From NCBI GenBank assembly GCA_945885545.1, contig CAMCYZ010000001.1, positions 1 through 60,954 on the forward strand: a DNA stretch of 60,954 nt. Direction: 5' to 3'. Positions 1 to 60,954 of the stretch are shown in pieces; position 1 is the stretch's first letter; each line of letters opens with the position of its first letter. A program made the position numbers and the translations under genes. Under the pieces are notes generated by a model. That model did no database searches. It saw nothing but the letters and a program-made list of their open reading frames with translations, and was not told the origin of the DNA. The stretch is from Spirosoma fluviale (lineage in GTDB: Bacteria; Bacteroidota; Bacteroidia; Cytophagales; Spirosomataceae).

Positions 1-410
1 GAAGACAAATAAAAGTTTTAAATGCGTTTTCATAATACGAAGTTTTAATTAAAAAAATGATTGCTTTTATTCCAAACTTAAAGATATTTTTACTTGCTAA
101 AAATCGATTGATTTAGGGCGAGGAAAAACAGTAATTTGCACATTATTAATGATTTGAGAATAAGGTCAAAGGTAGAGGTCTTGACTTGGCAAACGTTACA
201 GAATTTGTGGAATAGCTTGTGTTATTCACACTTTGGGTAGTGGAGAAACTTTAAATTCATGGAATTTCTTAGGGCAGGATAAGCAGCAATCGCCTTAAGT
301 TTTGGGAAATTTAAAAAGTTTGATTTTGAGCTATCGAAATATAGTTTAAGAAATAAAGTTGATAAGGCTGTCAGGCAGTTTTCGATATTGAAAGAGAGAA
401 GTTGCTATTT
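1..410. other. Gene-free left margin
   Basis: About 400 bases ahead of the tRNA-Ser terminator. I see no open frame with family resemblance on either strand and no RNA gene. It is AT-rich and has many stops in all frames. Confidence 0.5.
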
Positions 411-411
411 G

Positions 412-448
412 AAAAAAAACGTAATGTGTTATTTTCTAACACATTACG
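412..448 (-). terminator. Rho-independent terminator of tRNA-Ser
   Basis: An 11-bp perfect inverted repeat (420-430 with 438-448, 7-base loop) is followed on the minus strand by eight T (412-419). It starts about 20 bases past the 3' end of the tRNA, so it most likely ends that transcript. Confidence 0.8.
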
Positions 449-467
449 CCTTTTGTTGGAAGTTTTG

Positions 468-552
468 CAGAGAGGAAGAGATTCGAACTCTCGGTGCCTT
501 GCGACACACACGCTTTCCAAGCGTGCTCCTTAAGCCACTCGGACACCTCTCT
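468..552 (-). tRNA. tRNA-Ser(GGA)
   Basis: Read on the minus strand, this 85-base segment folds as a serine tRNA. The 7-bp acceptor stem is AGAGAGG with CCTCTCT and the discriminator base is G. The T arm is GAGAG-TTCGAAT-CTCTT with one G-T pair. The anticodon loop is CTTGGAAAG, giving anticodon GGA (UCC/UCU codons). A long variable arm, typical of class II tRNAs, lies between the anticodon and T arms. The CCA end is not encoded. A strong terminator follows. Confidence 0.93.
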
Positions 553-590
553 GTTTTGGGACTGCAAAGTAAAGTATAAATATTGAATTT

Positions 591-1658
591 TTATATACTT
601 CTTTCCCCCGAAATATCATTATTCAGTAAATTTTTAATCTCCAAAATCCCATTTGCATTTCCTAAAGCCCACATCAGTTTTGTTATAGCGGCCTCCAAGG
701 TCATGTCTGAGCCAGAAATTATGCCCAGTTCTTTCATTTTTTGACTTGTTTGATATTTGCCCATTATTACTCTCCCGCCCGTGCATTGCGACACATTCAG
801 GATAATGATTTCTCTTTTCAGGGCTTTTTCTAATATTTCTAAAAACCAAGATTCTGACAAGGCATTTCCGGAGCCATAAGTTTCTAAAACCACACCTTTT
901 AGCGTTTTTTGGTTAAAAAAGTTTTCTACAAAAGCCTGATTGATACCAGGGAAAAGTTTTAATATGCCCACATTGTCGTCTATTTTTTTATAGAATTTGG
1001 GTTCTTTCTGCTGATCAGGAATTTTAATATTTAAAAAGTTATAGTCTATGTTCACGCCTATTTCAGCCAGATAAGGGAAATTCTCAGAGTCAAAAGCATC
1101 AAACTGACTGCTTTCTCGTTTCTTAGCTCGGTTTCCCCGCAGAAGTCTGCCGTTGAAATAAATACATATTTCAGGTACTATAGATTTTTGATTTATGGTA
1201 GAACCTGCAATTTGAATAGACGTAATAAGATTTTCTCTGGCATCTGTTCTCGGAATACCAATGGGCAGTTGGGCTCCGGTAAAAACCACCGTTTTTGTGA
1301 GGTTTTGAATCATAAAACTCAAAGCAGAGGCCGAATAGGCCATGGTATCTGTGCCATGAAGAATCACGAAGCCTTGAAAATCTGCGTAATTATTTTCAAT
1401 TATGTCCACCAATTCTACCCAAATTTTTGGTGAAACATTGGAGGAATCAATCGGATTTGGCAATGCCAAAAAACAGAGTTCGAGGTTTAGGCGGTTTAGC
1501 TCGGGTATATTTTCAACAATCTGCTCAAATTTAAACGGCACCAAACTTCCGGTAGAATTATCATAAACCATCCCAAGCGTTCCACCAGTGTAAATAATTA
1601 GCACTTTTGGAGCATTCTCTGCCAACGAATTTATCTTAAGTATCTGGTATTTATTCAT
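591..1658 (-). CDS. ansA: Type I L-asparaginase
   Basis: This cytoplasmic-type enzyme hydrolyses L-asparagine to aspartate and ammonia. The 355-residue length fits the family. The N-terminal catalytic loop YTGGTLGM (residues 23-30) holds the first catalytic threonine, and HGTDTM (101-106) holds the second threonine and the aspartate. The segment FTGAQLPIGIPRTDARENL is typical of type I (AnsA) enzymes. No signal peptide is visible, which favours the cytoplasmic type I over the periplasmic type II. The start overlaps the 3' end of the upstream TPR gene by 8 bases, so the two are probably co-transcribed. Specificity between asparagine and glutamine cannot be read from the sequence. Confidence 0.93.
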   Translation of the reverse strand: MNKYQILKINSLAENAPKVLIIYTGGTLGMVYDNSTGSLVPFKFEQIVENIPELNRLNLELCFLALPNPIDSSNVSPKIWVELVDIIENNYADFQGFVILHGTDTMAYSASALSFMIQNLTKTVVFTGAQLPIGIPRTDARENLITSIQIAGSTINQKSIVPEICIYFNGRLLRGNRAKKRESSQFDAFDSENFPYLAEIGVNIDYNFLNIKIPDQQKEPKFYKKIDDNVGILKLFPGINQAFVENFFNQKTLKGVVLETYGSGNALSESWFLEILEKALKREIIILNVSQCTGGRVIMGKYQTSQKMKELGIISGSDMTLEAAITKLMWALGNANGILEIKNLLNNDISGERSI

Positions 1659-1977
1659 CTATTTCGTCTAAAAACATCTGGTAGGCACTTTTTAACTCTC
1701 TCAAGGCCTTTTCTTTATTTAGTTTTTCTGCCAATTTTATACCCAAAAGATAGGTGTTTTCGGCTTCACTGTTCTGGTTTTTTTCAAAATATAACGCAGC
1801 AGCATGATAGTAAGTTGGGAGATATTCGGGGAATTTTTGTAGCAACTTTTCGAAATATCCAATGGCCTTATCTTGCTGATTATCTTTATATTCTATCGCC
1901 AATGCATATATATTAAATGGGTCTTGAGGGTCTAATTCTATTTGTTCTAATAAAAAATTAATTCGTTCGGCTTGCAT
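1651..1977 (-). CDS. Small TPR-repeat protein
   Basis: This is a 108-residue soluble protein made almost entirely of TPR-like helices. The pattern DPFNIYALAIEY near residue 20 and PEYLPTYYHAAALYFEKNQNSEAE near 50-75 shows the small-large residue spacing of tetratricopeptide repeats, which bind other proteins. It lies directly upstream of ansA with an 8-base overlap, so it is the first gene of a two-gene operon. Whether it works with asparaginase is unknown. The start codon lies on the opposite strand only about 120 bases from the etfB start, so the two operons diverge. Confidence 0.75.
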   Translation of the reverse strand: MQAERINFLLEQIELDPQDPFNIYALAIEYKDNQQDKAIGYFEKLLQKFPEYLPTYYHAAALYFEKNQNSEAENTYLLGIKLAEKLNKEKALRELKSAYQMFLDEIDE

Positions 1978-1994
1978 ACTATTTTTCTAGCTTT

Positions 1995-2002
1995 TACATT
2001 TG
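1995..2002 (+). promoter_or_regulatory. -7 box upstream of etfBA
   Basis: TACATTTG matches the Bacteroidota -7 consensus TAnnTTTG. It lies about 95 bases before the etfB start, in the gap between divergent operons. No clear -33 TTTG partner is visible, so this is a candidate only. Confidence 0.4.
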
Positions 2003-2097
2003 TAATTGTTATGCATGCATACTATTATTTGTTTTCCATAAGTATAAATGCGTACATTGTTCAGGTTTTCAAAATTAACAATATAAATTCAATCTTT

Positions 2098-2832
2098 ATG
2101 AAAATACTCGTTTGTATTTCGAGTGTGCCAGACACTACCTCAAAGATTTCTTTTGAAGAAAACGACACCAAATTCAGTAAAGCAGGTATTCAGTACATCA
2201 TTGGACCTTACGATGATTACGCCCTTGCTCGAGGTGTAGAACTCAGAGAGTCTCTTGGTGGAACGCTCACTGTTTTAAATGTTGGATTGGCCGATGCTGA
2301 GCCGCAGATTAGAAAAGCCTTGGCCATAGGTGCTGACGATGCCGTAAGAATTGACGCAGAACCTACTGATTCATTTTTTGTGGCCTCCGAAATTGCCAAT
2401 TATGTAAAAGACAAAGGTTTTGATTTGATTTTGATGGGTCGCGAAACCACAGATTACAATTCTGGGGTAGTGCATGGTATAGTAGGGGAGTTGTTGGGAA
2501 TACCTTCGTTTTCGCCGGTGATGGAGCTTAAATTGGAGGGAAACACGGCCACTTTAGCCCGAGAAATAGAAGGAGGAAAGGAGAAACTGGAAGCCAGTTT
2601 ACCGTTGGTATTGGGTTGCCAAGAGCCTATTGCCGAATGGAAAATACCTAATATGAGAGGAATTATGTCTGCAAGAACTAAGCCTTTGGCTGTGATTGCA
2701 CCAAGTTCTGAAGCTTTGACAAGTATTGAAAAATATGAACTGCCAGCCCCGAAAGGTGCATGCAAAATGATTTCAGCAGAAGATGCGGGTTCCTTAATAA
2801 AATTATTGCAAACAGAAGCTAAAGTTTTGTAA
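2098..2832 (+). CDS. etfB: Electron transfer flavoprotein, beta subunit
   Basis: This is the small subunit of the ETF heterodimer, which takes electrons from acyl-CoA and related dehydrogenases and passes them to the quinone pool through ETF:quinone oxidoreductase. The protein starts MKILVCISSVPDT and has 244 residues, normal for EtfB. The segment GRETTDYNSGVVHGIVGELLG near residue 120 corresponds to the family's nucleotide-binding region. The frame is open further upstream, but those 42 extra codons are not EtfB-like, so the ATG at 2098 is chosen. etfA follows after 21 bases, forming a two-gene operon. Confidence 0.94.
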   Translation: MKILVCISSVPDTTSKISFEENDTKFSKAGIQYIIGPYDDYALARGVELRESLGGTLTVLNVGLADAEPQIRKALAIGADDAVRIDAEPTDSFFVASEIANYVKDKGFDLILMGRETTDYNSGVVHGIVGELLGIPSFSPVMELKLEGNTATLAREIEGGKEKLEASLPLVLGCQEPIAEWKIPNMRGIMSARTKPLAVIAPSSEALTSIEKYELPAPKGACKMISAEDAGSLIKLLQTEAKVL

Positions 2833-2853
2833 AACCTTAAAAAAGAAAAGATT

Positions 2854-3816
2854 ATGAGCGTTTTAGTATATACCGAATTGGCAGATGGCCAGTTTAAAAA
2901 ATCATCACTTGAGGCCATTTTTTATGGTTCTAAAGTGGCTACCCAAGTGGGTGGCTCCATGACTGTTTTAGTTATTGGAAGTGCCGCAGACGAGGAATTG
3001 GCAAAAGCGGGAAACTTTGGTGCAACCAAGGTTTTACATGCCAATGCTCAGAATTTGACTGCAGAAAACATCATGGCTTACAGCAAAGTTCTGTCTGAAA
3101 CTGCAAAGTCATTGGCTGCTACAATCGTAGTTTCCGCAAAATCATCATTGGCTGATGCCGTTATGGCTAGAGCCGCAGGTGCTTTGAAAGCCGGATTGGT
3201 AGGAAATGTTGTAGAATTACCTGAAACATCAAACGGATTTAAAGTTAAAAGGAGCATTTTTACAGGAAAAGCCTTTGCCGAAACTTCCATTACAAGTGAT
3301 GTGAAGTTTATAGCTATCAAGAAAAATGTTTTGCCTTTGGAGGAAACATCAAATTCCGCTGCGGTTGAAAAACTATCAGTTGATACAGGTAGCCTTACCG
3401 AAAGCTCAAAAGTGTTAGAAACCATAAAAGCCACTGGAACAGTGTCTTTGCCTGAGGCAGACTTGGTAGTATCAGGCGGAAGAGGCATGAAAGGTCCTGA
3501 AAATTGGCAGGCATTGTTAGATTTGGCCGAAGCATTGGGAGCTGCCACAGCATGCTCTAAGCCAGTTTCTGATTTGGATTGGAGACCTCACCACGAACAT
3601 GTGGGCCAAACAGGCGTCAAAGTTGCTCCAAATCTTTATATCGCTTGCGGTATTTCGGGTGCCATTCAGCACTTGGCTGGTGTAAACTCCTCTAAAGTAA
3701 TTGTGGTGATCAACAAAGACCCAGAAGCTCCCTTCTTCAAAGCTGCCGATTATGGCATTGTGGGAGATGTTTTTGATGTTTTGCCTAAGTTGACTGCTGC
3801 TGTTAAGGCTCTGTAA
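2854..3816 (+). CDS. etfA: Electron transfer flavoprotein, alpha subunit
   Basis: This is the large, FAD-carrying subunit of ETF, 320 residues long. The C-terminal FAD-binding domain is clear: VSGGRGMKGPENW near residue 207, DLDWRPHHEHVGQTG near 245, and the family signature LYIACGISGAIQHLAG followed by INKDPEAPFFKAADYGIVGD near 265-305. Together with etfB it would feed electrons from fatty-acid and branched-chain amino-acid oxidation into respiration. A bidirectional hairpin separates it from the convergent toxin gene. Confidence 0.95.
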   Translation: MSVLVYTELADGQFKKSSLEAIFYGSKVATQVGGSMTVLVIGSAADEELAKAGNFGATKVLHANAQNLTAENIMAYSKVLSETAKSLAATIVVSAKSSLADAVMARAAGALKAGLVGNVVELPETSNGFKVKRSIFTGKAFAETSITSDVKFIAIKKNVLPLEETSNSAAVEKLSVDTGSLTESSKVLETIKATGTVSLPEADLVVSGGRGMKGPENWQALLDLAEALGAATACSKPVSDLDWRPHHEHVGQTGVKVAPNLYIACGISGAIQHLAGVNSSKVIVVINKDPEAPFFKAADYGIVGDVFDVLPKLTAAVKAL

Positions 3817-3827
3817 GTTTTTTTTGA

Positions 3828-3858
3828 TGTAAAAGCCTTCGCAAAGAAGGTTTTTACA
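3828..3858. terminator. Bidirectional terminator between etfA and the toxin gene
   Basis: A 13-bp stem (3828-3840 with 3846-3858, one G-T pair, loop GCAAA) has A/T tracts on both sides. It sits 12 bases after the etfA stop and its right arm includes the stop codon of the convergent mazF-like gene, so it can serve both transcripts. Confidence 0.75.
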
Positions 3859-4180
3859 TTTTAAACATTCCCTCTAATATTTTACAAATCATCGAACTTG
3901 TAAATTCATCCAAATCTCCTATCTTTTTTACCAATCTGGATGTCTTATCAATAGCCCTGATTTGGTCTAATACTATTTGGCCGTTTTGATTTTCAAAATT
4001 GAAATTTATTCTTGTTGGGTATTTTTTTTGCGTATGGGTTAAAGGGGCAACTATCACGGTATTGAGGTACTTATTCACGCTATCGGGAGAGATGATTACG
4101 CAAGGTCGGGTTTTGGTAATTTCACTCCCTTTAGTTGGTTCTAGACTTACCAGCCATATTTCAAATCTCTTCACTATCAT
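3854..4180 (-). CDS. MazF/PemK-family mRNA interferase toxin
   Basis: This 108-residue protein belongs to the MazF/PemK family of endoribonucleases that cut mRNA at short sequences. The N-terminal FEIWLVSLEPTKGSEITKTR matches the family pattern (G/E-x-W-x-V-x-L-x-P-x-x-G-x-E-x-x-K-x-R-P). It is followed by PCVIISPD and the VAPLT strand, and the C-terminal half has the DQIRAIDKTRL-like segment (DQIRAIDKTSRLVKKIG). All core elements look intact, so it is probably functional. It is the second gene of the pair: the antitoxin ends 3 bases upstream. The cleavage site cannot be predicted. Confidence 0.9.
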   Translation of the reverse strand: MIVKRFEIWLVSLEPTKGSEITKTRPCVIISPDSVNKYLNTVIVAPLTHTQKKYPTRINFNFENQNGQIVLDQIRAIDKTSRLVKKIGDLDEFTSSMICKILEGMFKM

Positions 4181-4183
4181 TGT

Positions 4184-4441
4184 TTACCAGTTCCAGTCTT
4201 CTTTGTCGAATTCATTTTTCATACCTTCAAAAAGGTCGGTTTCTATTCCTGATTGATTTTCTGTTTCAAGTTTGAAGGCTTCTTCCCATCCATCTCTGGG
4301 GTGTTTTTTTAAAGCTCTCATCACAATGGCATCACCTATTATTTCCATTTCCACATCTTCCGTAATTCCGCAAGAAATCAACATAGTTTTTGGTATTAGC
4401 ACACCATTTGAGTTTCCAATTTTTCTAATAGATTGTAACAT
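4184..4441 (-). CDS. MazE/AbrB-type antitoxin
   Basis: This 85-residue protein has an N-terminal swapped-hairpin AbrB/SpoVT DNA-binding domain (SIRKIGNSNGVLIPKTML at residues 4-21, then a DVEMEII strand). A charged, probably disordered C-terminal tail (DGWEEAF to the end) would bind and neutralise the toxin. It is encoded first and lies 3 bases from the MazF-like toxin gene, the usual mazEF order. Such antitoxins commonly repress their own promoter; two perfect palindromes upstream fit that role. A convincing -7 box lies 20 bases before the start. Confidence 0.88.
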   Translation of the reverse strand: MLQSIRKIGNSNGVLIPKTMLISCGITEDVEMEIIGDAIVMRALKKHPRDGWEEAFKLETENQSGIETDLFEGMKNEFDKEDWNW

Positions 4442-4451
4442 AGTTTTGAAA

Positions 4452-4503
4452 TTGTTATAACAAATGTAGTAATTTTCTTTTTGAATAATCTAACAAGTGT
4501 TAG
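4452..4503 (-). promoter_or_regulatory. mazEF-like promoter with two palindromes
   Basis: On the minus strand TACATTTG (4461-4468) matches the Bacteroidota -7 box. The perfect 12-bp palindrome TTGTTATAACAA (4452-4463) overlaps it, and a second perfect 14-bp palindrome CTAACAAGTGTTAG lies at 4490-4503, near the expected -33 region. Both share the half-site TAACA. This is the layout expected for autorepression by the antitoxin/toxin complex; the binding itself is inferred. Confidence 0.5.
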
Positions 4504-4595
4504 TTTTTGTAAAGTTAAATGAAACCAAATCAATTCCTTTTCCATATTTTCAAAATTCTTATCAATCAAAAAATTTTAATAACCAAAATAAAAAT

Positions 4596-4603
4596 TAAAT
4601 TTG
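4596..4603 (+). promoter_or_regulatory. -7 box upstream of the OmpA-family gene
   Basis: TAAATTTG matches TAnnTTTG and lies 50 bases before the ATG at 4654, giving a plausible short leader. No good -33 TTTG is visible. Confidence 0.4.
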
Positions 4604-4653
4604 TAGTTGATTAATTACGTTAGTCTTTCTTTGTGTACATCTTATTTACAAAA

Positions 4654-6735
4654 ATGAAATTCGGAGGTTTTATACTTTTATTTTTTAGTGTAAACCATTT
4701 TATCTATTCCCAAGAGATATTATGGGCGGCTAAAGTATTAGAAAAATCTTCAGAAACTGTTGACGAGATTTACTCTACAAAAAACCGTGCAATACAAGTT
4801 TTAAACAAACCTAATGTTCTTCCCCAAACGGTGAGTTCACCTTGTAGTTGGCGACCAACAGGTTCAGGCTTTGGCGAAGATTATATTAAGGTGGGTTTTG
4901 AAAAAGCTATAAAGGTTAGACAAGTTATCATTGGAGAAACCGTCACTCCTGGTGCCATAGGAAGGGTTTTTGGATACACAAAAGACAATACTGAAATTTT
5001 GCTGTACGAAAATCGTGATCCAGCTCCAAGGCTAAGCGGGCGGATTTGGAATATCATCATACCGGAAACACAACAAGAAATAAATGCGATTAAGATATTG
5101 ATTGTACATTCGCTCAACAAAGGTCTCAAAGAATATGATGCGATAGGCATCTCAAATAGCGACCATCCTTATGTGGCCAAAATAAATGTCGCCGAAAATT
5201 TGCCGCCCAACTTGGAAAAAGAAAATCTGGGCGTAAACGTAAATTCAAAATACGGTGAGGTGGCACCGATAGTCTCTCCAGATGGCAAATTTCTGTATTT
5301 TACAAGGCTTAACCACCCAGATAACACCAAAGATAAAACCGCCAAAGGCGAAAAGACCGTTGAAATCCCTCAAGACGTTTGGGTGTCAAAACTCAATAAA
5401 AATGGCGGATGGGATGCTGCTGCAAATATTGGAGAACCCATAAATAATGCGGCTAATAATGCCGCAGCCACTATATCGGCCGACGGTAAAAGTTTATTCG
5501 TATTGAATGTTTATTTGCCTAATGGAAAGTATGTAGCAGGTCTTTCAAAGGCTACTATGAAAAACAAAAAGTGGGAGCTTCCGAAACAAATCAGAATTGC
5601 TGATTTTCAGGCTTTAGAAGTATATGATGAAAAAATTAAAGTTAAGAAAACAGTAACAGAGTATGCCATCAGTTCGGACGAGAAATATTTGGTGATGGGA
5701 CTCCGGCGTTCAGAAACCTTTGGCGACAAGGATCTCTATGTTTCATTAAAAACCTCAGACAACAGTTATGGTAAACCTATCAATTTAGGTCCGATACTCA
5801 ACTCTGCCGGAAACGAGGGGTCTCCTTTCTTGGCTGCTGATAATAAAACCCTTTATTTTAATTCAAACGGCCATCCGGGTTATGGCGATGCGGATATTTA
5901 TGTTACTACCCGGCTTGATGAAACCTGGACAAATTGGTCAGAACCAGTAAACCTGGGGCCTGTTATAAATTCTCCTGAGTGGGATGGCTATATTACTATT
6001 CCTGCCTCTGGAGAGTTTGCATATTTTAGTTCTTTGAAAAACTCTTTAGGTTCTGATGATATTTTTAAAATAAAGCTTTTTCCGAGTATTAAGCCACAAG
6101 TGGTGGTTTTGTACGATTTTCAATTTAAAGATAAGGTTACCAATAGACTAGTTACTCCCAAAATAAGTTTTCAGACATTGGGAGAGGTAAAGGACAGCTC
6201 GAATATAGTAAATTGGACTTTTGATGAAGAAACTCAGCTCAATAAATCAATTTTAAGTGTGGGTAAAAAGTACGAAATAGCCGCCACTTTAGAATCTTAC
6301 GGAGATTTTAGAACAATATTAGACCTAAGCAAAGAAACGAAGTACAAAGAATTAAAGGCTGTTTTTGAGATGTTGCCATTGGTGCAAGGCCAAAAAATGG
6401 TGCTTCAAAATCTGTTTTTTGACCAGGGGCAGTCCATCATCAAAGAAGAATCTTTTGAAGAACTAGAGAAGGTCAAAAAGATAATGGCTGAAAATCCGAG
6501 CATGGAAATATTGTTGGAGGGACACACTGATAACCAAGGTGATATGTTAAAAAACATAAAATTGGCGGAAGATCGTGTGAATGCGGTGAAAGACTATATC
6601 ACCAAGGATGGCGTTGTTGATGGTAAAAGAATTGGCATAAAATCGTGGGGACCCTACAAGCCAGTGCTGAGAAATTCATCAGAAGAGGCTCGAAAGAAAA
6701 ATAGGAGAGTAGAATTTACAATCACCAAAATGTAG
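4654..6735 (+). CDS. OmpA-family envelope protein with discoidin-like and PD40 propeller domains
   Basis: This 693-residue exported protein has a hydrophobic signal peptide ending near residue 20 (FIYSQ). A discoidin/galactose-binding-like region follows (about 45-165: SPCSWRPTG, VRQVIIGETV, IKILIVHS). Next is a beta-propeller of PD40-type repeats (SPDGKFLYFTR, ISADGKSLFV, LAADNKTLYFNSNG, PASGEFAYFSS). It ends in a peptidoglycan-binding OmpA domain (FFDQG, LLEGHTDNQGD, NRRVEF). The architecture recalls PorE-like type IX secretion components and other Bacteroidota envelope proteins, but PorE carries TPRs rather than a discoidin domain. A GTG at 4633 is also in frame; the ATG at 4654 gives the better signal peptide. 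Confidence 0.85.
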   Translation: MKFGGFILLFFSVNHFIYSQEILWAAKVLEKSSETVDEIYSTKNRAIQVLNKPNVLPQTVSSPCSWRPTGSGFGEDYIKVGFEKAIKVRQVIIGETVTPGAIGRVFGYTKDNTEILLYENRDPAPRLSGRIWNIIIPETQQEINAIKILIVHSLNKGLKEYDAIGISNSDHPYVAKINVAENLPPNLEKENLGVNVNSKYGEVAPIVSPDGKFLYFTRLNHPDNTKDKTAKGEKTVEIPQDVWVSKLNKNGGWDAAANIGEPINNAANNAAATISADGKSLFVLNVYLPNGKYVAGLSKATMKNKKWELPKQIRIADFQALEVYDEKIKVKKTVTEYAISSDEKYLVMGLRRSETFGDKDLYVSLKTSDNSYGKPINLGPILNSAGNEGSPFLAADNKTLYFNSNGHPGYGDADIYVTTRLDETWTNWSEPVNLGPVINSPEWDGYITIPASGEFAYFSSLKNSLGSDDIFKIKLFPSIKPQVVVLYDFQFKDKVTNRLVTPKISFQTLGEVKDSSNIVNWTFDEETQLNKSILSVGKKYEIAATLESYGDFRTILDLSKETKYKELKAVFEMLPLVQGQKMVLQNLFFDQGQSIIKEESFEELEKVKKIMAENPSMEILLEGHTDNQGDMLKNIKLAEDRVNAVKDYITKDGVVDGKRIGIKSWGPYKPVLRNSSEEARKKNRRVEFTITKM

Positions 6736-6743
6736 TATTTTTG
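6736..6743 (+). promoter_or_regulatory. -7 box of the glycosyltransferase operon
   Basis: TATTTTTG matches TAnnTTTG, directly after the stop of the OmpA-family gene and 18 bases before the first glycosyltransferase start. Confidence 0.45.
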
Positions 6744-6760
6744 TAAGCTAAACGAATTTT

Positions 6761-7738
6761 ATGAGCCCAAAACTCTTATTGGTAGTCCCTTGTTACAACG
6801 AACAAGAAATATTACAGCTCACAAATCAAAGACTCAATACTTACTTTGACCAACTTCTTGAACTTAAAAAAATAGACATCTCAAGCAAGATTTGTTACGT
6901 CAACGACGGCAGCAAAGACACCACTTGGGCAATAATTGATACACTCACAAAATCAAATACACGAGTTTTAGGCGTAAAATTAGCTAAGAATTTCGGTCAT
7001 CAGAATGCGGTTTTAGCAGGTCTTTTCAGTTTTGTTGATCAGTACGACTGTTACATTACTATTGACGCCGATTTGCAAGACGATATCCGTGCCATCGGTG
7101 ACATGATTGATAAGTACAATGAAGGAAATTCTGTAGTTTATGGCGTAAGAGAAGACAGAACCTCAGACACTTTCTTTAAGAAATTCACAGCCGAACTTTT
7201 CTATGTTATAATGGAGAAGCTTGGCGTTCCAGTGGTTTTCAATCATGCCGATTTCAGACTGATTGATAACAAAGTACTTAAGGAATTTGCCAATTTTAAG
7301 GAATACAATATGTTTATACGCGGGATAATCCCTACCATAGGTTTTCCTTCGGAAAAAGTCTATTACAAAAGACTTGAGCGTGAAGCTGGTGAAAGCAAAT
7401 ATCCATTTAGCAAGATGCTTGCATTTGCTTGGAAAGGAATCACTTCCTTCTCTACAGTGCCCATGCGTATGGTGCTTTGGTTTGGTGTGATCAATTTCAT
7501 AGTCTCATTTTTTATTGGATTTTATGTTCTTTGGAGTAAAATCCAAGGCGTGGCGGTATCGGGCTGGACATCTACTTTATTACCAATGGCCTTTTTTAGT
7601 GGTTCAAACATGATAGCTATTGGCCTTATTGGCGAATATGTTGGTAAAATTTACGAAGAAGTAAAAGGCAGACCTCGCTACATCATAGAGAAAATTTCGA
7701 AGGCTGTTGATTCAGAAAATCGTAATGTAGGCAAATGA
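6761..7738 (+). CDS. Family 2 glycosyltransferase, polyprenyl-phosphate type
   Basis: This 325-residue membrane-anchored GT2 enzyme probably transfers a sugar from a nucleotide donor to undecaprenyl phosphate (GtrB/DPM1-like). Visible elements are VVPCYNEQE at the N-terminus, VNDGSKDTT (about residue 47), the metal-binding DADLQDD (about 105), and two C-terminal hydrophobic segments (VLWFGVINFIVSFFIGFYV and the one ending in IGLIGEYVGKIYEEVKGRPRYI). That C-terminal signature is typical of the GtrB/ArnC group. It is the first gene of a tightly packed operon: the next gene overlaps its stop by 4 bases. The product would supply lipid-linked sugar to the membrane transferase encoded next. Confidence 0.9.
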   Translation: MSPKLLLVVPCYNEQEILQLTNQRLNTYFDQLLELKKIDISSKICYVNDGSKDTTWAIIDTLTKSNTRVLGVKLAKNFGHQNAVLAGLFSFVDQYDCYITIDADLQDDIRAIGDMIDKYNEGNSVVYGVREDRTSDTFFKKFTAELFYVIMEKLGVPVVFNHADFRLIDNKVLKEFANFKEYNMFIRGIIPTIGFPSEKVYYKRLEREAGESKYPFSKMLAFAWKGITSFSTVPMRMVLWFGVINFIVSFFIGFYVLWSKIQGVAVSGWTSTLLPMAFFSGSNMIAIGLIGEYVGKIYEEVKGRPRYIIEKISKAVDSENRNVGK

Positions 7739-9462
7739 GGAAATACGGATTATTGTTTTTTTTGATTGTGATTGCCTCATTTTTAAGGTTTTCTAACTTG
7801 GATAATCGTGGTTTATTTATTGACGAAAAATTCACCTTGCTCAATGCAAACGGAATATGGGTTGGGGGTGGTAATCAAATGGAAATATTCAAAAAACCAT
7901 TTTTTACGCCTAAAGATTTTTGGGCTTCTAAAAATGTCAAGGATTATTTTGAAGCCATAGCTCATTCTGACTTTGGCACGCACATTGTTTACAACGGATT
8001 TCTTCATTATTGGATGGAGGTATTTGGCAACTCGGACTATTCCATTCGGTTTTTGAGTGCAGTTTTTAGTCTGCTGACGGTCATTGTGGTGTATTTGTTT
8101 TCCTTAGAGGTTTTTAAAAATCACACTGTCGCTTTTTTATCTGGTTTTTTATTGGCTTTAGATCCTTTAAATATAGCACAGAGTCATATCGCAAGGAGCT
8201 ATGCCTTATCTTTCTTGTTGGTTATTTTGGCTACCTATTATTTCTTGGAGATTTTTAAAGGTAATAAAAAGTCAAGAAATTTTATAATATACGCCGTATT
8301 AGTTGGGTTTTCGATGCTAAATCATTATCTCAATTTTCTGGTTCCATTAAGTCATGGATTGGTTTTTTTGTTTGTTCAAAACAAAAGGCACCTTTGGTTT
8401 GGATTTGTTTCGGCGGCCGTATTTAATCTTCTTTTGATGCTTTATTGGTTCAATTGGGGAGGTGGATATTTGGCCATGGATTTTTTGAAAGACAAAAACC
8501 AAAAACACCTAAAATTAGCTCAGATAAATGTCAATACTCCCGATGCAGCCGTGCAATTGAGTACGCCAGCATTGGTTACAAAAAAGACCATCGAGTTGGT
8601 CTATGATTCAAGCATTTTTACCCAAGGCTTGTTTTTGAGGCTGAATTCAGGAGTTAAAAATGTGGCCGTAACATTTGCAGTTTTTATTCTTTTGTTGGGT
8701 GCCTTTTATTTCAAATCTAAACAAAAAATTTATATCTCTTTGGTGATAATGGCTGTAGTTCTACTAGCTCTTAATCACGGCATTATGGAACAAGTTGTAC
8801 TGGCTAACTCCTTTTATTTTGTGGTATTTTTTGCTGTTGAATACATCTTCAAACGTCCTAAAGAGACTTTTAGTCAGGACCAGTTTATTTTAGTTGCGGT
8901 TTCGGTTTTGATGTTCATTTTGCCCATTCTGTTTGTTTTGAATGATGCCCTTAAAAACGGACATACCACTAGTTTAACCCACAGATACATTGGAGTAGCT
9001 TCTCCATTTGTGGCCATTTTGATGGGTTTTGGAACTTATAGATTCCTGAAATTCTCAAAGTTGGCATTTTTCTTGATTGTTTTTGTCTTTGTGCAGCAAT
9101 ATCAACCTGTAAAATCGGAGATTAAATCTTATTTCGAAGATAAATCAAGTTTGAATGCGTGGTTTGATCCGGCCAGAATTTCTAATCCTTATAGCACAGC
9201 TGCAAGGAATATTTTAGAAAAATACGAAAAGAGTGACACACTTTTTATTCCCGGTGGCTATCAAGAATTTTATGCACAAGTGTTTGGTAAAGAAAAGACT
9301 GTGGATTACACCGATGCTCAATATTTGAATTTATATCTCCCTAAAAAAGCAAATATTCCTCAAAAAATAGATGTTAATGAACCTGATAAAGTATTTTTGA
9401 AAAAAGGAAGCGGGGAAAAAGTTCTTATTTTTGATTTTGAAGGTACAAAATATAGATATTGA
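7735..9462 (+). CDS. GT39/ArnT-like polytopic membrane glycosyltransferase
   Basis: This 575-residue protein has about ten or more hydrophobic spans. The first external loop carries LDNRGLFIDEKFT (about residues 22-35); the Asp-Glu pair after the first span is the hallmark of GT-C enzymes (PMT/ArnT/GT39), which use lipid-phosphate sugars as donors. HSHIARSYALSFLL-type sequence near residue 150 also fits this fold. The C-terminal 120 residues look soluble. It overlaps both neighbours by one to four bases (translational coupling) with GT2 enzymes on both sides, so a polyprenyl-phosphate sugar made by a neighbour is a plausible donor. The acceptor is unknown. Confidence 0.8.
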   Translation: MRKYGLLFFLIVIASFLRFSNLDNRGLFIDEKFTLLNANGIWVGGGNQMEIFKKPFFTPKDFWASKNVKDYFEAIAHSDFGTHIVYNGFLHYWMEVFGNSDYSIRFLSAVFSLLTVIVVYLFSLEVFKNHTVAFLSGFLLALDPLNIAQSHIARSYALSFLLVILATYYFLEIFKGNKKSRNFIIYAVLVGFSMLNHYLNFLVPLSHGLVFLFVQNKRHLWFGFVSAAVFNLLLMLYWFNWGGGYLAMDFLKDKNQKHLKLAQINVNTPDAAVQLSTPALVTKKTIELVYDSSIFTQGLFLRLNSGVKNVAVTFAVFILLLGAFYFKSKQKIYISLVIMAVVLLALNHGIMEQVVLANSFYFVVFFAVEYIFKRPKETFSQDQFILVAVSVLMFILPILFVLNDALKNGHTTSLTHRYIGVASPFVAILMGFGTYRFLKFSKLAFFLIVFVFVQQYQPVKSEIKSYFEDKSSLNAWFDPARISNPYSTAARNILEKYEKSDTLFIPGGYQEFYAQVFGKEKTVDYTDAQYLNLYLPKKANIPQKIDVNEPDKVFLKKGSGEKVLIFDFEGTKYRY

Positions 9463-10388
9463 TGAAAGTAAAAATCGTATATCCGGTTTATAACGACTGG
9501 GAAGCACTCAATCTTTTAATGACCAAAACGGCCGACATTTTCGAGAAAAAAGAGGTCGAATTGTCTTATTTGGCAGTGGATGATTGCTCGAGTATCCCTT
9601 TTGTAGCTTCTGATTTTTGTGATTTTGACCTCAAGGTTTTACATTTAATAAGTAATCAAGGACATCAGAGAGCCATTGCGATAGGTTTGTCGTATTTAGC
9701 TGATCATAACAATGCAGACCTGGTAGTAGTGATGGATTCTGATGGTGAAGATCAGCCCGAGCACATTCTTGACCTCATAGAAAAATCCAAATCTTCGCCT
9801 GACAAAATAATTTTTGCACAAAGAAAGAAACGTACCGAGTCTTTTGCATTCAAATTGTTTTATTTGGTTTATAAATTCATCTTTAAATTCCTCACGGGTC
9901 ACGTCATAACATTCGGTAATTACAGCCTTATTCCAGCATCTAAAATCAAGAAATTGGCTAATGTATCGGAAATTTGGAACAATTACCCGGGCGGAGTTAT
10001 TCGTTCAAAATTGCCTTTTGATTCGGTTCCACTTAATCGTGGAGTGCGTTTGGCGGGTAAATCTAAAATGAATTTCACCTCGCTTATTCTCCACGGCATG
10101 AGTGCCATTTCTGTTTTTTTAGATTTTACGGCGGTAAGAATACTGATATTTGCCAGTGCAATGGTTTCTTGCTCGGTTATTGGTGCAGGCGTGGCCATTT
10201 ATTTCAAGTTTGTTTTGCATCAAGCTACACCAGGTTGGGCCTCAAACCTCGTTATGGGCTTTTTTATTGTCTTTATTCAGGGCTTTTTTATAGCTCTTTT
10301 TATACTTTTCATGGTTCTAAGTTCACGGCGATACACTAGTTTTATACCTTATTTTGGTTATAACAAATATATAGACTTTGTAGAATAA
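9462..10388 (+). CDS. Family 2 glycosyltransferase
   Basis: This 308-residue GT2 enzyme has the N-terminal VYPVYNDWEAL, AVDDCSS (about residue 40), the nucleotide/metal site VMDSDGEDQPE (about 90) and two C-terminal membrane spans (about 225-250 and 265-290). The ATG at 9462 overlaps the preceding stop as TGATG, and a TTG three bases earlier is less likely. It resembles the first enzyme of the operon but lacks the GEYVGKIYEEVKGRP tail, so the two are not simple duplicates. It probably acts on a lipid-linked sugar at the inner membrane. Confidence 0.85.
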   Translation: MKVKIVYPVYNDWEALNLLMTKTADIFEKKEVELSYLAVDDCSSIPFVASDFCDFDLKVLHLISNQGHQRAIAIGLSYLADHNNADLVVVMDSDGEDQPEHILDLIEKSKSSPDKIIFAQRKKRTESFAFKLFYLVYKFIFKFLTGHVITFGNYSLIPASKIKKLANVSEIWNNYPGGVIRSKLPFDSVPLNRGVRLAGKSKMNFTSLILHGMSAISVFLDFTAVRILIFASAMVSCSVIGAGVAIYFKFVLHQATPGWASNLVMGFFIVFIQGFFIALFILFMVLSSRRYTSFIPYFGYNKYIDFVE

Positions 10389-10582
10389 TGGAAAACCTAA
10401 GCTTCGAAGAATTTCTCGCCTCAAAAAAAATAGATTTCGCTCAGTTTTTAAAAGCTGAACCTATCATTTTTTCAGAATGGAAGCAAGATTTCGCCAGAAT
10501 CCACCCTGAGAGTTTTGTGATGCAAAAGAAGTTTTTGATCAATACGATGAGAAGAAAGTACATCTTGGCGACGCCTCAATAA
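10388..10582 (+). CDS. Small conserved-looking protein of unknown function
   Basis: This 64-residue soluble, mostly helical protein starts on the overlapping TAATG of the glycosyltransferase stop, which supports real translation. It is rich in Phe, Lys and Glu (EEFLASKKIDFAQFLKAEP, then a basic NTMRRKYIL tail) and has no signal peptide or membrane span. I do not recognise the family. Its coupling to the glycosyltransferase operon suggests a linked role, but it could equally be a general housekeeping protein. Confidence 0.6.
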   Translation: MENLSFEEFLASKKIDFAQFLKAEPIIFSEWKQDFARIHPESFVMQKKFLINTMRRKYILATPQ

Positions 10583-10610
10583 CGCTGGGTTTTTAAATTT
10601 CAAGCAGTTC

Positions 10611-10632
10611 AAACATGACCAAGATCATGTTT
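10611..10632 (+). promoter_or_regulatory. CRP/FNR-spaced palindrome upstream of ccoI
   Basis: AAACATGA (10611-10618) and TCATGTTT (10625-10632) form a perfect inverted repeat with a 6-base centre, so the core reads TGA-N6-TCA. That is the half-site spacing used by CRP/FNR-family regulators. It lies 68 bases before the ccoI ATG, and a weak -7-like TAAAGTTCG follows at 10656. FNR-type activation of cbb3-oxidase assembly genes under low oxygen is well known in other phyla; its use here is inferred. The T-run after the repeat means it could also be a weak terminator. Confidence 0.45.
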
Positions 10633-10699
10633 TTTGATGATTCCTTCCATGATTTTAAAGTTCGGAAATTCGGATTTTTGTGATTGTAAAACCCGATCG

Positions 10700-13123
10700 A
10701 TGAACAGTTCAATTTCAGAAATAGATGCTAAAGTGGTTTGCTATCATTGTGGAAATGACTGCAAAGACGAGGATATTCTTGAAGACGACAAACATTTTTG
10801 TTGTTCGGGTTGCTTCACCGTTTATGATATACTGAAAGACAATAATTTATGCGGTTATTATGACCTCAACGCCAATGCTGGAGTAAGTCTAAGAGCAAAG
10901 AACTTCAAGGGTAAATTTGATTATTTGGCCGAAAAAGCAATTGAGAACGAACTACTAGTTTACCAAGACGAGCACATTGCCAAAGTGATTTTGAGTGTTC
11001 CGTCTATTCATTGCATCTCCTGTTTTTGGTTATTAGAAAATTTTCCAAAAATATTGAAAGGGGTATTTTCGGCAAGACTGAATTTTGTAAAAAAAGAACT
11101 CTCACTCGATTTTGACCCTCAAACTGTTTCTCTCAAAGAAATCGTTGAACTCATGGCTACACTGGGCTATGAACCCCAAATTAACCTAGAAAGCACTGGT
11201 AAATCAAAAAAAATAGATCACGAAACCCGTAAGCTTTTATTCAAAATTGGCGTAACAGGCTTCTGTGCTGGCAATATAATGATGATGAGTTTTCCAGAAT
11301 ATTTCAATCTGGATTTGGCCAATAAATTGGATGCAACTTATCAAAAGTTTTTCTTGTATTTCAACTTCCTTCTGGCACTTCCCGTCTTTTTTTATGGAGG
11401 AAGCGATTATTTAAAAGGTGCGTATTACAGTATTTTAGAAAACATTAAAGGGAATAACAAAATTCTTAGCGTGGATATTCCTATTGCTTTGGGCATTACC
11501 GCCTTGTTTTTAAGGAGTAGCTATGAAACTTTCATCCCGCAAACGGCTGGGTATTGGGACAGCATGGCGGGCTTGGTTTTGTTTTTGTTGGTAGGCAAAT
11601 GGGTGCAAACGGTCACTTTTAATTATTTGTCGTTTGATAGAAGCTATAAATCCTACTTCCCATTAGCCGTTAAAGTAAAAAACAATGGCATTAACTATAA
11701 GAATGTCAATGAATTAAAAAAAGGAGATTTGTATTTTGTTCACCACCAAGAGTTGATTCCGACAGACGCCATTCTGATGGAAGGAAACGCCTTAATAGAT
11801 TATAGTTTCGTCACGGGCGAGTCAAATCTCGTTAAGAAGCTCAAAGGCGATATCGTGTTTGCTGGTGGAAGACAAGTGGCCGATCAAATAGAGCTATTGG
11901 TGCAGAAACCCGTTTCTACAAGTTATTTGACACAGCTGTGGAACAACGATAGTTTCTTGAAAGAGAAAGAAATTCCAACTACTGAGCTTGCCAATGCCTT
12001 TATTAAATATTTTACCTATCTCAGCATCGCTATCGCTGCAGCGGTTGGAATATATTGGAAATTCAACAATCCTGAGCTCCTTTGGCCCGCCGTTACGGCT
12101 GTTCTGATGGTGGCTTGTCCATGTGCTTTAACTTTATCATTGCCTTTTACGATGAATACGACCATGAGTATTTTTGGTAGAAATAAGTTTTTTGTAAAAA
12201 ATCAAGGGGTCATACAGCAACTTTCAGAGATTGATACCATGGTTTTTGATAAAACAGGAACGCTGACTGAAGCCAACCGTGGCGAAGTGAGGTTTGCTGG
12301 AGAACTAATGCCGGATGAAAAAAGATTGGTCTACAGTGTGGTTTCACAGTCTATGCATCCTTTGAGTAAACTGATTAACAATTATTTGAATGGAACAGTC
12401 AGTCTTGATGTCAATTATATTTTTGAAGTTAAAGGTCAGGGAATTGAGGCTATAGTAGATGGTTGTTCAGTAAAGATAGGGAAGTTAGATTTTGTGAAAA
12501 ATGAACTGGCTGAGTCTCAAAATTCGGAGGTTCATGTTTTGATAGGCAATGAATATAAAGGATTTTTTACGGTAGAGCCTAAGTTTCGGACAAACTGGAA
12601 GGGTCTTTTAGAAAACCTTAAGAAAACATTTACGCTTGCTTTGCTTTCTGGCGATAATAGTAAAATGTCAGATACTTTAAAACCAATATTTGGAAGTCAA
12701 ATGAGATTCAATCAAAGTCCACAGGATAAGTTAGATTACATAAAAAAGTTGCAAAAAAATGGGCATAAGGTAATGATGATTGGCGATGGCTTAAATGATG
12801 CGGGTGCTTTACGGGAAGCAAAGATTGGAATTGCCCTGACCGAGGACGTACAGGCTTTTTCTCCATCCTGTGATGCCATTTTGGATGCTGAAAAACTTGA
12901 AAAATTAGGTGATTATTTGCGGTTTAGCAAAACCGCCTTGAATATCGTAAAACTTAGTTTTTTACTATCTGTGGTATATAATGTCATGGGTGTGGGTTGG
13001 GCGGCTAGTGGACAGTTGTCGCCTGTGGTAGCTGCTATTTTTATGCCACTTAGTACACTCTCAGTAGTATTTTTTTCGGTGGGACTTACTTGGTTATTAG
13101 CACGTTACAATAAACTGATTTGA
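10700..13123 (+). CDS. ccoI: Copper-exporting P1B-type ATPase for cbb3 oxidase assembly (CcoI/FixI)
   Basis: This 807-residue P1B-type ATPase is of the CcoI type, which moves copper across the inner membrane for assembly of cytochrome cbb3 oxidase. A cysteine-rich N-terminus (CYHCGNDC at about 14-21 and CCSGC at 34-38) precedes a heavy-metal-associated domain with SIHCISCFW. Next come membrane spans, the TGES actuator motif, the metal-channel CPCALTLSLPF, the phosphorylation site DKTGTLTEAN, the HPLSK motif and GDGLNDAGAL. The cysteine-rich N-terminus and the adjacent ccoS separate it from general CopA exporters. The frame extends upstream to 10634, but those codons overlap a palindrome and look non-coding, so the ATG at 10700 is chosen. 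Confidence 0.9.
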   Translation: MNSSISEIDAKVVCYHCGNDCKDEDILEDDKHFCCSGCFTVYDILKDNNLCGYYDLNANAGVSLRAKNFKGKFDYLAEKAIENELLVYQDEHIAKVILSVPSIHCISCFWLLENFPKILKGVFSARLNFVKKELSLDFDPQTVSLKEIVELMATLGYEPQINLESTGKSKKIDHETRKLLFKIGVTGFCAGNIMMMSFPEYFNLDLANKLDATYQKFFLYFNFLLALPVFFYGGSDYLKGAYYSILENIKGNNKILSVDIPIALGITALFLRSSYETFIPQTAGYWDSMAGLVLFLLVGKWVQTVTFNYLSFDRSYKSYFPLAVKVKNNGINYKNVNELKKGDLYFVHHQELIPTDAILMEGNALIDYSFVTGESNLVKKLKGDIVFAGGRQVADQIELLVQKPVSTSYLTQLWNNDSFLKEKEIPTTELANAFIKYFTYLSIAIAAAVGIYWKFNNPELLWPAVTAVLMVACPCALTLSLPFTMNTTMSIFGRNKFFVKNQGVIQQLSEIDTMVFDKTGTLTEANRGEVRFAGELMPDEKRLVYSVVSQSMHPLSKLINNYLNGTVSLDVNYIFEVKGQGIEAIVDGCSVKIGKLDFVKNELAESQNSEVHVLIGNEYKGFFTVEPKFRTNWKGLLENLKKTFTLALLSGDNSKMSDTLKPIFGSQMRFNQSPQDKLDYIKKLQKNGHKVMMIGDGLNDAGALREAKIGIALTEDVQAFSPSCDAILDAEKLEKLGDYLRFSKTALNIVKLSFLLSVVYNVMGVGWAASGQLSPVVAAIFMPLSTLSVVFFSVGLTWLLARYNKLI

Positions 13124-13125
13124 TT

Positions 13126-13287
13126 ATGGAGGTTATAATAATATTGGTTATTTTGGCTATTCTGATAGCCGGTAGTTTTTTGTTAGCGTTTTTCTGGGCC
13201 ACCAAAGATGGACAGTTCGATGACACATTTTCGCCCTCGGTGCGAATATTGATAGACAACGACAGAGACGAAAACAAAAGCCATTAA
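13126..13287 (+). CDS. ccoS: cbb3-type oxidase assembly protein CcoS
   Basis: This 53-residue protein starts 2 bases after the ccoI stop. It has one N-terminal membrane span (MEVIIILVILAILIAGSFLL) followed by FFWATKDGQFDD, the conserved W-x-x-x-x-G-Q-F/Y-D-D motif of CcoS, and a short charged tail. CcoS is needed to insert haem and copper into the catalytic subunit of cytochrome cbb3 oxidase. The structural genes ccoNOP do not follow: the next gene is gcvH on the far side of a 210-base gap. The oxidase itself must therefore be encoded elsewhere. Confidence 0.9.
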   Translation: MEVIIILVILAILIAGSFLLAFFWATKDGQFDDTFSPSVRILIDNDRDENKSH

Positions 13288-13440
13288 AGAAGCTGAAAAG
13301 CGATTCCAATCAATTAGGGTTTAAATACTCTTCCAGCTAAAGGTGGTGACGTTGTTGCCGCCTTTACTTATTATTGAGGCTCTTGAAGTATGTTTATTAG
13401 TACTTTAACGTAAAAATATAAGAATATGCCCACTCATTTT

Positions 13441-13470
13441 TTGTGAAATAAATCTTTAGCTGTAACTTGC
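13441..13470 (+). promoter_or_regulatory. Candidate gcvH promoter
   Basis: TTG at 13441-13443 and TAACTTGC at 13463-13470 (close to TAnnTTTG) are 19 bases apart, the usual Bacteroidota spacing. They lie 28 bases before the gcvH start. Confidence 0.35.
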
Positions 13471-13497
13471 GTTCACTTTTAAAACTAAAACAAATAA

Positions 13498-13881
13498 ATG
13501 AATTTTCCTGCTGATTTAAGATATACCGAAGAACACGAGTGGATTAAAATTATTGATGGAAACATCGCTTTGGTGGGCATTACAGATTTTGCTCAAGGTG
13601 AATTGGGTGATATAGTGTTTATAGAAATTGAAACCGAGGGCGAAGAGTTAGGTGCCAACGATATTTTCGGAACCATAGAGGCTGTGAAGACAGTTACAGA
13701 TTTGTTTTTGCCTGTGGCAGGTAAGATTTTGGAAGTCAATTCGGCCTTGAGTGACGAACCTGAATTGGTGAACAACTCGCCTTATGAAGGAGGTTGGTTG
13801 ATAAAGATGGAGATTGCGGATATGTCGGACGTGGAGAGCTTAATGGATTTTGAAGCGTATACTTCGTCGATAGGACATTGA
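13498..13881 (+). CDS. gcvH: Glycine cleavage system H protein
   Basis: This 127-residue lipoyl carrier shuttles the aminomethyl group between the P and T proteins of the glycine cleavage system. The N-terminal YTEEHEWIKI and the ITDFAQGELGDIVFIE segment are typical. The lipoylated lysine is K64 in FGTIEAVKTV, and the C-terminal half has NNSPYEGGWLIKM. In many Bacteroidota gcvH lies near sprA; here it is about 11 kb away. It is a single-gene transcript ended by a strong hairpin. Confidence 0.96.
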   Translation: MNFPADLRYTEEHEWIKIIDGNIALVGITDFAQGELGDIVFIEIETEGEELGANDIFGTIEAVKTVTDLFLPVAGKILEVNSALSDEPELVNNSPYEGGWLIKMEIADMSDVESLMDFEAYTSSIGH

Positions 13882-13948
13882 TACAAATGAGAAATATATC
13901 AAATAAAACAATTTCGATATTGAGTTTTTGTATTTGTTATTGATTTTT

Positions 13949-13970
13949 AGCCCATTAGGGCTTTTTTTTT
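13949..13970 (+). terminator. Terminator after gcvH
   Basis: AGCCC-ATTA-GGGCT (13949-13962) followed by nine T, 67 bases past the gcvH stop. The next gene starts only 9 bases later. Confidence 0.75.
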
Positions 13971-13978
13971 ATAAATAA

Positions 13979-15262
13979 ATGAAAATTTTAATAAAAAATG
14001 TTCTGGTAATCGACACTTTGTCAGCTTTTCACAATAAAAGAGTGGACATAGCGGTGTTAGATGGCAACATCGTAAAGATGGATGAACAAATTTCCGAATC
14101 TGACTACGACGATACTTTGACCGGTGAAAACCTTGTGGTGTCGGCAGGCTGGGTTGATGGCGGGGTGCATTACAAAGACCCAGGCGAAGAGTGGCTCGAA
14201 AACCTAGAAAGTTTGCAGGCTGCCGCATTGGGTGGCGGTGTAACTACCATTGTTGGTTTTCCAAATACCCACCCAACCGTTCAAAACAAAGAATCCTTGT
14301 CGTATTTTAAGAATTTTTCAAAATACAACTTGGTGCAGTTTCAAAACCTTGGTGCCGTAACAAAAAACACTGAGGGGAAGGATTTTACCGACATGATGGA
14401 CTTGCATTACAGTGGTGCAGTTGGTTTTTCGGATGGTAAAAATCCTATACAAAGTTCTGATATTTTGCTCAAAACATTGCAATACTTGCAGCCTTTGGGA
14501 GCCATTCTCGTCAACAAATCAGAAGATAAATACTTGAGCATGTTTGGCCAAATGCACGAAGGCGTGACTAGTACCATTTTGGGGTTAAAAGGAATACCGT
14601 CTGCTGCTGAGGAGATAATGATCATGCGAGATTTGAAATTACTCGAATATTCAAGTATCAGGTCTGACAAACCACTCTTACATTTTTCAACTATTTCTAC
14701 TGAAGAGTCTGTAAATTTGATTAGAGCAGCTAAAAAGAAAGGTTTACCGGTGAGTTGCGATATAGCCGCACATCAATTGGCATTTACCGACGAAACGCTC
14801 TTAGATTTTGATACTAATCTCAAGGTATTCCCGCCATTTAGAGGCAAATCTGATATTCTGGCGTTAATTGAAGGATTGAAAGACGGAACAATAGATATGA
14901 TAGTTTCAGACCACAATCCATTGGATGCCGAACACAAAAACGTCGAGTTTGATGTGGCAGATTTTGGTGTTTTGGGTATTCAAACCTTGTTTTCGGTCAT
15001 AAATACCTATTCAGACCTTAGTTTGGAGCTGATTGTGGAGAAAATTGCAACAAATCCTAGAAAATTGTTTGGTTTAGAGGATACTCGAATAGCTGTTGGT
15101 CAAGCAGCAAACCTTACGATTTTTGAGGCCGAGAAAGTTTTTGTGGTAGACGAAAAAGATATAAAATCGGCCAGTAAAAACAGTCCGTTTGTAGGAAAAG
15201 AATTGAGAGGTGGTGCTGTAGCTGTTTTTAACAATGGACAATTTAAAAAAGTAGGCAAGTGA
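13979..15262 (+). CDS. Dihydroorotase homologue with degenerate metal site
   Basis: This 427-residue amidohydrolase-fold protein aligns along its full length with class I dihydroorotases (pyrimidine synthesis). GFPNTHP (93-99), IPSAAEEIMIMRD (207-218), LIEGLKDGTIDMI (297-309) and the EFDVADFG segment are clear. Key residues are changed, however. The D-x-H-V-H-x-R zinc motif reads DGGVHYK (60-66), so the first His and the substrate Arg are lost. The HCED motif reads KSED (180-183). TDHAPH reads SDHNPL (310-315), keeping the catalytic-position Asp. It may be an inactive pseudo-dihydroorotase that scaffolds aspartate transcarbamoylase, or an amidohydrolase with another substrate. It overlaps the next gene. 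Confidence 0.8.
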   Translation: MKILIKNVLVIDTLSAFHNKRVDIAVLDGNIVKMDEQISESDYDDTLTGENLVVSAGWVDGGVHYKDPGEEWLENLESLQAAALGGGVTTIVGFPNTHPTVQNKESLSYFKNFSKYNLVQFQNLGAVTKNTEGKDFTDMMDLHYSGAVGFSDGKNPIQSSDILLKTLQYLQPLGAILVNKSEDKYLSMFGQMHEGVTSTILGLKGIPSAAEEIMIMRDLKLLEYSSIRSDKPLLHFSTISTEESVNLIRAAKKKGLPVSCDIAAHQLAFTDETLLDFDTNLKVFPPFRGKSDILALIEGLKDGTIDMIVSDHNPLDAEHKNVEFDVADFGVLGIQTLFSVINTYSDLSLELIVEKIATNPRKLFGLEDTRIAVGQAANLTIFEAEKVFVVDEKDIKSASKNSPFVGKELRGGAVAVFNNGQFKKVGK

Positions 15263-15771
15263 AAAGGAAACAGGTTTTAAATTATTCTTTGATTTTCGGG
15301 AGCATTGCCGGTGTAGCGTGTTTTTTGTTTTTTTTGGCCATGTATGCTACCAAACCGAATCCATTGGCATTCCGTAGGCCTGATTTGGGTATCAATATCA
15401 TCATGATTTGGGCGGCTATTTGGTATTTTAAACGCAACAATGGCGGCTACCTACATTTCTATGAGGCATTTTCAGTTGGGTTTCTTACCAACATCATTGG
15501 AGCCCTCATCTCTGGAGTTTTGGTTTATTTATTTATAGAATTTATAGATGCTAAGCCATTCAACGAGTGGATGTTACATGGAAAGGCGTTGTTGTTGAAG
15601 GATAGAGAGATGTTTGAGAAAATGTTGAATGAGAAGTCTTACCAACAAAGTTTGCTTTCATTTGAAACTCAAAAACATTCTGTCATCATCACTGACGATT
15701 TGTTGTTCAAACAAGTTGCCGTTGTGGCTATTAGTTTGTTTGGCATGGCTATGAGAAAACTTAAAAACTAA
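15259..15771 (+). CDS. DUF4199-type membrane protein (first copy)
   Basis: This 170-residue inner-membrane protein has about four hydrophobic segments (residues 8-28, 45-57, 70-95 and near the C-terminus) and a charged loop of about 45 residues before the last one. This layout is that of the DUF4199 family, common in Bacteroidota and without a known function. The GTG start overlaps the preceding stop as GTGA. The next gene is a diverged paralogue, so this is a tandem duplication upstream of gldF. Confidence 0.7.
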   Translation: MKRKQVLNYSLIFGSIAGVACFLFFLAMYATKPNPLAFRRPDLGINIIMIWAAIWYFKRNNGGYLHFYEAFSVGFLTNIIGALISGVLVYLFIEFIDAKPFNEWMLHGKALLLKDREMFEKMLNEKSYQQSLLSFETQKHSVIITDDLLFKQVAVVAISLFGMAMRKLKN

Positions 15772-15775
15772 CAAT

Positions 15776-16291
15776 ATGGAAAAAGTATCTTCTGCAAGAA
15801 TTGCCTTGAAATGGGGTTTGATTTATGGTATTATCGGGATTGTTTACAATACAATTGCATACAACACAGGTCTTTGGAAAAGTTGGCTCATCGGCCTTTT
15901 GGCTATGCTTATTTTGCTCTTTGGTACCTTATATTTGGCATTTAACGAATATAAAATACTCAATGCTGGATTCATGACTTTCAAAGAAGGTTTAGGGCTA
16001 GGTTTACTTACAATCACTACAGGTGCGATTTTATCTGTACTTTTCGATAATTTCTACAGACAGTATATTGATCCTTCTCTGCTGGAGCAACAAATAGAAA
16101 TGTTTACTGAACAATATGAGTCGATGGGTCTCTCAGAGACTCAGATTGAAGAAGCTGTGCAAAAAATGGAAAATTCTGCTGGGTCGGGCCTAACATTTTT
16201 ATCAGGAGTTTTGGGTGCAGTATTTATCGGTTTCATAGCTTCACTCATTATGTCTGCCATCATGAAAAAAGACAAACCCGTATTTTCTTAA
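15776..16291 (+). CDS. DUF4199-type membrane protein (second copy)
   Basis: This 171-residue paralogue of the preceding protein has the same order of four hydrophobic segments and a similar soluble loop (DPSLLEQQIEMFTEQYESMG, about 100-130) before the last span. Sequence identity to its neighbour is low, so the duplication is old. It lies 4 bases after the first copy and 10 bases before gldF, within one operon. The function is unknown. The pairing with gldF suggests an envelope role but does not show one. Confidence 0.7.
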   Translation: MEKVSSARIALKWGLIYGIIGIVYNTIAYNTGLWKSWLIGLLAMLILLFGTLYLAFNEYKILNAGFMTFKEGLGLGLLTITTGAILSVLFDNFYRQYIDPSLLEQQIEMFTEQYESMGLSETQIEEAVQKMENSAGSGLTFLSGVLGAVFIGFIASLIMSAIMKKDKPVFS

Positions 16292-16301
16292 AAAAGTCCT
16301 T

Positions 16302-17027
16302 ATGTTTAGTATCTTCAAAAAAGAAATTTCCACTTTTTTTAACTCGCTGATAGCCTACATCGTTATCGGCGTGTTTTTGTTAATTACCAGTTTAATGCTC
16401 TGGATGTATCCTAGCTCCAACGTTTTGGACTATGGATATGCCGAAATGACGACTTTTTTTGAGTTTTGTCCTTATATTTTCTTGTTTTTGATTCCTGCAG
16501 TTACCATGCGTATGTTTTCTGAGGAATTCAGAACGGGTACCCTAGAGTTACTCTTTACCAGGCCGATCACGCTTTGGGGTATTATTTCTGGTAAATATTT
16601 TGCTTCCTTGGCCATTATAATATTAGCCTTGTTTCCAACGCTGGTTTATTATTTTTCCATTTATGTTCTGGGCAATCCCAAAGGAAACATCGATTCGGCA
16701 GCTGTTGTTGGGTCATATTTTGGTTTGGTGCTGTTATCTGCGGCATACGCTGCCATAGGCATTTTTACATCTGCCATTTCAAAAAATCAGGTAGTGGCCT
16801 TTATTTTGGCAGCCATTGTTTGTTACTTTTTTTATGATGGCATAGGTCAATTGTCCAATTTGTTTAGTGGCAGTTTGCAGTTTTACCTCAATTATCTCGG
16901 GCTAGATTTTCACTACGCATCTCTGGGGAAAGGCATGTTAGATAGCCGAAACGTAGTATTTATGATCAGTTTCTCAGCCTTGTTTTTGATTTTTACACAA
17001 ATGGTACTTAACAAAATTAGAAAATGA
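16302..17027 (+). CDS. gldF: Gliding-motility ABC transporter permease GldF
   Basis: This 241-residue ABC-2-type permease has about six spans and opens with MFSIFKKEISTFFNSLIAYIV, matching GldF in sequence and length. PAVTMRMFSEEFRTGTLELLFTRPI (about 65-90) is the conserved cytoplasmic coupling region. GldF forms a membrane complex with the ATPase GldA and the protein GldG and is needed for gliding in Flavobacterium, though not in all gliding Bacteroidota. gldG normally follows gldF; here phzF follows with a 4-base overlap, so gldG is elsewhere or absent. Confidence 0.85.
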   Translation: MFSIFKKEISTFFNSLIAYIVIGVFLLITSLMLWMYPSSNVLDYGYAEMTTFFEFCPYIFLFLIPAVTMRMFSEEFRTGTLELLFTRPITLWGIISGKYFASLAIIILALFPTLVYYFSIYVLGNPKGNIDSAAVVGSYFGLVLLSAAYAAIGIFTSAISKNQVVAFILAAIVCYFFYDGIGQLSNLFSGSLQFYLNYLGLDFHYASLGKGMLDSRNVVFMISFSALFLIFTQMVLNKIRK

Positions 17028-17809
17028 CCACATTGAAAATTTTCCATGTTAATGCTTTTGCTTCGGGTGCTTTCTCAGGAAATCCTGCCGCAGTGGTTCC
17101 TCTCGATTTTTGGTTGTCTGAGAACCTCATGCAGCAAATAGCGGCTCAAAATAATTTATCGGAAACTGCTTTTTTTGTTAAAACAGCGGATGGATTTCAC
17201 ATCAGATGGTTTACGCCAGCGGTAGAAGTCAATTTGTGTGGTCATGCCACGCTAGCGAGTGCTTACGTCATTTTTGAGTTATTGGGTTTTTCTGGAAAAA
17301 CCATAACCTTTGACTCCAAAAGTGGCCCACTTTATGTTTCAAAGTCGGGGAGTGAGTTCTTTTTGAACTTTCCAGCGGTGGTTTCGGAGGAACTTCAGGT
17401 CTTGGACGGTGTAGTGCCTGCCTTGGGAAGCACGCCAACAAAAATTTTGAAAGCTGCAGATGATGTGCTTTTAATTTTCGAGAACGAAGAGACAGTTGCG
17501 AATTTAGAACCTGACTTTGCTCTTTTGTCTAGCATAAATGCCAGAGGTGTAATTGTATCCTCACTTTCAAATCCTTACGATTTTGTTTGTAGGTTTTTTG
17601 GCCCAAACGTGGGTGTAAACGAAGACCCTGTGACGGGCTCAGCTTTCACAAAGTTGATTCCTTATTGGGCGGGTATACTTGGAAAAAACGAGATGAACGC
17701 TTGCCAGATTTCTAAAAGAAGAGGCGATGTGAGTTGCCAAAGTTTGGGAGATAGGGTGCTTATTGGCGGTAGAGCCAATCTTTATCTTCAAGGAGAAATT
17801 TCTTTTTGA
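17024..17809 (+). CDS. PhzF-family isomerase
   Basis: This 261-residue enzyme has the diaminopimelate-epimerase-like double fold of the PhzC/PhzF family. Visible are FSGNPAAVV (residues 17-25), the catalytic glutamate in NLSETAFF (E47), the CGHATLASAYV helix near 78-90, and NEDPVTGSAF in the C-terminal domain. Most bacterial family members are stand-alone isomerases of unknown substrate; no phenazine genes are near, so a role in phenazine synthesis is not implied. ATGA overlap with gldF marks it as the last gene of this operon. Confidence 0.88.
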   Translation: MTTLKIFHVNAFASGAFSGNPAAVVPLDFWLSENLMQQIAAQNNLSETAFFVKTADGFHIRWFTPAVEVNLCGHATLASAYVIFELLGFSGKTITFDSKSGPLYVSKSGSEFFLNFPAVVSEELQVLDGVVPALGSTPTKILKAADDVLLIFENEETVANLEPDFALLSSINARGVIVSSLSNPYDFVCRFFGPNVGVNEDPVTGSAFTKLIPYWAGILGKNEMNACQISKRRGDVSCQSLGDRVLIGGRANLYLQGEISF

Positions 17810-17830
17810 ATTATTTTCTCTAAAAAGCTT

Positions 17831-17858
17831 CTGAAATCAGCAATTGGCTGATATTCAG
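17831..17858 (+). terminator. Weak terminator-like hairpin after phzF
   Basis: CTGAAATCAGC and GCTGATATTCAG pair with one bulged base around the loop AATTG, followed by a T-rich run. It lies 22 bases past the phzF stop. The T-run is interrupted, so efficiency is uncertain. Confidence 0.4.
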
Positions 17859-17887
17859 TATTTATTTCTAGATAAATGCCAAATCAC

Positions 17888-17919
17888 TTGACAACGGCCT
17901 ATCGGATTTTGTACCTTTG
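17888..17919 (+). promoter_or_regulatory. Strong Bacteroidota promoter of queA
   Basis: TTGACA at 17888 and TACCTTTG at 17912-17919 are 21 bases apart from TTG to the -7 box, matching the Bacteroidota pattern. The inferred start lies near 17927, leaving a leader of about 100 bases before queA. I see no recognisable riboswitch in that leader. Confidence 0.6.
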
Positions 17920-18025
17920 CAGCCCGATATAGATTTGTTAGGTAATTATAAAGTCATTTTGACATTATTATTTTTTCATAAATATTCGGTTTAAATAACT
18001 CTTTAATTTTTGAAATATACCATAG

Positions 18026-19078
18026 ATGAAATTATCCGCTTTTAAGTTTGACCTTCCACATAGTCTTATAGCACAGTATCCACTTGATGACCGCGACGGA
18101 GCCCGCATGATGGTTCTACATCGTAAAACAGGTAAGATTGAGCATAAAATGTTCAAAGATATCGTAGATTATTTTGGAGAAGGTGATGTCATGGTTGCTA
18201 ATAATACCAAAGTTTTTCCAGCCAGATTGTATGGCTCAAAAGAAAAAACAGGTGCTAAGATTGAGGTATTTTTATTAAGAGAACTCAATAGAGAAATGCG
18301 TCTTTGGGACGTATTGGTTGACCCAGCTCGTAAAATACGTGTAGGTAATAAACTTTATTTTGGCGACAGCGACCTAGTTGCGGAAGTAATAGACAACACC
18401 ACTTCTCGTGGAAGAACAATCCGTTTTCTTTTTGACGGTAACCACGAAGAAATGATGCAAGCCGTGTATGAGTTGGGTGAGACACCAATACCCAAAGACG
18501 TGTTGCAAAGAGAAGTAGCAGATGTAGACAGCGAGCGTTTCCAGACCATTTTTGCAGATGTTGAAGGTGCTGTTGCTGCCCCTACGGCTGGTATTCACTT
18601 CACGAAAAATATCGTGAGAAGAATGGAAATCAATGGGGTAGATTTTGCTCCTTTGACTTTACATATTGGTATCGGTACATTCCGACAAGTAGAGGTGGAA
18701 GACCTTACCAAACACAAAACAGACTCGGAGAATTTCTTTATTCCGGAGGAAACCTGCAAAGTTGTAAACGGTGCATTGGATAACAAAAAGCGTGTTTGTG
18801 CCATTGGAAGCACCTCATTAAGAGCCATGGAATCATCGGTTTCGGCCAATGACAGAGTGAAGCCAGTCAACAATGCTTGGACGGACAAATTTATTTTTCC
18901 TCCTTACGATTTCAAAATCACGAACGCCCTATTGACCAACTTTCACCTTCCAGAGTCTATTTTGTTGATGACAACTTGTGCTTTTGGCGGTTACGAAACC
19001 ATTACACAGGCTTATCAGGTGGCCATAAAGGAGAAATACAAATTCTTTACCTACGGCGATTGTATGTTGATTATCTAA
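18026..19078 (+). CDS. queA: S-adenosylmethionine:tRNA ribosyltransferase-isomerase
   Basis: QueA transfers the ribose of S-adenosylmethionine to 7-aminomethyl-7-deazaguanine in tRNA to make epoxyqueuosine, the penultimate step of queuosine synthesis. The 350-residue protein is complete: [17 protein letters not shown] at the N-terminus, DGARMMVL (about 24-31), [12 protein letters not shown] (about 57-68), the [11 protein letters not shown] segment (about 185-195), [15 protein letters not shown] (about 210-225) and [15 protein letters not shown] near the C-terminus. It has its own promoter and a terminator right before ispD. Confidence 0.96.
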
Positions 19079-19114
19079 TTAGTTTTCGATATTAGATTTT
19101 AGAAAGTATATTTG

Positions 19115-19144
19115 AAGTGTCGTACCATGTGCGACACTTTTTTT
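19115..19144 (+). terminator. Terminator after queA, abutting ispD
   Basis: AAGTGTCG (19115-19122) pairs with CGACACTT (19132-19139), and seven T run directly up to the ispD ATG at 19145. It ends the queA transcript, but it leaves no room for a downstream promoter unless ispD is expressed by read-through. Confidence 0.75.
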
Positions 19145-19822
19145 ATGACCAATAAATACGCCATTATAGTAGCAGGAGGGTCAGGAAGCAGAATGCAGTC
19201 CGCCGTTCCGAAGCAATTTCTTCCTTTGGGAAATAAACCCATATTGGTACATACCATAGAGAAGTTTTTGCAAATAGATTATATTCAGATAGTTTTAGCA
19301 CTGCCGACTGATGCTCTGGAATATTGGGAAAAAATCAGCTCAACTTTTTTTGAAGATTTGTCACAAATACGAACCGTCGAAGGTGGGCCTACAAGATTTC
19401 AATCTGTCAAAAATGCGTTGTTTTCAATAGAAGAAAATGCTGGGCTCGTGGCAGTTCATGATGGTGTTCGTCCTTTTGTTCGCCCCGAGATAATAGAAGA
19501 ATCTTTTCGAGCCGCCGCCCAAAACTCAACCGCTGTAGTCTGTGTTGATTCTAAAGATTCGGTGAGAATGCTAGAAGGTGACAAGAACAAATCGGTAGAT
19601 AGAAAAAATGTGAAGTTGATTCAAACACCCCAAACCTTTGATTTAGAATTGCTTAAAAAAGCCTATCAAGTAGATGATAATGAACTTTTTACTGACGACG
19701 CCTCAGTGGTGGAACATTTTGGACAGAAGATTTTTCTGATAAACGGCGACAACAAAAATATAAAAATAACAAGCCCCGAAGACATGGAAATAGGGGAGAT
19801 ATTCTTGAAAAATAGTAAATAA
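19145..19822 (+). CDS. ispD: 2-C-methyl-D-erythritol 4-phosphate cytidylyltransferase
   Basis: IspD joins CTP and methylerythritol phosphate in the non-mevalonate isoprenoid pathway. The 225-residue product shows the nucleotide-binding AIIVAGGSGSRMQSAVPKQF loop (residues 5-24), VHDGVRPFV (about 105-113) and the C-terminal NIKITSPEDM. The frame is open 33 bases further upstream, but those codons fall in the queA terminator hairpin, so the ATG at 19145 is chosen. The next gene overlaps its stop, suggesting an ispD-yjjX-meaB operon. Confidence 0.93.
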   Translation: MTNKYAIIVAGGSGSRMQSAVPKQFLPLGNKPILVHTIEKFLQIDYIQIVLALPTDALEYWEKISSTFFEDLSQIRTVEGGPTRFQSVKNALFSIEENAGLVAVHDGVRPFVRPEIIEESFRAAAQNSTAVVCVDSKDSVRMLEGDKNKSVDRKNVKLIQTPQTFDLELLKKAYQVDDNELFTDDASVVEHFGQKIFLINGDNKNIKITSPEDMEIGEIFLKNSK

Positions 19823-20352
19823 TGAAGAGCGTAATAGTAGCCTCAGGTAATCCTGTCAAGATAAATTCTGCTCAGATTGGATTTGAAAGCATGTTTGAAA
19901 ACGAAAAGTTTGTTTTTGAAGGTGTAGAAGTAGGTTCAGATGTGAGTGACCAACCCATGGGCGAGGACGAAACTTTTAGAGGAGCATTTAATAGGGCCAA
20001 CAAGGCCAGAGAGCAATTTGATTCAGCTGATTTTTGGGTAGGAATAGAAGGCGGGAATATCGCACACACCGACTCAGAGATGGAAGCCATGGCCTGGATA
20101 GTGGTTTTAAGCAAAACCAAAATGGGCAAAGCCCGAACGGCAGGTTTTTTTCTACCCAAAAAAGTCATAGATTTGATCAACCAAGGTTATGAATTGGGCC
20201 ATGCCGATGAGATTGTTTTTGGACAAAATAACACCAAACAAAAAATGGGTACAACTGGGCTATTGACTAATAATGTGATAGATAGAACGCAGTTTTATTC
20301 TCAAGCCATGGTGTTGGCTCTGATTCCTTTCTTACAAACTGATTTATATTGA
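19822..20352 (+). CDS. Inosine/xanthosine triphosphatase (YjjX/DUF84)
   Basis: This 176-residue house-cleaning enzyme of the YjjX/DUF84 family is related to ITPase and Maf folds; members hydrolyse non-canonical nucleotides such as ITP and XTP. SGNPVKINSAQ at residues 8-18 is the nucleotide-binding N-terminal motif. SDQPMGEDETFRGAFNRA (about 42-60) and VGIEGGN (about 72-78) are further family signatures. The start overlaps the ispD stop as TAATG and the stop overlaps the meaB start, so translation is coupled on both sides. Confidence 0.87.
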   Translation: MKSVIVASGNPVKINSAQIGFESMFENEKFVFEGVEVGSDVSDQPMGEDETFRGAFNRANKAREQFDSADFWVGIEGGNIAHTDSEMEAMAWIVVLSKTKMGKARTAGFFLPKKVIDLINQGYELGHADEIVFGQNNTKQKMGTTGLLTNNVIDRTQFYSQAMVLALIPFLQTDLY

Positions 20353-21341
20353 TGGCTAAAAACAGACTTACTACCGAGGAGTTTAAAAATGGAATCCTAG
20401 CTGGTGAAAAGTCAGTGTTGGGCAGAGCCATAACTTTGGTAGAAAGCAAATCTGTGGATGATAGAAAACTGGCCAATGCCTTGGTTAATAGCATTTTGCC
20501 CTATACTGGAAAAAGTTTTAGACTTGGAATAACAGGTGCTCCCGGAGTGGGTAAAAGCACCTTTATTGATGGATTTGGAGAGTTTTTGCTGAATATAGAT
20601 AAAAAGGTAGCTGTTTTGGCCATTGATCCGAGTAGTAAAATAAGTGGCGGGAGTATATTAGGAGACAAAACCCGCATGGAAAAACTGGTAGGGAAGCCCA
20701 ATGTGTTTATAAGACCTAGCCCGGCAGGAATTGAGCTTGGTGGTGTGGCTCAAAGTACTTTAGAGAGTATATTGCTTTGTGAAGCAGCAGGTTATGATTT
20801 TGTGGTGGTGGAGACAGTAGGAGTGGGGCAGTCTGAAACAGCCGTAAAAGAAATGACCGACATGCTGTTGTTTTTGAGCATTGCAGGTGCTGGAGACGAC
20901 TTACAAGGCATTAAGCGAGGGATTATGGAAATGATTGATTTGGTGGTAATTAATAAGTCAGATCAAATTGAGAAGGAGATTTTGGGGGAAGTAAAAAGCA
21001 ACTTTGCTCATGCTTTGCATTTGTTTCCACCTCGTGCGGCCAAACCCGATGTAGAAATTTTATCTTGTTCGGCCTTAAACGCTACTGGTTTTGATGAAAT
21101 AGGACAATTTATTTCGAGCTATCATCAAAAGGTCAGTAGGAATGGCTTCTTTGAAGAAAATAGGAAGGCTCAAAAAATCAGTTGGATGAATCGATCCTTG
21201 ATACATTTGGTAGAAAATCATATCCAAAACAATGATAAGCTTAAGGTGAATGTTCAAAAATTCGAATCCTTGGTTTCGGATAATAAATTAAGCCCGCTCG
21301 ATGCTGCTAGACAAATCTTTGAATTGCTTAATTTGGTTTAA
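20352..21341 (+). CDS. meaB: MeaB/ArgK-family P-loop GTPase
   Basis: This 329-residue G3E GTPase protects and reloads coenzyme-B12-dependent methylmalonyl-CoA mutase. It has the Walker A loop GAPGVGKST (about residues 58-66), IDPSSKISGGSILGDKTRM (about 94-112) in the metal-binding/switch region, VVETVGVGQSE (about 150-160) and the guanine-specificity NKSD (about 200). The ATG at 20352 overlaps the upstream stop; a TTG three bases earlier is possible. The mutase genes are not in this window. Confidence 0.93.
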   Translation: MAKNRLTTEEFKNGILAGEKSVLGRAITLVESKSVDDRKLANALVNSILPYTGKSFRLGITGAPGVGKSTFIDGFGEFLLNIDKKVAVLAIDPSSKISGGSILGDKTRMEKLVGKPNVFIRPSPAGIELGGVAQSTLESILLCEAAGYDFVVVETVGVGQSETAVKEMTDMLLFLSIAGAGDDLQGIKRGIMEMIDLVVINKSDQIEKEILGEVKSNFAHALHLFPPRAAKPDVEILSCSALNATGFDEIGQFISSYHQKVSRNGFFEENRKAQKISWMNRSLIHLVENHIQNNDKLKVNVQKFESLVSDNKLSPLDAARQIFELLNLV

Positions 21342-21391
21342 TTTGAGTGGTTTCAGGTGGTATTTTTTTTCAATAGACAAACTAAAATCTG

Positions 21392-21399
21392 TATTTTTG
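21392..21399 (+). promoter_or_regulatory. -7 box upstream of the RND exporter
   Basis: TATTTTTG (TAnnTTTG) followed by GCAG, 26 bases before the start of the RND gene. No clear -33 element. Confidence 0.4.
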
Positions 21400-21424
21400 C
21401 AGAATTATTTCAATAAAAGAACAC

Positions 21425-23800
21425 ATGTCATTTTTAAATAACTTGTTTGCTGGTTTTTGGAAGGCCGTTGCTAGTCTAATTTTAAACCACCGTTTGAAGT
21501 TGCTGCTTGCAGTAGGCTTGGTTACGGCGTTTATGGGATACCAAATTACTCGATTGGAGCTGTCTTACGAGCTACCAAAAATACTTCCACGAGACGACGA
21601 GAGCTTCAAGATTTACGATGATTTTAAAAAACAATTTGGCGAGGACGGCAATGTGATGGTGATTGCAATTGAGTCTAACAAGATTTATGACTTGCCTGTT
21701 TTTGTTGATTGGTACGATTTGACACAGAAAATCAGTGGCTTTGAAGGTATTAAGAACGTACTATCCGTAGCTAGTTTGGCTGAGATTCAAAAAAACGAAA
21801 AGGATAAGAAGTTTGAATTCAAACCTTTGCTTACCGCCAAACCTAAAACTCAAATTGAACTTGATACTTTAAAAAGTAAAATATCTAATTTGCCTTTTTA
21901 CGAAGGACTGGTTTACCAAGGTAATGCCCACATTATGGCTGTTACGTTTGATCAAGACAAGCTCAATAGTAAAGACAGAATCAGCCTCAGTAAGCTTGTG
22001 GAGTCTGAATCTGAGGCTTTTGGTGCAAAAAACAACATAAAAATGCATTTTTCGGGAATGCCATTTATCAGGACCAATTTCATGTCGAAAGTCAGAGAGG
22101 AGTTAAGCCTTTTTATGGGTTTGGCGTTTTTGGTTACAACCATTATCCTTTATCTCTTTTTTAAATCTATCAGAGTAGTTTTTTATTCTATTGCGGTCAT
22201 CATCATTGCGGTGATTTGGGCGGTAGGTCTCATTGCCCTATTCGACTATAAAATATCTATTCTGACAGGGATGATTCCTCCTTTAATTATCGTAATAGGT
22301 ATTCCAAACTCCATTTTTTTAATAAACAAGTACCAAGAAGAATACCTAAGAATTGGTAATAAACGTGAAGCTTTGTTTATTTCGATTGAGAAAATAGGTA
22401 AAACCACTTTCATTGCCAATGTGACCACCTTCATCGGTTTTTTTGTATTTTATTTTACAGGAAGTCCTTTGTTGTTAGAATTTGGTCTGGTGGCGGCTAT
22501 TGCGGTTATTTCCACTTGGGCCATTTCGCTTATTCTCATTCCTACTATTTTCAGCTATGTGGCAGATCCTAAGCCCCAGCATGTGAGGCATTTAGAGAAT
22601 AAAAGCATTTCTAAAATCCTCAAAAAGATTGATTTTTTTGTACATAATCGCCGTACGGCTACGTATTGGGTAGTTGTAATTATTGTTGGTATTTCTGTTT
22701 ATGGAGCAACCAAAATCAAGGCCATAGGTTTTGTGGTGGACGATTTGCCTGAGAAAGATCCGATTTATGCCGATTTGAAATTTGTAGAGAAAAACTTCAA
22801 GGGGATAGTGCCTTTTGAGGTGATGGTTGATACCAAAGAGGACAATGGCGTTTTTAATCCTGTTATTCTGACGCAAATAAAAGTACTTCAAAGAGAATTT
22901 TCGAAGTATCCCGAATTCACAAAACCACTTTCAATAGTAGAAGGCCTGAAGTTTGTTTATCAGGGATATAGAGGTGGTGACCCCAAGTATTTTGTGCTTC
23001 CTCCGGCCATGGAATTGCAGAAAATGGCAGAATACGTAAAGGGCACTGGTCAAGGCGAAAATATGCTTTCGGCGTTTTTGGATGAGAAAAAACAAAAAAC
23101 TAGAATAAGTTTTCAAAGTACCGATGTGGGTACAGTAAGAATGCGAGAGATGTTTACGGCATTGCAAGCCAAAGCTGATACGATATTTAATTTTGACAAA
23201 GAAAGCAGCCAATGGAAACCCAAAGAGCAGCAAGTAGATGTTAAATTGACTGGTAATGGATTGGTTTTTACAAAAGGAAATGACTATTTGCTAGGTAATC
23301 TTGGTGAAAGTACGCTTTTGGCCATTATTTTGGTTTCGATGGTGATGGCCTCGCAGTTCTTAAATTTCCGCACCGTTATGATTTCTACCATTCCGAGTAT
23401 TATTCCTTTAATAATTACGGCCGGAATTATGGGTTATTTCGGCATTCCGTTGAAGCCTTCAACTACTCTTATTTTTAGTATAGCCTTTGGCATTGCCAGC
23501 GACGGTACCATATATTTCTTGACTAAATATAAAGAGGAAATTTTGAAAGGAAAGACTATTTCCCAAGCCGTTTCGGAGACCATAAAATACACGGGTATTA
23601 GTATGTTCTACACGGCCATTATTTTGTTCTTTGGTTTTGGAATATTCGTAGCTTCGGGTTTTAAGGGTACGGTGTTTTTAGGTTTGTTGGTTTCTATTAC
23701 TTTGTTGATTGGTATGATTTCAAACCTTATTTTGCTACCGTGTTTTTTAATGACTTTAGATAAAAAACAAAGTTTAAAACAGTCTAAAAATCTTGTATAA
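21425..23800 (+). CDS. RND/MMPL-family exporter
   Basis: This 791-residue inner-membrane protein has the internal duplication of the RND superfamily: an N-terminal span (about 15-40), a large exported domain, then five clustered spans (about 230-385), and the same pattern again (span near 415, exported domain, cluster near 630-785). IPPLIIVIGIPNSIFLINKY and FSIAFGIASDGTIYFLTKY in the two clusters are equivalent and carry the polar positions expected for proton transfer. It belongs to the MMPL/predicted-exporter branch (lipids or hydrophobic compounds) rather than the AcrB type, and no adaptor or outer-membrane partner is adjacent. The substrate is unknown. Confidence 0.88.
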   Translation: MSFLNNLFAGFWKAVASLILNHRLKLLLAVGLVTAFMGYQITRLELSYELPKILPRDDESFKIYDDFKKQFGEDGNVMVIAIESNKIYDLPVFVDWYDLTQKISGFEGIKNVLSVASLAEIQKNEKDKKFEFKPLLTAKPKTQIELDTLKSKISNLPFYEGLVYQGNAHIMAVTFDQDKLNSKDRISLSKLVESESEAFGAKNNIKMHFSGMPFIRTNFMSKVREELSLFMGLAFLVTTIILYLFFKSIRVVFYSIAVIIIAVIWAVGLIALFDYKISILTGMIPPLIIVIGIPNSIFLINKYQEEYLRIGNKREALFISIEKIGKTTFIANVTTFIGFFVFYFTGSPLLLEFGLVAAIAVISTWAISLILIPTIFSYVADPKPQHVRHLENKSISKILKKIDFFVHNRRTATYWVVVIIVGISVYGATKIKAIGFVVDDLPEKDPIYADLKFVEKNFKGIVPFEVMVDTKEDNGVFNPVILTQIKVLQREFSKYPEFTKPLSIVEGLKFVYQGYRGGDPKYFVLPPAMELQKMAEYVKGTGQGENMLSAFLDEKKQKTRISFQSTDVGTVRMREMFTALQAKADTIFNFDKESSQWKPKEQQVDVKLTGNGLVFTKGNDYLLGNLGESTLLAIILVSMVMASQFLNFRTVMISTIPSIIPLIITAGIMGYFGIPLKPSTTLIFSIAFGIASDGTIYFLTKYKEEILKGKTISQAVSETIKYTGISMFYTAIILFFGFGIFVASGFKGTVFLGLLVSITLLIGMISNLILLPCFLMTLDKKQSLKQSKNLV

Positions 23801-24395
23801 TCAAAATCTAACAACTCTCGGTTTAAAGCTTCCGTCTGATCCTCGGTGGGTAAATATTGCCGAGATGAACCTCTCGGATATACTCATCGATCACGCATTT
23901 TGTGAACAAAAAGCCGCAACCAAGTGTATTACCCTGATTGTAAAATATCCCGATTGTGATTTTTTGGTGGATACCCTTTCGCCAGTCGTAACGGAGGAAT
24001 GGGGGCATTTTCAGGCAGTGTTGAAGGAAATGAAAAAGCGTGATATTCAACTGACCCACAAAAGAAAAGATGAATATGTAACGCAGTTAGACAAGTGCAA
24101 GCGTGGCGGCGGTACCCGATACGACCAATTGATGGAAGATTGTTTGGTTTTTGCCTTGATAGAAGCCCGAAGTGCCGAAAGGTTTAAGTTGTTGTCGGAG
24201 CATATCTCTGATCAGAGTTTGAGTAAGTTTTACCATGAACTGATGATAGCCGAAGCCCTTCATTATCGCAACTTTATAGAAATAGCTGAGCAATATAATC
24301 CCAAGGAAAAGGTGAGACGCCGTTGGGAGGAATTATTGGTGCAGGAAGCCGAAATTATGAAAAATCTTGAAGTCAGAGAGGATCGATTTCATTGA
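23793..24395 (+). CDS. miaE: tRNA-(ms2io6A)-hydroxylase MiaE
   Basis: MiaE is a non-haem di-iron enzyme that hydroxylates the isopentenyl group of the modified adenosine at position 37 of tRNA. The 200-residue protein is a four-helix ferritin-like bundle, with iron ligands expected in LIDHAFCEQKAA (about 32-43), VTEEWGHFQAV (about 67-77), LIEARSAERF (about 122-131) and MIAEALHYRNF (about 150-160). The best start is TTG at 23793, overlapping the RND stop by 8 bases; the first ATG, 24 codons later, would remove the conserved LGLKLPSDPRW segment. Confidence 0.9.
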   Translation: MYNQNLTTLGLKLPSDPRWVNIAEMNLSDILIDHAFCEQKAATKCITLIVKYPDCDFLVDTLSPVVTEEWGHFQAVLKEMKKRDIQLTHKRKDEYVTQLDKCKRGGGTRYDQLMEDCLVFALIEARSAERFKLLSEHISDQSLSKFYHELMIAEALHYRNFIEIAEQYNPKEKVRRRWEELLVQEAEIMKNLEVREDRFH

Positions 24396-24403
24396 TTTTT
24401 ATA

Positions 24404-24544
24404 TTTGCCAATCATTGTCGTTTACTTAAATTCAGATTTTAAGTCCCTCTCCTGTGAAGTGGGATTTAGGACAGTCGGCCGCTGCCGTGAGGTTTTAGAG
24501 TAAATAATTACCTTCAGTAAACGACATTGATTTGCCAATGATTG
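24404..24544 (+). repeat. MITE-like inverted-repeat element, copy 1
   Basis: The 123-bp unit 24410-24532 begins AATCATTGTCGTTTACT and ends AGTAAACGACATTGATT, a 17-bp terminal inverted repeat with one mismatch. It is bracketed by a 14-bp direct repeat, TTTGCCAATCATTG (24404) and TTTGCCAATGATTG (24531), which partly overlaps the ends. Internal landmarks are AAGTCCCTCTCCTG (24441) and GGCCGCTGCCGTGAGG (24477). It has no coding capacity. Copies 2 and 4 share the same order of landmarks. Confidence 0.6.
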
Positions 24545-24550
24545 TACACT

Positions 24551-24716
24551 AATGTCTTTGGACTCATTAAATTCATGTTTGGTGAATATGTATTCACAAA
24601 CTAACCTCATTTAGCTAAGCTCCTTTAATAAGTCCCTCTCCTGCGGAGGCTCGGTTTCGACTTTTAGAATTTAGGCCGCTGCGGTTTAAATCGAAATGAA
24701 TTCCAACGACATTGAA
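24551..24716 (+). repeat. MITE-like element, copy 2 (diverged)
   Basis: This diverged copy has TAATGTCTTTGGACT at the left and CAACGACATTGAA at the right, with the same internal order: AAGTCCCTCTCCTG (24630) and GGCCGCTGCGGT (24674). It is longer than copy 1 (about 166 bp) because of extra sequence near the left end. It ends just before the sprA stop. Confidence 0.5.
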
Positions 24717-24725
24717 AAGAATCTC

Positions 24726-27700
24726 TTAATCACTCAAGTTAAACCTAGCGTTCATTCCAAAAATGGAAGAAGTACGTTCATAAGACAAGGATGTAAATGG
24801 CGTATTTACAAGTCTTTCCCAATACATACCCATATTTATTCTCTTGTTAATCTGATATTGCAGCTGAGGCCTAATTTGCAGGTTATAATTACCTTGAATA
24901 GGAGCTACATCACCGTCCAATCTTCTTTGAAGTACTTTTAAGTCACGGCTTGTAATATCCAATCTGAAATTCAAGTCATTTTTCAGAACGATTAGGTTGC
25001 CATCACGACCTCTAAGCGGCAGTGTTACATTGTTTCTTTTGAAACCAATACCAAACACAAAATCACGACTGTTGTATTCAGCCACCTGAGCATTTGAAAG
25101 GTTCAGAGCTGCTCTGCGTTCTTTGTTCCAATTGAACGAGCCTGTAAAGTTCTTTTTAGTTGTAAATTGTACACCAATAACTGGAGAAAACTTCTCTTCC
25201 ATGGTAATGGTACTCATAATAAATGCTGGTGCAAATAGTGGTGTGCCTGTATTCATCATAGGAATGTTCGTAAAAGTCTCCACCGTTTTATCGCCCAGCG
25301 GATAATCTCTGATGGCTAGGTTGAGCAATTGCGAACCATATTCAAGTGAAGATGTAAAATTGCCAACACTGTAGGTAGAAGAATATTGGTGACTTAAAGT
25401 AATAGAGTTAAATACTTTTTTGAATCCAGGTAACTTCTCTAATCCTTGATAATCCAATCTCCAGTTCGGCATTGGGAATGATAAAAATGGATTGAAAGTT
25501 TTGCCACCTTTTTTAATGCTTTTTGCAAAAATCTTGTCTAAACTTTGCCCTGAATAAGCAGAGAAGAAAGATGGAATTAATACATCTTGAGAATTTAAGT
25601 CATATTTGCCTTCCAACACCCCTTCGCTATTTGTATTTATGCTGTTTAATCTATTCAGCACTTTTTGGCGATTGGCCACCATATTGTCGAAGATATCGTA
25701 TTGGTATAAACTTGCAGAATCATTACTCATTTTGGCAAAACCTGTCTTAAATGACCAGAACGACATACTGAAGTTTCCATTTCTGACAGGATTTAAAGTA
25801 TTAAATCCTCCACCAACAGTCTCAGGTCTGTACATTTCTTGGTAACTATCCCCACGAGTCAAATTACCTCTTATTTGCATGGTTAAGCCTTTAAAGGGTT
25901 CTAGTCTAGTACCGAAGTTAAACTTTACGCCACGCGTTTGTGTGAAAGGATTATTTTGAACAATACTCTTTGAAAGCCAATCTTTTTGAGCTGCTATTTT
26001 ATGAATGTTTCTGTTTTGACTGCCCATCACAAACTCCATCCCCGGAGCAAACTGCATGCTATTGTCTAACCCAAAGAATTTTGGAGAAGGCAAGAATCCC
26101 GGTAAAAGCGTAGTTTCGAAAAGGGCAAAGTCAAAATTTATACCCCGTAAAGTCATCAAAAGTCTGGTAATACTTTTGGTTACGCTTCCCGTTTGAAGTT
26201 TAATTTCCTCATCGTCGCCTGGGGCCCGAGTAAATCTTTGACGAGGTGGGCTAGGCGTATTGGCGGCTTTTAGAAACCTAATTTTGTTATACAACTTTAC
26301 CAAATCTACCTGTCCGTTTATGGCGAGTTCTCGACCATTCTCTAACATATTGCCGAACGCATCGTCATTTTCGTCTTCAATATTAAACGAACCAGCAGTA
26401 TATCCATAGTTATTATTAAATCTGGTATCGGCTTTCATCCAGTCGAGCAAAAAGAATTTGTCTAAAGGCAAACGATAGGTGGCCTGCATTTTTTGCGTAT
26501 AATTTTTGGCCCTACCCAATGTTTTTAAGCCTTGGAAAAATTTAATTTCTTCATTACTTATGGAGTCGATGTCGTCTTGGATGGAAGTCATCTGGGCGTT
26601 GTACGATAATACAATTGATTTCGTAAGATTCCATTGGGCATCATAGTATCTGTTTCCAAGAAAATACTTGATTACGTTTGGAGAAATATCTGAGGTTTCA
26701 AGTTTCGCATTTCTATACTGAGTCAAGAAATAACTTCTGTCATAATCACTCCTGAAGGCTATTAGATTAGGAATTGGGGATAAGTTAAAAGCTTTCAGAT
26801 TTTTCAGTATCGGCTTGTCAAAGTTTTTGGCTTTCTTAAATGGCTCCCAAGTAAATCCTTTTGGAGAATATTGGTAGCTCAAAGCGGCCCGGTTTTGCGT
26901 CTGTAGATTTTTTTCTAAAAGCACACTACGGCGTACTATGCGATTCTGTGCATAAGATACGGTAAAGTTTTCAATGTCATAAAAATGGTCTTTCCCTCCA
27001 GTTTTGGTTTTTGTTTTTCTTACGTTGGTGAAGTTAAAACCCCTTGTTTCAGCATTCTCTTCCACTATTTCTCTGCTCAAGTTTTCCTGAAAAATACTTC
27101 TGCCAAGAAGAGCATCTTCCAGTCTGATATCAGGGTCGAGTGGGTTAAATGTTGGTGTAATTATCTGACGGTCATAATTGGCGAAAAACGGTATGCTCAA
27201 TCCCCATTTCATAGGAAAAAACTTATCCAAAGCCAGGTTGGAAGCGATACCAAAGCCTTTTGAAACCTCTCTCGATCGCATGCTGATTCTATCCTGCACG
27301 CCGCCAAAACCATAGTTTTTGAAGTTTCCGTTGAGCATCAATGTGCCCACATCGGCCAGTTTAATGTCTGCCGAAAATATACCCGCTTCGCCATTTTCTT
27401 GGTCAAAACCAAAAGCTCGAAGTTCGTCACACCAAACTGTAAATTCTCGCCCAATAAATTTGTTAATGGTGTCGTTGTTTTTAACCCCAATCATCATCGT
27501 CAGTACATTACTGAAGTCAGGATTACCCACCACACTTATTTTATATTTTCTGATAATATTCTCTTCTATGCTGTTGTCGCCCGTGGCACCTGATACTGTT
27601 CCAGGAACATCCACTAGCTTGTCTCCGCCATATTTCTGGTTCATAGAAAACATATTTCTATTCCTCTCCAGTTTTAAGTTTCTCAGCAAATCCAAAGGAA

Positions 27701-30700
27701 TATCTAGTTCATTTTCTTTTGGCCAAATAGAAAAAGCATCTTGCGAGCCGTTAACTGTGTTTTTCAGATTTGGTATTTCTATTTCATAATAATTGCTTTT
27801 CAAGTCAGTACCTATTCTTACAAAAACACTCGCTATACCTTCCTGATTGTCCTTGTTTTGGGTATGAACAAACATCTTTAAACGTTTGTACATATTCAAG
27901 TCTAGTTTTGTGTTTTTAAACACCGCTCTAGCCTCACCGCCTTTGAGATCTTCAACCGACATACTCAAAGACTGCTCATTCATTTCCATGAATATTTGGG
28001 AAGTCCAGTCTCTATCTCTGATAAATCCAGGCGGTACTACATAGGGCGTAGTTCCTGGCTTAATATTACAATCACCTTGTAATGGGCAACCATTTTCTTC
28101 TACGTTCACCGACGAGGTTTTGAAAACCGCGGTGCTTGAGCTGTCTTGTGGTATTTCGAAAGCACTTTTGTCTGTCAAGCTGTTTGTATAAACTCTATAT
28201 TGATTTGATACCAACTGTAAAGACGCAAATCTAAGTACTACCGGCTGTTCCCATTCGGTGGTTACCATTCTTACAAAACGTATAGACTTAAAGCCTTCTT
28301 TACCTGCAGGAAAACTTCTAGTAGGTTTTCTGATAGGAATACGGTGTAAGTACCAAGTAGCCCCATTGCTAGTTACTTGGTCCACAATATAACTGTTTTT
28401 AGAAAGAACGCCTGAGTTGGGTGTACTTCCGGCCGAATGGTTTAAATCTATTTCGTATTCAAAATAATCCTCTACTTGGTTTATCGTATTGTCTTGGTTA
28501 ATGTCTTCTTTGTCAGCCAGGTTGGTTGAACCCAAATTAAGATTCGATGTACTATTGAAGTTGGTAGTATTGGTAGAAATTGGCGGAGCGTTATTTTCCA
28601 TACCCAAGTAGTTTTTAAAACGCTCTAAGAAAGTAGCATTGGTGGCATCCCAAATGGGGTCTAAGAAATAATGAAAGTCATCTTTTGAAGGGTCTCTTTT
28701 TATGTTTTCAAGGGCTTGAGGGTCAATGTTTTTGCCATCAAGTGCAGTAAGGAAACCTTTAATTCCTTCGTTGTTTGTCAGGCTGTTTGGATTTACGTAC
28801 TCACGTTCTTCGGCATTGGATAGACCATCTAGGCCAACATCTTGTTTTAATCTGATGCTTTCGGAGTTGTCGAAGGCGTCGGTAATGAACTGTGTTCTTG
28901 GTGCCAATCCCCAGTCTGTCTTTACGGGATTTGAAAGATCCGAAGCTGACTCCTTAATGCCATTTTCAAAGTTAAAACGACTGTCGGGGATGACATCCTC
29001 TGATACATCGCCTAACTGTATGAGTAGTTTTCCACCAGTGGTATTTCTTATGGCCTCGTTTCGGCTGGCTCTTACAACATCGGCAAATGGGTCAAGCAGC
29101 CAAAATTCTAAATATTCGATATTAGAATTGTCAAAGTCGGCGTCGAAAGTTATACCACGCATTACCGAGCCAAAACTCTTCTTGGGGTCTATCAACCTAC
29201 CTTGTTGATTCAGATTTGGATTATAATTGTACATTCCCGGTTCTGATGGGAAAAACGATAGGTCAAAAATGGCCGATGGCAATTGCTGAGCAAAAACTTG
29301 GCGACTTCTTCCCGGGAAAATATCTTGAATCTCAAATCCCCTTGTATAAATGTTTGAACTGGCCTCGTTTTTCAGTTCATCAGGAATGATGCTGTTTGAA
29401 CCAAATCCTTGAGAAATATATGCCGACATATCTACGGTGTATGCAGATATTTTTGCTCTATTGTAGTTATAAGCATATTGATTTTGCGGATATGCAGGAG
29501 TCGTTTTTAAAATAGCCTCAGGAGTAGATCCTAGCCTCCATTTTGTAGGTTGACGACTTAGGTCGTTTATGTTTCTCGCAAACTCAAAGTCGTCAATCAT
29601 GGAGCTACCATTTACTCTTCTATTGTTTACTTTTGGTCGCAACTGAGCGAATTCTGCATTCAGAATTACTGTAGATGGTTCTTTGGTTTGAATACCTGGC
29701 AAAGCATCGAGCATTTTTGTAAGACCCATAAAGTCTTTTTTAAGGTTCATGTCTAAGCCCCAAATGGTGTTGTTGACAGGTTCATTTCCAATGGAAGTTC
29801 TGGTTATAAATCCAGGAGTGTTTTCTTTGAGTGAAAGCATTGTTCCACCAATTCGTAAATATCGACTGACGGTATAGTCGAACCTCATACCAAACAAACG
29901 GCGGATTTGTGCCTGAAAGATATCTGGTTTTTCATAGTCTATTCTTATTTGTCTGCCGGAGCTAAGAATACTCTGATTGGTGATCATTATGGTACCTTGT
30001 TGTGGATCAACGGTATAATCTACACCCTGTTTTAGTTCGTTTCCTGCTGCATACACCCGCACAGACGCTCCTGAAGCACCCAAAGGCAATGCGATTTCTG
30101 AACCACCAGATTGTACACTACCCGATATAAAAAACTTGTTTTTAAGACTTACCTGCTGGGCATCCATTAAGGTTTTTGTGTACAACTCATCAAAAACATA
30201 TTTTTTCTGAAGGTCTGGTTCGCCTTCAAAAAGCTTATTGATGTGGCTGCCAAATGGCTCTAATACTGGAAAAATGATTCTTCCGTATTTTTCGTTGATG
30301 GTGACGTTTTCGACATAGTCAAAGTTGCCGTCTTTCTTCGGGTCGTTGTTAAAGTTTAGCTTATCTAACTTTAAGGCCTCTATAAGTGGAACATTTGCGA
30401 AGTTTTTCCCTTCTTTGAGGTTGGGCGTGTCCATACCCGTTTGGTCGTCTTTATAAACAATCCTAAGCTGAAATCCTTCTTTTTTAATTTGCCCTTGTGC
30501 TAGCGAATACACGTTTTTCATCATCAGGTTCCACATGGGGTTATTCAGCCTGTTTCTGATGGTCGATGACTTTAACATTTTCAGAATAATCACCTCGTCC
30601 TCTTTGCGACTTACATAGTCTTCGGTGAGTTCACCCACTTTGTAGGCTCGGCCTTGGTAGGTATATTCAAAGGCTACAGCCAATATTTCGTCGTTTCTAA

Positions 30701-32162
30701 GCGGGGTTAATAAGGATATATAGCCAAGCTCAGGTTGAATCTCAAACTCTCTGTCGGTCAGTTTTTTGGCTCCACGTAGTAACTCGAAATCCTCACCATT
30801 TTTAAGACCCATTCCAGTCAAAATATTTCCGCTGTTGTCAATTCTTCTGAAAGCCTCGTTGTTTACAATGCCTGTGAACAGGTTGTTGGACTTGTTGTCA
30901 GCAGCCGTAATGCTACTGTTTGGCACTACAATTTCTTTTCTGTAAGGGTTTTTCTCTGCCAAATCGCTCAAGCCCACCAAGTTTCGCATGGAGCTCACGT
31001 TGTTGGTTCTGTTGGTTACATACACTTCTAATCTCGTAATTCTCACACCTGAAGTAACCATTGGGAGGTTTTTGAGCGATTTCTCAAACTGATCTCTGAA
31101 AAAGTGTGAAAGGAAAAAGTGCCGGTTTTCGTCATAATTATCGCAGCGGAGTTCGAAACCACGGCTTTGGCTACCGCCATTTATCATGATAGACTCTGTT
31201 CGTGAGTTTTGCTGTGCAATAACCGTTGTGACGTCGAGCTTGCCGAACTTCATTCCTAGTTTTACACCCATCAGATTTTGTACTCCAGGTATCAATTGGC
31301 TTCTGTTGGGCATTGTAATATTGCCCAATTCTACTTTTTGGAGAATATCTTCTGGGTCGTTTTTGAAATTGAGTTTAAATCTATTTTCCAAACCAAAAGA
31401 CGCCTTGGTGTCAAAGTTTCCAAGGATATTCATTTTCTCTTTGGCTTGACCAGCTTTTCTCATGATATTTCTCAGGTCCTGAATTCGTGGCGTGCCATTG
31501 TTCCCTTGGGGATTAGGGTTTTCAAAATCCTCCGCATTGGGGTTGTTATTTTGTCCACCTCCAAAAAGGTTATTAAAATTAATGGCAATTTGCTGATCCC
31601 AATCAAAAATAGGCTGACGTCTTAATGCCAAGGGGGTCATTGGGTTGTTTGTAAATTGGGTTCCAGCCTTTAAATCAACACTTACGTAGCCGTTAGGTCT
31701 GAATTCAGGCACTTTATCACCAAAAATCCTGTCTAAGATTGGGTTTTTCTCCAATAATGGGTTTATCCTTTTTCCGGAAAATGATGTATTGCCGTCTTGT
31801 GCTTTTTCTATGTCTCTAATAATACTCTGCCTCAGCATGGAATTCTGAATACTAGAATACTCATTAAAAGTCAAAGTCTGCGGCATTTTAACGTCCAAAT
31901 TATTGTTCAGTCTCTCGTTAACCGTAAAGCTATTATTGTCGCCATTAAGGAGGACATTGGTTTTTAGACTTTCTGGATTAATCGAAAGTATGGGCGATAA
32001 ACGATAGTTAAACCTGTTCAGATAAGTGTCTTTCCAAATGTTGAGATAGTTGGTAGTTTTCTTATTTGTCAGCGAATCTATTATAGGAGACTGTGCCTCA
32101 GCTTTAAAAGCGAAGCATAAAAGTGTTAGGAATACGAGATTATAAGGTATTTTTAGGTGCAT
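24726..32162 (-). CDS. sprA: SprA/Sov, outer-membrane translocon of the type IX secretion system
   Basis: At 2478 residues this is the largest gene here. SprA (Sov in Porphyromonas) is the giant single-chain beta-barrel through which folded type IX cargo, including gliding adhesins, crosses the outer membrane. A signal peptide ends near residue 24 (AEAQ). The early VPEFRPNGYVSVDLKAGTQ and the NNPMTPLALRRQPIFDWDQQIAINF segment, and the repeated long beta-strand pattern to the C-terminus (FGMNARFNLSD), match SprA. Length is close to known SprA/Sov proteins and I see no internal stop. ruvA lies 93 bases upstream, a gene order common in Bacteroidota. It shows the organism has a type IX system and probably glides. 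Confidence 0.96.
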   Translation of the reverse strand: MHLKIPYNLVFLTLLCFAFKAEAQSPIIDSLTNKKTTNYLNIWKDTYLNRFNYRLSPILSINPESLKTNVLLNGDNNSFTVNERLNNNLDVKMPQTLTFNEYSSIQNSMLRQSIIRDIEKAQDGNTSFSGKRINPLLEKNPILDRIFGDKVPEFRPNGYVSVDLKAGTQFTNNPMTPLALRRQPIFDWDQQIAINFNNLFGGGQNNNPNAEDFENPNPQGNNGTPRIQDLRNIMRKAGQAKEKMNILGNFDTKASFGLENRFKLNFKNDPEDILQKVELGNITMPNRSQLIPGVQNLMGVKLGMKFGKLDVTTVIAQQNSRTESIMINGGSQSRGFELRCDNYDENRHFFLSHFFRDQFEKSLKNLPMVTSGVRITRLEVYVTNRTNNVSSMRNLVGLSDLAEKNPYRKEIVVPNSSITAADNKSNNLFTGIVNNEAFRRIDNSGNILTGMGLKNGEDFELLRGAKKLTDREFEIQPELGYISLLTPLRNDEILAVAFEYTYQGRAYKVGELTEDYVSRKEDEVIILKMLKSSTIRNRLNNPMWNLMMKNVYSLAQGQIKKEGFQLRIVYKDDQTGMDTPNLKEGKNFANVPLIEALKLDKLNFNNDPKKDGNFDYVENVTINEKYGRIIFPVLEPFGSHINKLFEGEPDLQKKYVFDELYTKTLMDAQQVSLKNKFFISGSVQSGGSEIALPLGASGASVRVYAAGNELKQGVDYTVDPQQGTIMITNQSILSSGRQIRIDYEKPDIFQAQIRRLFGMRFDYTVSRYLRIGGTMLSLKENTPGFITRTSIGNEPVNNTIWGLDMNLKKDFMGLTKMLDALPGIQTKEPSTVILNAEFAQLRPKVNNRRVNGSSMIDDFEFARNINDLSRQPTKWRLGSTPEAILKTTPAYPQNQYAYNYNRAKISAYTVDMSAYISQGFGSNSIIPDELKNEASSNIYTRGFEIQDIFPGRSRQVFAQQLPSAIFDLSFFPSEPGMYNYNPNLNQQGRLIDPKKSFGSVMRGITFDADFDNSNIEYLEFWLLDPFADVVRASRNEAIRNTTGGKLLIQLGDVSEDVIPDSRFNFENGIKESASDLSNPVKTDWGLAPRTQFITDAFDNSESIRLKQDVGLDGLSNAEEREYVNPNSLTNNEGIKGFLTALDGKNIDPQALENIKRDPSKDDFHYFLDPIWDATNATFLERFKNYLGMENNAPPISTNTTNFNSTSNLNLGSTNLADKEDINQDNTINQVEDYFEYEIDLNHSAGSTPNSGVLSKNSYIVDQVTSNGATWYLHRIPIRKPTRSFPAGKEGFKSIRFVRMVTTEWEQPVVLRFASLQLVSNQYRVYTNSLTDKSAFEIPQDSSSTAVFKTSSVNVEENGCPLQGDCNIKPGTTPYVVPPGFIRDRDWTSQIFMEMNEQSLSMSVEDLKGGEARAVFKNTKLDLNMYKRLKMFVHTQNKDNQEGIASVFVRIGTDLKSNYYEIEIPNLKNTVNGSQDAFSIWPKENELDIPLDLLRNLKLERNRNMFSMNQKYGGDKLVDVPGTVSGATGDNSIEENIIRKYKISVVGNPDFSNVLTMMIGVKNNDTINKFIGREFTVWCDELRAFGFDQENGEAGIFSADIKLADVGTLMLNGNFKNYGFGGVQDRISMRSREVSKGFGIASNLALDKFFPMKWGLSIPFFANYDRQIITPTFNPLDPDIRLEDALLGRSIFQENLSREIVEENAETRGFNFTNVRKTKTKTGGKDHFYDIENFTVSYAQNRIVRRSVLLEKNLQTQNRAALSYQYSPKGFTWEPFKKAKNFDKPILKNLKAFNLSPIPNLIAFRSDYDRSYFLTQYRNAKLETSDISPNVIKYFLGNRYYDAQWNLTKSIVLSYNAQMTSIQDDIDSISNEEIKFFQGLKTLGRAKNYTQKMQATYRLPLDKFFLLDWMKADTRFNNNYGYTAGSFNIEDENDDAFGNMLENGRELAINGQVDLVKLYNKIRFLKAANTPSPPRQRFTRAPGDDEEIKLQTGSVTKSITRLLMTLRGINFDFALFETTLLPGFLPSPKFFGLDNSMQFAPGMEFVMGSQNRNIHKIAAQKDWLSKSIVQNNPFTQTRGVKFNFGTRLEPFKGLTMQIRGNLTRGDSYQEMYRPETVGGGFNTLNPVRNGNFSMSFWSFKTGFAKMSNDSASLYQYDIFDNMVANRQKVLNRLNSINTNSEGVLEGKYDLNSQDVLIPSFFSAYSGQSLDKIFAKSIKKGGKTFNPFLSFPMPNWRLDYQGLEKLPGFKKVFNSITLSHQYSSTYSVGNFTSSLEYGSQLLNLAIRDYPLGDKTVETFTNIPMMNTGTPLFAPAFIMSTITMEEKFSPVIGVQFTTKKNFTGSFNWNKERRAALNLSNAQVAEYNSRDFVFGIGFKRNNVTLPLRGRDGNLIVLKNDLNFRLDITSRDLKVLQRRLDGDVAPIQGNYNLQIRPQLQYQINKRINMGMYWERLVNTPFTSLSYERTSSIFGMNARFNLSD

Positions 32163-32255
32163 AAAAACGAACGCAATTCAGAGTATTATAGCAGTAAACG
32201 TCCAAAATCTTGCCAATATTCTAGATTCAAAGTTTTTTTTTATTTATTGGACTGT

Positions 32256-32849
32256 TTATCTGAGTGATAGTTTTATCAATTCTTCGAGCGAAATGTCACC
32301 GCCAGATTTTTTTAGGATGGTATCCACGCTTTTCTCGGCCGCCGCTTTCGGAATACCCAAGGTAACCAATGCCGAAAGTGCCTCAGATCGCAAAGTATGA
32401 TTGGTTGAAGCAAACATGCTAGGGTTGATGCCTTCCGATATTATATCTTTTTTGAGTTTGTCTTTTAATTCAATAACCGCTCTTTGGGCAGTTTTGGCTC
32501 CAATACCTTTGATGTTTTGAATGGCTTTAACGTCTTCTGATATGATAGCTTGCTTGATCTCAATAGAATTCATACTCGATAAAAACACCAAAGCAATACT
32601 AGGTCCGATGCCCGATACGCTGATAAGGTTTTCGAAAAGCTCTCTTTCGTCTTTTGTAAAAAAACCAAAAAGCTGATGAGAGTCTTCTCTGATTATTTGT
32701 ACCGTATGCAGCAGACAGTTCTCTGTTGCGTTTTGAAGAGCCGAATAGGTTTGAAGAGATATTTTAACCCAGTAACCCACACCAGCAACGTCTAATATTA
32801 CATGGGTAGGTTCTTTTTCAACTAATTTACCTTTGAGATATGCAATCAT
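32256..32849 (-). CDS. ruvA: Holliday junction branch migration protein RuvA
   Basis: RuvA binds Holliday junctions as a tetramer and loads the RuvB motor. This 197-residue protein has the N-terminal OB-fold (MIAYLKGKLVEKEPTHVILDVAGVGYWV), two helix-hairpin-helix motifs (ISVSGIGPSIAL near 78 and IKGIGAKTAQRAVIEL near 113) and the C-terminal RuvB-binding domain (SEALSALVTLGIPKAAAEKSVD). It shares orientation with sprA and may be co-transcribed with it. ruvB and ruvC are not in the window. Confidence 0.95.
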   Translation of the reverse strand: MIAYLKGKLVEKEPTHVILDVAGVGYWVKISLQTYSALQNATENCLLHTVQIIREDSHQLFGFFTKDERELFENLISVSGIGPSIALVFLSSMNSIEIKQAIISEDVKAIQNIKGIGAKTAQRAVIELKDKLKKDIISEGINPSMFASTNHTLRSEALSALVTLGIPKAAAEKSVDTILKKSGGDISLEELIKLSLR

Positions 32850-32876
32850 ATTTACTTCTTAGGGACATAAAAAAAC

Positions 32877-32884
32877 CAAAAATA
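32877..32884 (-). promoter_or_regulatory. -7 box upstream of ruvA-sprA
   Basis: On the minus strand TATTTTTG (TAnnTTTG) lies 27 bases before the ruvA start; it could drive both ruvA and sprA. Confidence 0.4.
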
Positions 32885-33017
32885 CCTAAAAATTGCCAAA
32901 ATAGCGTATGAAAATACAAAATTTGCTGTTTCCTTGAACGCAAATAAAAGGTATTTCAAGCCTTTCTTTAATTAAAAACATTACAATATTTTAATGGAAG
33001 ATTGGCTAGGTGATATT

Positions 33018-33318
33018 TAGACTTCTAAAGACAGTTTCAAATACCCTCCAAGTCCTTGTTGAATAATTTTCACAAGGGTAGTAAGCCCCATGTTTGAGGA
33101 ATTGTTCTCAATTCTAGAAAAAAAAGATTTGTTGGTAACACACTTTTCTAGTTTTGTTTCTGAGTCATTCCAAGTTTGGTTCTTGCTTGTTCTAAAAGTA
33201 CGTAGAGTTTAAAAGATTCAAATATCTGTTCACAAGACTCTCAGAGCTGTTCACCAATTTTCAGAATAGCAATTCATCCAAAGAAATTAAATTCTTGTTT
33301 TCTTTTTTCTTTCCTATG
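33018..33318 (-). pseudogene. Decayed XRE-family (HigA-like) antitoxin gene
   Basis: In pieces, in different frames on the minus strand, one reads NLISLDELL, then ESFKLYVLLEQARTKLGMTQK, then VTNKSFF, then RIENNSSNMGLTTLVKII and QQGLGGYLKLSLEV before a stop at 33018. Joined in order these make an XRE-type helix-turn-helix antitoxin (L-x-Q-A-R-x-K-x-G-M-T-Q, T-N-K-S, R-I-E-N-N, G-L-G-G motifs). At least three frameshifts or stops separate the pieces. The order is collinear over 300 bases, so chance is unlikely. I cannot identify a matching toxin in the remaining bases up to 33412. Confidence 0.65.
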
Positions 33319-33412
33319 TCAATATAAAATTGATAGGTCGAAACATCTTGTTTCCCTTCAGTTTCAATCTTTCATTCTGTTTTGGGTCATACTTCTATAA
33401 AAACACAATTTC

Positions 33413-34111
33413 TCAATATATTTTCGATTTTATTTCTGCTTCGGTTGCTAGGCCTGTATGTCGCCAAACTTGTTTTCCGTTTTTATAGAGAATCATCGTC
33501 GGAATCTCTGTAACTTCCAACTGCTCGGTCATGCCTATATTTTTGTTGCCATTGATTTTTAGTAAACTCAGTTGACTGTTTTCCTCATCGATTTTGTAAA
33601 GAATCGGAGCCATTTTTTTGCATGAAACACACAAGTCAGTATAAAAATCTACCAAAACCCATTTTTTGTCTCTAACTCGGGTGTTGTAGTTTTCTTTTGA
33701 AATAAAACCCAGGGGCTCAAATGTTTTTTTTGATGAGGTGTAAGGCTTGGAATTAGAAATCCATTTTTCAAACCCACCTTTTAAAGTTACAATATTTTCA
33801 TAGCCCAGTTCAATCAAATAATTAGCTGCATCTTCACTCGTTTTGCCGGACTGACAATACAAAATTAAGGGTGTTTTTTTGTTATATAAATTTTGAATAT
33901 AGTCCTCAAAATCAGTACGTAAATAGTCAATATGAATGGATTTTTTAATGTGCCCAGCCTCAAATTCGCCCTTGGCTCTGAGGTCAATTAAATGAAGTGG
34001 ATTGGAGGCTCGAATGGTTTTTTCGAAATCGTTTGGGAACTGAATTTGGTGTTCTTCTTGGGAAAAACCTGAAAAGCTAACAAATAAAAAAAACAAGGTA
34101 ATCTTACGCAT
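33413..34111 (-). CDS. Exported rhodanese-thioredoxin fusion protein
   Basis: This 232-residue protein has a signal peptide (about 1-18, ending GFSQ), so it acts in the periplasm or at the cell surface. Residues 22-125 form a rhodanese domain (LIDLRAKGEFEAGHI at 41-55, active-site Cys86 in LYCQSGKTS). Residues 135-232 form a thioredoxin domain with the redox pair CVSC (C161, C164) and the cis-proline region EIPTMILYKNGKQV. The fusion suggests sulfur transfer coupled to disulfide exchange, or a thiol-oxidoreductase with a sulfide-binding accessory domain. It stands alone between the decayed antitoxin and enolase. Confidence 0.88.
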   Translation of the reverse strand: MRKITLFFLFVSFSGFSQEEHQIQFPNDFEKTIRASNPLHLIDLRAKGEFEAGHIKKSIHIDYLRTDFEDYIQNLYNKKTPLILYCQSGKTSEDAANYLIELGYENIVTLKGGFEKWISNSKPYTSSKKTFEPLGFISKENYNTRVRDKKWVLVDFYTDLCVSCKKMAPILYKIDEENSQLSLLKINGNKNIGMTEQLEVTEIPTMILYKNGKQVWRHTGLATEAEIKSKIY

Positions 34112-34225
34112 AAAAATAGGAATAGTGTTCTGCTTAAAACGCTTGCAAATATTGTACTAATATACATTTGGAATATAAATTTATTGCAAAATTTGATTTT
34201 TAAATTATGGCAATACGCCAAATAA

Positions 34226-35596
<1,371 letters not shown>

Positions 35597-35600
35597 TATC

Positions 35601-35700
35601 GGCACTTCGGCTCCGCTCAGTGACCGGCGGTGCTTCGGCACTTCGGCTCCGCTCAGTGACCGGTGGTGTTTCGGCACTTTGGCTTCGCTCAGTGTGCGAT
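35601..35700 (+). repeat. 36-bp tandem repeat, three copies, after enolase
   Basis: Units begin at 35601, 35637 and 35673, exactly 36 bases apart, with the shared core GGCACTTCGGCTCCGCTCAG followed by TGACCGGYGGTGYTTC. The third copy is diverged and incomplete. The G+C content is clearly higher than the surroundings. It lies 5 bases past the enolase stop, so it would be in the enolase mRNA. It encodes no convincing peptide. Confidence 0.85.
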
Positions 35701-35822
35701 GCTCACAATTTCATTCAGATTATTGTCTGGATTTTAGTGTGCTCAGTGATATTTTAGCCCGTGGTTAACGACTTTGGACTTTTGATAAAAGCTCCCTCTC
35801 CTCAGGAGAGTGCCATGGGATG

Positions 35823-35854
35823 GCGTTAGAGAATTTAATCTCTAACGCTTTTTT
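35823..35854 (+). terminator. Terminator downstream of the enolase repeat region
   Basis: A perfect 10-bp stem, GCGTTAGAGA with TCTCTAACGC around the loop ATTTAA (35823-35848), is followed by six T. It is 227 bases past the enolase stop, so the enolase transcript may include the tandem repeats. Upstream, CCCTCTCCTCAGGAGAG (35792) resembles the core of the MITE-like element. Confidence 0.7.
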
Positions 35855-35988
35855 GTTTCTAAGTACTTTTTTATATTTGAATGTTTTTAACAAAAGTGCT
35901 TTCCCAAAAATGAAACATACATGACTTAGTCTTTAGACATACATAGAAATGATTATTTCATAGCGTCTTTGCGGTAAATTATAAATAA

Positions 35989-36312
35989 ATGAAAAAATTA
36001 TCAACTCCTTTTTTTGAAAAATATCGTTTTTACATCATTTCCAGCTTGTTTTTACTCGTTTGGCTTTTGTTTTTTGACCGATCAAGCCTCATCAAACAAT
36101 TCGAAATGATTGTGGAACTCAATCATTTAGAGTCTCAGAAAGAATTCTATAAGGGTGAATTAAAAAATATCAAACAAGAAGAAAAAGATGTTTTGGGAAC
36201 TTATGCATCATTAGAAAAATTTGCCCGAGAAAAGTTTTTGATGAAAAAAGAAGGCGAAACGGTGTTTGTTTTGGTAGATGAGGACGATAAAACGATCAAT
36301 GAAAAATATTAA
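35989..36312 (+). CDS. Septum formation initiator (FtsB/DivIC family)
   Basis: This 107-residue bitopic division protein has a short cytoplasmic N-terminus, one membrane span (IISSLFLLVWLLFF, about 17-30), a periplasmic coiled coil (about 40-75, VELNHLESQKEFYKGELKNIKQE) and the typical LEKFAREKFLMKKEGETVFVL segment (about 78-98). FtsB/DivIC pairs with FtsL to activate septal wall synthesis. It lies 6 bases before the phosphatase gene, so the two are likely co-transcribed. Enolase next to ftsB/divIC is a gene order seen widely in bacteria. Confidence 0.9.
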   Translation: MKKLSTPFFEKYRFYIISSLFLLVWLLFFDRSSLIKQFEMIVELNHLESQKEFYKGELKNIKQEEKDVLGTYASLEKFAREKFLMKKEGETVFVLVDEDDKTINEKY

Positions 36313-36318
36313 AACCTC

Positions 36319-36828
36319 ATGCGAAAAGTACTCTTTGTTTGTTTAGGAAATATCTGTAGGAGTCCGATAGGAGAGGCTACTTTTAATAGAATTGCTCAAG
36401 AAAAAGGACTTTCAGGCGTGCTTTGGGCTGACTCTGCTGGAGTAATGGGCTGGCACGTGGGCAAAAAGGCCGATCCGAGAACCATCAAAAACGCCGCCAA
36501 GCACAATATCGAAGTTACGCATTTAGGAAGAAAACTCTCCAAGGAGGATTTGGATAATTTTGATCATATTGTGGTGATGGACGAGCAAAATTTTGAAGAT
36601 GTGCATAAGTTTTATTACGAAACCAAAAAAGCCCCACCATCGGTCGAAAAACTATTTTTGATCAGAGATTTTGACCCGACTGTTCATGGTGTACACGATG
36701 TCAAAGACCCTTACTATGAGGGCGAAGAGGTTTTTGAGGAAGTTTTTCAGACACTTTGGCGGAGTAACGAAGCTTTTATCAATCATTTGGTAGAAAAACA
36801 TGACCTACAATCTCAAGAAACGGATTGA
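36319..36828 (+). CDS. Low-molecular-weight protein-tyrosine phosphatase
   Basis: This 169-residue cytoplasmic phosphatase has the active-site P-loop CLGNICRSP at residues 8-16 (C-x5-R, nucleophile Cys8, Arg14) and the general-acid loop DPYYEGEEVFEEV near 136, which carries the catalytic Asp. In bacteria such enzymes often dephosphorylate polysaccharide tyrosine kinases, but no kinase is nearby. The next gene may start inside its 3' end. Confidence 0.92.
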   Translation: MRKVLFVCLGNICRSPIGEATFNRIAQEKGLSGVLWADSAGVMGWHVGKKADPRTIKNAAKHNIEVTHLGRKLSKEDLDNFDHIVVMDEQNFEDVHKFYYETKKAPPSVEKLFLIRDFDPTVHGVHDVKDPYYEGEEVFEEVFQTLWRSNEAFINHLVEKHDLQSQETD

Positions 36829-37351
36829 TTCCCTTGGGAAAAGAATGAGCAAGGAAGAGTCGGTTATTTTTTCCTGCGAAATTGTTTTTGACACACAAAA
36901 AGCCGCCGCGGCCATTGACCAATTGCGGCATGGCAATCCCAAGGAAATTTTCAATGTATTGTGGGCTTTAAGAAATTTGCAAGATACTCAGCTCCAAGCA
37001 TTTCCTGATCTCACTGAAATTATTTTAGGCCTATTTCAAAAATTCCCAAAAGACGAGGCAATTCTGAGAGACGGAGTGGGATTGTTGCAAGTTGTTGATA
37101 TTTCGGAAGATTTCCAAGGAGAGGTTTTTCAGGTGTGTTTCGGTTTTTTGCAGGACAGTTCAAAATCCATCGCTGTCAAAGTATTCTCCATGACGGTTTG
37201 TTATAATTTGGCCAAAAATCACCTAGAGCTTTTGAAAGAATTGGAAATGCAAATCAAAGACATCTTGTGGTTTCAGGGTGATTTATCTCCAGCAATTTTT
37301 TCGAGAGGAAATGCCATCCTCCAAAAAATCAATCGACGTTTGCGTAAATAG
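36800..37351 (+). CDS. Helical protein of unknown function
   Basis: This 183-residue soluble protein is rich in leucine and alanine helices with a HEAT-like rhythm (NPKEIFNVLWALRNLQDTQLQAFPDLTEIILGLF, and IAVKVFSMTVCYNLAKNHLELLKEL). I do not recognise a named family. The ATG at 36800 overlaps the phosphatase by 29 bases; the in-frame ATG at 36845 starts 16 bases after that gene and is equally possible. It converges on the marR gene with a 23-base overlap of the 3' ends. Confidence 0.65.
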   Translation: MTYNLKKRIDSLGKRMSKEESVIFSCEIVFDTQKAAAAIDQLRHGNPKEIFNVLWALRNLQDTQLQAFPDLTEIILGLFQKFPKDEAILRDGVGLLQVVDISEDFQGEVFQVCFGFLQDSSKSIAVKVFSMTVCYNLAKNHLELLKELEMQIKDILWFQGDLSPAIFSRGNAILQKINRRLRK

Positions 37352-37760
37352 TGTCCATTATCCTTACTAAGTCGTCGTAGTCTTTATCACTCAGGTTTTC
37401 CCAGGATTTTTTACGGCCATTGGCTATAATGGCAAAGGCTTTTTTGTGTAATTCCTTTCCTTGTGGTGTGAGTTCTAATATAAATTTTCTTCTGTCCATA
37501 TCAGACATCTTCCTGACTATTAGTTCTTTTTTAACCAAAATATCTAAGATTCTGGTAATTGTGGGGGCGTCTTTGCAGATAAGCGTACCTAGCTCGTTTT
37601 GGCTAATGCCGGCGTTGGGCACTATATGGTCCAAAACCACCCATTGATCAACCGTGAGGTCTATGTTGGCATCGGTAAGGTTTTTCTGCATAAAAGACCT
37701 TATGCGTTTGATGGTGGAGTCTATCTTGAAAAAATACGCTCGCTTGTCGGAATGGGTCAT
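37329..37760 (-). CDS. MarR-family transcriptional regulator
   Basis: This 143-residue winged helix-turn-helix regulator has helices around residues 10-35, the recognition region NELGTLICKDAPTITRILDILVKKELIVRKMS (about 56-87), and the wing DMDRRKFILELTPQGKELHKKA (about 88-108), which is the MarR signature. It probably binds a palindromic operator as a dimer and releases it on binding a small phenolic ligand or on oxidation. The divergent ceramidase-like gene starts 136 bases away and is a possible target. Confidence 0.87.
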   Translation of the reverse strand: MTHSDKRAYFFKIDSTIKRIRSFMQKNLTDANIDLTVDQWVVLDHIVPNAGISQNELGTLICKDAPTITRILDILVKKELIVRKMSDMDRRKFILELTPQGKELHKKAFAIIANGRKKSWENLSDKDYDDLVRIMDTIYANVD

Positions 37761-37896
37761 AGGTACTACAGCTTTATGCGAAGATACTCACAAATCGTTC
37801 AAATATTGTCATGGCAACTATTATTTTAGAAACCAAAGCGTTGGATGTTTGGGTAAGAAGCTGATTATTGTATATCTTTAAATCAAAAAAAGATTA

Positions 37897-39225
37897 ATGA
37901 GAAAATTCCTTAAGATTTTCGGATATTTCATCTTGATATTGACAGCTTTAGCTTTTGCGAGTATCGAAAAAATTGACCGAACAGCTATAAAACAAACGGA
38001 GCATTTTAAGCAATGGAAGGAATTGGTTAAGGCTCTGAAAATCAAGGAAACAACAGGCGATTTTTCGGCGGGTTGGGCAAAAGTGAACCTTACGCCAAGT
38101 GTACCCGGGCCTATGGCTGGCTATGGCTCTCGAAAAGGAAAAGACTTTGAGGCAGTGCATGATTCGGTTTTTGTGCGGGTTTTGGCCCTAAAAAACAGTG
38201 AAGATACGGTCTATTTCCTTTCGGCTGACATGCTCATTATTCCGCCCAATGTGGTTGAAAAGTTGAAACCTATTCTACAGCAACAGAAAGTTTCTTTGCG
38301 AAATATACATTTTTCAGCTACGCATACCCACAACAGCCTCGGCGGATGGGGCAATAGCCTCACGGGCAGACTCTTTGCAGGTGCTTATGACCCAAAAGTT
38401 GAAGTGGAACTCGCTCAAAAATTTGCTTTGGCCATTCAGGAATCTACGCAAAACCTTACCCCCAGCAAAATATATTATAATGAAGGTGTGGATAAAGAGG
38501 ATATTAGAAATAGATTGAACGTGCCTGATGGTACAATTGACTCAGAGATAAGGTCGATCTTTGTGGAAAGAAACGATGGCTCCAAGGCTAGTTTGATTAC
38601 CTATGGGGCACATTCTACCGTATTGAATTCAAAGACTATCCAAATTTCGAGAGACTATCCGGGTGTCTTACTTGATTCTTTGGAAAAAGAGAGCCTCGAT
38701 TTTGGGATATACTTTGCAGGTGCTGTGGGTAGTATGGGCCCCATAGAAAAAGGCCACGACGATTTCGACGAAGTGCAAAATCAGGCCAAGGGAGTACTTA
38801 AGCATTTGGATTTTACGCAAAAAATGGAACTTCAGAATACCTTGGTGAGTGAATACATTCAATTGCCCATGGGTCACCCAAGTGCCAGAATATCAAAAGA
38901 TTATGCCCTCCGCTCTTGGGCGTTTAAGTATCTTTTTGGCGATTATCCGACTTATTTAAAAATCACTAAAATTGGTAAAACCCTCATCCTCGGTATGCCC
39001 TGCGATTTCTCGGGGGAGCTGATGATAGAGCTAGATGCTTATGCCAAAGCCCAAGGTCTCGATTTAATCATCAGCAGTTTTAATGGCAGCTATATCGGCT
39101 ATGTGGTGGATGACCGACTCTACGACCTCGGTCTTTACGAAAGCAGCACGATGTCGTGGTATGGTTATCAAAACGGTGCATATTTTTCCGAAATTGTGAA
39201 GGACTTGGTGGATAGGGTGAAGTAG
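37897..39225 (+). CDS. Neutral/alkaline ceramidase-like hydrolase
   Basis: This 442-residue exported protein has an N-terminal hydrophobic segment (about 5-22), then a domain like the catalytic N-terminal part of neutral ceramidases. GWAKVNLTPSVPGPMAGYGSRKG (about 55-77) opens the fold, and HFSATHTHNSLGGWG (about 139-153) carries the zinc-binding histidines. At 442 residues it is much shorter than the classical enzymes of about 650-700 and lacks their C-terminal domain. It could act on sphingolipids, which many Bacteroidota make, or on another amide. It diverges from marR and borders the sparse island to its right. Confidence 0.8.
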   Translation: MRKFLKIFGYFILILTALAFASIEKIDRTAIKQTEHFKQWKELVKALKIKETTGDFSAGWAKVNLTPSVPGPMAGYGSRKGKDFEAVHDSVFVRVLALKNSEDTVYFLSADMLIIPPNVVEKLKPILQQQKVSLRNIHFSATHTHNSLGGWGNSLTGRLFAGAYDPKVEVELAQKFALAIQESTQNLTPSKIYYNEGVDKEDIRNRLNVPDGTIDSEIRSIFVERNDGSKASLITYGAHSTVLNSKTIQISRDYPGVLLDSLEKESLDFGIYFAGAVGSMGPIEKGHDDFDEVQNQAKGVLKHLDFTQKMELQNTLVSEYIQLPMGHPSARISKDYALRSWAFKYLFGDYPTYLKITKIGKTLILGMPCDFSGELMIELDAYAKAQGLDLIISSFNGSYIGYVVDDRLYDLGLYESSTMSWYGYQNGAYFSEIVKDLVDRVK

Positions 39226-39660
39226 GTTTTGATTTTAACATGAAGAAGATGAAGGAGTTAAGGACATGAAACTGATAAGAATAGTTTTTTGTCGTTCTTT
39301 TATTCTTATTGGCCTCAAGTTAGAAAAAAAACGGATGTCCTAATTTTAATATAATCAAGATTAATGGCTTTTCTGAAATGTATATTTTAAGGAAGTAGAA
39401 TTTGACGCTTCTGAAATACTAAAATAGACACTAATACATTTCCAAAACTTTGAATACCGCTTGTGTATTTTGGTCCTTGATCGACGTAAAACATACATTT
39501 TTGGAGCATTTATTTAATTCAATTATTTTTATTCAGAGTTTTGTTTCTGTGGCTACAAGCCGCAGGTTGAGTGGAGCGATAATATTTCCATTTCGGATAC
39601 TGCACCATCAGAAATTTACCTGCTTGTTTAAACAGACTTTCAAAAGACGAAAAAGATAAA

Positions 39661-39783
39661 ATGTATTATTGGCATTCATTACCTGAAAACTGGGAATAAA
39701 TGAGATATGAGAATTTCTTAGTAGAAAGAAGAAAACGAATTTCATTGGTACTAAAAGATGCTTACGAGACAATCAGTAAATAG
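39661..39783 (+). pseudogene. Fragment resembling the C-terminus of a DUF262 protein
   Basis: In one frame, with a single stop after codon 12, the sequence reads WHSLPENWE, then MRYENFLVERRKRIS and LVLKDAYETISK. This resembles the C-terminal end of DUF262/GmrS-type restriction-system proteins (L-P-x-x-W-x-x-M-x-Y-x-x-F-L-x-x-R-R). The rest of such a gene is not recognisable upstream. The match is short and made from memory, so it is tentative. Confidence 0.3.
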
Positions 39784-39872
39784 CCAACGCAACTTGCATG
39801 CACAATTAAAAACCGCATAATAAAACAGACAACCTGGCTTTGCGAAGGATATTTCCTTTGTACGTGCGGATA

Positions 39873-40048
39873 GCGGCTTTTAGCCGCAGAAATAAAGTTT
39901 AAAGTAGAATTAAAACTATAAAATATTCCGCTCCGCTTAAAATTCAGACTACGCGGCAGTGTTTTTCGGTCTTAGACCGACACTATAATGCATAATACAT
40001 ATTCTGCTCAAAAATAGCAATACTACATACTCCGGCTCAAAGTGAGCC
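39873..40048. repeat. Cluster of three short perfect hairpins
   Basis: GCGGCT-TTT-AGCCGC (39873-39887), TCGGTC-TTA-GACCGA (39966-39980, extended by AGTG/CACT outside) and GGCTCA-AAG-TGAGCC (40034-40048) lie within 176 bases, each with a three-base loop. The third is followed by a T-rich run and could end transcription. They are spaced about 90 and 70 bases apart and differ in sequence. Confidence 0.6.
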
Positions 40049-40722
40049 ACTTTTGTTCAATTCATAGGTAATGATTTTATTTTAAGACCTTAAGGCTTAA
40101 GTTTCGCTCGGCCGGGGAATTTTGTGTTTTTTAAGAGCTTTTTATTCTTTTCTAAGAGCTTTTTATTTTTTGTTAACCAACATCCACATTGCTCAAAAGG
40201 CTCAAAATCAATGCGTAGAAAATACAATTTTTATCAAAAAGTCAATTACTCTAAACCAAAATTGGACAGATTAAGTAAATGTAAACAATTAAATATTTTA
40301 TTTTCAGTAATTTGGCTTTTTGAATTTCGATTTGTAGTACACAGGGGAGTTGACTTTATGGTCTAAGTAACAGTACATTTGTAAAATAAGAAATGATTCT
40401 TCAAATCTAAAAGTTTGCTACTTTACATAAAGCCCCAAAAGGCACCAAATTCTAAATAAACAGAACCAAATACAGTAATTTAACCCAAATTTGTAGTAAA
40501 GTCGGAATATATATCCTTGTAATCCATTGTTAATGAGTTGCTTATGATTATTGCTACTTGATGTGGGTTAACGCAATGATATATAGTATTTAACACTAAG
40601 TGGTTTTGTGGGTGTCTCATAATTAGTATTTTATTTTTCTCAGAGACCTTATTTATAAAAGTAAACCTGATGTTAAATAGTGGACTAGTTTGAAGAAGTA
40701 CAAAAATAGGGGAGAGGATAAT

Positions 40723-42243
40723 TCAAAAAGGGAAATCATCAAAACTAGAGGTCATCGAATCATCTATGTAAACAAAGCTATTCAGGTTGACGCCCAAATA
40801 TCCCAACTTCAAATCTCCACATTCATGCAAATCAATTATTTTGTCATTTTCTATATAAAACAATAAGTTGATGTAATTACCCGTATTATTGCCTACAAAT
40901 GCAAAACCCTCTTGACCTTTGTTACAGTTTTGACAACTACTTTTTACGGAATAAAAAAAAGTGTCTTTTTGTTCTCTAAATTTATTGAAAACAGTTTCTA
41001 AATTATTTAAAAATACTTTTTTTGGAAAATTCTGATATTCAGGTCTATCTAACAAACAGTCAAGCATTTCGGTGTCCATAGTTTGCAGGTAATACTTCAC
41101 AGCAATATAAAGATGGTCATCGTTTTTTGGTTTTAGAGGTGGCTGAAGGCCTGTTTTACTTTCAAGATGATCTGCATGCATGCCATTCATTTTCAAATCT
41201 TCAAGTTGAATTTTCAAGAAATCAATCCCTTTTAATTCCTGATGGCTAAGATTAGTAGAATTTCCCCATTCCAAAAACGGTAATTCGCCAATTATTTCTG
41301 TTATAGTTGAATTCTTAAAGTTTATCTTTAATTGTAAATCATTTAAATAACTATTATTGCTTTTAACCAATCGCAGCTCTAAAATATCTGCCATATCTCT
41401 GCCTTCTTCGTCACAAGCAATTCCATAATATGCGGGTCTGTAAAGTGACATAAATTTGGTAGCTAGCCTTTCAAAGTAATGGTTTACTCTGAAATCATCA
41501 AATATTGGTCTATAATCTCCGCCTCGTTTTTCAATAGCCCGAGATAAATTTTGTCCTATTAAAATGGCAATCTTATACTTTTCGGCCAATAATATTAACT
41601 TTTGCGAAATGGCCTCCACTCGGGCTTTACCAAGGCTTTTGAAAAATGAATGGATACTATCCAAAACAAGAACTTTGATTTTATTTTCGAAGATTTGCGT
41701 TTCACAATAGTTTATGAAACCATCATATTCAAAATCATTATTACCTAAATATAAATTTTGTTTTTTTAGAGCATTACTTGCATTCTTTAGCTTATCAATT
41801 TCAGTTTCAGTTAATTTTTTTTCAAAAATATCTGTAAAAGGTATGCCTGTCTTGGTTGCTAAAAATTTATTAAGTAAATAGGCAGGGTTTTTACTGAAGT
41901 CAACATATAGCACTGAATGTCCCAAAGCTAACATATTACTGGATAAGTGTATAAGCAATTGAGTAACGCCCATTCCTGGCCTACCCCCAAATATCCATAC
42001 TTCACCTTCGTTTAGAGGTCCAAATTCTTTCTCAAAGGCTTCAAAACCTATCTTGATTTTTTGTGGTATTTTTTCAGGATTACGCTCCAATTTCCGGAGA
42101 ATATCAGCGGCCTTTTGAGCCTTGGGTATTAAAGCTTCGTTTTGGTTATTTATCAATGCTGATATTTCAGCAAGTTTTGCTTTTGCAGATAATGATTCAT
42201 CTGATAGGATTTTTTGGAGAGATATTTTTAAGTTTGGTTGCAT
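40723..42243 (-). CDS. DnaB-helicase paralogue with dead ATPase site and cysteine-containing C-terminal domain
   Basis: This 506-residue protein has a central RecA-type domain like the DnaB C-terminal domain: GPLNEGEVWIFGGRPGMG (75-92), Walker B VLVLDSIHSF (191-200), and QNLSRAIEKRGGDYRPIFDD (231-250) matching the DnaB L-S-Q-L-x-R-A-V-E-x-R-x-x-x-R-P-x-L-S-D segment, then LYRPAYYG. The Walker A lysine is valine (V93) and the catalytic-glutamate position after strand 2 is serine (DFSK, 115-118). The DnaB primase-binding N-domain is absent, replaced by a 60-residue helix. The last 170 residues are a separate domain with CQNC near 436 and FVGNNTGNY. It has no gene partner and lies between two gene-poor stretches. 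Confidence 0.75.
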   Translation of the reverse strand: MQPNLKISLQKILSDESLSAKAKLAEISALINNQNEALIPKAQKAADILRKLERNPEKIPQKIKIGFEAFEKEFGPLNEGEVWIFGGRPGMGVTQLLIHLSSNMLALGHSVLYVDFSKNPAYLLNKFLATKTGIPFTDIFEKKLTETEIDKLKNASNALKKQNLYLGNNDFEYDGFINYCETQIFENKIKVLVLDSIHSFFKSLGKARVEAISQKLILLAEKYKIAILIGQNLSRAIEKRGGDYRPIFDDFRVNHYFERLATKFMSLYRPAYYGIACDEEGRDMADILELRLVKSNNSYLNDLQLKINFKNSTITEIIGELPFLEWGNSTNLSHQELKGIDFLKIQLEDLKMNGMHADHLESKTGLQPPLKPKNDDHLYIAVKYYLQTMDTEMLDCLLDRPEYQNFPKKVFLNNLETVFNKFREQKDTFFYSVKSSCQNCNKGQEGFAFVGNNTGNYINLLFYIENDKIIDLHECGDLKLGYLGVNLNSFVYIDDSMTSSFDDFPF

Positions 42244-42864
42244 TTATTATTAATGTTTCTGAATGAAGTGTAAATTATTAAGAAGTAACAGATTTGTCAA
42301 GCATTTCAAGCATTTATTAGCTAAATTTCAAGAATTTAGAGGTCATTTACGCCAATCTAATTTTATTTTTCAGCCCAAATAGCGTTGATTCTAGCTATGT
42401 CTTTCTGAAGGCATTGACCTTTGTGTAAGTGTGTATTTCAGTCGTCAATTGAAGTAAAACAAAATGAATTTACCATGTAAACTCTTTTTTACTATCCAAA
42501 ACAAATTACTCTATATGATGCTAATCCCGGTAGCTATCGAGACGCTTTTTACACGTATGGAGCAAATGCTCTATACAGAGCAGCCGTTCGCCGCTGTGAG
42601 TTTTTAGAGTTTTAATAAAAACTAATTAAACGACATTGATTTAACATTTTTGAACTAATAGTTTTAGGGGTTTCAAAGTTTATCAAAGGATTGTTCAGAA
42701 AGATAAGAGACAAATTGCAATTATTTACAATATTGTAGTCTATTGATAATCAATATTCAATGAATTTTATTATTTAAAATTTAGTAGTTGGTTTTTAGAT
42801 TACTCGGAAGCTTTAATTGAAATGACATAAAAAAAGATAAACAGCAGAGCTTTGTTTAATTTTC
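42244..42864. other. Non-coding stretch behind the DnaB-like start
   Basis: AT-rich, with no gene recognised. It contains the truncated third MITE-like copy (42590-42642) and must hold the promoter of the DnaB-like gene (minus strand); TTGACA reads at 42300-42295 but no matching TAnnTTTG is seen. Confidence 0.5.
42590..42642 (+). repeat. MITE-like element, copy 3 (right end only)
   Basis: GCCGCTGTGAGTTTTTAGAGT (first 20 bases match the GGCCGCTGCCGTGAGGTTTTAGAG part of copy 1) is followed by the right end TTAAACGACATTGATTT. The left half is missing or unrecognisable. Confidence 0.45.
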
Positions 42865-42898
42865 AAAAAACACCCACCCCAGAAACCAGAACGGGTGT
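42865..42898 (-). terminator. Terminator on the minus strand below the tandem-repeat array
   Basis: Read on the minus strand, ACACCCGTTCTGG pairs with CTGGGGTGGGTGT (several G-T pairs) around TTT and is followed by TTTTTT. It is the first strong terminator downstream of the orphan membrane-protein gene, so that transcript could include the whole repeat array. Confidence 0.6.
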
Positions 42899-43010
42899 CA
42901 GGCTACTAAATCCACACAACTTTCATTTTTATCAAATATCAATTATTAAATAGTTCTAGACATTTTATACAATTCCATAAATTCGCCATTTGTATCCGGA
43001 GCAGTAAGAT

Positions 43011-43332
43011 GAATCGATACCAAATGCAATGGCAGCTGCCTCTCGACTCCGCTCGAGGTGACAGTGTAAGTGGTGGCTCGAGGTGATAGGGTTGGTTGTG
43101 GCTCGAGGTGATAGGGTTGGTTGTGGTTCGAGGTGATAGCGTTATTGGTGGTTCGAGGTGACAGAACAATGTTATTTTTTAGTTTACGGGCAATGGAGCA
43201 AGTTTTGAATCGATACCAAATGAAATAGTAGCTGCCTCTCGACTCCGCTCGAGGTGACAGGGTTGGTAGTGGCTCGAGGTGACAAGGTTGGTGGTGGCTC
43301 GAGGTGACAATGTAAAGGGTTGCTCGAAGAGA
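43011..43332. repeat. 25-bp tandem array in two duplicated blocks
   Basis: The core CTCGAGGTGACA (with CTCGAGGTGATA and TTCGAGGTGA variants) starts at 43052, 43077, 43102, 43127 and 43152, then again at 43248, 43273, 43298 and 43323: exact 25-base steps within each block. Each block is introduced by the same leader, GAATCGATACCAAATG through AGCTGCCTCTCGACTCCG, and the blocks are 196 bases apart. The first unit of each block also forms the hairpin CTCGA-CTCCGC-TCGAG. There are no variable spacers, so this is not CRISPR. Open frames across it are repeat translations, not genes. Confidence 0.85.
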
Positions 43333-43458
43333 CAAAATAAGGTACTTATTATAAGGTTTTTATAAAAAAATCGGGTTTAAGGCTGCTGTTTAGTGGCCCT
43401 TGGTCTGAAGACCAGGAACGGGATTGTTTCTTTATCTTTGAAAATCACAAACTCATTT

Positions 43459-44379
43459 TTATTCTACAGCTTCCTCACTTTCTTTAGCCAGTTGTTTTTC
43501 AAATTTATTGTGAATGAAAAGTATTAAAAGGCCAAATAAAATAGCTGAAACAATCAATATCGTATTAATGATTCCACTAACAGAAAAAGATATTCGAATT
43601 AATATGGTTGAAATAATAAATCCCGAATTTCGAATAACTTTATGGAACTCGTCGGTGTGAAAAAATGAAAATAACAACAATATCACATCAGCAATAATCA
43701 AAATATTGAAAAAATGTTCAAAGAAAATATTGTTGATATTTTTGAAAGAAATAGCCTTGTTCTCAAGTGGTTGAAAGATTCCAATACTCCAGTTAAAAAA
43801 TGAATATAGAGCAATTATTATAAGTATAGGAACCAAGGCTGTGGCTATCCATTTTTTTGCGTTGATAAATTTCGAAATACTTGAAGATTGATTTTTGTTG
43901 TTTTCAAGAGTTCTATAAACCTTGGTCCGTTGAACATGAAATAGATAAATCAAATAGAACAATAAGACCGATGCCACTAAATCATAAGTAAACTGCAAAT
44001 CATCTTTAATGTTAAACCAATCAAAAGAAAGTGATAAAGCTGAAAGGTCTTTGAATAATCTTCTTATAATGATGAGGGCAATGATTTCATACTGCTTTGA
44101 GATATATATAGAAGTTGACTTTGGGAGGTAGTAAACTAAAAGATATACCTCATAAACTAATATAAAAGAAAATGGGGTATAAATGGCCGCAATAGGATTT
44201 TTTAATAAGTTAGAGGGTTCCGCAATGTCAACAATATTAAGTTGTATCAATCCAATGATTAATAAGTGCGTTATAAAACTCACTAAAGCAATCCATAGTA
44301 TGATCCTTTCACTCCTTTCTTTTGTTTCTTTTGAAAGAAATTTTTGATAAAGTTTTTCCGATAGTTTGGATAAGTCCAT
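43459..44379 (-). CDS. Orphan multi-spanning membrane protein
   Basis: This 306-residue protein has a charged amphipathic N-terminus (MDLSKLSEKLYQKFLSKETKERSERI) and about eight hydrophobic segments arranged in pairs through residues 27-295, ending in a charged tail (HNKFEKQLAKESEEAVE). I recognise no family and see no catalytic motif; it could be a channel, a sensor or a phage-defence membrane effector. The frame is open to an ATG at 44430, which adds 17 residues; 44379 gives the more natural N-terminus. A TACCTTTG box lies upstream. It is alone between long gene-free stretches. Confidence 0.65.
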   Translation of the reverse strand: MDLSKLSEKLYQKFLSKETKERSERIILWIALVSFITHLLIIGLIQLNIVDIAEPSNLLKNPIAAIYTPFSFILVYEVYLLVYYLPKSTSIYISKQYEIIALIIIRRLFKDLSALSLSFDWFNIKDDLQFTYDLVASVLLFYLIYLFHVQRTKVYRTLENNKNQSSSISKFINAKKWIATALVPILIIIALYSFFNWSIGIFQPLENKAISFKNINNIFFEHFFNILIIADVILLLFSFFHTDEFHKVIRNSGFIISTILIRISFSVSGIINTILIVSAILFGLLILFIHNKFEKQLAKESEEAVE

Positions 44380-44468
44380 ATTGTTTTTTTTTGTAAAATC
44401 TACGATTGATAATGACCACTTGTAATGCATGTATATCCGCTAAGAATTAGACACATCTACAGCTATAA

Positions 44469-44476
44469 CAAAGGTA
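44469..44476 (-). promoter_or_regulatory. -7 box upstream of the orphan membrane protein
   Basis: On the minus strand TACCTTTG matches the -7 consensus exactly, as in the queA promoter. It supports this isolated gene being transcribed. No good -33 TTG is visible. Confidence 0.45.
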
Positions 44477-44479
44477 GAC

Positions 44480-45660
44480 AATCAAACCCATTAATTGTTT
44501 TTAATTTTGGAGTAAAATATTTGTTATCAATATTTTAAGTACATGCCGTTTGATAAAAAACAACTCCGTTTGAAGTTCGGGTTTAGTTTTTTGACGAGTT
44601 CCTTTATACCCCAAGGCTGTATGGACAATGGGGCTGTGGTCATTTAATTGTATTCAAAAAGATTGGTTATAAACTTTACACCATACCTGCTTCTGGTTTT
44701 TCTAATTGAATGCCATAAAAAGGATGATTTTTACATGCATTTACTGCTTTTTTTATCAAATATTGGGGGATGAATTGCAATACCTGTACTAGGATTGGAA
44801 ATCTCACTTTTAATGTATTATCGTAGATGCTTCGGATTTAAGATCCAATGTCTTTTATTTAAGGTTGTTTTAACTCTAAAACCGCACGGCAGCGGCCTAC
44901 CTAAATCACTCTCCAGAAGGATAGGGACTTTAAAAAGGAGCATAATTTAACGACATTGATTTAAGGCCTAAAAATTGGTTTGAATAATGGATCTCTCCAT
45001 TATTATATTTTTCCAATAAAAAAAATGAGACTAGATTTCGCCAGATAACAGTAGAAAAGGTTTAAAAGACCTCAATAAAATTAGCTACTGACGTTTAGAA
45101 ATTTCTAATAACAACAAAAAAGCGTCAAAAGAACCAACTTACCTTATAGCAGATAAAAGCTAGTAATGGCTTTCAATTGTTATAATATGAATCTTCAAAA
45201 AATTGAGCTGCTTTTACATGATTTCTTTGGTTCAGCATGTTTAAACCCAAAAAACGTATTATGAAATCTGCTACAAAATAAAAGACGAAGGCGAAAGCCG
45301 TTGCCTCAAATCAATTTCCGAGCCTCTGTAAACCTATTTCGATAGGTTTTTCGATATTCATCATAGCTTTTTTGCCAAATTTTATTTCGCCAGAATGTTG
45401 GGGTTAAATATTGATATTTTGGACGAAAAGAGTTAAGACAAACGCCTAGAGAATGGTTTTAGCTCCATTGCGAATTATTGAGGAGGCTGTGGAATTGGTG
45501 TAATTCAATTATTGATTATCGGTTTTATTCTGATTTACGGCATAAAGATTGTCATGATTTAAAGTCTTAAAAATAAACGACAGTCAATAAGACAAACCTA
45601 TCCCCACGCTGATTCTTACGGTTTAATAACTGTTTGTTCGTGCATTAATAAGTACCATAA
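44480..45660. other. 1.2-kb non-coding stretch, right part of the sparse island
   Basis: No gene recognised on either strand. It contains the reversed MITE-like copy (44843-44962). Around 45480-45560 a short hydrophobic reading (GCGIGVIQLLIIGFILIYGIK) ends in a stop but has no start or partner. Confidence 0.55.
44843..44962 (-). repeat. MITE-like element, copy 4 (reverse orientation)
   Basis: About 120 bp. The reverse complement shows the same order as copy 1: AAGTCCCTATCCTTCTGGAG, then GGCCGCTGCCGTGCGG and TTTTAGAGT. The ends are ATCCAATGTCTTTTATT on the left and TTTAACGACATTGATTT on the right, an imperfect terminal inverted repeat like that of copy 1. Opposite orientation and near-equal length argue for a mobile unit. 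Confidence 0.6.
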
Positions 45661-45662
45661 GC

Positions 45663-45697
45663 AAAAAAAACGACAGTCCCAGTTGGAAACTGTCGTT
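45663..45697 (-). terminator. Terminator of maeB
   Basis: On the minus strand AACGACAGT pairs with ACTGTCGTT (9 bp, 11-base loop), followed by eight T, 20 bases past the maeB stop. Confidence 0.85.
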
Positions 45698-45716
45698 CTA
45701 AATTTAAATCAGAGTT

Positions 45717-48008
45717 TTACTTCTTCACCGCATCAACTACCGAGATGGCCGTTTGGTTAACGATTTCTCTCACCGAGGCACCGAGTTGTAACACTTGAAC
45801 AGGCTTTTTGAGCCCCATCAAAAGTGGTCCGATTTTCTCTATGCCAGCTACTTCTTTTAGTAAGTTGTAGGCAATGTTCGCCGAAGAAAGATTTGGGAAA
45901 ATTAAGGTATTGGCTGGGCCATCTGCAAGGTCTGAGAACGGATGATTTTCTTTCAAAAGCTCCGTGTCGAAAGCCAAGTGGGCCTGCATTTCTCCATCTA
46001 CAACCATGCCTGGGTGTTTTTGCTTCAATATTTCTACCGCCTTACGCATCTTGATAGGTGCGGGGCCTTCTGGTACTGAACCAAAGTTGGAGTAAGTCAC
46101 CAGTGCAATTCTGGGCTTAATATTGAATTTTTCTACCTCTTTGGCGGCTAATTCGGTGATTTCTACCAGTTCCTCAAAGTTAGGATCAAAATTTATAGTG
46201 GCATCCGCAAGAAACAATGGCCCTTTTTTGGTCATCAATATATACATACTCGATATCTTCTTCACCCCTTTTTCTGGTCCGATTATCTGCAAGGCTGGAC
46301 GAATAGTGTCAGGGTAGTTTCTGGTCAAACCTCCCACCATGGTATCTGCAAGGCCTGTTTCTACCATCAGCGATGCATAGTAACTTCTGCGGGTTACGAA
46401 ATTCATGGCATCGGGCTTTGTCAAACCTTTTCTTTTACGTTTATCAAAAAATAATTCTGCAAATTCGGCCAATCTGACTTTTTCAGCATCGTTTTTGCTT
46501 TCTTTCGGGTCTATGATATCAATATCCTCAGGTAGCGAAATGCTGTTTTCTTCTAAAATACTTTCGATGAGTTTTCTATTTCCTAAGAGTATCGGATAGG
46601 CTATTTTTTCTTGAATAACCTGCTGAATGGCTTTTAAAACGGCAAGGTTTTCGGCGTCGGCATATACCACTCGTTTTGGGTTTTTCTTGGCTTTGGTCAT
46701 AATGGCCTTGGTGAGGGTATTGTCCAAGCCGAGTCTTTTAGAAAGCTGCGTTTCATAGGCGTCCCAGTCAGTTATGGCAAACTTCGCCACACCTGTTTCC
46801 ATGGCTGCCTTTGCTACCGCAGGGGCCACCGAAGTAAGTAAGCGAGGATCTACTGGCTTTGGAATGATGTAGTTTCTGCCAAAACTCAAGTTGGCTTCGC
46901 TGTAGGCCATGTTTACAATATCTGGCACTGGTTTTTTGGCCAATTCAGCCAAAGCCCTTACTGCTGCCAGTTTCATTTCTTCGTTTATTTCGCTAGCTCG
47001 CACGTCTAAGGCACCTCTAAAAATGTACGGGAAGCCCAAAACGTTGTTAACTTGGTTGGGATAATCCGAGCGACCTGTGGCAACAATAATGTCCTCACGT
47101 GCATCCATGGCATCGTCGTACGAAATTTCGGGCGTAGGGTTAGCCAAGGCAAAAACAATACAATCTTTGGCCATGGATTTTACCATTTCTTGAGAAAGGA
47201 TGTTGCCTTTTGAAAGTCCCACAAAAACATCGGCTCCATTAACGGCTTCTGCCAGTGTAGTTTCAAATGGCATATTGCTATTGGCAAATTCTATCTTTTT
47301 GCCGTCTAGGTTTGTTCTGTCAGGATGTATAAGTCCTTTAGAATCAAACATAAAGATGTTTTCCTTTTTGGCACCTAAGGCATTATACAGCCTTGTACAA
47401 GAAATGGCCGAAGCACCCGCACCGTTGATGATGATCTTGACTTTGGCGATGTCTTTTTCTACCAATTCCAAGGCATTTAATAAGGAAGCCGACGAAATAA
47501 TAGCGGTTCCGTGCTGATCATCGTGCATTACCGGAATATTCAATTCCTTTTTAAGTCTTTCTTCTATTTCGAAACACTCAGGAGCCGAAATATCCTCTAG
47601 ATTTACACCGCCGAAGGTAGGCTCCATTATTTTCACTGTACGCACAAACTCGTCCACGTCTTTGGTGTTAAGTTCTATATCAAAAACATCAATATCGGCA
47701 TAAATTTTAAAAAGTAAGCCTTTACCTTCCATTACAGGTTTGCCGGCAAGAGCACCAATGTCACCAAGACCCAAAACGGCCGTTCCATTGCTTATAACGG
47801 CTACCAAATTACCTTTGGCAGTATATTTATAGGCATCCTCGGGATTGGCTTGGATGGCCAAACATGGCTCAGCTACACCAGGGGAGTAGGCCAAAGAGAG
47901 GTCTCTTTGATTTGCATATTCTTTAGAAGGTATAACCTCAATTTTTCCTGGCCTGCCTTTGGCGTGATATTCGAGAGCTTCTTCGTTAAGCGTTTTGTCG
48001 TTGTTCAT
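45717..48008 (-). CDS. maeB: NADP-dependent malic enzyme with phosphotransacetylase domain
   Basis: This 763-residue MaeB-type fusion converts malate to pyruvate, CO2 and NADPH. The N-terminal malic domain has [15 protein letters not shown] (about 39-53), HDDQHGTAI (about 161-169), the NAD(P)-binding loop NGAGASAIS (about 195-203) and [14 protein letters not shown]. The C-terminal 330 residues (from about 430) resemble phosphate acetyltransferase but in this fusion class act as a regulatory domain, commonly responding to acetyl-CoA. The gene is monocistronic with a strong terminator. It marks the right edge of the sparse island. Confidence 0.94.
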
Positions 48009-48215
48009 AAAATAAATTCATTTTTCGAATGCTAATCTAAGCATCAAATGGCAAAATGTATCTATGTTAAAGAATAAAAATACAAGATAAAAAAAACAAT
48101 TGGGCAGAATAATATTTGGTTTATGTCTTATGTTATTATCTAACTTTTTAACCATACAAAAAAATGCACTTTAAAAGCATAAGGCTAGGCAAATTTATCC
48201 AAATATTATTCTTGT

Positions 48216-49268
48216 TTAGTTTTTTTGTAATAAAATAATTTTTGGTTCAAAAACGCTGCCTATTAAGAGGTTTTGTTGTTTGTTTTTGGAGAAAAAAGGA
48301 GCAGCCACACTAGAGCCTGATAAGGTGCTGCCGTCGTTTAGATATAAAAGTTTTTGATTTTCTAAATCGTTGTGATCGAGTTCAATAACCGCAGAAGGAG
48401 ATTTGTTTTCAGCATTTTTTCGATGGGACATAAAGGCAAAAAGTTTGGGATGGCAACCTATAATTAAGTCTCCGTTTTTTGTCATTTCGATGTTATCTGG
48501 CGGATAAAGCGTACCTACGAAGTCTTTTTCTTCTAGATAGTTGGTTTGCGTTTGCGGAGCAAAAACATAAATGCCTTTTTCTAGGGTTGAGGCCACATAG
48601 ATGCTTTTTCCATCAGCCGATAATGCTATGCCATTTGGATAAATTAGTTTTTCACTTACTATTTTGGATAATTTTCCGTCGTAAAACACCACATTTCCTG
48701 AAGGAATTCTTAAGAAATCAGAAAACAGTATTTGCCATTTTGAGCGTGTGCCGTGGTCGTTGGTAATAAAAAACTGGTTTTCTGACACTGCAAGTATGTC
48801 GTTTGGTGAGACAAAATCTGTACTTGAATATTTGCTGATGTAATTCAGCGTATCTCCCAATATCTCGAATTTCAAGATGTCATTTTTGGCGTCTTTATGC
48901 GATATTACGAATAAAAACTTTTTGCCCTGAATACTCAAAAAAGAAATGCCATGAGGTCTAAACTCGTTCAATTTGAATTTTGCGGTAAGATTGACGAGTT
49001 TCTTTGAAGAATCGGTAAGGTTCATTGAAAAAATAGCACCAGTGCTTTTAGGATTTCTTCTGTCTTGAGCACTTAAATAAGCCTTGTTGCTCTCGGAGTC
49101 AATCGTTATGTCCTCCACACCGGGATAAGCCTTGATGGTGGTTTCGTGATAATCAGAAACTGAAGATACACTCGAAAATACCCCTGCTTTTATTAAAGTC
49201 TGAGCTATGAAGTAGGTAATTCCGACTATTATAATAAGTGAAAGTAAAAATTTCTGTGAGCGTTTCAT
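48216..49268 (-). CDS. Paraoxonase/SMP-30-like beta-propeller protein
   Basis: This 350-residue protein has an N-terminal membrane anchor or signal (about 7-22) and a propeller that resembles arylesterase/paraoxonase enzymes: EDITIDSESNKAYLSAQDRR (about 52-71), FRPHGISFL (about 103-111), FVSPNDILAV (about 150-159) and FFITNDHGTRSKW (about 164-176), with the Asn and Asp expected to hold the catalytic calcium. The likely activity is lactone or ester hydrolysis in the periplasm; the substrate is unknown. It follows the symporter gene after 6 bases, so it belongs to that operon. Confidence 0.8.
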   Translation of the reverse strand: MKRSQKFLLSLIIIVGITYFIAQTLIKAGVFSSVSSVSDYHETTIKAYPGVEDITIDSESNKAYLSAQDRRNPKSTGAIFSMNLTDSSKKLVNLTAKFKLNEFRPHGISFLSIQGKKFLFVISHKDAKNDILKFEILGDTLNYISKYSSTDFVSPNDILAVSENQFFITNDHGTRSKWQILFSDFLRIPSGNVVFYDGKLSKIVSEKLIYPNGIALSADGKSIYVASTLEKGIYVFAPQTQTNYLEEKDFVGTLYPPDNIEMTKNGDLIIGCHPKLFAFMSHRKNAENKSPSAVIELDHNDLENQKLLYLNDGSTLSGSSVAAPFFSKNKQQNLLIGSVFEPKIILLQKN

Positions 49269-49274
49269 GGGTAT

Positions 49275-50516
49275 TTATCTAAAATTATCTTTGAATATAT
49301 CTTCGGTTTCTTCTATGTGGTTCAGTGCATAATTTAGCTTTTTCATATTTAGCTCGTTTTCGTTTCTTGAAATCCAGATGGTAGCCACACCGTTGCCAAT
49401 AAAATTGGTGATGGCTCGGGCTTCTGACATAAATCTATCCACGCCAAGTAAAAGAGCTAAGCCTTCTATAGGTATTACTTCCACAGCCGAAAGGGTGGAG
49501 GCTAAGACCACAAATCCACTCCCAGTAACACCTGCGGCACCTTTTGAGGTAATCATCAATATTCCAATGATGGTCAGAATTTGCTCAAAACTCAGATGAA
49601 CACCAAAAACTTGAGCCAAAAACATGGTGGCCATGGACAGATAAATGGTAGTGCCATCGAGATTAAATGAATATCCAGCAGGAACTACCAAACCCACTAC
49701 TGATTTGGAGCAGCCCATTTTTTCGAGTTTTTCCATTAATGAGGGTAGTGCGGCCTCTGAGGAAGAAGTACCGAGAACAATTAGAAGTTCTTCTCGGATA
49801 TATTTCAGGAATTTAAAGATACTTATTTTGTAATATTTTAGAATCAAATAAAGCACCACAAAAACAAAAATAGCCATGGTAGCATAAACCGAAACCATAA
49901 GTTTGCCTAACGGGAATAATGTTTTTATGCCATATTTGCCAATCGTAAAAGCCATGCCTCCAAAAGCACCGAGCGGAGCAAAAAACATCACCCAGTGTAG
50001 AGCCTTAAAAACATATTTTGAAATTCTGTTCAGGAAATTAGTGATAACCACTTTTTGTTTTAATTTGCTCAAAACTACCCCGAAAAGAATAGAGAAAATC
50101 AAAACCTGAATAGTCAGATTGTCTTTCAGGAACTTCAACCAGCTAAATTCAGCTGATTTGGTAGTATATTCTGATAAATCTGCTCCTTCAAGATTACCTG
50201 TGGTTACACCAGCTCCCGGCTGTATGATGTTGGCAACCAGAATACCTGCTAATAATGCAAACGTCGTAACTACCTCGAAATAAATGAGGGCTTTGAGACC
50301 AACTTTTCCTACTTTCTTAAGATCTCCCATTCCGCTGATTCCAAGCGAAATAGTTAAGAAAATGATGGGATTAATGAAGAGCTTGACAATGTCGATGAAT
50401 CTTGTTCCAAGCCATTTGAATTCAATGGCCTTTTCAGGGGAAAAATGACCGAGTAAGGCTCCAGCTGTAATAGCTGTAAGTACCCAAAAGGTAAGATTGG
50501 TAAATATTTTTTTCAT
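49275..50516 (-). CDS. Dicarboxylate/amino-acid:cation symporter (DAACS family)
   Basis: This 413-residue inner-membrane transporter is of the GltP/DctA type, with about eight spans and two re-entrant hairpins. The serine-rich hairpin ELLIVLGTSSSEAALPSLMEKL (about 240-261), the PAGYSFNLDGTTIYLSMATMFLAQ segment (about 274-297) and the second hairpin near ITSKGAAGVTGSGFVVLASTL are the substrate-binding signatures. It imports glutamate, aspartate or C4-dicarboxylates with protons or sodium. It is the middle gene of an isomerase-symporter-paraoxonase cluster. Confidence 0.92.
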   Translation of the reverse strand: MKKIFTNLTFWVLTAITAGALLGHFSPEKAIEFKWLGTRFIDIVKLFINPIIFLTISLGISGMGDLKKVGKVGLKALIYFEVVTTFALLAGILVANIIQPGAGVTTGNLEGADLSEYTTKSAEFSWLKFLKDNLTIQVLIFSILFGVVLSKLKQKVVITNFLNRISKYVFKALHWVMFFAPLGAFGGMAFTIGKYGIKTLFPLGKLMVSVYATMAIFVFVVLYLILKYYKISIFKFLKYIREELLIVLGTSSSEAALPSLMEKLEKMGCSKSVVGLVVPAGYSFNLDGTTIYLSMATMFLAQVFGVHLSFEQILTIIGILMITSKGAAGVTGSGFVVLASTLSAVEVIPIEGLALLLGVDRFMSEARAITNFIGNGVATIWISRNENELNMKKLNYALNHIEETEDIFKDNFR

Positions 50517-50610
50517 TTAAGGGTCATTAGAGGATATGGGGCTGCGTAATAATTGCCACGCACTTATAGCACGGTTTTATTTTAAACTCGTGGCAAATAT
50601 TTGACAAGTA

Positions 50611-51582
50611 TTAAGCAAATTCCATTTTTTTCATATACTCAGCATTTGTTTTTATGTCTTGAAGTGGGCTGGATTTATCGAATCTTTCCTGCTCAACAAT
50701 ATAAAATTCAACGCCTTGGTCTTTAGCTGTTTTTAGGACTTTACCGAAGTCTATCCTTCCGTTACCGAGTGTAGTAGAGGCACCGAGTGGCCAGAAAGGG
50801 TCTTCGTTTTTCTCTGTTGATTCTATTTCCTTTAGTCTGTCCGCTTTGTAAAGGTCTTTTATGTGAACCAATTTGAAACGGTTTGCATAATCTTTTAGCC
50901 ATTTTTCAGGGTCTTGTCCAGCTTTGACAACCCAATAGAGGTCTAATTCAAAACTTACCAAATCTACATCGGTTCCTTTGAGCATTATTTCTTCTGGAAT
51001 ACTGCCGTCATTGGTGGGTAAAAACTCTATGTGGTGATTGTGGTAACCCATTTTTAGACCTGCTGCTTTGGTTATTTCGCCTTGTCTATTCAAGCCTTCA
51101 GTTATTTTTTTCCAATCATCGGCTGTTTTTATTTCGCCAGGAAAAGGGTTCAATACATAACTCAATCCAACTGAGGCACAGTCGTCCACCAGTTTTTTAA
51201 AGTCATCTTCGGTTTCTTTTTTTGTTGTAAAATCCGGGTTTATGTGGCTGCTGATCATCTGCATACCCAAATCGCCAATATAGGTTTTAAATTCCGAAGG
51301 TTTCATGCCCCAGAATATACCTTGGTCACCTGCAAAACTTTCTATTTGGGTATAACCCGCATCCGAAATAGCCTTCAATGTCGCTCTCGTATCTTTGGCC
51401 ATATCTTCTTTGACAGTCCAGAGTTGAAGGCCAAACTTCTCTATCGAGGGTGCCTTTCCAGCAATTTTTGTTGTGGTCTGTTCAGTTTTGGATTTACAGC
51501 TAGTCAAGGCTTGTAAAAAAATAGGGCCTGAAACGGCAGCAATACCATAATTTTTGATGAAGTCTCTTCTTGAATTTTTCAT
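50611..51582 (-). CDS. Sugar phosphate isomerase/epimerase-like TIM-barrel lipoprotein
   Basis: This 323-residue exported protein has a twin-arginine motif (SRRDFIK at 4-10) and a lipobox (LTSC, Cys29), so it is probably a Tat-exported lipoprotein. The body is a xylose-isomerase-like TIM barrel: KFGLQLWTVKEDM (about 49-61), YTQIESFAGDQG, LKMGYHNHHIEF (about 176-187) and LELDLYWVVKAGQ (about 211-223) supply the His, Glu and Asp metal ligands. Such enzymes act on sugars or inositols; the substrate here is unknown. It heads the three-gene cluster with a 94-base gap to the symporter. Confidence 0.87.
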   Translation of the reverse strand: MKNSRRDFIKNYGIAAVSGPIFLQALTSCKSKTEQTTTKIAGKAPSIEKFGLQLWTVKEDMAKDTRATLKAISDAGYTQIESFAGDQGIFWGMKPSEFKTYIGDLGMQMISSHINPDFTTKKETEDDFKKLVDDCASVGLSYVLNPFPGEIKTADDWKKITEGLNRQGEITKAAGLKMGYHNHHIEFLPTNDGSIPEEIMLKGTDVDLVSFELDLYWVVKAGQDPEKWLKDYANRFKLVHIKDLYKADRLKEIESTEKNEDPFWPLGASTTLGNGRIDFGKVLKTAKDQGVEFYIVEQERFDKSSPLQDIKTNAEYMKKMEFA

Positions 51583-51821
51583 TTTTGGGTTGTTTTAGAA
51601 AAATAAAGTTCAATTTAAGGTTTAAAGCTAAGATTCTAAAAACAAATGTAGAAAATTGATGTTTTAACTATTAATAACATGAAATTTCCCGGTTTTGAAG
51701 CCTTAAGATAAGATTAATGTGGGAATAATCTTGCTGACATAAATCTTGGAGATGAATTATTACACAACAAAAGAGTTTTTTTATAGGGTTAAAATTCATT
51801 GGTAAACACCGCGGTACAAGA

Positions 51822-52742
51822 TTACTGCGGTTTTTTTCGTTGTGACCTATTTGATGCACTCAAAAAACTAATGTTTAGCTCAAAACCTAAGATCAAAATG
51901 AGGGCAATGAGATAAATCCAAACCATGATGGCTATAAGCGTTCCGATTGAGCCATACAATCTGTTGTAAGAGTTGAAGTTTTCGAGATAGAAAGAGAATA
52001 AGTTTGTGGCTAATATGCTCAAAAAAGAGGCGAATAAAGCCCCGAAATTGAAAAATCTAAGTTTCTTGTGTATGGCTGGTGCGAAAAAATATATACAAGA
52101 AATTCCAAAAAAGAAAATAATAAAAATGGAGGCATAACCTAAGATATTTAAACCCCAAACGTTTATGGTTTGGTCGATAAACACTTTTTCTGTGAAATAG
52201 TTAAGGGTAATTTTGCCTACAATCAAAACCACGATTGCCGCTATCAAAATAAAAATCAACAAGCTTGTAAGTAAGAAAGCTATCCATTTCGCTTTCAAAA
52301 AACTGCGTTTTTCTCTTTGTTTGAGTGCCATATTAAATGCCGTCATCAGCGAGGACATGCCGTTGGTAGCTGCAAAAATGGCAAGGACAAAACCAAAAGA
52401 CAGAATATCGGGTCTTGGTCTGCTGATGATTTCTTGAATGGTGTGGCTAACGTTGTCATAAAGCCCACTTGGCATTAGATTTTTTAGAAAATCCATTATC
52501 AAAACCTCTAGGTTATGAATAGGAATGTAGGGTATGAGCGTAAACAAAAAAATGGTACCCGGAAAAACTGCTAGCATGAAACTGAATGAAACGGCCGCAG
52601 CCCTTTGATCCAAGTCGAAGTTTATGATTTTTTTATAGAGAATAAGTAGAAAAAGATAAAGTGAAACGGTAGTATTAAAAATGTAAACATTTTTTAGTTT
52701 TTCTGATACCCATTTTATTATATTTTCTATTTTATTATTCAT
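51822..52742 (-). CDS. YihY/BrkB-family inner-membrane protein
   Basis: This 306-residue membrane protein of the YihY (formerly BrkB, once called ribonuclease BN) family has six spans. DLDQRAAAVSFSFMLAVFPGTIFLF (about 39-63) is the family's best-conserved region and FNSYNRLYGSIGTLIAIMVWIYLIALILILGFELN (about 250-285) its C-terminal signature. The biochemical function is not established; the ribonuclease name is historical. It is the last gene of the hisS-mltG-ybgC-yihY operon, starting 2 bases after ybgC. Its 3' end forms an ACCGC/GCGGT hairpin. Confidence 0.88.
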   Translation of the reverse strand: MNNKIENIIKWVSEKLKNVYIFNTTVSLYLFLLILYKKIINFDLDQRAAAVSFSFMLAVFPGTIFLFTLIPYIPIHNLEVLIMDFLKNLMPSGLYDNVSHTIQEIISRPRPDILSFGFVLAIFAATNGMSSLMTAFNMALKQREKRSFLKAKWIAFLLTSLLIFILIAAIVVLIVGKITLNYFTEKVFIDQTINVWGLNILGYASIFIIFFFGISCIYFFAPAIHKKLRFFNFGALFASFLSILATNLFSFYLENFNSYNRLYGSIGTLIAIMVWIYLIALILILGFELNISFLSASNRSQRKKPQ

Positions 52743-52744
52743 AA

Positions 52745-53152
52745 CTACTTAAAAAAGGGACTTAGTTTTTCAATGATTATTGGAGGGCAAGTTGTTATTT
52801 GTTTACTATCAGCTTTTATGAAAACCAGTGTGGTAAGGCCTTTATGAATTATTTTTTTACTTTCGTTTAAGACTTCGGTGTCAAAAACAATCCTTACTCT
52901 GGGCATTTCTTTGAGCGTACATTTTATAGTTAAAAGCTCGTCGTATTTAGCTGGTTCTAAGTATTTTGAATTGTTTTCATATACCGGCATCCAAATTCCT
53001 CCGTCTTCCAAATCTTTGTATCTTACGCCCAGATTTCGCAAAGCTTCAACACGTCCTATTTCAAAAAGCTTGGCATAGTTTCCATAATACATAAAGCCCA
53101 TTTGGTCAATATCGGCATATCTTACTCTATAATTTGACTCAAAACTATACAT
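52745..53152 (-). CDS. YbgC-type hotdog acyl-CoA thioesterase
   Basis: This 135-residue single hotdog-domain enzyme of the YbgC/4-hydroxybenzoyl-CoA thioesterase group hydrolyses acyl-CoA thioesters. The active-site segment RYADIDQMGFMYYGNYAKLFEIGRVE (about 11-36) carries the catalytic Asp (ADIDQMG) and the N-terminal end of the central helix. In proteobacteria YbgC belongs to the Tol-Pal cluster; here it lies in an operon with the wall enzyme MltG, 7 bases after its stop. The substrate is not predictable. Confidence 0.9.
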   Translation of the reverse strand: MYSFESNYRVRYADIDQMGFMYYGNYAKLFEIGRVEALRNLGVRYKDLEDGGIWMPVYENNSKYLEPAKYDELLTIKCTLKEMPRVRIVFDTEVLNESKKIIHKGLTTLVFIKADSKQITTCPPIIIEKLSPFFK

Positions 53153-53159
53153 ATTTTAC

Positions 53160-54197
53160 TTATTTTATTCCTCTAGCATCCAGAGCCGCCTGGTAAATAT
53201 CGGCATTTTTCAGGTGTTCAGTGTACGTAGCCGCAAAATTGTGATATCCTGAAAAGTCTTCTTTGGCACAGAAATAGGTGTAGTTATGTTTGTCGTAATC
53301 CAACACTGCATCCAAAGCAATACGTTCAGGCAAGGCTATTGGGCCAGGAGGTAATCCTAAGTTTCTGTAGGTATTATAGGGCGAAGAAATACTCAAATGC
53401 TTGGTTAGTATTCTTTTAAGCGAAAAATCACCCACTGCGAACTTCACTGTTGGATCAGCTTGTAACGGCATATCGGTGGCTATTCGGTTCACATAAACGC
53501 CCGCTACTTTAGGCATTTCGTCAGGCTTATTTGTTTCGCTCTGCACAATAGAAGCCATCACACCTACCTGTATTGGCGTCATATTGATAGCCTGTGCTTG
53601 GGAAAGCCTCTTTTCATTCCAAAATTTCTTGTATTCGGAGTTCATTCTTTTCAAGAAATCGTCTACACTACTGTCCCAATAAATAAAGTAGGTATCAGGT
53701 AAAAACATACACATGATGGTTTCGCTTGTGAAACCATATTTCGCACATTCTTCTTCTTTGGTGATTCTTTCGAGAAGTAAATTTGAATCAAAGTCTAGTT
53801 TTGTGCCGATTTTTTTAATCAAATCGTCTTTGGTTCTAATATTATTGAATGTCAACTTTACGGGATCTTGGTTTCCGCTTCTTATTTTAGATATTATCTC
53901 TTTGTTGGCAGCGTTGGGTTCTATCTCATAACGACCCGACCTTAGACTTTCTCGTAATCCCATTCTTTTGGTCATAAATCCAAATGCCACCTCGTCATTT
54001 ATTATTTTATGTGTTCGGAGTGTATCCATCATACTTTCATAAGTAGCGTTTTTGGGCAGATAAAGTACAAACTTCTGCTTTCCGTCGACATTGAGGTTTG
54101 GACTGTAAGCCACTTGCCAAAAATAAAATGCCAAAGTGGCTGCTATTGTTGAAACCGCTACCAATAGGTAGGCTAATATTTTTTTGTTCTTAAACAT
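53160..54197 (-). CDS. mltG: Endolytic murein transglycosylase MltG
   Basis: MltG cuts nascent peptidoglycan strands and so ends glycan elongation. This 345-residue protein has one N-terminal membrane span (about 7-25), a LysM-like region (about 40-110) and the YceG catalytic domain. The catalytic glutamate is in MASIVQSETNKPDEMPKVAGVYVNRI (about 217-242), followed by LQADPTVKFAVGD and SPYNTYRNLGLPPGPIALPE. The start overlaps the hisS 3' end by 8 bases. It is well conserved and appears functional. Confidence 0.94.
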   Translation of the reverse strand: MFKNKKILAYLLVAVSTIAATLAFYFWQVAYSPNLNVDGKQKFVLYLPKNATYESMMDTLRTHKIINDEVAFGFMTKRMGLRESLRSGRYEIEPNAANKEIISKIRSGNQDPVKLTFNNIRTKDDLIKKIGTKLDFDSNLLLERITKEEECAKYGFTSETIMCMFLPDTYFIYWDSSVDDFLKRMNSEYKKFWNEKRLSQAQAINMTPIQVGVMASIVQSETNKPDEMPKVAGVYVNRIATDMPLQADPTVKFAVGDFSLKRILTKHLSISSPYNTYRNLGLPPGPIALPERIALDAVLDYDKHNYTYFCAKEDFSGYHNFAATYTEHLKNADIYQAALDARGIK

Positions 54198-55557
54198 CGA
54201 GAGATTCTATTAATTGATTCAGTGTGAAGGTGTTTTGCTCACCAGATTTCATGTTTTTAACCAGATATACTTCTTTTTCTATTTCGTCAGAGCCTAAAAT
54301 TATCACAAAAGGTATATTCTTTTTGTCGGCATATTCAAACTGCTTCTTGATTTTAGAATTTTCAGGGTAGATTTCTGAATTTATACCTTGTTGTCTCAAA
54401 ATTGCTACCGTTTCTAAGCTTTTGCCTAAAGTCTCTTCGCCGAAATTCGTGACCATGACTTTAGTAGAGGAAAGCTGTAAGGCTTCGGGAAATATTCCAA
54501 GCTCCTCCATAACATCATAGATTCTATCCACCCCAAGCGAAATGCCTACCCCTGAAAGACCTGGCATACCAAAAGTACCCGTGAGATTGTCGTAGCGGCC
54601 ACCGCCAGAAATACTTCCAATACTAACATTGAGTGCTTTTACTTCGAAAATAGCTCCAGTGTAATAGCTAAGACCTCGTGCCAAGGAAGGGTCAAAGGCT
54701 ATTTTTGGATTTTTAAGTTGCATTTTATCAACTAAAATCCAAATTTCTTCTAATTCTTGAACACCCAAAATTCCTATTTCGGAATCTTTTAACCAGTATT
54801 TCAAGGTGGCGAACATCTCAGATTGTGTGCTCGGCAGACTAAATAACGTTTGTAGCTTAAAGATATTTTCCACATCGAATCCTCTTTGGAGCAATTCCTC
54901 TTCTACTTTTTCTTTACCTATTTTGTCTAGTTTATCTATAGCTACACAGAGGTCCACTTCTTTGCCTTTGGCACCTATAGTTTCTGTTATGCCACTTAGG
55001 ATTTTGCGGTTATTGATTTTAATTACAAACTCCGAAATGCCCAAATGCTCAAAAATTTCATGTAACATGGTCACAATTTCGGCTTCGCAAATGAGTGATT
55101 CGGTACCTACCACGTCGGCATCACATTGGTAAAATTCTCGATATCGGCCTTTTTGAGGTCGGTCTGCCCGCCAAACGGGTTGTATCTGAAACCGCTTGAA
55201 AGGCATAGCGAGTTGGTGACGATTCATAACAACATATCTTGCAAAAGGAACCGTGAGGTCATATTTCAGTCCTTTTTCCGATATTTTTCTAAGGATTTCT
55301 TTTGAGCCGCTTTCTAAATCGTTTTTTGTAATGTCTTTGGCAAAATCTCCAGAATTCAAGATTTTAAACAACAGCTGATCTCCTTCTTCGCCATACTTTC
55401 CCATCAGTACAGATAGGTTTTCTATAGCCGGTGTTTCTAATGGAAGAAAGCCGTATTTTTGGTAAACTTTTTTGATTTGGTCAAAAATGAAGGTTCTTTT
55501 AACCATTATTTCCGGGCCGAAGTCTCTCGTTCCTCTAGCTAAGCTCGGTTTAGACAT
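54190..55557 (-). CDS. hisS: Histidyl-tRNA synthetase
   Basis: This 455-residue class II synthetase charges tRNA-His. Seen are LARGTRDFGP at the start, motif 2 around QIQPVWRADRPQKGRYREFYQCDADVVG (about 116-143), the histidine-A region ARGLSYYTGAIFEV, motif 3 GISLGVDRIYDVME, and a C-terminal anticodon-binding domain (about 370-455). The open frame adds 10 codons upstream, but hisS proteins start near MSKPSLARGTRDF, so 55557 is chosen. A -7 box lies 28 bases upstream. It is the first gene of a four-gene operon. Confidence 0.95.
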   Translation of the reverse strand: MSKPSLARGTRDFGPEIMVKRTFIFDQIKKVYQKYGFLPLETPAIENLSVLMGKYGEEGDQLLFKILNSGDFAKDITKNDLESGSKEILRKISEKGLKYDLTVPFARYVVMNRHQLAMPFKRFQIQPVWRADRPQKGRYREFYQCDADVVGTESLICEAEIVTMLHEIFEHLGISEFVIKINNRKILSGITETIGAKGKEVDLCVAIDKLDKIGKEKVEEELLQRGFDVENIFKLQTLFSLPSTQSEMFATLKYWLKDSEIGILGVQELEEIWILVDKMQLKNPKIAFDPSLARGLSYYTGAIFEVKALNVSIGSISGGGRYDNLTGTFGMPGLSGVGISLGVDRIYDVMEELGIFPEALQLSSTKVMVTNFGEETLGKSLETVAILRQQGINSEIYPENSKIKKQFEYADKKNIPFVIILGSDEIEKEVYLVKNMKSGEQNTFTLNQLIESLDV

Positions 55558-55584
55558 ATTGTATTTTTGACTGTTAATTTTTTG

Positions 55585-55592
55585 CAAAAATA
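55585..55592 (-). promoter_or_regulatory. -7 box of the hisS operon
   Basis: TATTTTTG on the minus strand (TAnnTTTG), followed by GCAAA, 28 bases before the hisS start. Confidence 0.45.
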
Positions 55593-55692
55593 AAGATTAA
55601 GCACGAAAATACCTTCTCTATTTCGGAATTATCCTGAAAATGGTTCGAATGGTGATATAAATGTTTTGAGAATTTATTTTACCACAAATCAT

Positions 55693-55721
55693 TTGTTTAA
55701 ATGATTAATTTCTTACCTTTG
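55693..55721 (+). promoter_or_regulatory. Strong promoter of the 47-residue basic protein
   Basis: TTTG (TTG at 55693-55695) and TACCTTTG (55714-55721) are 18 bases apart, an almost ideal Bacteroidota promoter. The gene starts 45 bases further on. Confidence 0.65.
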
Positions 55722-55765
55722 CACCTCGTTTGTAGCAATAAAGAATCATTAAACATATTTTAGCA

Positions 55766-55909
55766 ATGGGAGTTACTCAGTTAAAAAGAAAAAGTCGTAA
55801 AAATAGAGCTATATCTAACAATAAAGTTGCAGCTGTTAAAAGACTTACGCTTAGACCTGACATCAAAAAAGTTGATATCGAAGTTCTAAAAGCAGAATCA
55901 TCAAAATAA
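55766..55909 (+). CDS. Small, very basic protein of unknown function
   Basis: This 47-residue protein is dominated by Lys and Arg in the first half (MGVTQLKRKSRKNRAISNNK) with a short acidic-hydrophobic helix at the end (KKVDIEVLKAESSK). It lacks a signal peptide, membrane span or cysteine. The composition and length are those of ribosomal or nucleic-acid-binding small proteins, but it is not one of the standard L34/L36/S21 families by eye. A near-consensus promoter 45 bases upstream and a textbook terminator just after the stop show a deliberate monocistronic unit, probably highly expressed. It lies divergent from hisS. I recall similar 50-residue proteins in other Bacteroidota but cannot name a function. 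Confidence 0.8.
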   Translation: MGVTQLKRKSRKNRAISNNKVAAVKRLTLRPDIKKVDIEVLKAESSK

Positions 55910-55911
55910 GA

Positions 55912-55938
55912 AAAGCCCTCACTATTGAGGGCTTTTTT
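55912..55938. terminator. Bidirectional terminator
   Basis: AAAGCCCTC pairs with GAGGGCTTT around ACTATT, with A and T tracts on both sides. It ends the small basic gene on the plus strand and overlaps the stop of the convergent membrane-protein gene on the minus strand. Confidence 0.88.
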
Positions 55939-56278
55939 GTATATTCAATTTATCTGTTCCTTTGTTTACAAACCTCTTCTTTTTTAAATCCTTTTGCTTT
56001 TGTTTCCAAATCTTTCTAGATTTTATTTCGGTGGCATACATAATGGAATTGCCATATAATATCAGCCCTAAATAAAATACAGCCAAGCTTAAGAATATCA
56101 TAAATCCCCAAGTGGCTTTATCAAAGCCAATCTGTAGTCTATTCCACGAAAAAACGAAGAAACTTAAGCCCAAGCCCAGAAGCACAAAACTCAATGCTGT
56201 TGTCAGTAACCATTTGGTTCTCAACGACATCTTTTTAATGAGTTTTTGCCCAGGTGCTTTTTTCTCTTTAACAATCAT
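55922..56278 (-). CDS. Small two-span membrane protein
   Basis: This 118-residue protein has a basic N-terminus, two hydrophobic spans (about 26-46 WLLTTALSFVLLGLGLSFFVF and 58-76 GFMIFLSLAVFYLGLIL) and a strongly basic cytoplasmic tail (KSRKIWKQKQKDLKKKRF). I do not recognise the family. It has no operon partner. The 3' end overlaps a shared terminator. Confidence 0.65.
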   Translation of the reverse strand: MIVKEKKAPGQKLIKKMSLRTKWLLTTALSFVLLGLGLSFFVFSWNRLQIGFDKATWGFMIFLSLAVFYLGLILYGNSIMYATEIKSRKIWKQKQKDLKKKRFVNKGTDKLNIQKSPQ

Positions 56279-56409
56279 ATCTTTATAATTTTAATTGATT
56301 CACATTAGTTATACAAAAATATAGCTTTTTGTTTAAAATTGGCCTAAAAACCCATATTTCAAGAATTTATATTGCTAAATTGCCTCTTATAATATCAACA
56401 AATAATAAA

Positions 56410-57147
56410 ATGAATAAACGAAGGGTTGTAATTTCTGGGGTAAACTCAGGTATCGGTTATGCCACCGCATTGATCTTTGCTAAAGAAGGCTACATGGTTT
56501 TTGGGCTTGATTTGGCGGAGGAAGCAAATGCTTCCTTGAACTTAAAAATGAAAACTTTAGGTTCAGAGTTACAATATTTCAAATGTGATGTTTCTAATTC
56601 TCAAGAAGTAGAGCAGTTCTTTGGAAGATTAAATACTGAAATAGATGTACTTGTAAACAATGCCGGAATTTTGGGGCCAAGGTTAAAAACGGAGGAGTAT
56701 CCCACCGATGCCTTCGAGAAGATTTTAGATATAAACGTGAAAGGTGTTTTTTATATGACCAAATATGGTTTACCGCACTTAAAGAAAGACAGTAACAGTG
56801 CCATTGTGAATGTAGCGTCGGTTGCAGGTCTCGTGGGAATGACCAACCATATAGCCTATTCTGCTAGTAAACATGCGGTGGTGGGAATGACTAAAACTTG
56901 GGCACTGGAGTATGCCAAAAAAGGTATAAGGGTCAATGCGGTTTGTCCTGGTTTTACAGATACTTCGATGGTGGGAAACGCCAATTTGGATAAAGATTAT
57001 ATAGCAGGCTTAAAATACGTAACGCCCATGAAAAGATTTGGGGAGGCGGAGGAAATCGCTGCTGGTATTTATTATTTGGCTTCTGCGAGTGCAAGTTTCG
57101 TTACTGGTCAATGTTTAACTTTAGATGGCGGTTTAACTGCTCAATAG
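56410..57147 (+). CDS. Short-chain dehydrogenase/reductase (first)
   Basis: This 245-residue classical SDR oxidoreductase has the cofactor loop SGVNSGIGYATA (residues 8-19), the acidic end of strand 2 (GLDLAEE), the NNAG motif (about 84-87), catalytic Ser in IVNVASVAGL and the active pair YSASK (about 152-156). The Asp after the second strand favours NAD(H). The open frame extends 81 bases upstream, but the extra codons are not SDR-like and the glycine loop would be too far in, so 56410 is used. A second SDR starts 3 bases after its stop. Confidence 0.9.
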   Translation: MNKRRVVISGVNSGIGYATALIFAKEGYMVFGLDLAEEANASLNLKMKTLGSELQYFKCDVSNSQEVEQFFGRLNTEIDVLVNNAGILGPRLKTEEYPTDAFEKILDINVKGVFYMTKYGLPHLKKDSNSAIVNVASVAGLVGMTNHIAYSASKHAVVGMTKTWALEYAKKGIRVNAVCPGFTDTSMVGNANLDKDYIAGLKYVTPMKRFGEAEEIAAGIYYLASASASFVTGQCLTLDGGLTAQ

Positions 57148-57150
57148 ACT

Positions 57151-57918
57151 ATGAAGAAAGATTTATTTTCCCTAGACGGGAAGGTGGCTATTATCACTGG
57201 AGCCAGTAAAGGAATTGGAGAGGCTATTGCTCGTGTGTTTGCACAATATGGAGCTAAAGTTGTAATCAGTAGTAGAAAACAAGCTGATTTAGATAAGTTG
57301 GCTGATGAAATTAGGCAAGAATTCGAAACTGAGGTATTTCCATTTGCTGCTCATGCGGGTGATATAAATCAACTGCAGGAGTTATTAGCTAAAACTTTAG
57401 AGATATTTGGCAAAGTGGATATTCTGGTAAATAACGCTGCGACAAATCCAGTTTATGGGCCTTCTTTGGACTGTAGCGGCGAAGCTTTTGATAAGATTAT
57501 ACAGGTGAATGTAAAGTCACCTTTTGAGTTTGCTAAGCTGCTTCATCCTTTTATGAAGCAAAATGGCGGTGGAAGTATTGTCAATATCAGCAGTATAGCA
57601 GGCAGCACCCCAGACCCAGGATTAGGGATGTACAGCGTAAGTAAAGCGGCTCTGAATATGCTCACCAAGGTTTTAGCCAAAGAGTGGGGTCCTGATGGAA
57701 TACGAGTAAATGCCTTAAGTCCAGGGCTGATAAAAACCAAGTTTAGTCAAGCACTTTGGGAAAATCCAAAGATGCTGGAACATTTTACCAAACGGCTTCC
57801 AATAGCCCGAATGGGCTCTGTTGATGAGATAGCTGCTTTGGTTTTGTATTTGGCATCGGATGCCTCAGCTTACACAACAGGTGTGAATTTTCAAGTAGAT
57901 GGTGGAACAACAATATAA
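57151..57918 (+). CDS. Short-chain dehydrogenase/reductase (second)
   Basis: This 255-residue classical SDR has TGASKGIGEAIA (residues 16-27), SSRKQADL after strand 2 (Arg/Lys here favours NADP(H)), NNAATNP (about 93-99), the catalytic Ser in IVNISSIAG, YSVSK (about 156-160) and LSPGLIKTKF. It resembles the DHRS4/2,4-dienoyl-reductase side of the family and is clearly different from its upstream neighbour. Tight packing with that SDR and the following aminotransferase suggests one pathway, which I cannot name. Confidence 0.9.
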   Translation: MKKDLFSLDGKVAIITGASKGIGEAIARVFAQYGAKVVISSRKQADLDKLADEIRQEFETEVFPFAAHAGDINQLQELLAKTLEIFGKVDILVNNAATNPVYGPSLDCSGEAFDKIIQVNVKSPFEFAKLLHPFMKQNGGGSIVNISSIAGSTPDPGLGMYSVSKAALNMLTKVLAKEWGPDGIRVNALSPGLIKTKFSQALWENPKMLEHFTKRLPIARMGSVDEIAALVLYLASDASAYTTGVNFQVDGGTTI

Positions 57919-57925
57919 ATCGATA

Positions 57926-59056
57926 ATGGATTTTGATAAAATTATAGACAGAAAGAATACAAACAGTTATAAATGGGATAAATATCCAGAGGGCGTGTTA
58001 CCTCTTTGGGTAGCTGACATGGATTTTGAGGTGGCAGAGCCAATAAAAGATGCCTTAAGTAAAATAGTTGAGCATGGCGTTATTGGTTATAGCCGTACGC
58101 CTGACGAACTAGTGGAAGTAGTTGTTAAAAGGCTGAAAGATAGACATAAATGGGATATTCAGAAAGAATGGATAGTTTGGTTACCGGGTTTAGTACCCGG
58201 TTTGCATACCGCTGCTAGATGTATTTCGGATGATTATTTTTCAGTAATGACTTCATCTCCAGTGTATAGGCCATTTTTAGAGGCGTCTGAAATGGGAAAT
58301 AGAAGATTGCAGGATATCCCCTTTATTTGGAGAAATGACCGGTGGGAGATGGATTTTGAAGAAATGAAAAAATCGTTGAATCCGAGTACCAGATTGTATA
58401 TGCTTTGTAATCCACACAATCCAAACGGCAGAGTTTTCTCGAAAGAAGAACTTAGCCAATTGGCCGATTTTTGTGTAGAAAATGACCTTATTCTGTGTTC
58501 AGACGAAATTCATTGTGATTTAATTTTGGACGAATCCAAAGAACACATTTCTATAGCATCGCTAAATAAAGAAATAGAGGTAAGGAGTATAACTCTTTTA
58601 GCTCCAAGTAAAACTTTTAACATTGCAGGATTGGGTTGTTCACTTGCTATCATTCCTGAAAAAGTATTAAGAGATAAGTTTGAAAAAATCAAATATGGCA
58701 TGATGCCCATGCTTTCGGCATTTGCGATGGATGCTGCTCTGGCGGCCTACAAGAATTCTGAGGTATGGCGATTAGAACTTTTGAACTATTTAAGATCCAA
58801 TCAAGCCTATTTGCTAAAAGAAATAAATGCAATTGAAGGTTTAAAAATGGAGCCATTGGAGGCCACCTATTTGGCTTGGATAAGTTACGAAGGTACTGGA
58901 ATTAATGATTTTGTAAGTCATCTCGAAAGCCATGGCGTTGGTGTGCAAGATGCCTCAATTTTTGGCGGAAAAGGATATTTTAGACTCAATTTTGCAACTC
59001 AAAAGTCTAATCTTGAAGAAGCCATCAAAAGAATCAGAAAATCTCTCAATCAGTAA
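57926..59056 (+). CDS. MalY/PatB-type PLP-dependent aminotransferase
   Basis: This 376-residue fold-type I PLP enzyme of the MalY/PatB group often has cystathionine beta-lyase activity. Signatures are NTNSYKWDKYP at the start, PLWVADMDFEV (about 27-37), NPHNPNGRVF (about 163-172), CSDEIHCDLIL (about 191-201) and the PLP lysine in LLAPSKTFNIAGLGCS (about 226-241). The frame also opens at 57899, overlapping the SDR by 20 bases, but the family start is at MDFDKIIDR. The 3' end overlaps the convergent glycosyltransferase by 11 bases. Confidence 0.9.
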   Translation: MDFDKIIDRKNTNSYKWDKYPEGVLPLWVADMDFEVAEPIKDALSKIVEHGVIGYSRTPDELVEVVVKRLKDRHKWDIQKEWIVWLPGLVPGLHTAARCISDDYFSVMTSSPVYRPFLEASEMGNRRLQDIPFIWRNDRWEMDFEEMKKSLNPSTRLYMLCNPHNPNGRVFSKEELSQLADFCVENDLILCSDEIHCDLILDESKEHISIASLNKEIEVRSITLLAPSKTFNIAGLGCSLAIIPEKVLRDKFEKIKYGMMPMLSAFAMDAALAAYKNSEVWRLELLNYLRSNQAYLLKEINAIEGLKMEPLEATYLAWISYEGTGINDFVSHLESHGVGVQDASIFGGKGYFRLNFATQKSNLEEAIKRIRKSLNQ

Positions 59057-59957
59057 TTTTCTCACTTTGGTGGATTGATTCAATGATATAGGGTGGTTTA
59101 CCACTCAAAATCAGGAAGGTGTTTCCTATGTACTCGCCAACCAAAGCAACAGAACATAGTAAAACACCGCACATAAAGATCACTATTGGAGAGCCCCATT
59201 CAGGTATGATGGAAAAGGCATAAAGAAGCATGTAAATCAATGCGAAGATTATGGATAGGAAACCAGCCAAAAAGGTTAACCTCAGAGGAAGTAGTGAATA
59301 ACCAAAAATGATGGAAAGCGATAAAGAAATGAGTTTTTTAACTGAGTAATTCGATTCTCCTTGGTCTCTACTTTTGTGTACAACCTTTTGTTTACCTATG
59401 TTATTGGTCACTTGAAATATCAGGCCATCAATGTAAGGATGTGGGCTCTTGCTTTTAACTATTTCCGAAATGATGTCTCTATGGATTATTTTAAAACTAC
59501 TTAGATAGAGGTCTTTGGGCTTTTTTAATAGATAAGTGGTGAGGTAATTTATGGCTTTGCTACCGAAGTTTCTGAACCAGTGGTGTTTTTTTGAGTCATA
59601 ACAACTGTAAACCACATCTAGACTTTCAGCTTCGGCTTTATTATATAGTTTTAATATTTCAGAAGGGGGATTTTGAAAGTCATCGTCGATTATTACACCA
59701 TATTTTCCCTCCACAAAACTTAGTCCGCATATTACCGCATTAAATTCTCCGAAATTTTTTCTTAAGTTTATGAATTTTATATTCTTTTTGATTCTCGACA
59801 GTTCTTTACACACTTGAGCAGAGTTGTCCTTTGACCCGTCATTTACTAGAATAATCTGAATTTCATTGTTTACCAACTCCTTTTCAATATTTTCTATAAG
59901 TTTTTCAATGGATTTAGCACCATTATATACAGGGATCACAACCGAAAAATCTATCAT
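59046..59957 (-). CDS. Family 2 glycosyltransferase, polyprenyl-phosphate type
   Basis: This 303-residue GT2 enzyme of the ArnC/GtrB type has VVIPVYNGAKSI at the start, VNDGSKDNS (about 39-47), the metal-binding DDDFQNPPSEI (about 92-102) and two C-terminal spans (about 225-250, 255-285), the second followed by VGEYIGNTFLILSGKPPYII. It would transfer a nucleotide sugar to undecaprenyl phosphate. It starts 2 bases after the sugar aminotransferase gene, so the pair belongs to a polysaccharide locus that continues beyond the window. Confidence 0.9.
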   Translation of the reverse strand: MIDFSVVIPVYNGAKSIEKLIENIEKELVNNEIQIILVNDGSKDNSAQVCKELSRIKKNIKFINLRKNFGEFNAVICGLSFVEGKYGVIIDDDFQNPPSEILKLYNKAEAESLDVVYSCYDSKKHHWFRNFGSKAINYLTTYLLKKPKDLYLSSFKIIHRDIISEIVKSKSPHPYIDGLIFQVTNNIGKQKVVHKSRDQGESNYSVKKLISLSLSIIFGYSLLPLRLTFLAGFLSIIFALIYMLLYAFSIIPEWGSPIVIFMCGVLLCSVALVGEYIGNTFLILSGKPPYIIESIHQSEKITD

Positions 59958-59958
59958 T

Positions 59959-60954
59959 TCAGTAAGAATTTAGAGTAGAAATTATAAAGTCGACTTCTTC
60001 TTGCTTTAAACCGGAATTCATAGGCAAACTCAATACAGTTCTGTGAATTTCCTCTGTTATTGGTAAATGTAAATGGTTGAATTCAGGCATGGCTTTTTGT
60101 TTATGTGGTGGAATAGGGTAATGAATATCATAACCTATTTGTGCATTTTTTAGATAATTCATCAGTTCGGATCTGTTGTCTGTTCGAATAATGAACAAGT
60201 GCCAAGCGTCATCATTTATTCTATCCGATGGGGGTAGTATTAATTTGTCATTTTTTACTTCTTTCAAATACCTTTCAGCTATTTGTCTTCTTTTGGAAAT
60301 TTCAAAGTTGAGGTGCTTTAATTTTATATCCAGAAAACTTGCTTGAAGCTCGCTTAGGCGGCTATTCATACCAATTGAATCAAACTGATATTTAATTTCA
60401 GAACCATAGTTCCTGTTTTTTCTTACTGAAGCTGCTATGTGTTCATCATCTGTAACCACCGCCCCTGCATCAGACAAGGCCCCGAGATTTTTGGTTGGGT
60501 AAAAGCTATAGGCGGTGGCGTCGGCCCCAATACAATTTCGAGCGTTTACAAATTCTGCACCGTGACTCTGTGCGGCATCTACAATAAGTTTTAGAGAATG
60601 CTTTTTGCAAAGTTTTGTGATATTCTCAAAATCGCACATGCGGCCATATAGGTTAACGGCCATAACTGCAACAGTATTTGGAGTAATCACAGCTTCTATT
60701 TTATTTGCATCGATAAGATAATCATCAAGACGGGGTTCTATTAAAACTGGTTTTAGCATCGCTTTTTTAATGGCTAAAATACTGGCGAAGTAGGTGTTTG
60801 CAGGTACAATTACTTCTGCATTTCTTTCAAATCCAAAGCTGTCTAAAATTAGAATGAGTGCATCTAATCCATTGGCTACACCTATGCAATGTTTTGATTT
60901 ACAGAAATTTGCAAAGTTTTTTTCAAAATTGTCTACCTTATTTCCAAGCATATA
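59959..60954 (-). CDS. DegT/DnrJ/EryC1/StrS sugar aminotransferase (5' end cut off)
   Basis: This PLP enzyme adds an amino group to nucleotide-linked keto-sugars. About 330 residues are visible. They include GVANGLDALILIL (about 24-36), VIVPANTYFAS (about 47-57), VDAAQSHGAEF (about 123-133) and the PLP lysine in SFYPTKNLGALSDAGAVVT (about 148-166). The first visible methionine lies in the segment LGNKVDNFE, which in family members is some 30 residues inside the protein, so the true start is beyond 60954. The FdtB/VioA-like subgroup is a reasonable guess. It is the upstream partner of the GT2 gene. Confidence 0.9.
   Translation of the reverse strand, partial: YMLGNKVDNFEKNFANFCKSKHCIGVANGLDALILILDSFGFERNAEVIVPANTYFASILAIKKAMLKPVLIEPRLDDYLIDANKIEAVITPNTVAVMAVNLYGRMCDFENITKLCKKHSLKLIVDAAQSHGAEFVNARNCIGADATAYSFYPTKNLGALSDAGAVVTDDEHIAASVRKNRNYGSEIKYQFDSIGMNSRLSELQASFLDIKLKHLNFEISKRRQIAERYLKEVKNDKLILPPSDRINDDAWHLFIIRTDNRSELMNYLKNAQIGYDIHYPIPPHKQKAMPEFNHLHLPITEEIHRTVLSLPMNSGLKQEEVDFIISTLNSY

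Follow-up and report, generated by a model that had tools for sequence, protein, structure and literature searches.

What can a DnaB-like protein still do once the residues that drive a replicative helicase have been replaced, and where does such a protein come from? This question is raised by a gene of Spirosoma fluviale located at positions 40723-42243 (minus strand) of the window, by which we mean the whole stretch of 60,954 nucleotides analysed in this study. The open reading frame starts with ATG and runs over 506 aa without an internal stop. A first-pass annotation had described its product as a DnaB that kept the helicase fold, lost two ATPase residues and the primase-binding domain and acquired an extra C-terminal domain, and had hinted at a role in phage defence. 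In our preferred reading, to which we assign a probability of about 0.45, it is a detached, non-hydrolysing pseudo-helicase of a retron family that would work by binding, with phages or plasmids as its probable opponents.

The core of the protein clearly belongs to the DnaB type. Pfam DnaB_C matched aa 63-308 (E 5.3e-24; 85.4 bits, cut-off 27) and the best PDB DnaB chains aligned over about 240-247 residues, which agrees with the RecA-type core described earlier. The NCBIfam helicase models gave only weak matches (70-78 bits against cut-offs of 385-596), the best equivalog scores being 74.3 bits of 596 and 70.4 bits of 385 for the DnaB model TIGR00665; neither cut-off was reached. Residues 20-306 aligned to positions 135-422 of TIGR00665, and therefore the linker-helix region is retained. 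It lies at aa 39-54 (42082-42129, minus strand, as are all features of the gene), where the AF2 model has a helix with block pLDDT of 60-67. Positions 1-134 of TIGR00665 remained unmatched and the model has three helices before aa 60; the N-terminal primase-binding domain is absent, as had been claimed.

The AF2 model of the protein reached a mean pLDDT of 76, with blocks of 72-96 over aa 61-290; it was built from 35 aligned rows with DnaB rows among them, an input that favours a DnaB fold as the outcome. Its top structural match was E. coli DnaB (9oa1_D; Z 29.7, rmsd 2.4, 253 residues aligned). For some DnaB chains the aligned range also included the linker helix, as in E. coli DnaB 7t22 with model residues 39-324. 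Pfam, pLDDT and the fold match place the DnaB-type RecA core at aa 61-318 (41290-42063), the predicted fold being subject to the DnaB rows in the AF2 input.

The active-site columns were placed by solved DnaB chains, five Bacteroidota DnaBs and 28 viral DnaBs, and we take the functional names of these positions, including Q-switch, arginine finger and ssDNA loop, to apply here. In the degenerate Walker A motif GGRPGMGVT (aa 86-94; 41962-41988), V93 (codon GTT, 41965-41967) stands opposite K216 of 2r6a_A, and S117 in DFSK (41893-41895) stands opposite E241; we take K216 to be the Walker-A lysine and E241 the catalytic glutamate. These are the two replacements that had been noticed before. Further changes were found at the Q-switch (N232; 41548-41550) and at the arginine finger (N296, KNR to KSN; 41356-41358), the latter placed by alignment with the five Bacteroidota DnaBs. 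In 29 aligned rows, 28 of viral DnaBs and one of an Algoriphagus DnaB-like protein, the lysine occurred in all 29 and the glutamate and the Q-switch glutamine in 28 each. Moreover, two of the three ssDNA-loop residues are changed (E382 to V253 and G384 to H255), with R252 kept. The Walker-A threonine (T94) and the Walker-B aspartate (D195; Walker B region at 41656-41676) are retained. As the motor loss affects four distinct positions of the ATPase site and the open reading frame is intact, it is not a single random hit. The protein keeps 22 of 37 near-invariant core columns, a count that fits decay as well as a new function, compared with 37/37 in a relative linked to a reverse transcriptase (L070) and 30/37 in a relative with the same Lys-to-Val change (L084). 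With its host's DnaB it has 58 of 257 core residues in common.

Closest to the core are short Bacteroidota proteins that consist of DnaB_C without an N-domain. In a class-level search 242 of 395 genomes matched the core at E 1e-15, and most of the matches listed were ordinary DnaBs of about 500 aa. Among these listed matches, 12 short proteins without the N-domain scored E 1.6e-25 to 1.4e-42, against 2.0e-24 for the best ordinary DnaB; four more (L054, L055, L084 and L085) scored E 3e-24 to 9e-19, inside the range of ordinary DnaB. Complete short relatives measure 289-368 aa. The 16 loci of short relatives were taken from this search, and at least one further short frame (G1065:C34) was left out. 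A reverse transcriptase (RT) gene follows downstream on the same strand in 14 of the 16 loci, after 172-265 nt in all but L085, where the gap measures 630 nt; in L076 and L081 no RT lies next to the short DnaB-like gene. An order-level search of 390 genomes added L142, a further short member that likewise has an RT, and brings the count to 15 of 17 loci. In the RT-bearing loci (L070-L075, L077-L080, L082-L085 and L142) the order is DnaB-like gene, ncRNA, RT. Besides, in 149 near relatives every match at E 1e-20 except the gene itself was a frame of 495-552 aa, as in ordinary DnaB.

All five RTs tested matched Pfam RVT_1, and retron RT models of PADLOC were best for four of four, with types XI, I-C and XII in first place. 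The PADLOC models for retron partners did not match any of the five DnaB-like partners tested; a weak match to mad8 was obtained for four of these five and also for the window protein. The stretch between the DnaB-like gene and the RT is conserved as well. Nine gaps align with a mean identity of 67%. A helix of ten base pairs joins their two ends, four of these pairs carry two-sided changes that preserve pairing, and a hairpin further inside is conserved too. R1, a covariance model trained on these nine gaps, recovered the held-out gaps of L142 (E 1.1e-15), L077 (6e-6), L071 (7e-4) and L085 (0.0035) and was marginal in L084 (0.05) and L083 (0.12). A conserved, covarying ncRNA is thus found in 13 of the 15 RT-linked loci and is marginal in L083 and L084. 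Rfam found only tRNAs in six of the retron loci. Since partner, ncRNA and RT are all in place, we call these loci retrons by their anatomy.

Retrons, which are built around a reverse transcriptase, are best known for phage defence, and their partners define the mode of action. Their main classification is reportedly that of Mestre et al. (2020). Sixteen subtypes, whose partners range over ATPases, RNases and transmembrane proteins, are described in passages of one source, and these passages name no DnaB among the partners (PMC13405049). Likewise, no DnaB-like retron partner was found in PADLOC or in the parts of the full-text literature searched, which included PMC8867640, PMC12548924 and PMC4828956. 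As the closest relatives of the window protein are putative retron partner genes, the earlier hint at phage defence gains support.

In the trees the window protein falls among the RT-linked rows, with fork supports of 81/72, 87/79 and 91/89 and on a long branch. It is a member of the retron-linked DnaB-like family by its sequence and its missing N-domain, with moderate support given the long branch. The part of the first-pass annotation that saw an inactive helicase therein is consistent with the retained fold and the lost residues; its assumption of a DnaB that had lost parts did not hold, and an origin from a DnaB-like retron gene took its place. Grouping with ordinary DnaB, as expected for an ordinary DnaB gone bad, was rejected (AU test, p 0.004). 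A clade with L084, which would imply a shared origin of the Lys-to-Val change, was not rejected (p 0.21 and 0.26), nor was one with the solo DnaB-like genes of Algoriphagus described below (p 0.19), and therefore we do not claim that the losses are independent.

The family itself shows how far the motor has been loosened elsewhere. Of 17 informative rows, 15 have the Walker-A lysine; L083 and L084, both from one genus, read GMGVT instead, like the window protein. The column of the catalytic glutamate holds E in five rows, D in 11 and N in one, and 10 of the 17 rows have R at the arginine finger. From these counts a loosened motor is common in the family, and the window copy represents the most extreme loss seen. 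V93 as a family trait is ruled out by the 15 relatives with lysine. According to the first-pass annotation, homologues that mostly keep the lysine would mark V93 as a chance decay event; they do keep it, which removes the family signature, and a lone random hit does not describe the protein either. By eye, the RTs of the retron loci L083 and L084 carry a long extra segment, and the DnaB-like gene of L083 is interrupted by a stop. A replication gene of plasmid or phage origin was also considered: matches came from 734 plasmid and 289 phage records, none over more than 80% of the query and all below 60% identity, and this candidate was rejected. The window gene had no match in viral contigs, and further viral sequence scans were likewise without a match.

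The added C-terminal domain extends over about aa 375-476 (aa 375-475 at 40819-41121) and contains C437, C440 and C475. AF2 modelling of the C-terminal part alone, from six aligned rows, gave a mean pLDDT of 60, with blocks of 68-89 for aa 381-480, and three helices and five strands. With a second aligner, the 50 rows shown were mostly NTF2/SnoaL/ketosteroid-isomerase-like proteins or designs of this kind (Z 5.9-8.2), and PBP2a/PBP5 chains also appeared among them. Foldseek returned nothing under E 0.001 for this model and a BFVD fold search nothing credible. We assign the domain with moderate confidence to a predicted NTF2-like, cone-like alpha+beta fold. It has this predicted fold in common with NTF2/SnoaL-like proteins, and the C-terminal part had no Pfam match in sequence; one relative of the domain matched Tim44 weakly (Pfam, E 0.09), and a PDB profile search gave nothing credible. 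The two cysteines of the CQNC motif (aa 437-440; 40924-40935) are invariant in 14/14 rows of one alignment and 6/6 of another. To our knowledge, a C-x2-C pair with a third cysteine is not typical of NTF2/SnoaL-like proteins. Residues 401-466 matched the phage family phrog_17712 weakly (E 0.0007), the only PHROGs family matched.

Relatives of this domain are few. A phylum-level sequence search found it in eight of 395 genomes at E 0.01, the own genome included and three matches very weak, and a profile found it in 16 of 390 order-level genomes at E 0.001, namely the own genome, 13 strong and two weak ones. Small stand-alone forms of 132-141 aa exist, as the first-pass annotation had stated: L016, L017 and apparently L087 from Crocinitomicaceae, in which the frame is partly masked. 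Judged by the identity of their loci to named ones, the 13 strong genomes belong to Algoriphagus and one neighbour genus, where the domain is N-terminal in proteins of 338-391 aa. None of the C-domain frames in the 14 loci of these genomes matched the DnaB-like profile. Of the scans of genome contigs, one gave no match and the other yielded five C-domain loci without a DnaB fusion. A second fusion of DnaB and C-domain was found in none of our searches, and the fusion is known from one copy.

Nevertheless, the two parts occur near each other in Algoriphagus. Two of the 14 loci have a separate DnaB-like gene of 291-292 aa close to the C-domain gene, at a distance of 2.9 kb in L153 (A. limi; L153:4128-5006) and 0.7 kb in L162 (L162:7220-8095); in L165 only a borderline match (E 0.00098) in a 514-aa frame was seen. 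Such solo DnaB-like genes occur in four of the 13 C-domain genomes, one of them as a 125-aa fragment and two on other contigs. By a rough estimate, two of four inside a stretch of 18 kb is far above chance, but shared descent of the two is possible and defence genes tend to cluster in any case. The genes of L162 and L153 keep the lysine and have arginine in the glutamate column. By eye, the fragment L170 also has arginine there, and L169 keeps GKS and has no glutamate at this place. Between L162 and L153 we obtained a dN of 0.26 and a dS of about 2.4, the latter near saturation, which indicates purifying selection. Also close to C-domain genes are a sigma-54 activator that weakly matches RtcR (L089) and, in L148, L161 and L165, WYL-like regulators. 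Regulators of the WYL type were seen in the vicinity of DnaB-like retrons as well as of C-domain genes (L072, L078, L148, L150, L161 and L165). In A. kandeliae the Cas10 and RAMP genes of a CRISPR locus lie downstream of the C-domain gene (L088:4968-9077). Small proteins of 112-114 aa that look alike by eye stand near the C-domain gene in two species (L088:4465-4803 and ORF 8 of L162).

In its own genome the window gene sits in a lineage-specific, AT-rich island (39330-45662), which is absent between the same flanking genes in three congeners. The flanks are a ceramidase-like gene (37897-39225) and a malic-enzyme-like gene (45717-48008). In G003 these genes adjoin, with about 180 bp in place of the 6.3 kb; the two stand side by side in G001 and G007 as well, and lie far apart or on different contigs in five other congeners. 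G002, 77% complete, had no match to the ceramidase. Nine congeners lack the window gene at E 1e-20. Within the island GC drops from about 0.38-0.43 to 0.29-0.38, and much of it is non-coding. The only other sizeable frame (43459-44430, minus strand) encodes 323 aa, by eye probably a membrane protein, without a Pfam match. A relative with 27% identity lies near the C-domain gene of A. kandeliae (L088) and a weak one near that of L034; the frame is no more than a candidate partner of the window protein. At 43010-43332 a 127-nt repeat, with three copies listed of which two overlap, is accompanied by low-complexity frames and is probably non-coding. A promoter scan yielded 14 hits against 10.5 expected. 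The host also encodes a complete DnaB (L003) and another piece of a DnaB (L002).

Beside the window gene we found neither an RT or ncRNA nor any recognised defence gene. In a tblastn search of the window with 15 proteins of the RT cluster the best hit (E 0.009) lay at 18143, a long way from the gene. The sole RVT_1 match of the genome (L086:1129-2562, contig 142) is broken by a stop and looks by eye like a group II intron protein. R1 detected no ncRNA in the whole genome or the window, and with filters off over the island the best score was 13.4 bits (E 0.09); as R1 was only marginal for two of six held-out positives, a diverged ncRNA at this site could be missed. Rfam gave no match over 39000-46000. 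In contrast to its retron relatives, whose RTs are nearest to PADLOC types XI, I-C and XII, the window gene is not part of a DnaB-like-ncRNA-RT locus as far as these searches reach.

How might such a protein act? The N-terminal 320 residues would derive from the DnaB_C-only family that usually stands upstream of ncRNA and RT in a Bacteroidota retron. The window copy would then have departed from the retron and gained the NTF2-like domain. All four of its residues for catalysing or sensing hydrolysis are lost, with the fold apparently kept. ATP-driven translocation would then not occur and the protein would act by binding. Its DnaB-type module might form a ring of its own, or bind to or mix with a replicative helicase or its loader, and in this way might engage a host, phage or plasmid replisome and block or titrate it. 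In retrons, control is thought to be supplied by the RT-msDNA complex; here the NTF2-like domain may have taken over this control by sensing or by binding a partner. A role in conflict is favoured because the relatives stand in putative retrons and the added domain is often found in defence-like neighbourhoods. Counting against this reading, the RT-linked relatives mostly keep the lysine and a carboxylate, and the active family may thus consist of enzymes. The missing RT, ncRNA and recognised defence gene at this site, the single copy of the fusion, the four short relatives that score like ordinary DnaB and the moderate tree support also speak against it.

If the protein instead works without any contact to a replisome, the RecA core would serve to oligomerise or to bind a ligand and the NTF2-like domain would do the work. 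The C-domain that stands alone in L016, L017 and apparently L087 fits such a scaffold or sensor, as do the partly lost ssDNA-loop residues, and NTF2-like domains often oligomerise or bind ligands. We consider this somewhat unlikely, since the linker-helix region and the DnaB-type core are retained and the C-domain is found near DnaB-like genes in the two Algoriphagus loci. Drift is rather doubtful too, in which case a retron partner deprived of RT and ncRNA would be decaying and its frame would be open by chance. The single copy, the 15 of 37 near-invariant columns that have changed, the long branch and the largely non-coding island suit an orphan of this kind, and so do L083 and L084, two retron loci from a single genus in which the DnaB-like gene shows Lys-to-Val and, in L083, is broken by a stop. 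Yet 506 codons are open, the added domain is in frame, the core fold is predicted with confidence, and a parallel dead-site family in Algoriphagus is under purifying selection.

Two narrower alternatives concern the motor itself and the target. Poisoning of the host DnaB hexamer by entry as a subunit, the narrow form of the decoy or poison idea in the first-pass annotation, is a special case of our preferred reading. In its favour are the kept DnaB fold and linker-helix region and the lost motor residues, but the protein has only 58 of 257 core residues in common with host DnaB and belongs to a separate clade; because of the former, we regard this as less likely than the broader reading and as improbable in itself. 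A protein that is still an NTPase through substitute residues, for instance D115 together with another lysine, is very improbable. T94 and D195 are kept and D115 lies two residues before S117 on the same predicted strand (aa 111-115), whereas lysine, glutamate, Q-switch and arginine finger are all replaced. Going beyond the preferred reading, one could imagine a Bacteroidota retron type with a DnaB-C ring partner whose ring has repeatedly been detached, its motor killed and an NTF2-like sensor coupled to it, giving an RT-free immune module that stalls replisomes of the host or of invaders through binding as a pseudo-helicase; we regard this generalisation as speculative and doubtful.

Compared with DnaB, the window protein has the RecA-type core fold, the linker-helix region and the Walker B aspartate in common with Pfam DnaB_C and TIGR00665, but lacks the N-domain, has lysine, glutamate, glutamine and arginine finger replaced, carries the extra NTF2-like domain and stays far under the curated cut-off. 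With retrons, it has in common that its DnaB-like part belongs to the family of the upstream gene in such loci. A helicase with lost ATPase has a likeness in the PriA pseudohelicase of Deinococcus radiodurans, for which loss of ATPase activity, retained DNA binding and interaction with DnaB are described (PMC4504706); PriA is a different helicase, with a role in replication restart. DnaB-derived pseudo-enzymes in defence were not found in the literature, as far as its partial coverage extends. The findings link a replicative-helicase core to retrons, and with a DnaB-like partner the replication fork itself would become the site at which they act. The loci with DnaB-like gene, ncRNA and RT represent a putative kind of retron, for whose partner PADLOC gave no matching model. 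Moreover, the window gene and its Algoriphagus parallels are natural motor-dead variants in which action by binding alone could be tested.

A further short DnaB-like protein was observed on a plasmid of Hymenobacter sublimis (NZ_CP095850.1; L141:3923-5080). No adjoining RT was seen at this gene. Its Walker-A lysine is replaced by cysteine, the glutamate by glutamine and the arginine finger by alanine. In the tree it stands near ordinary DnaB with weak support, and its motor loss is perhaps an independent event.
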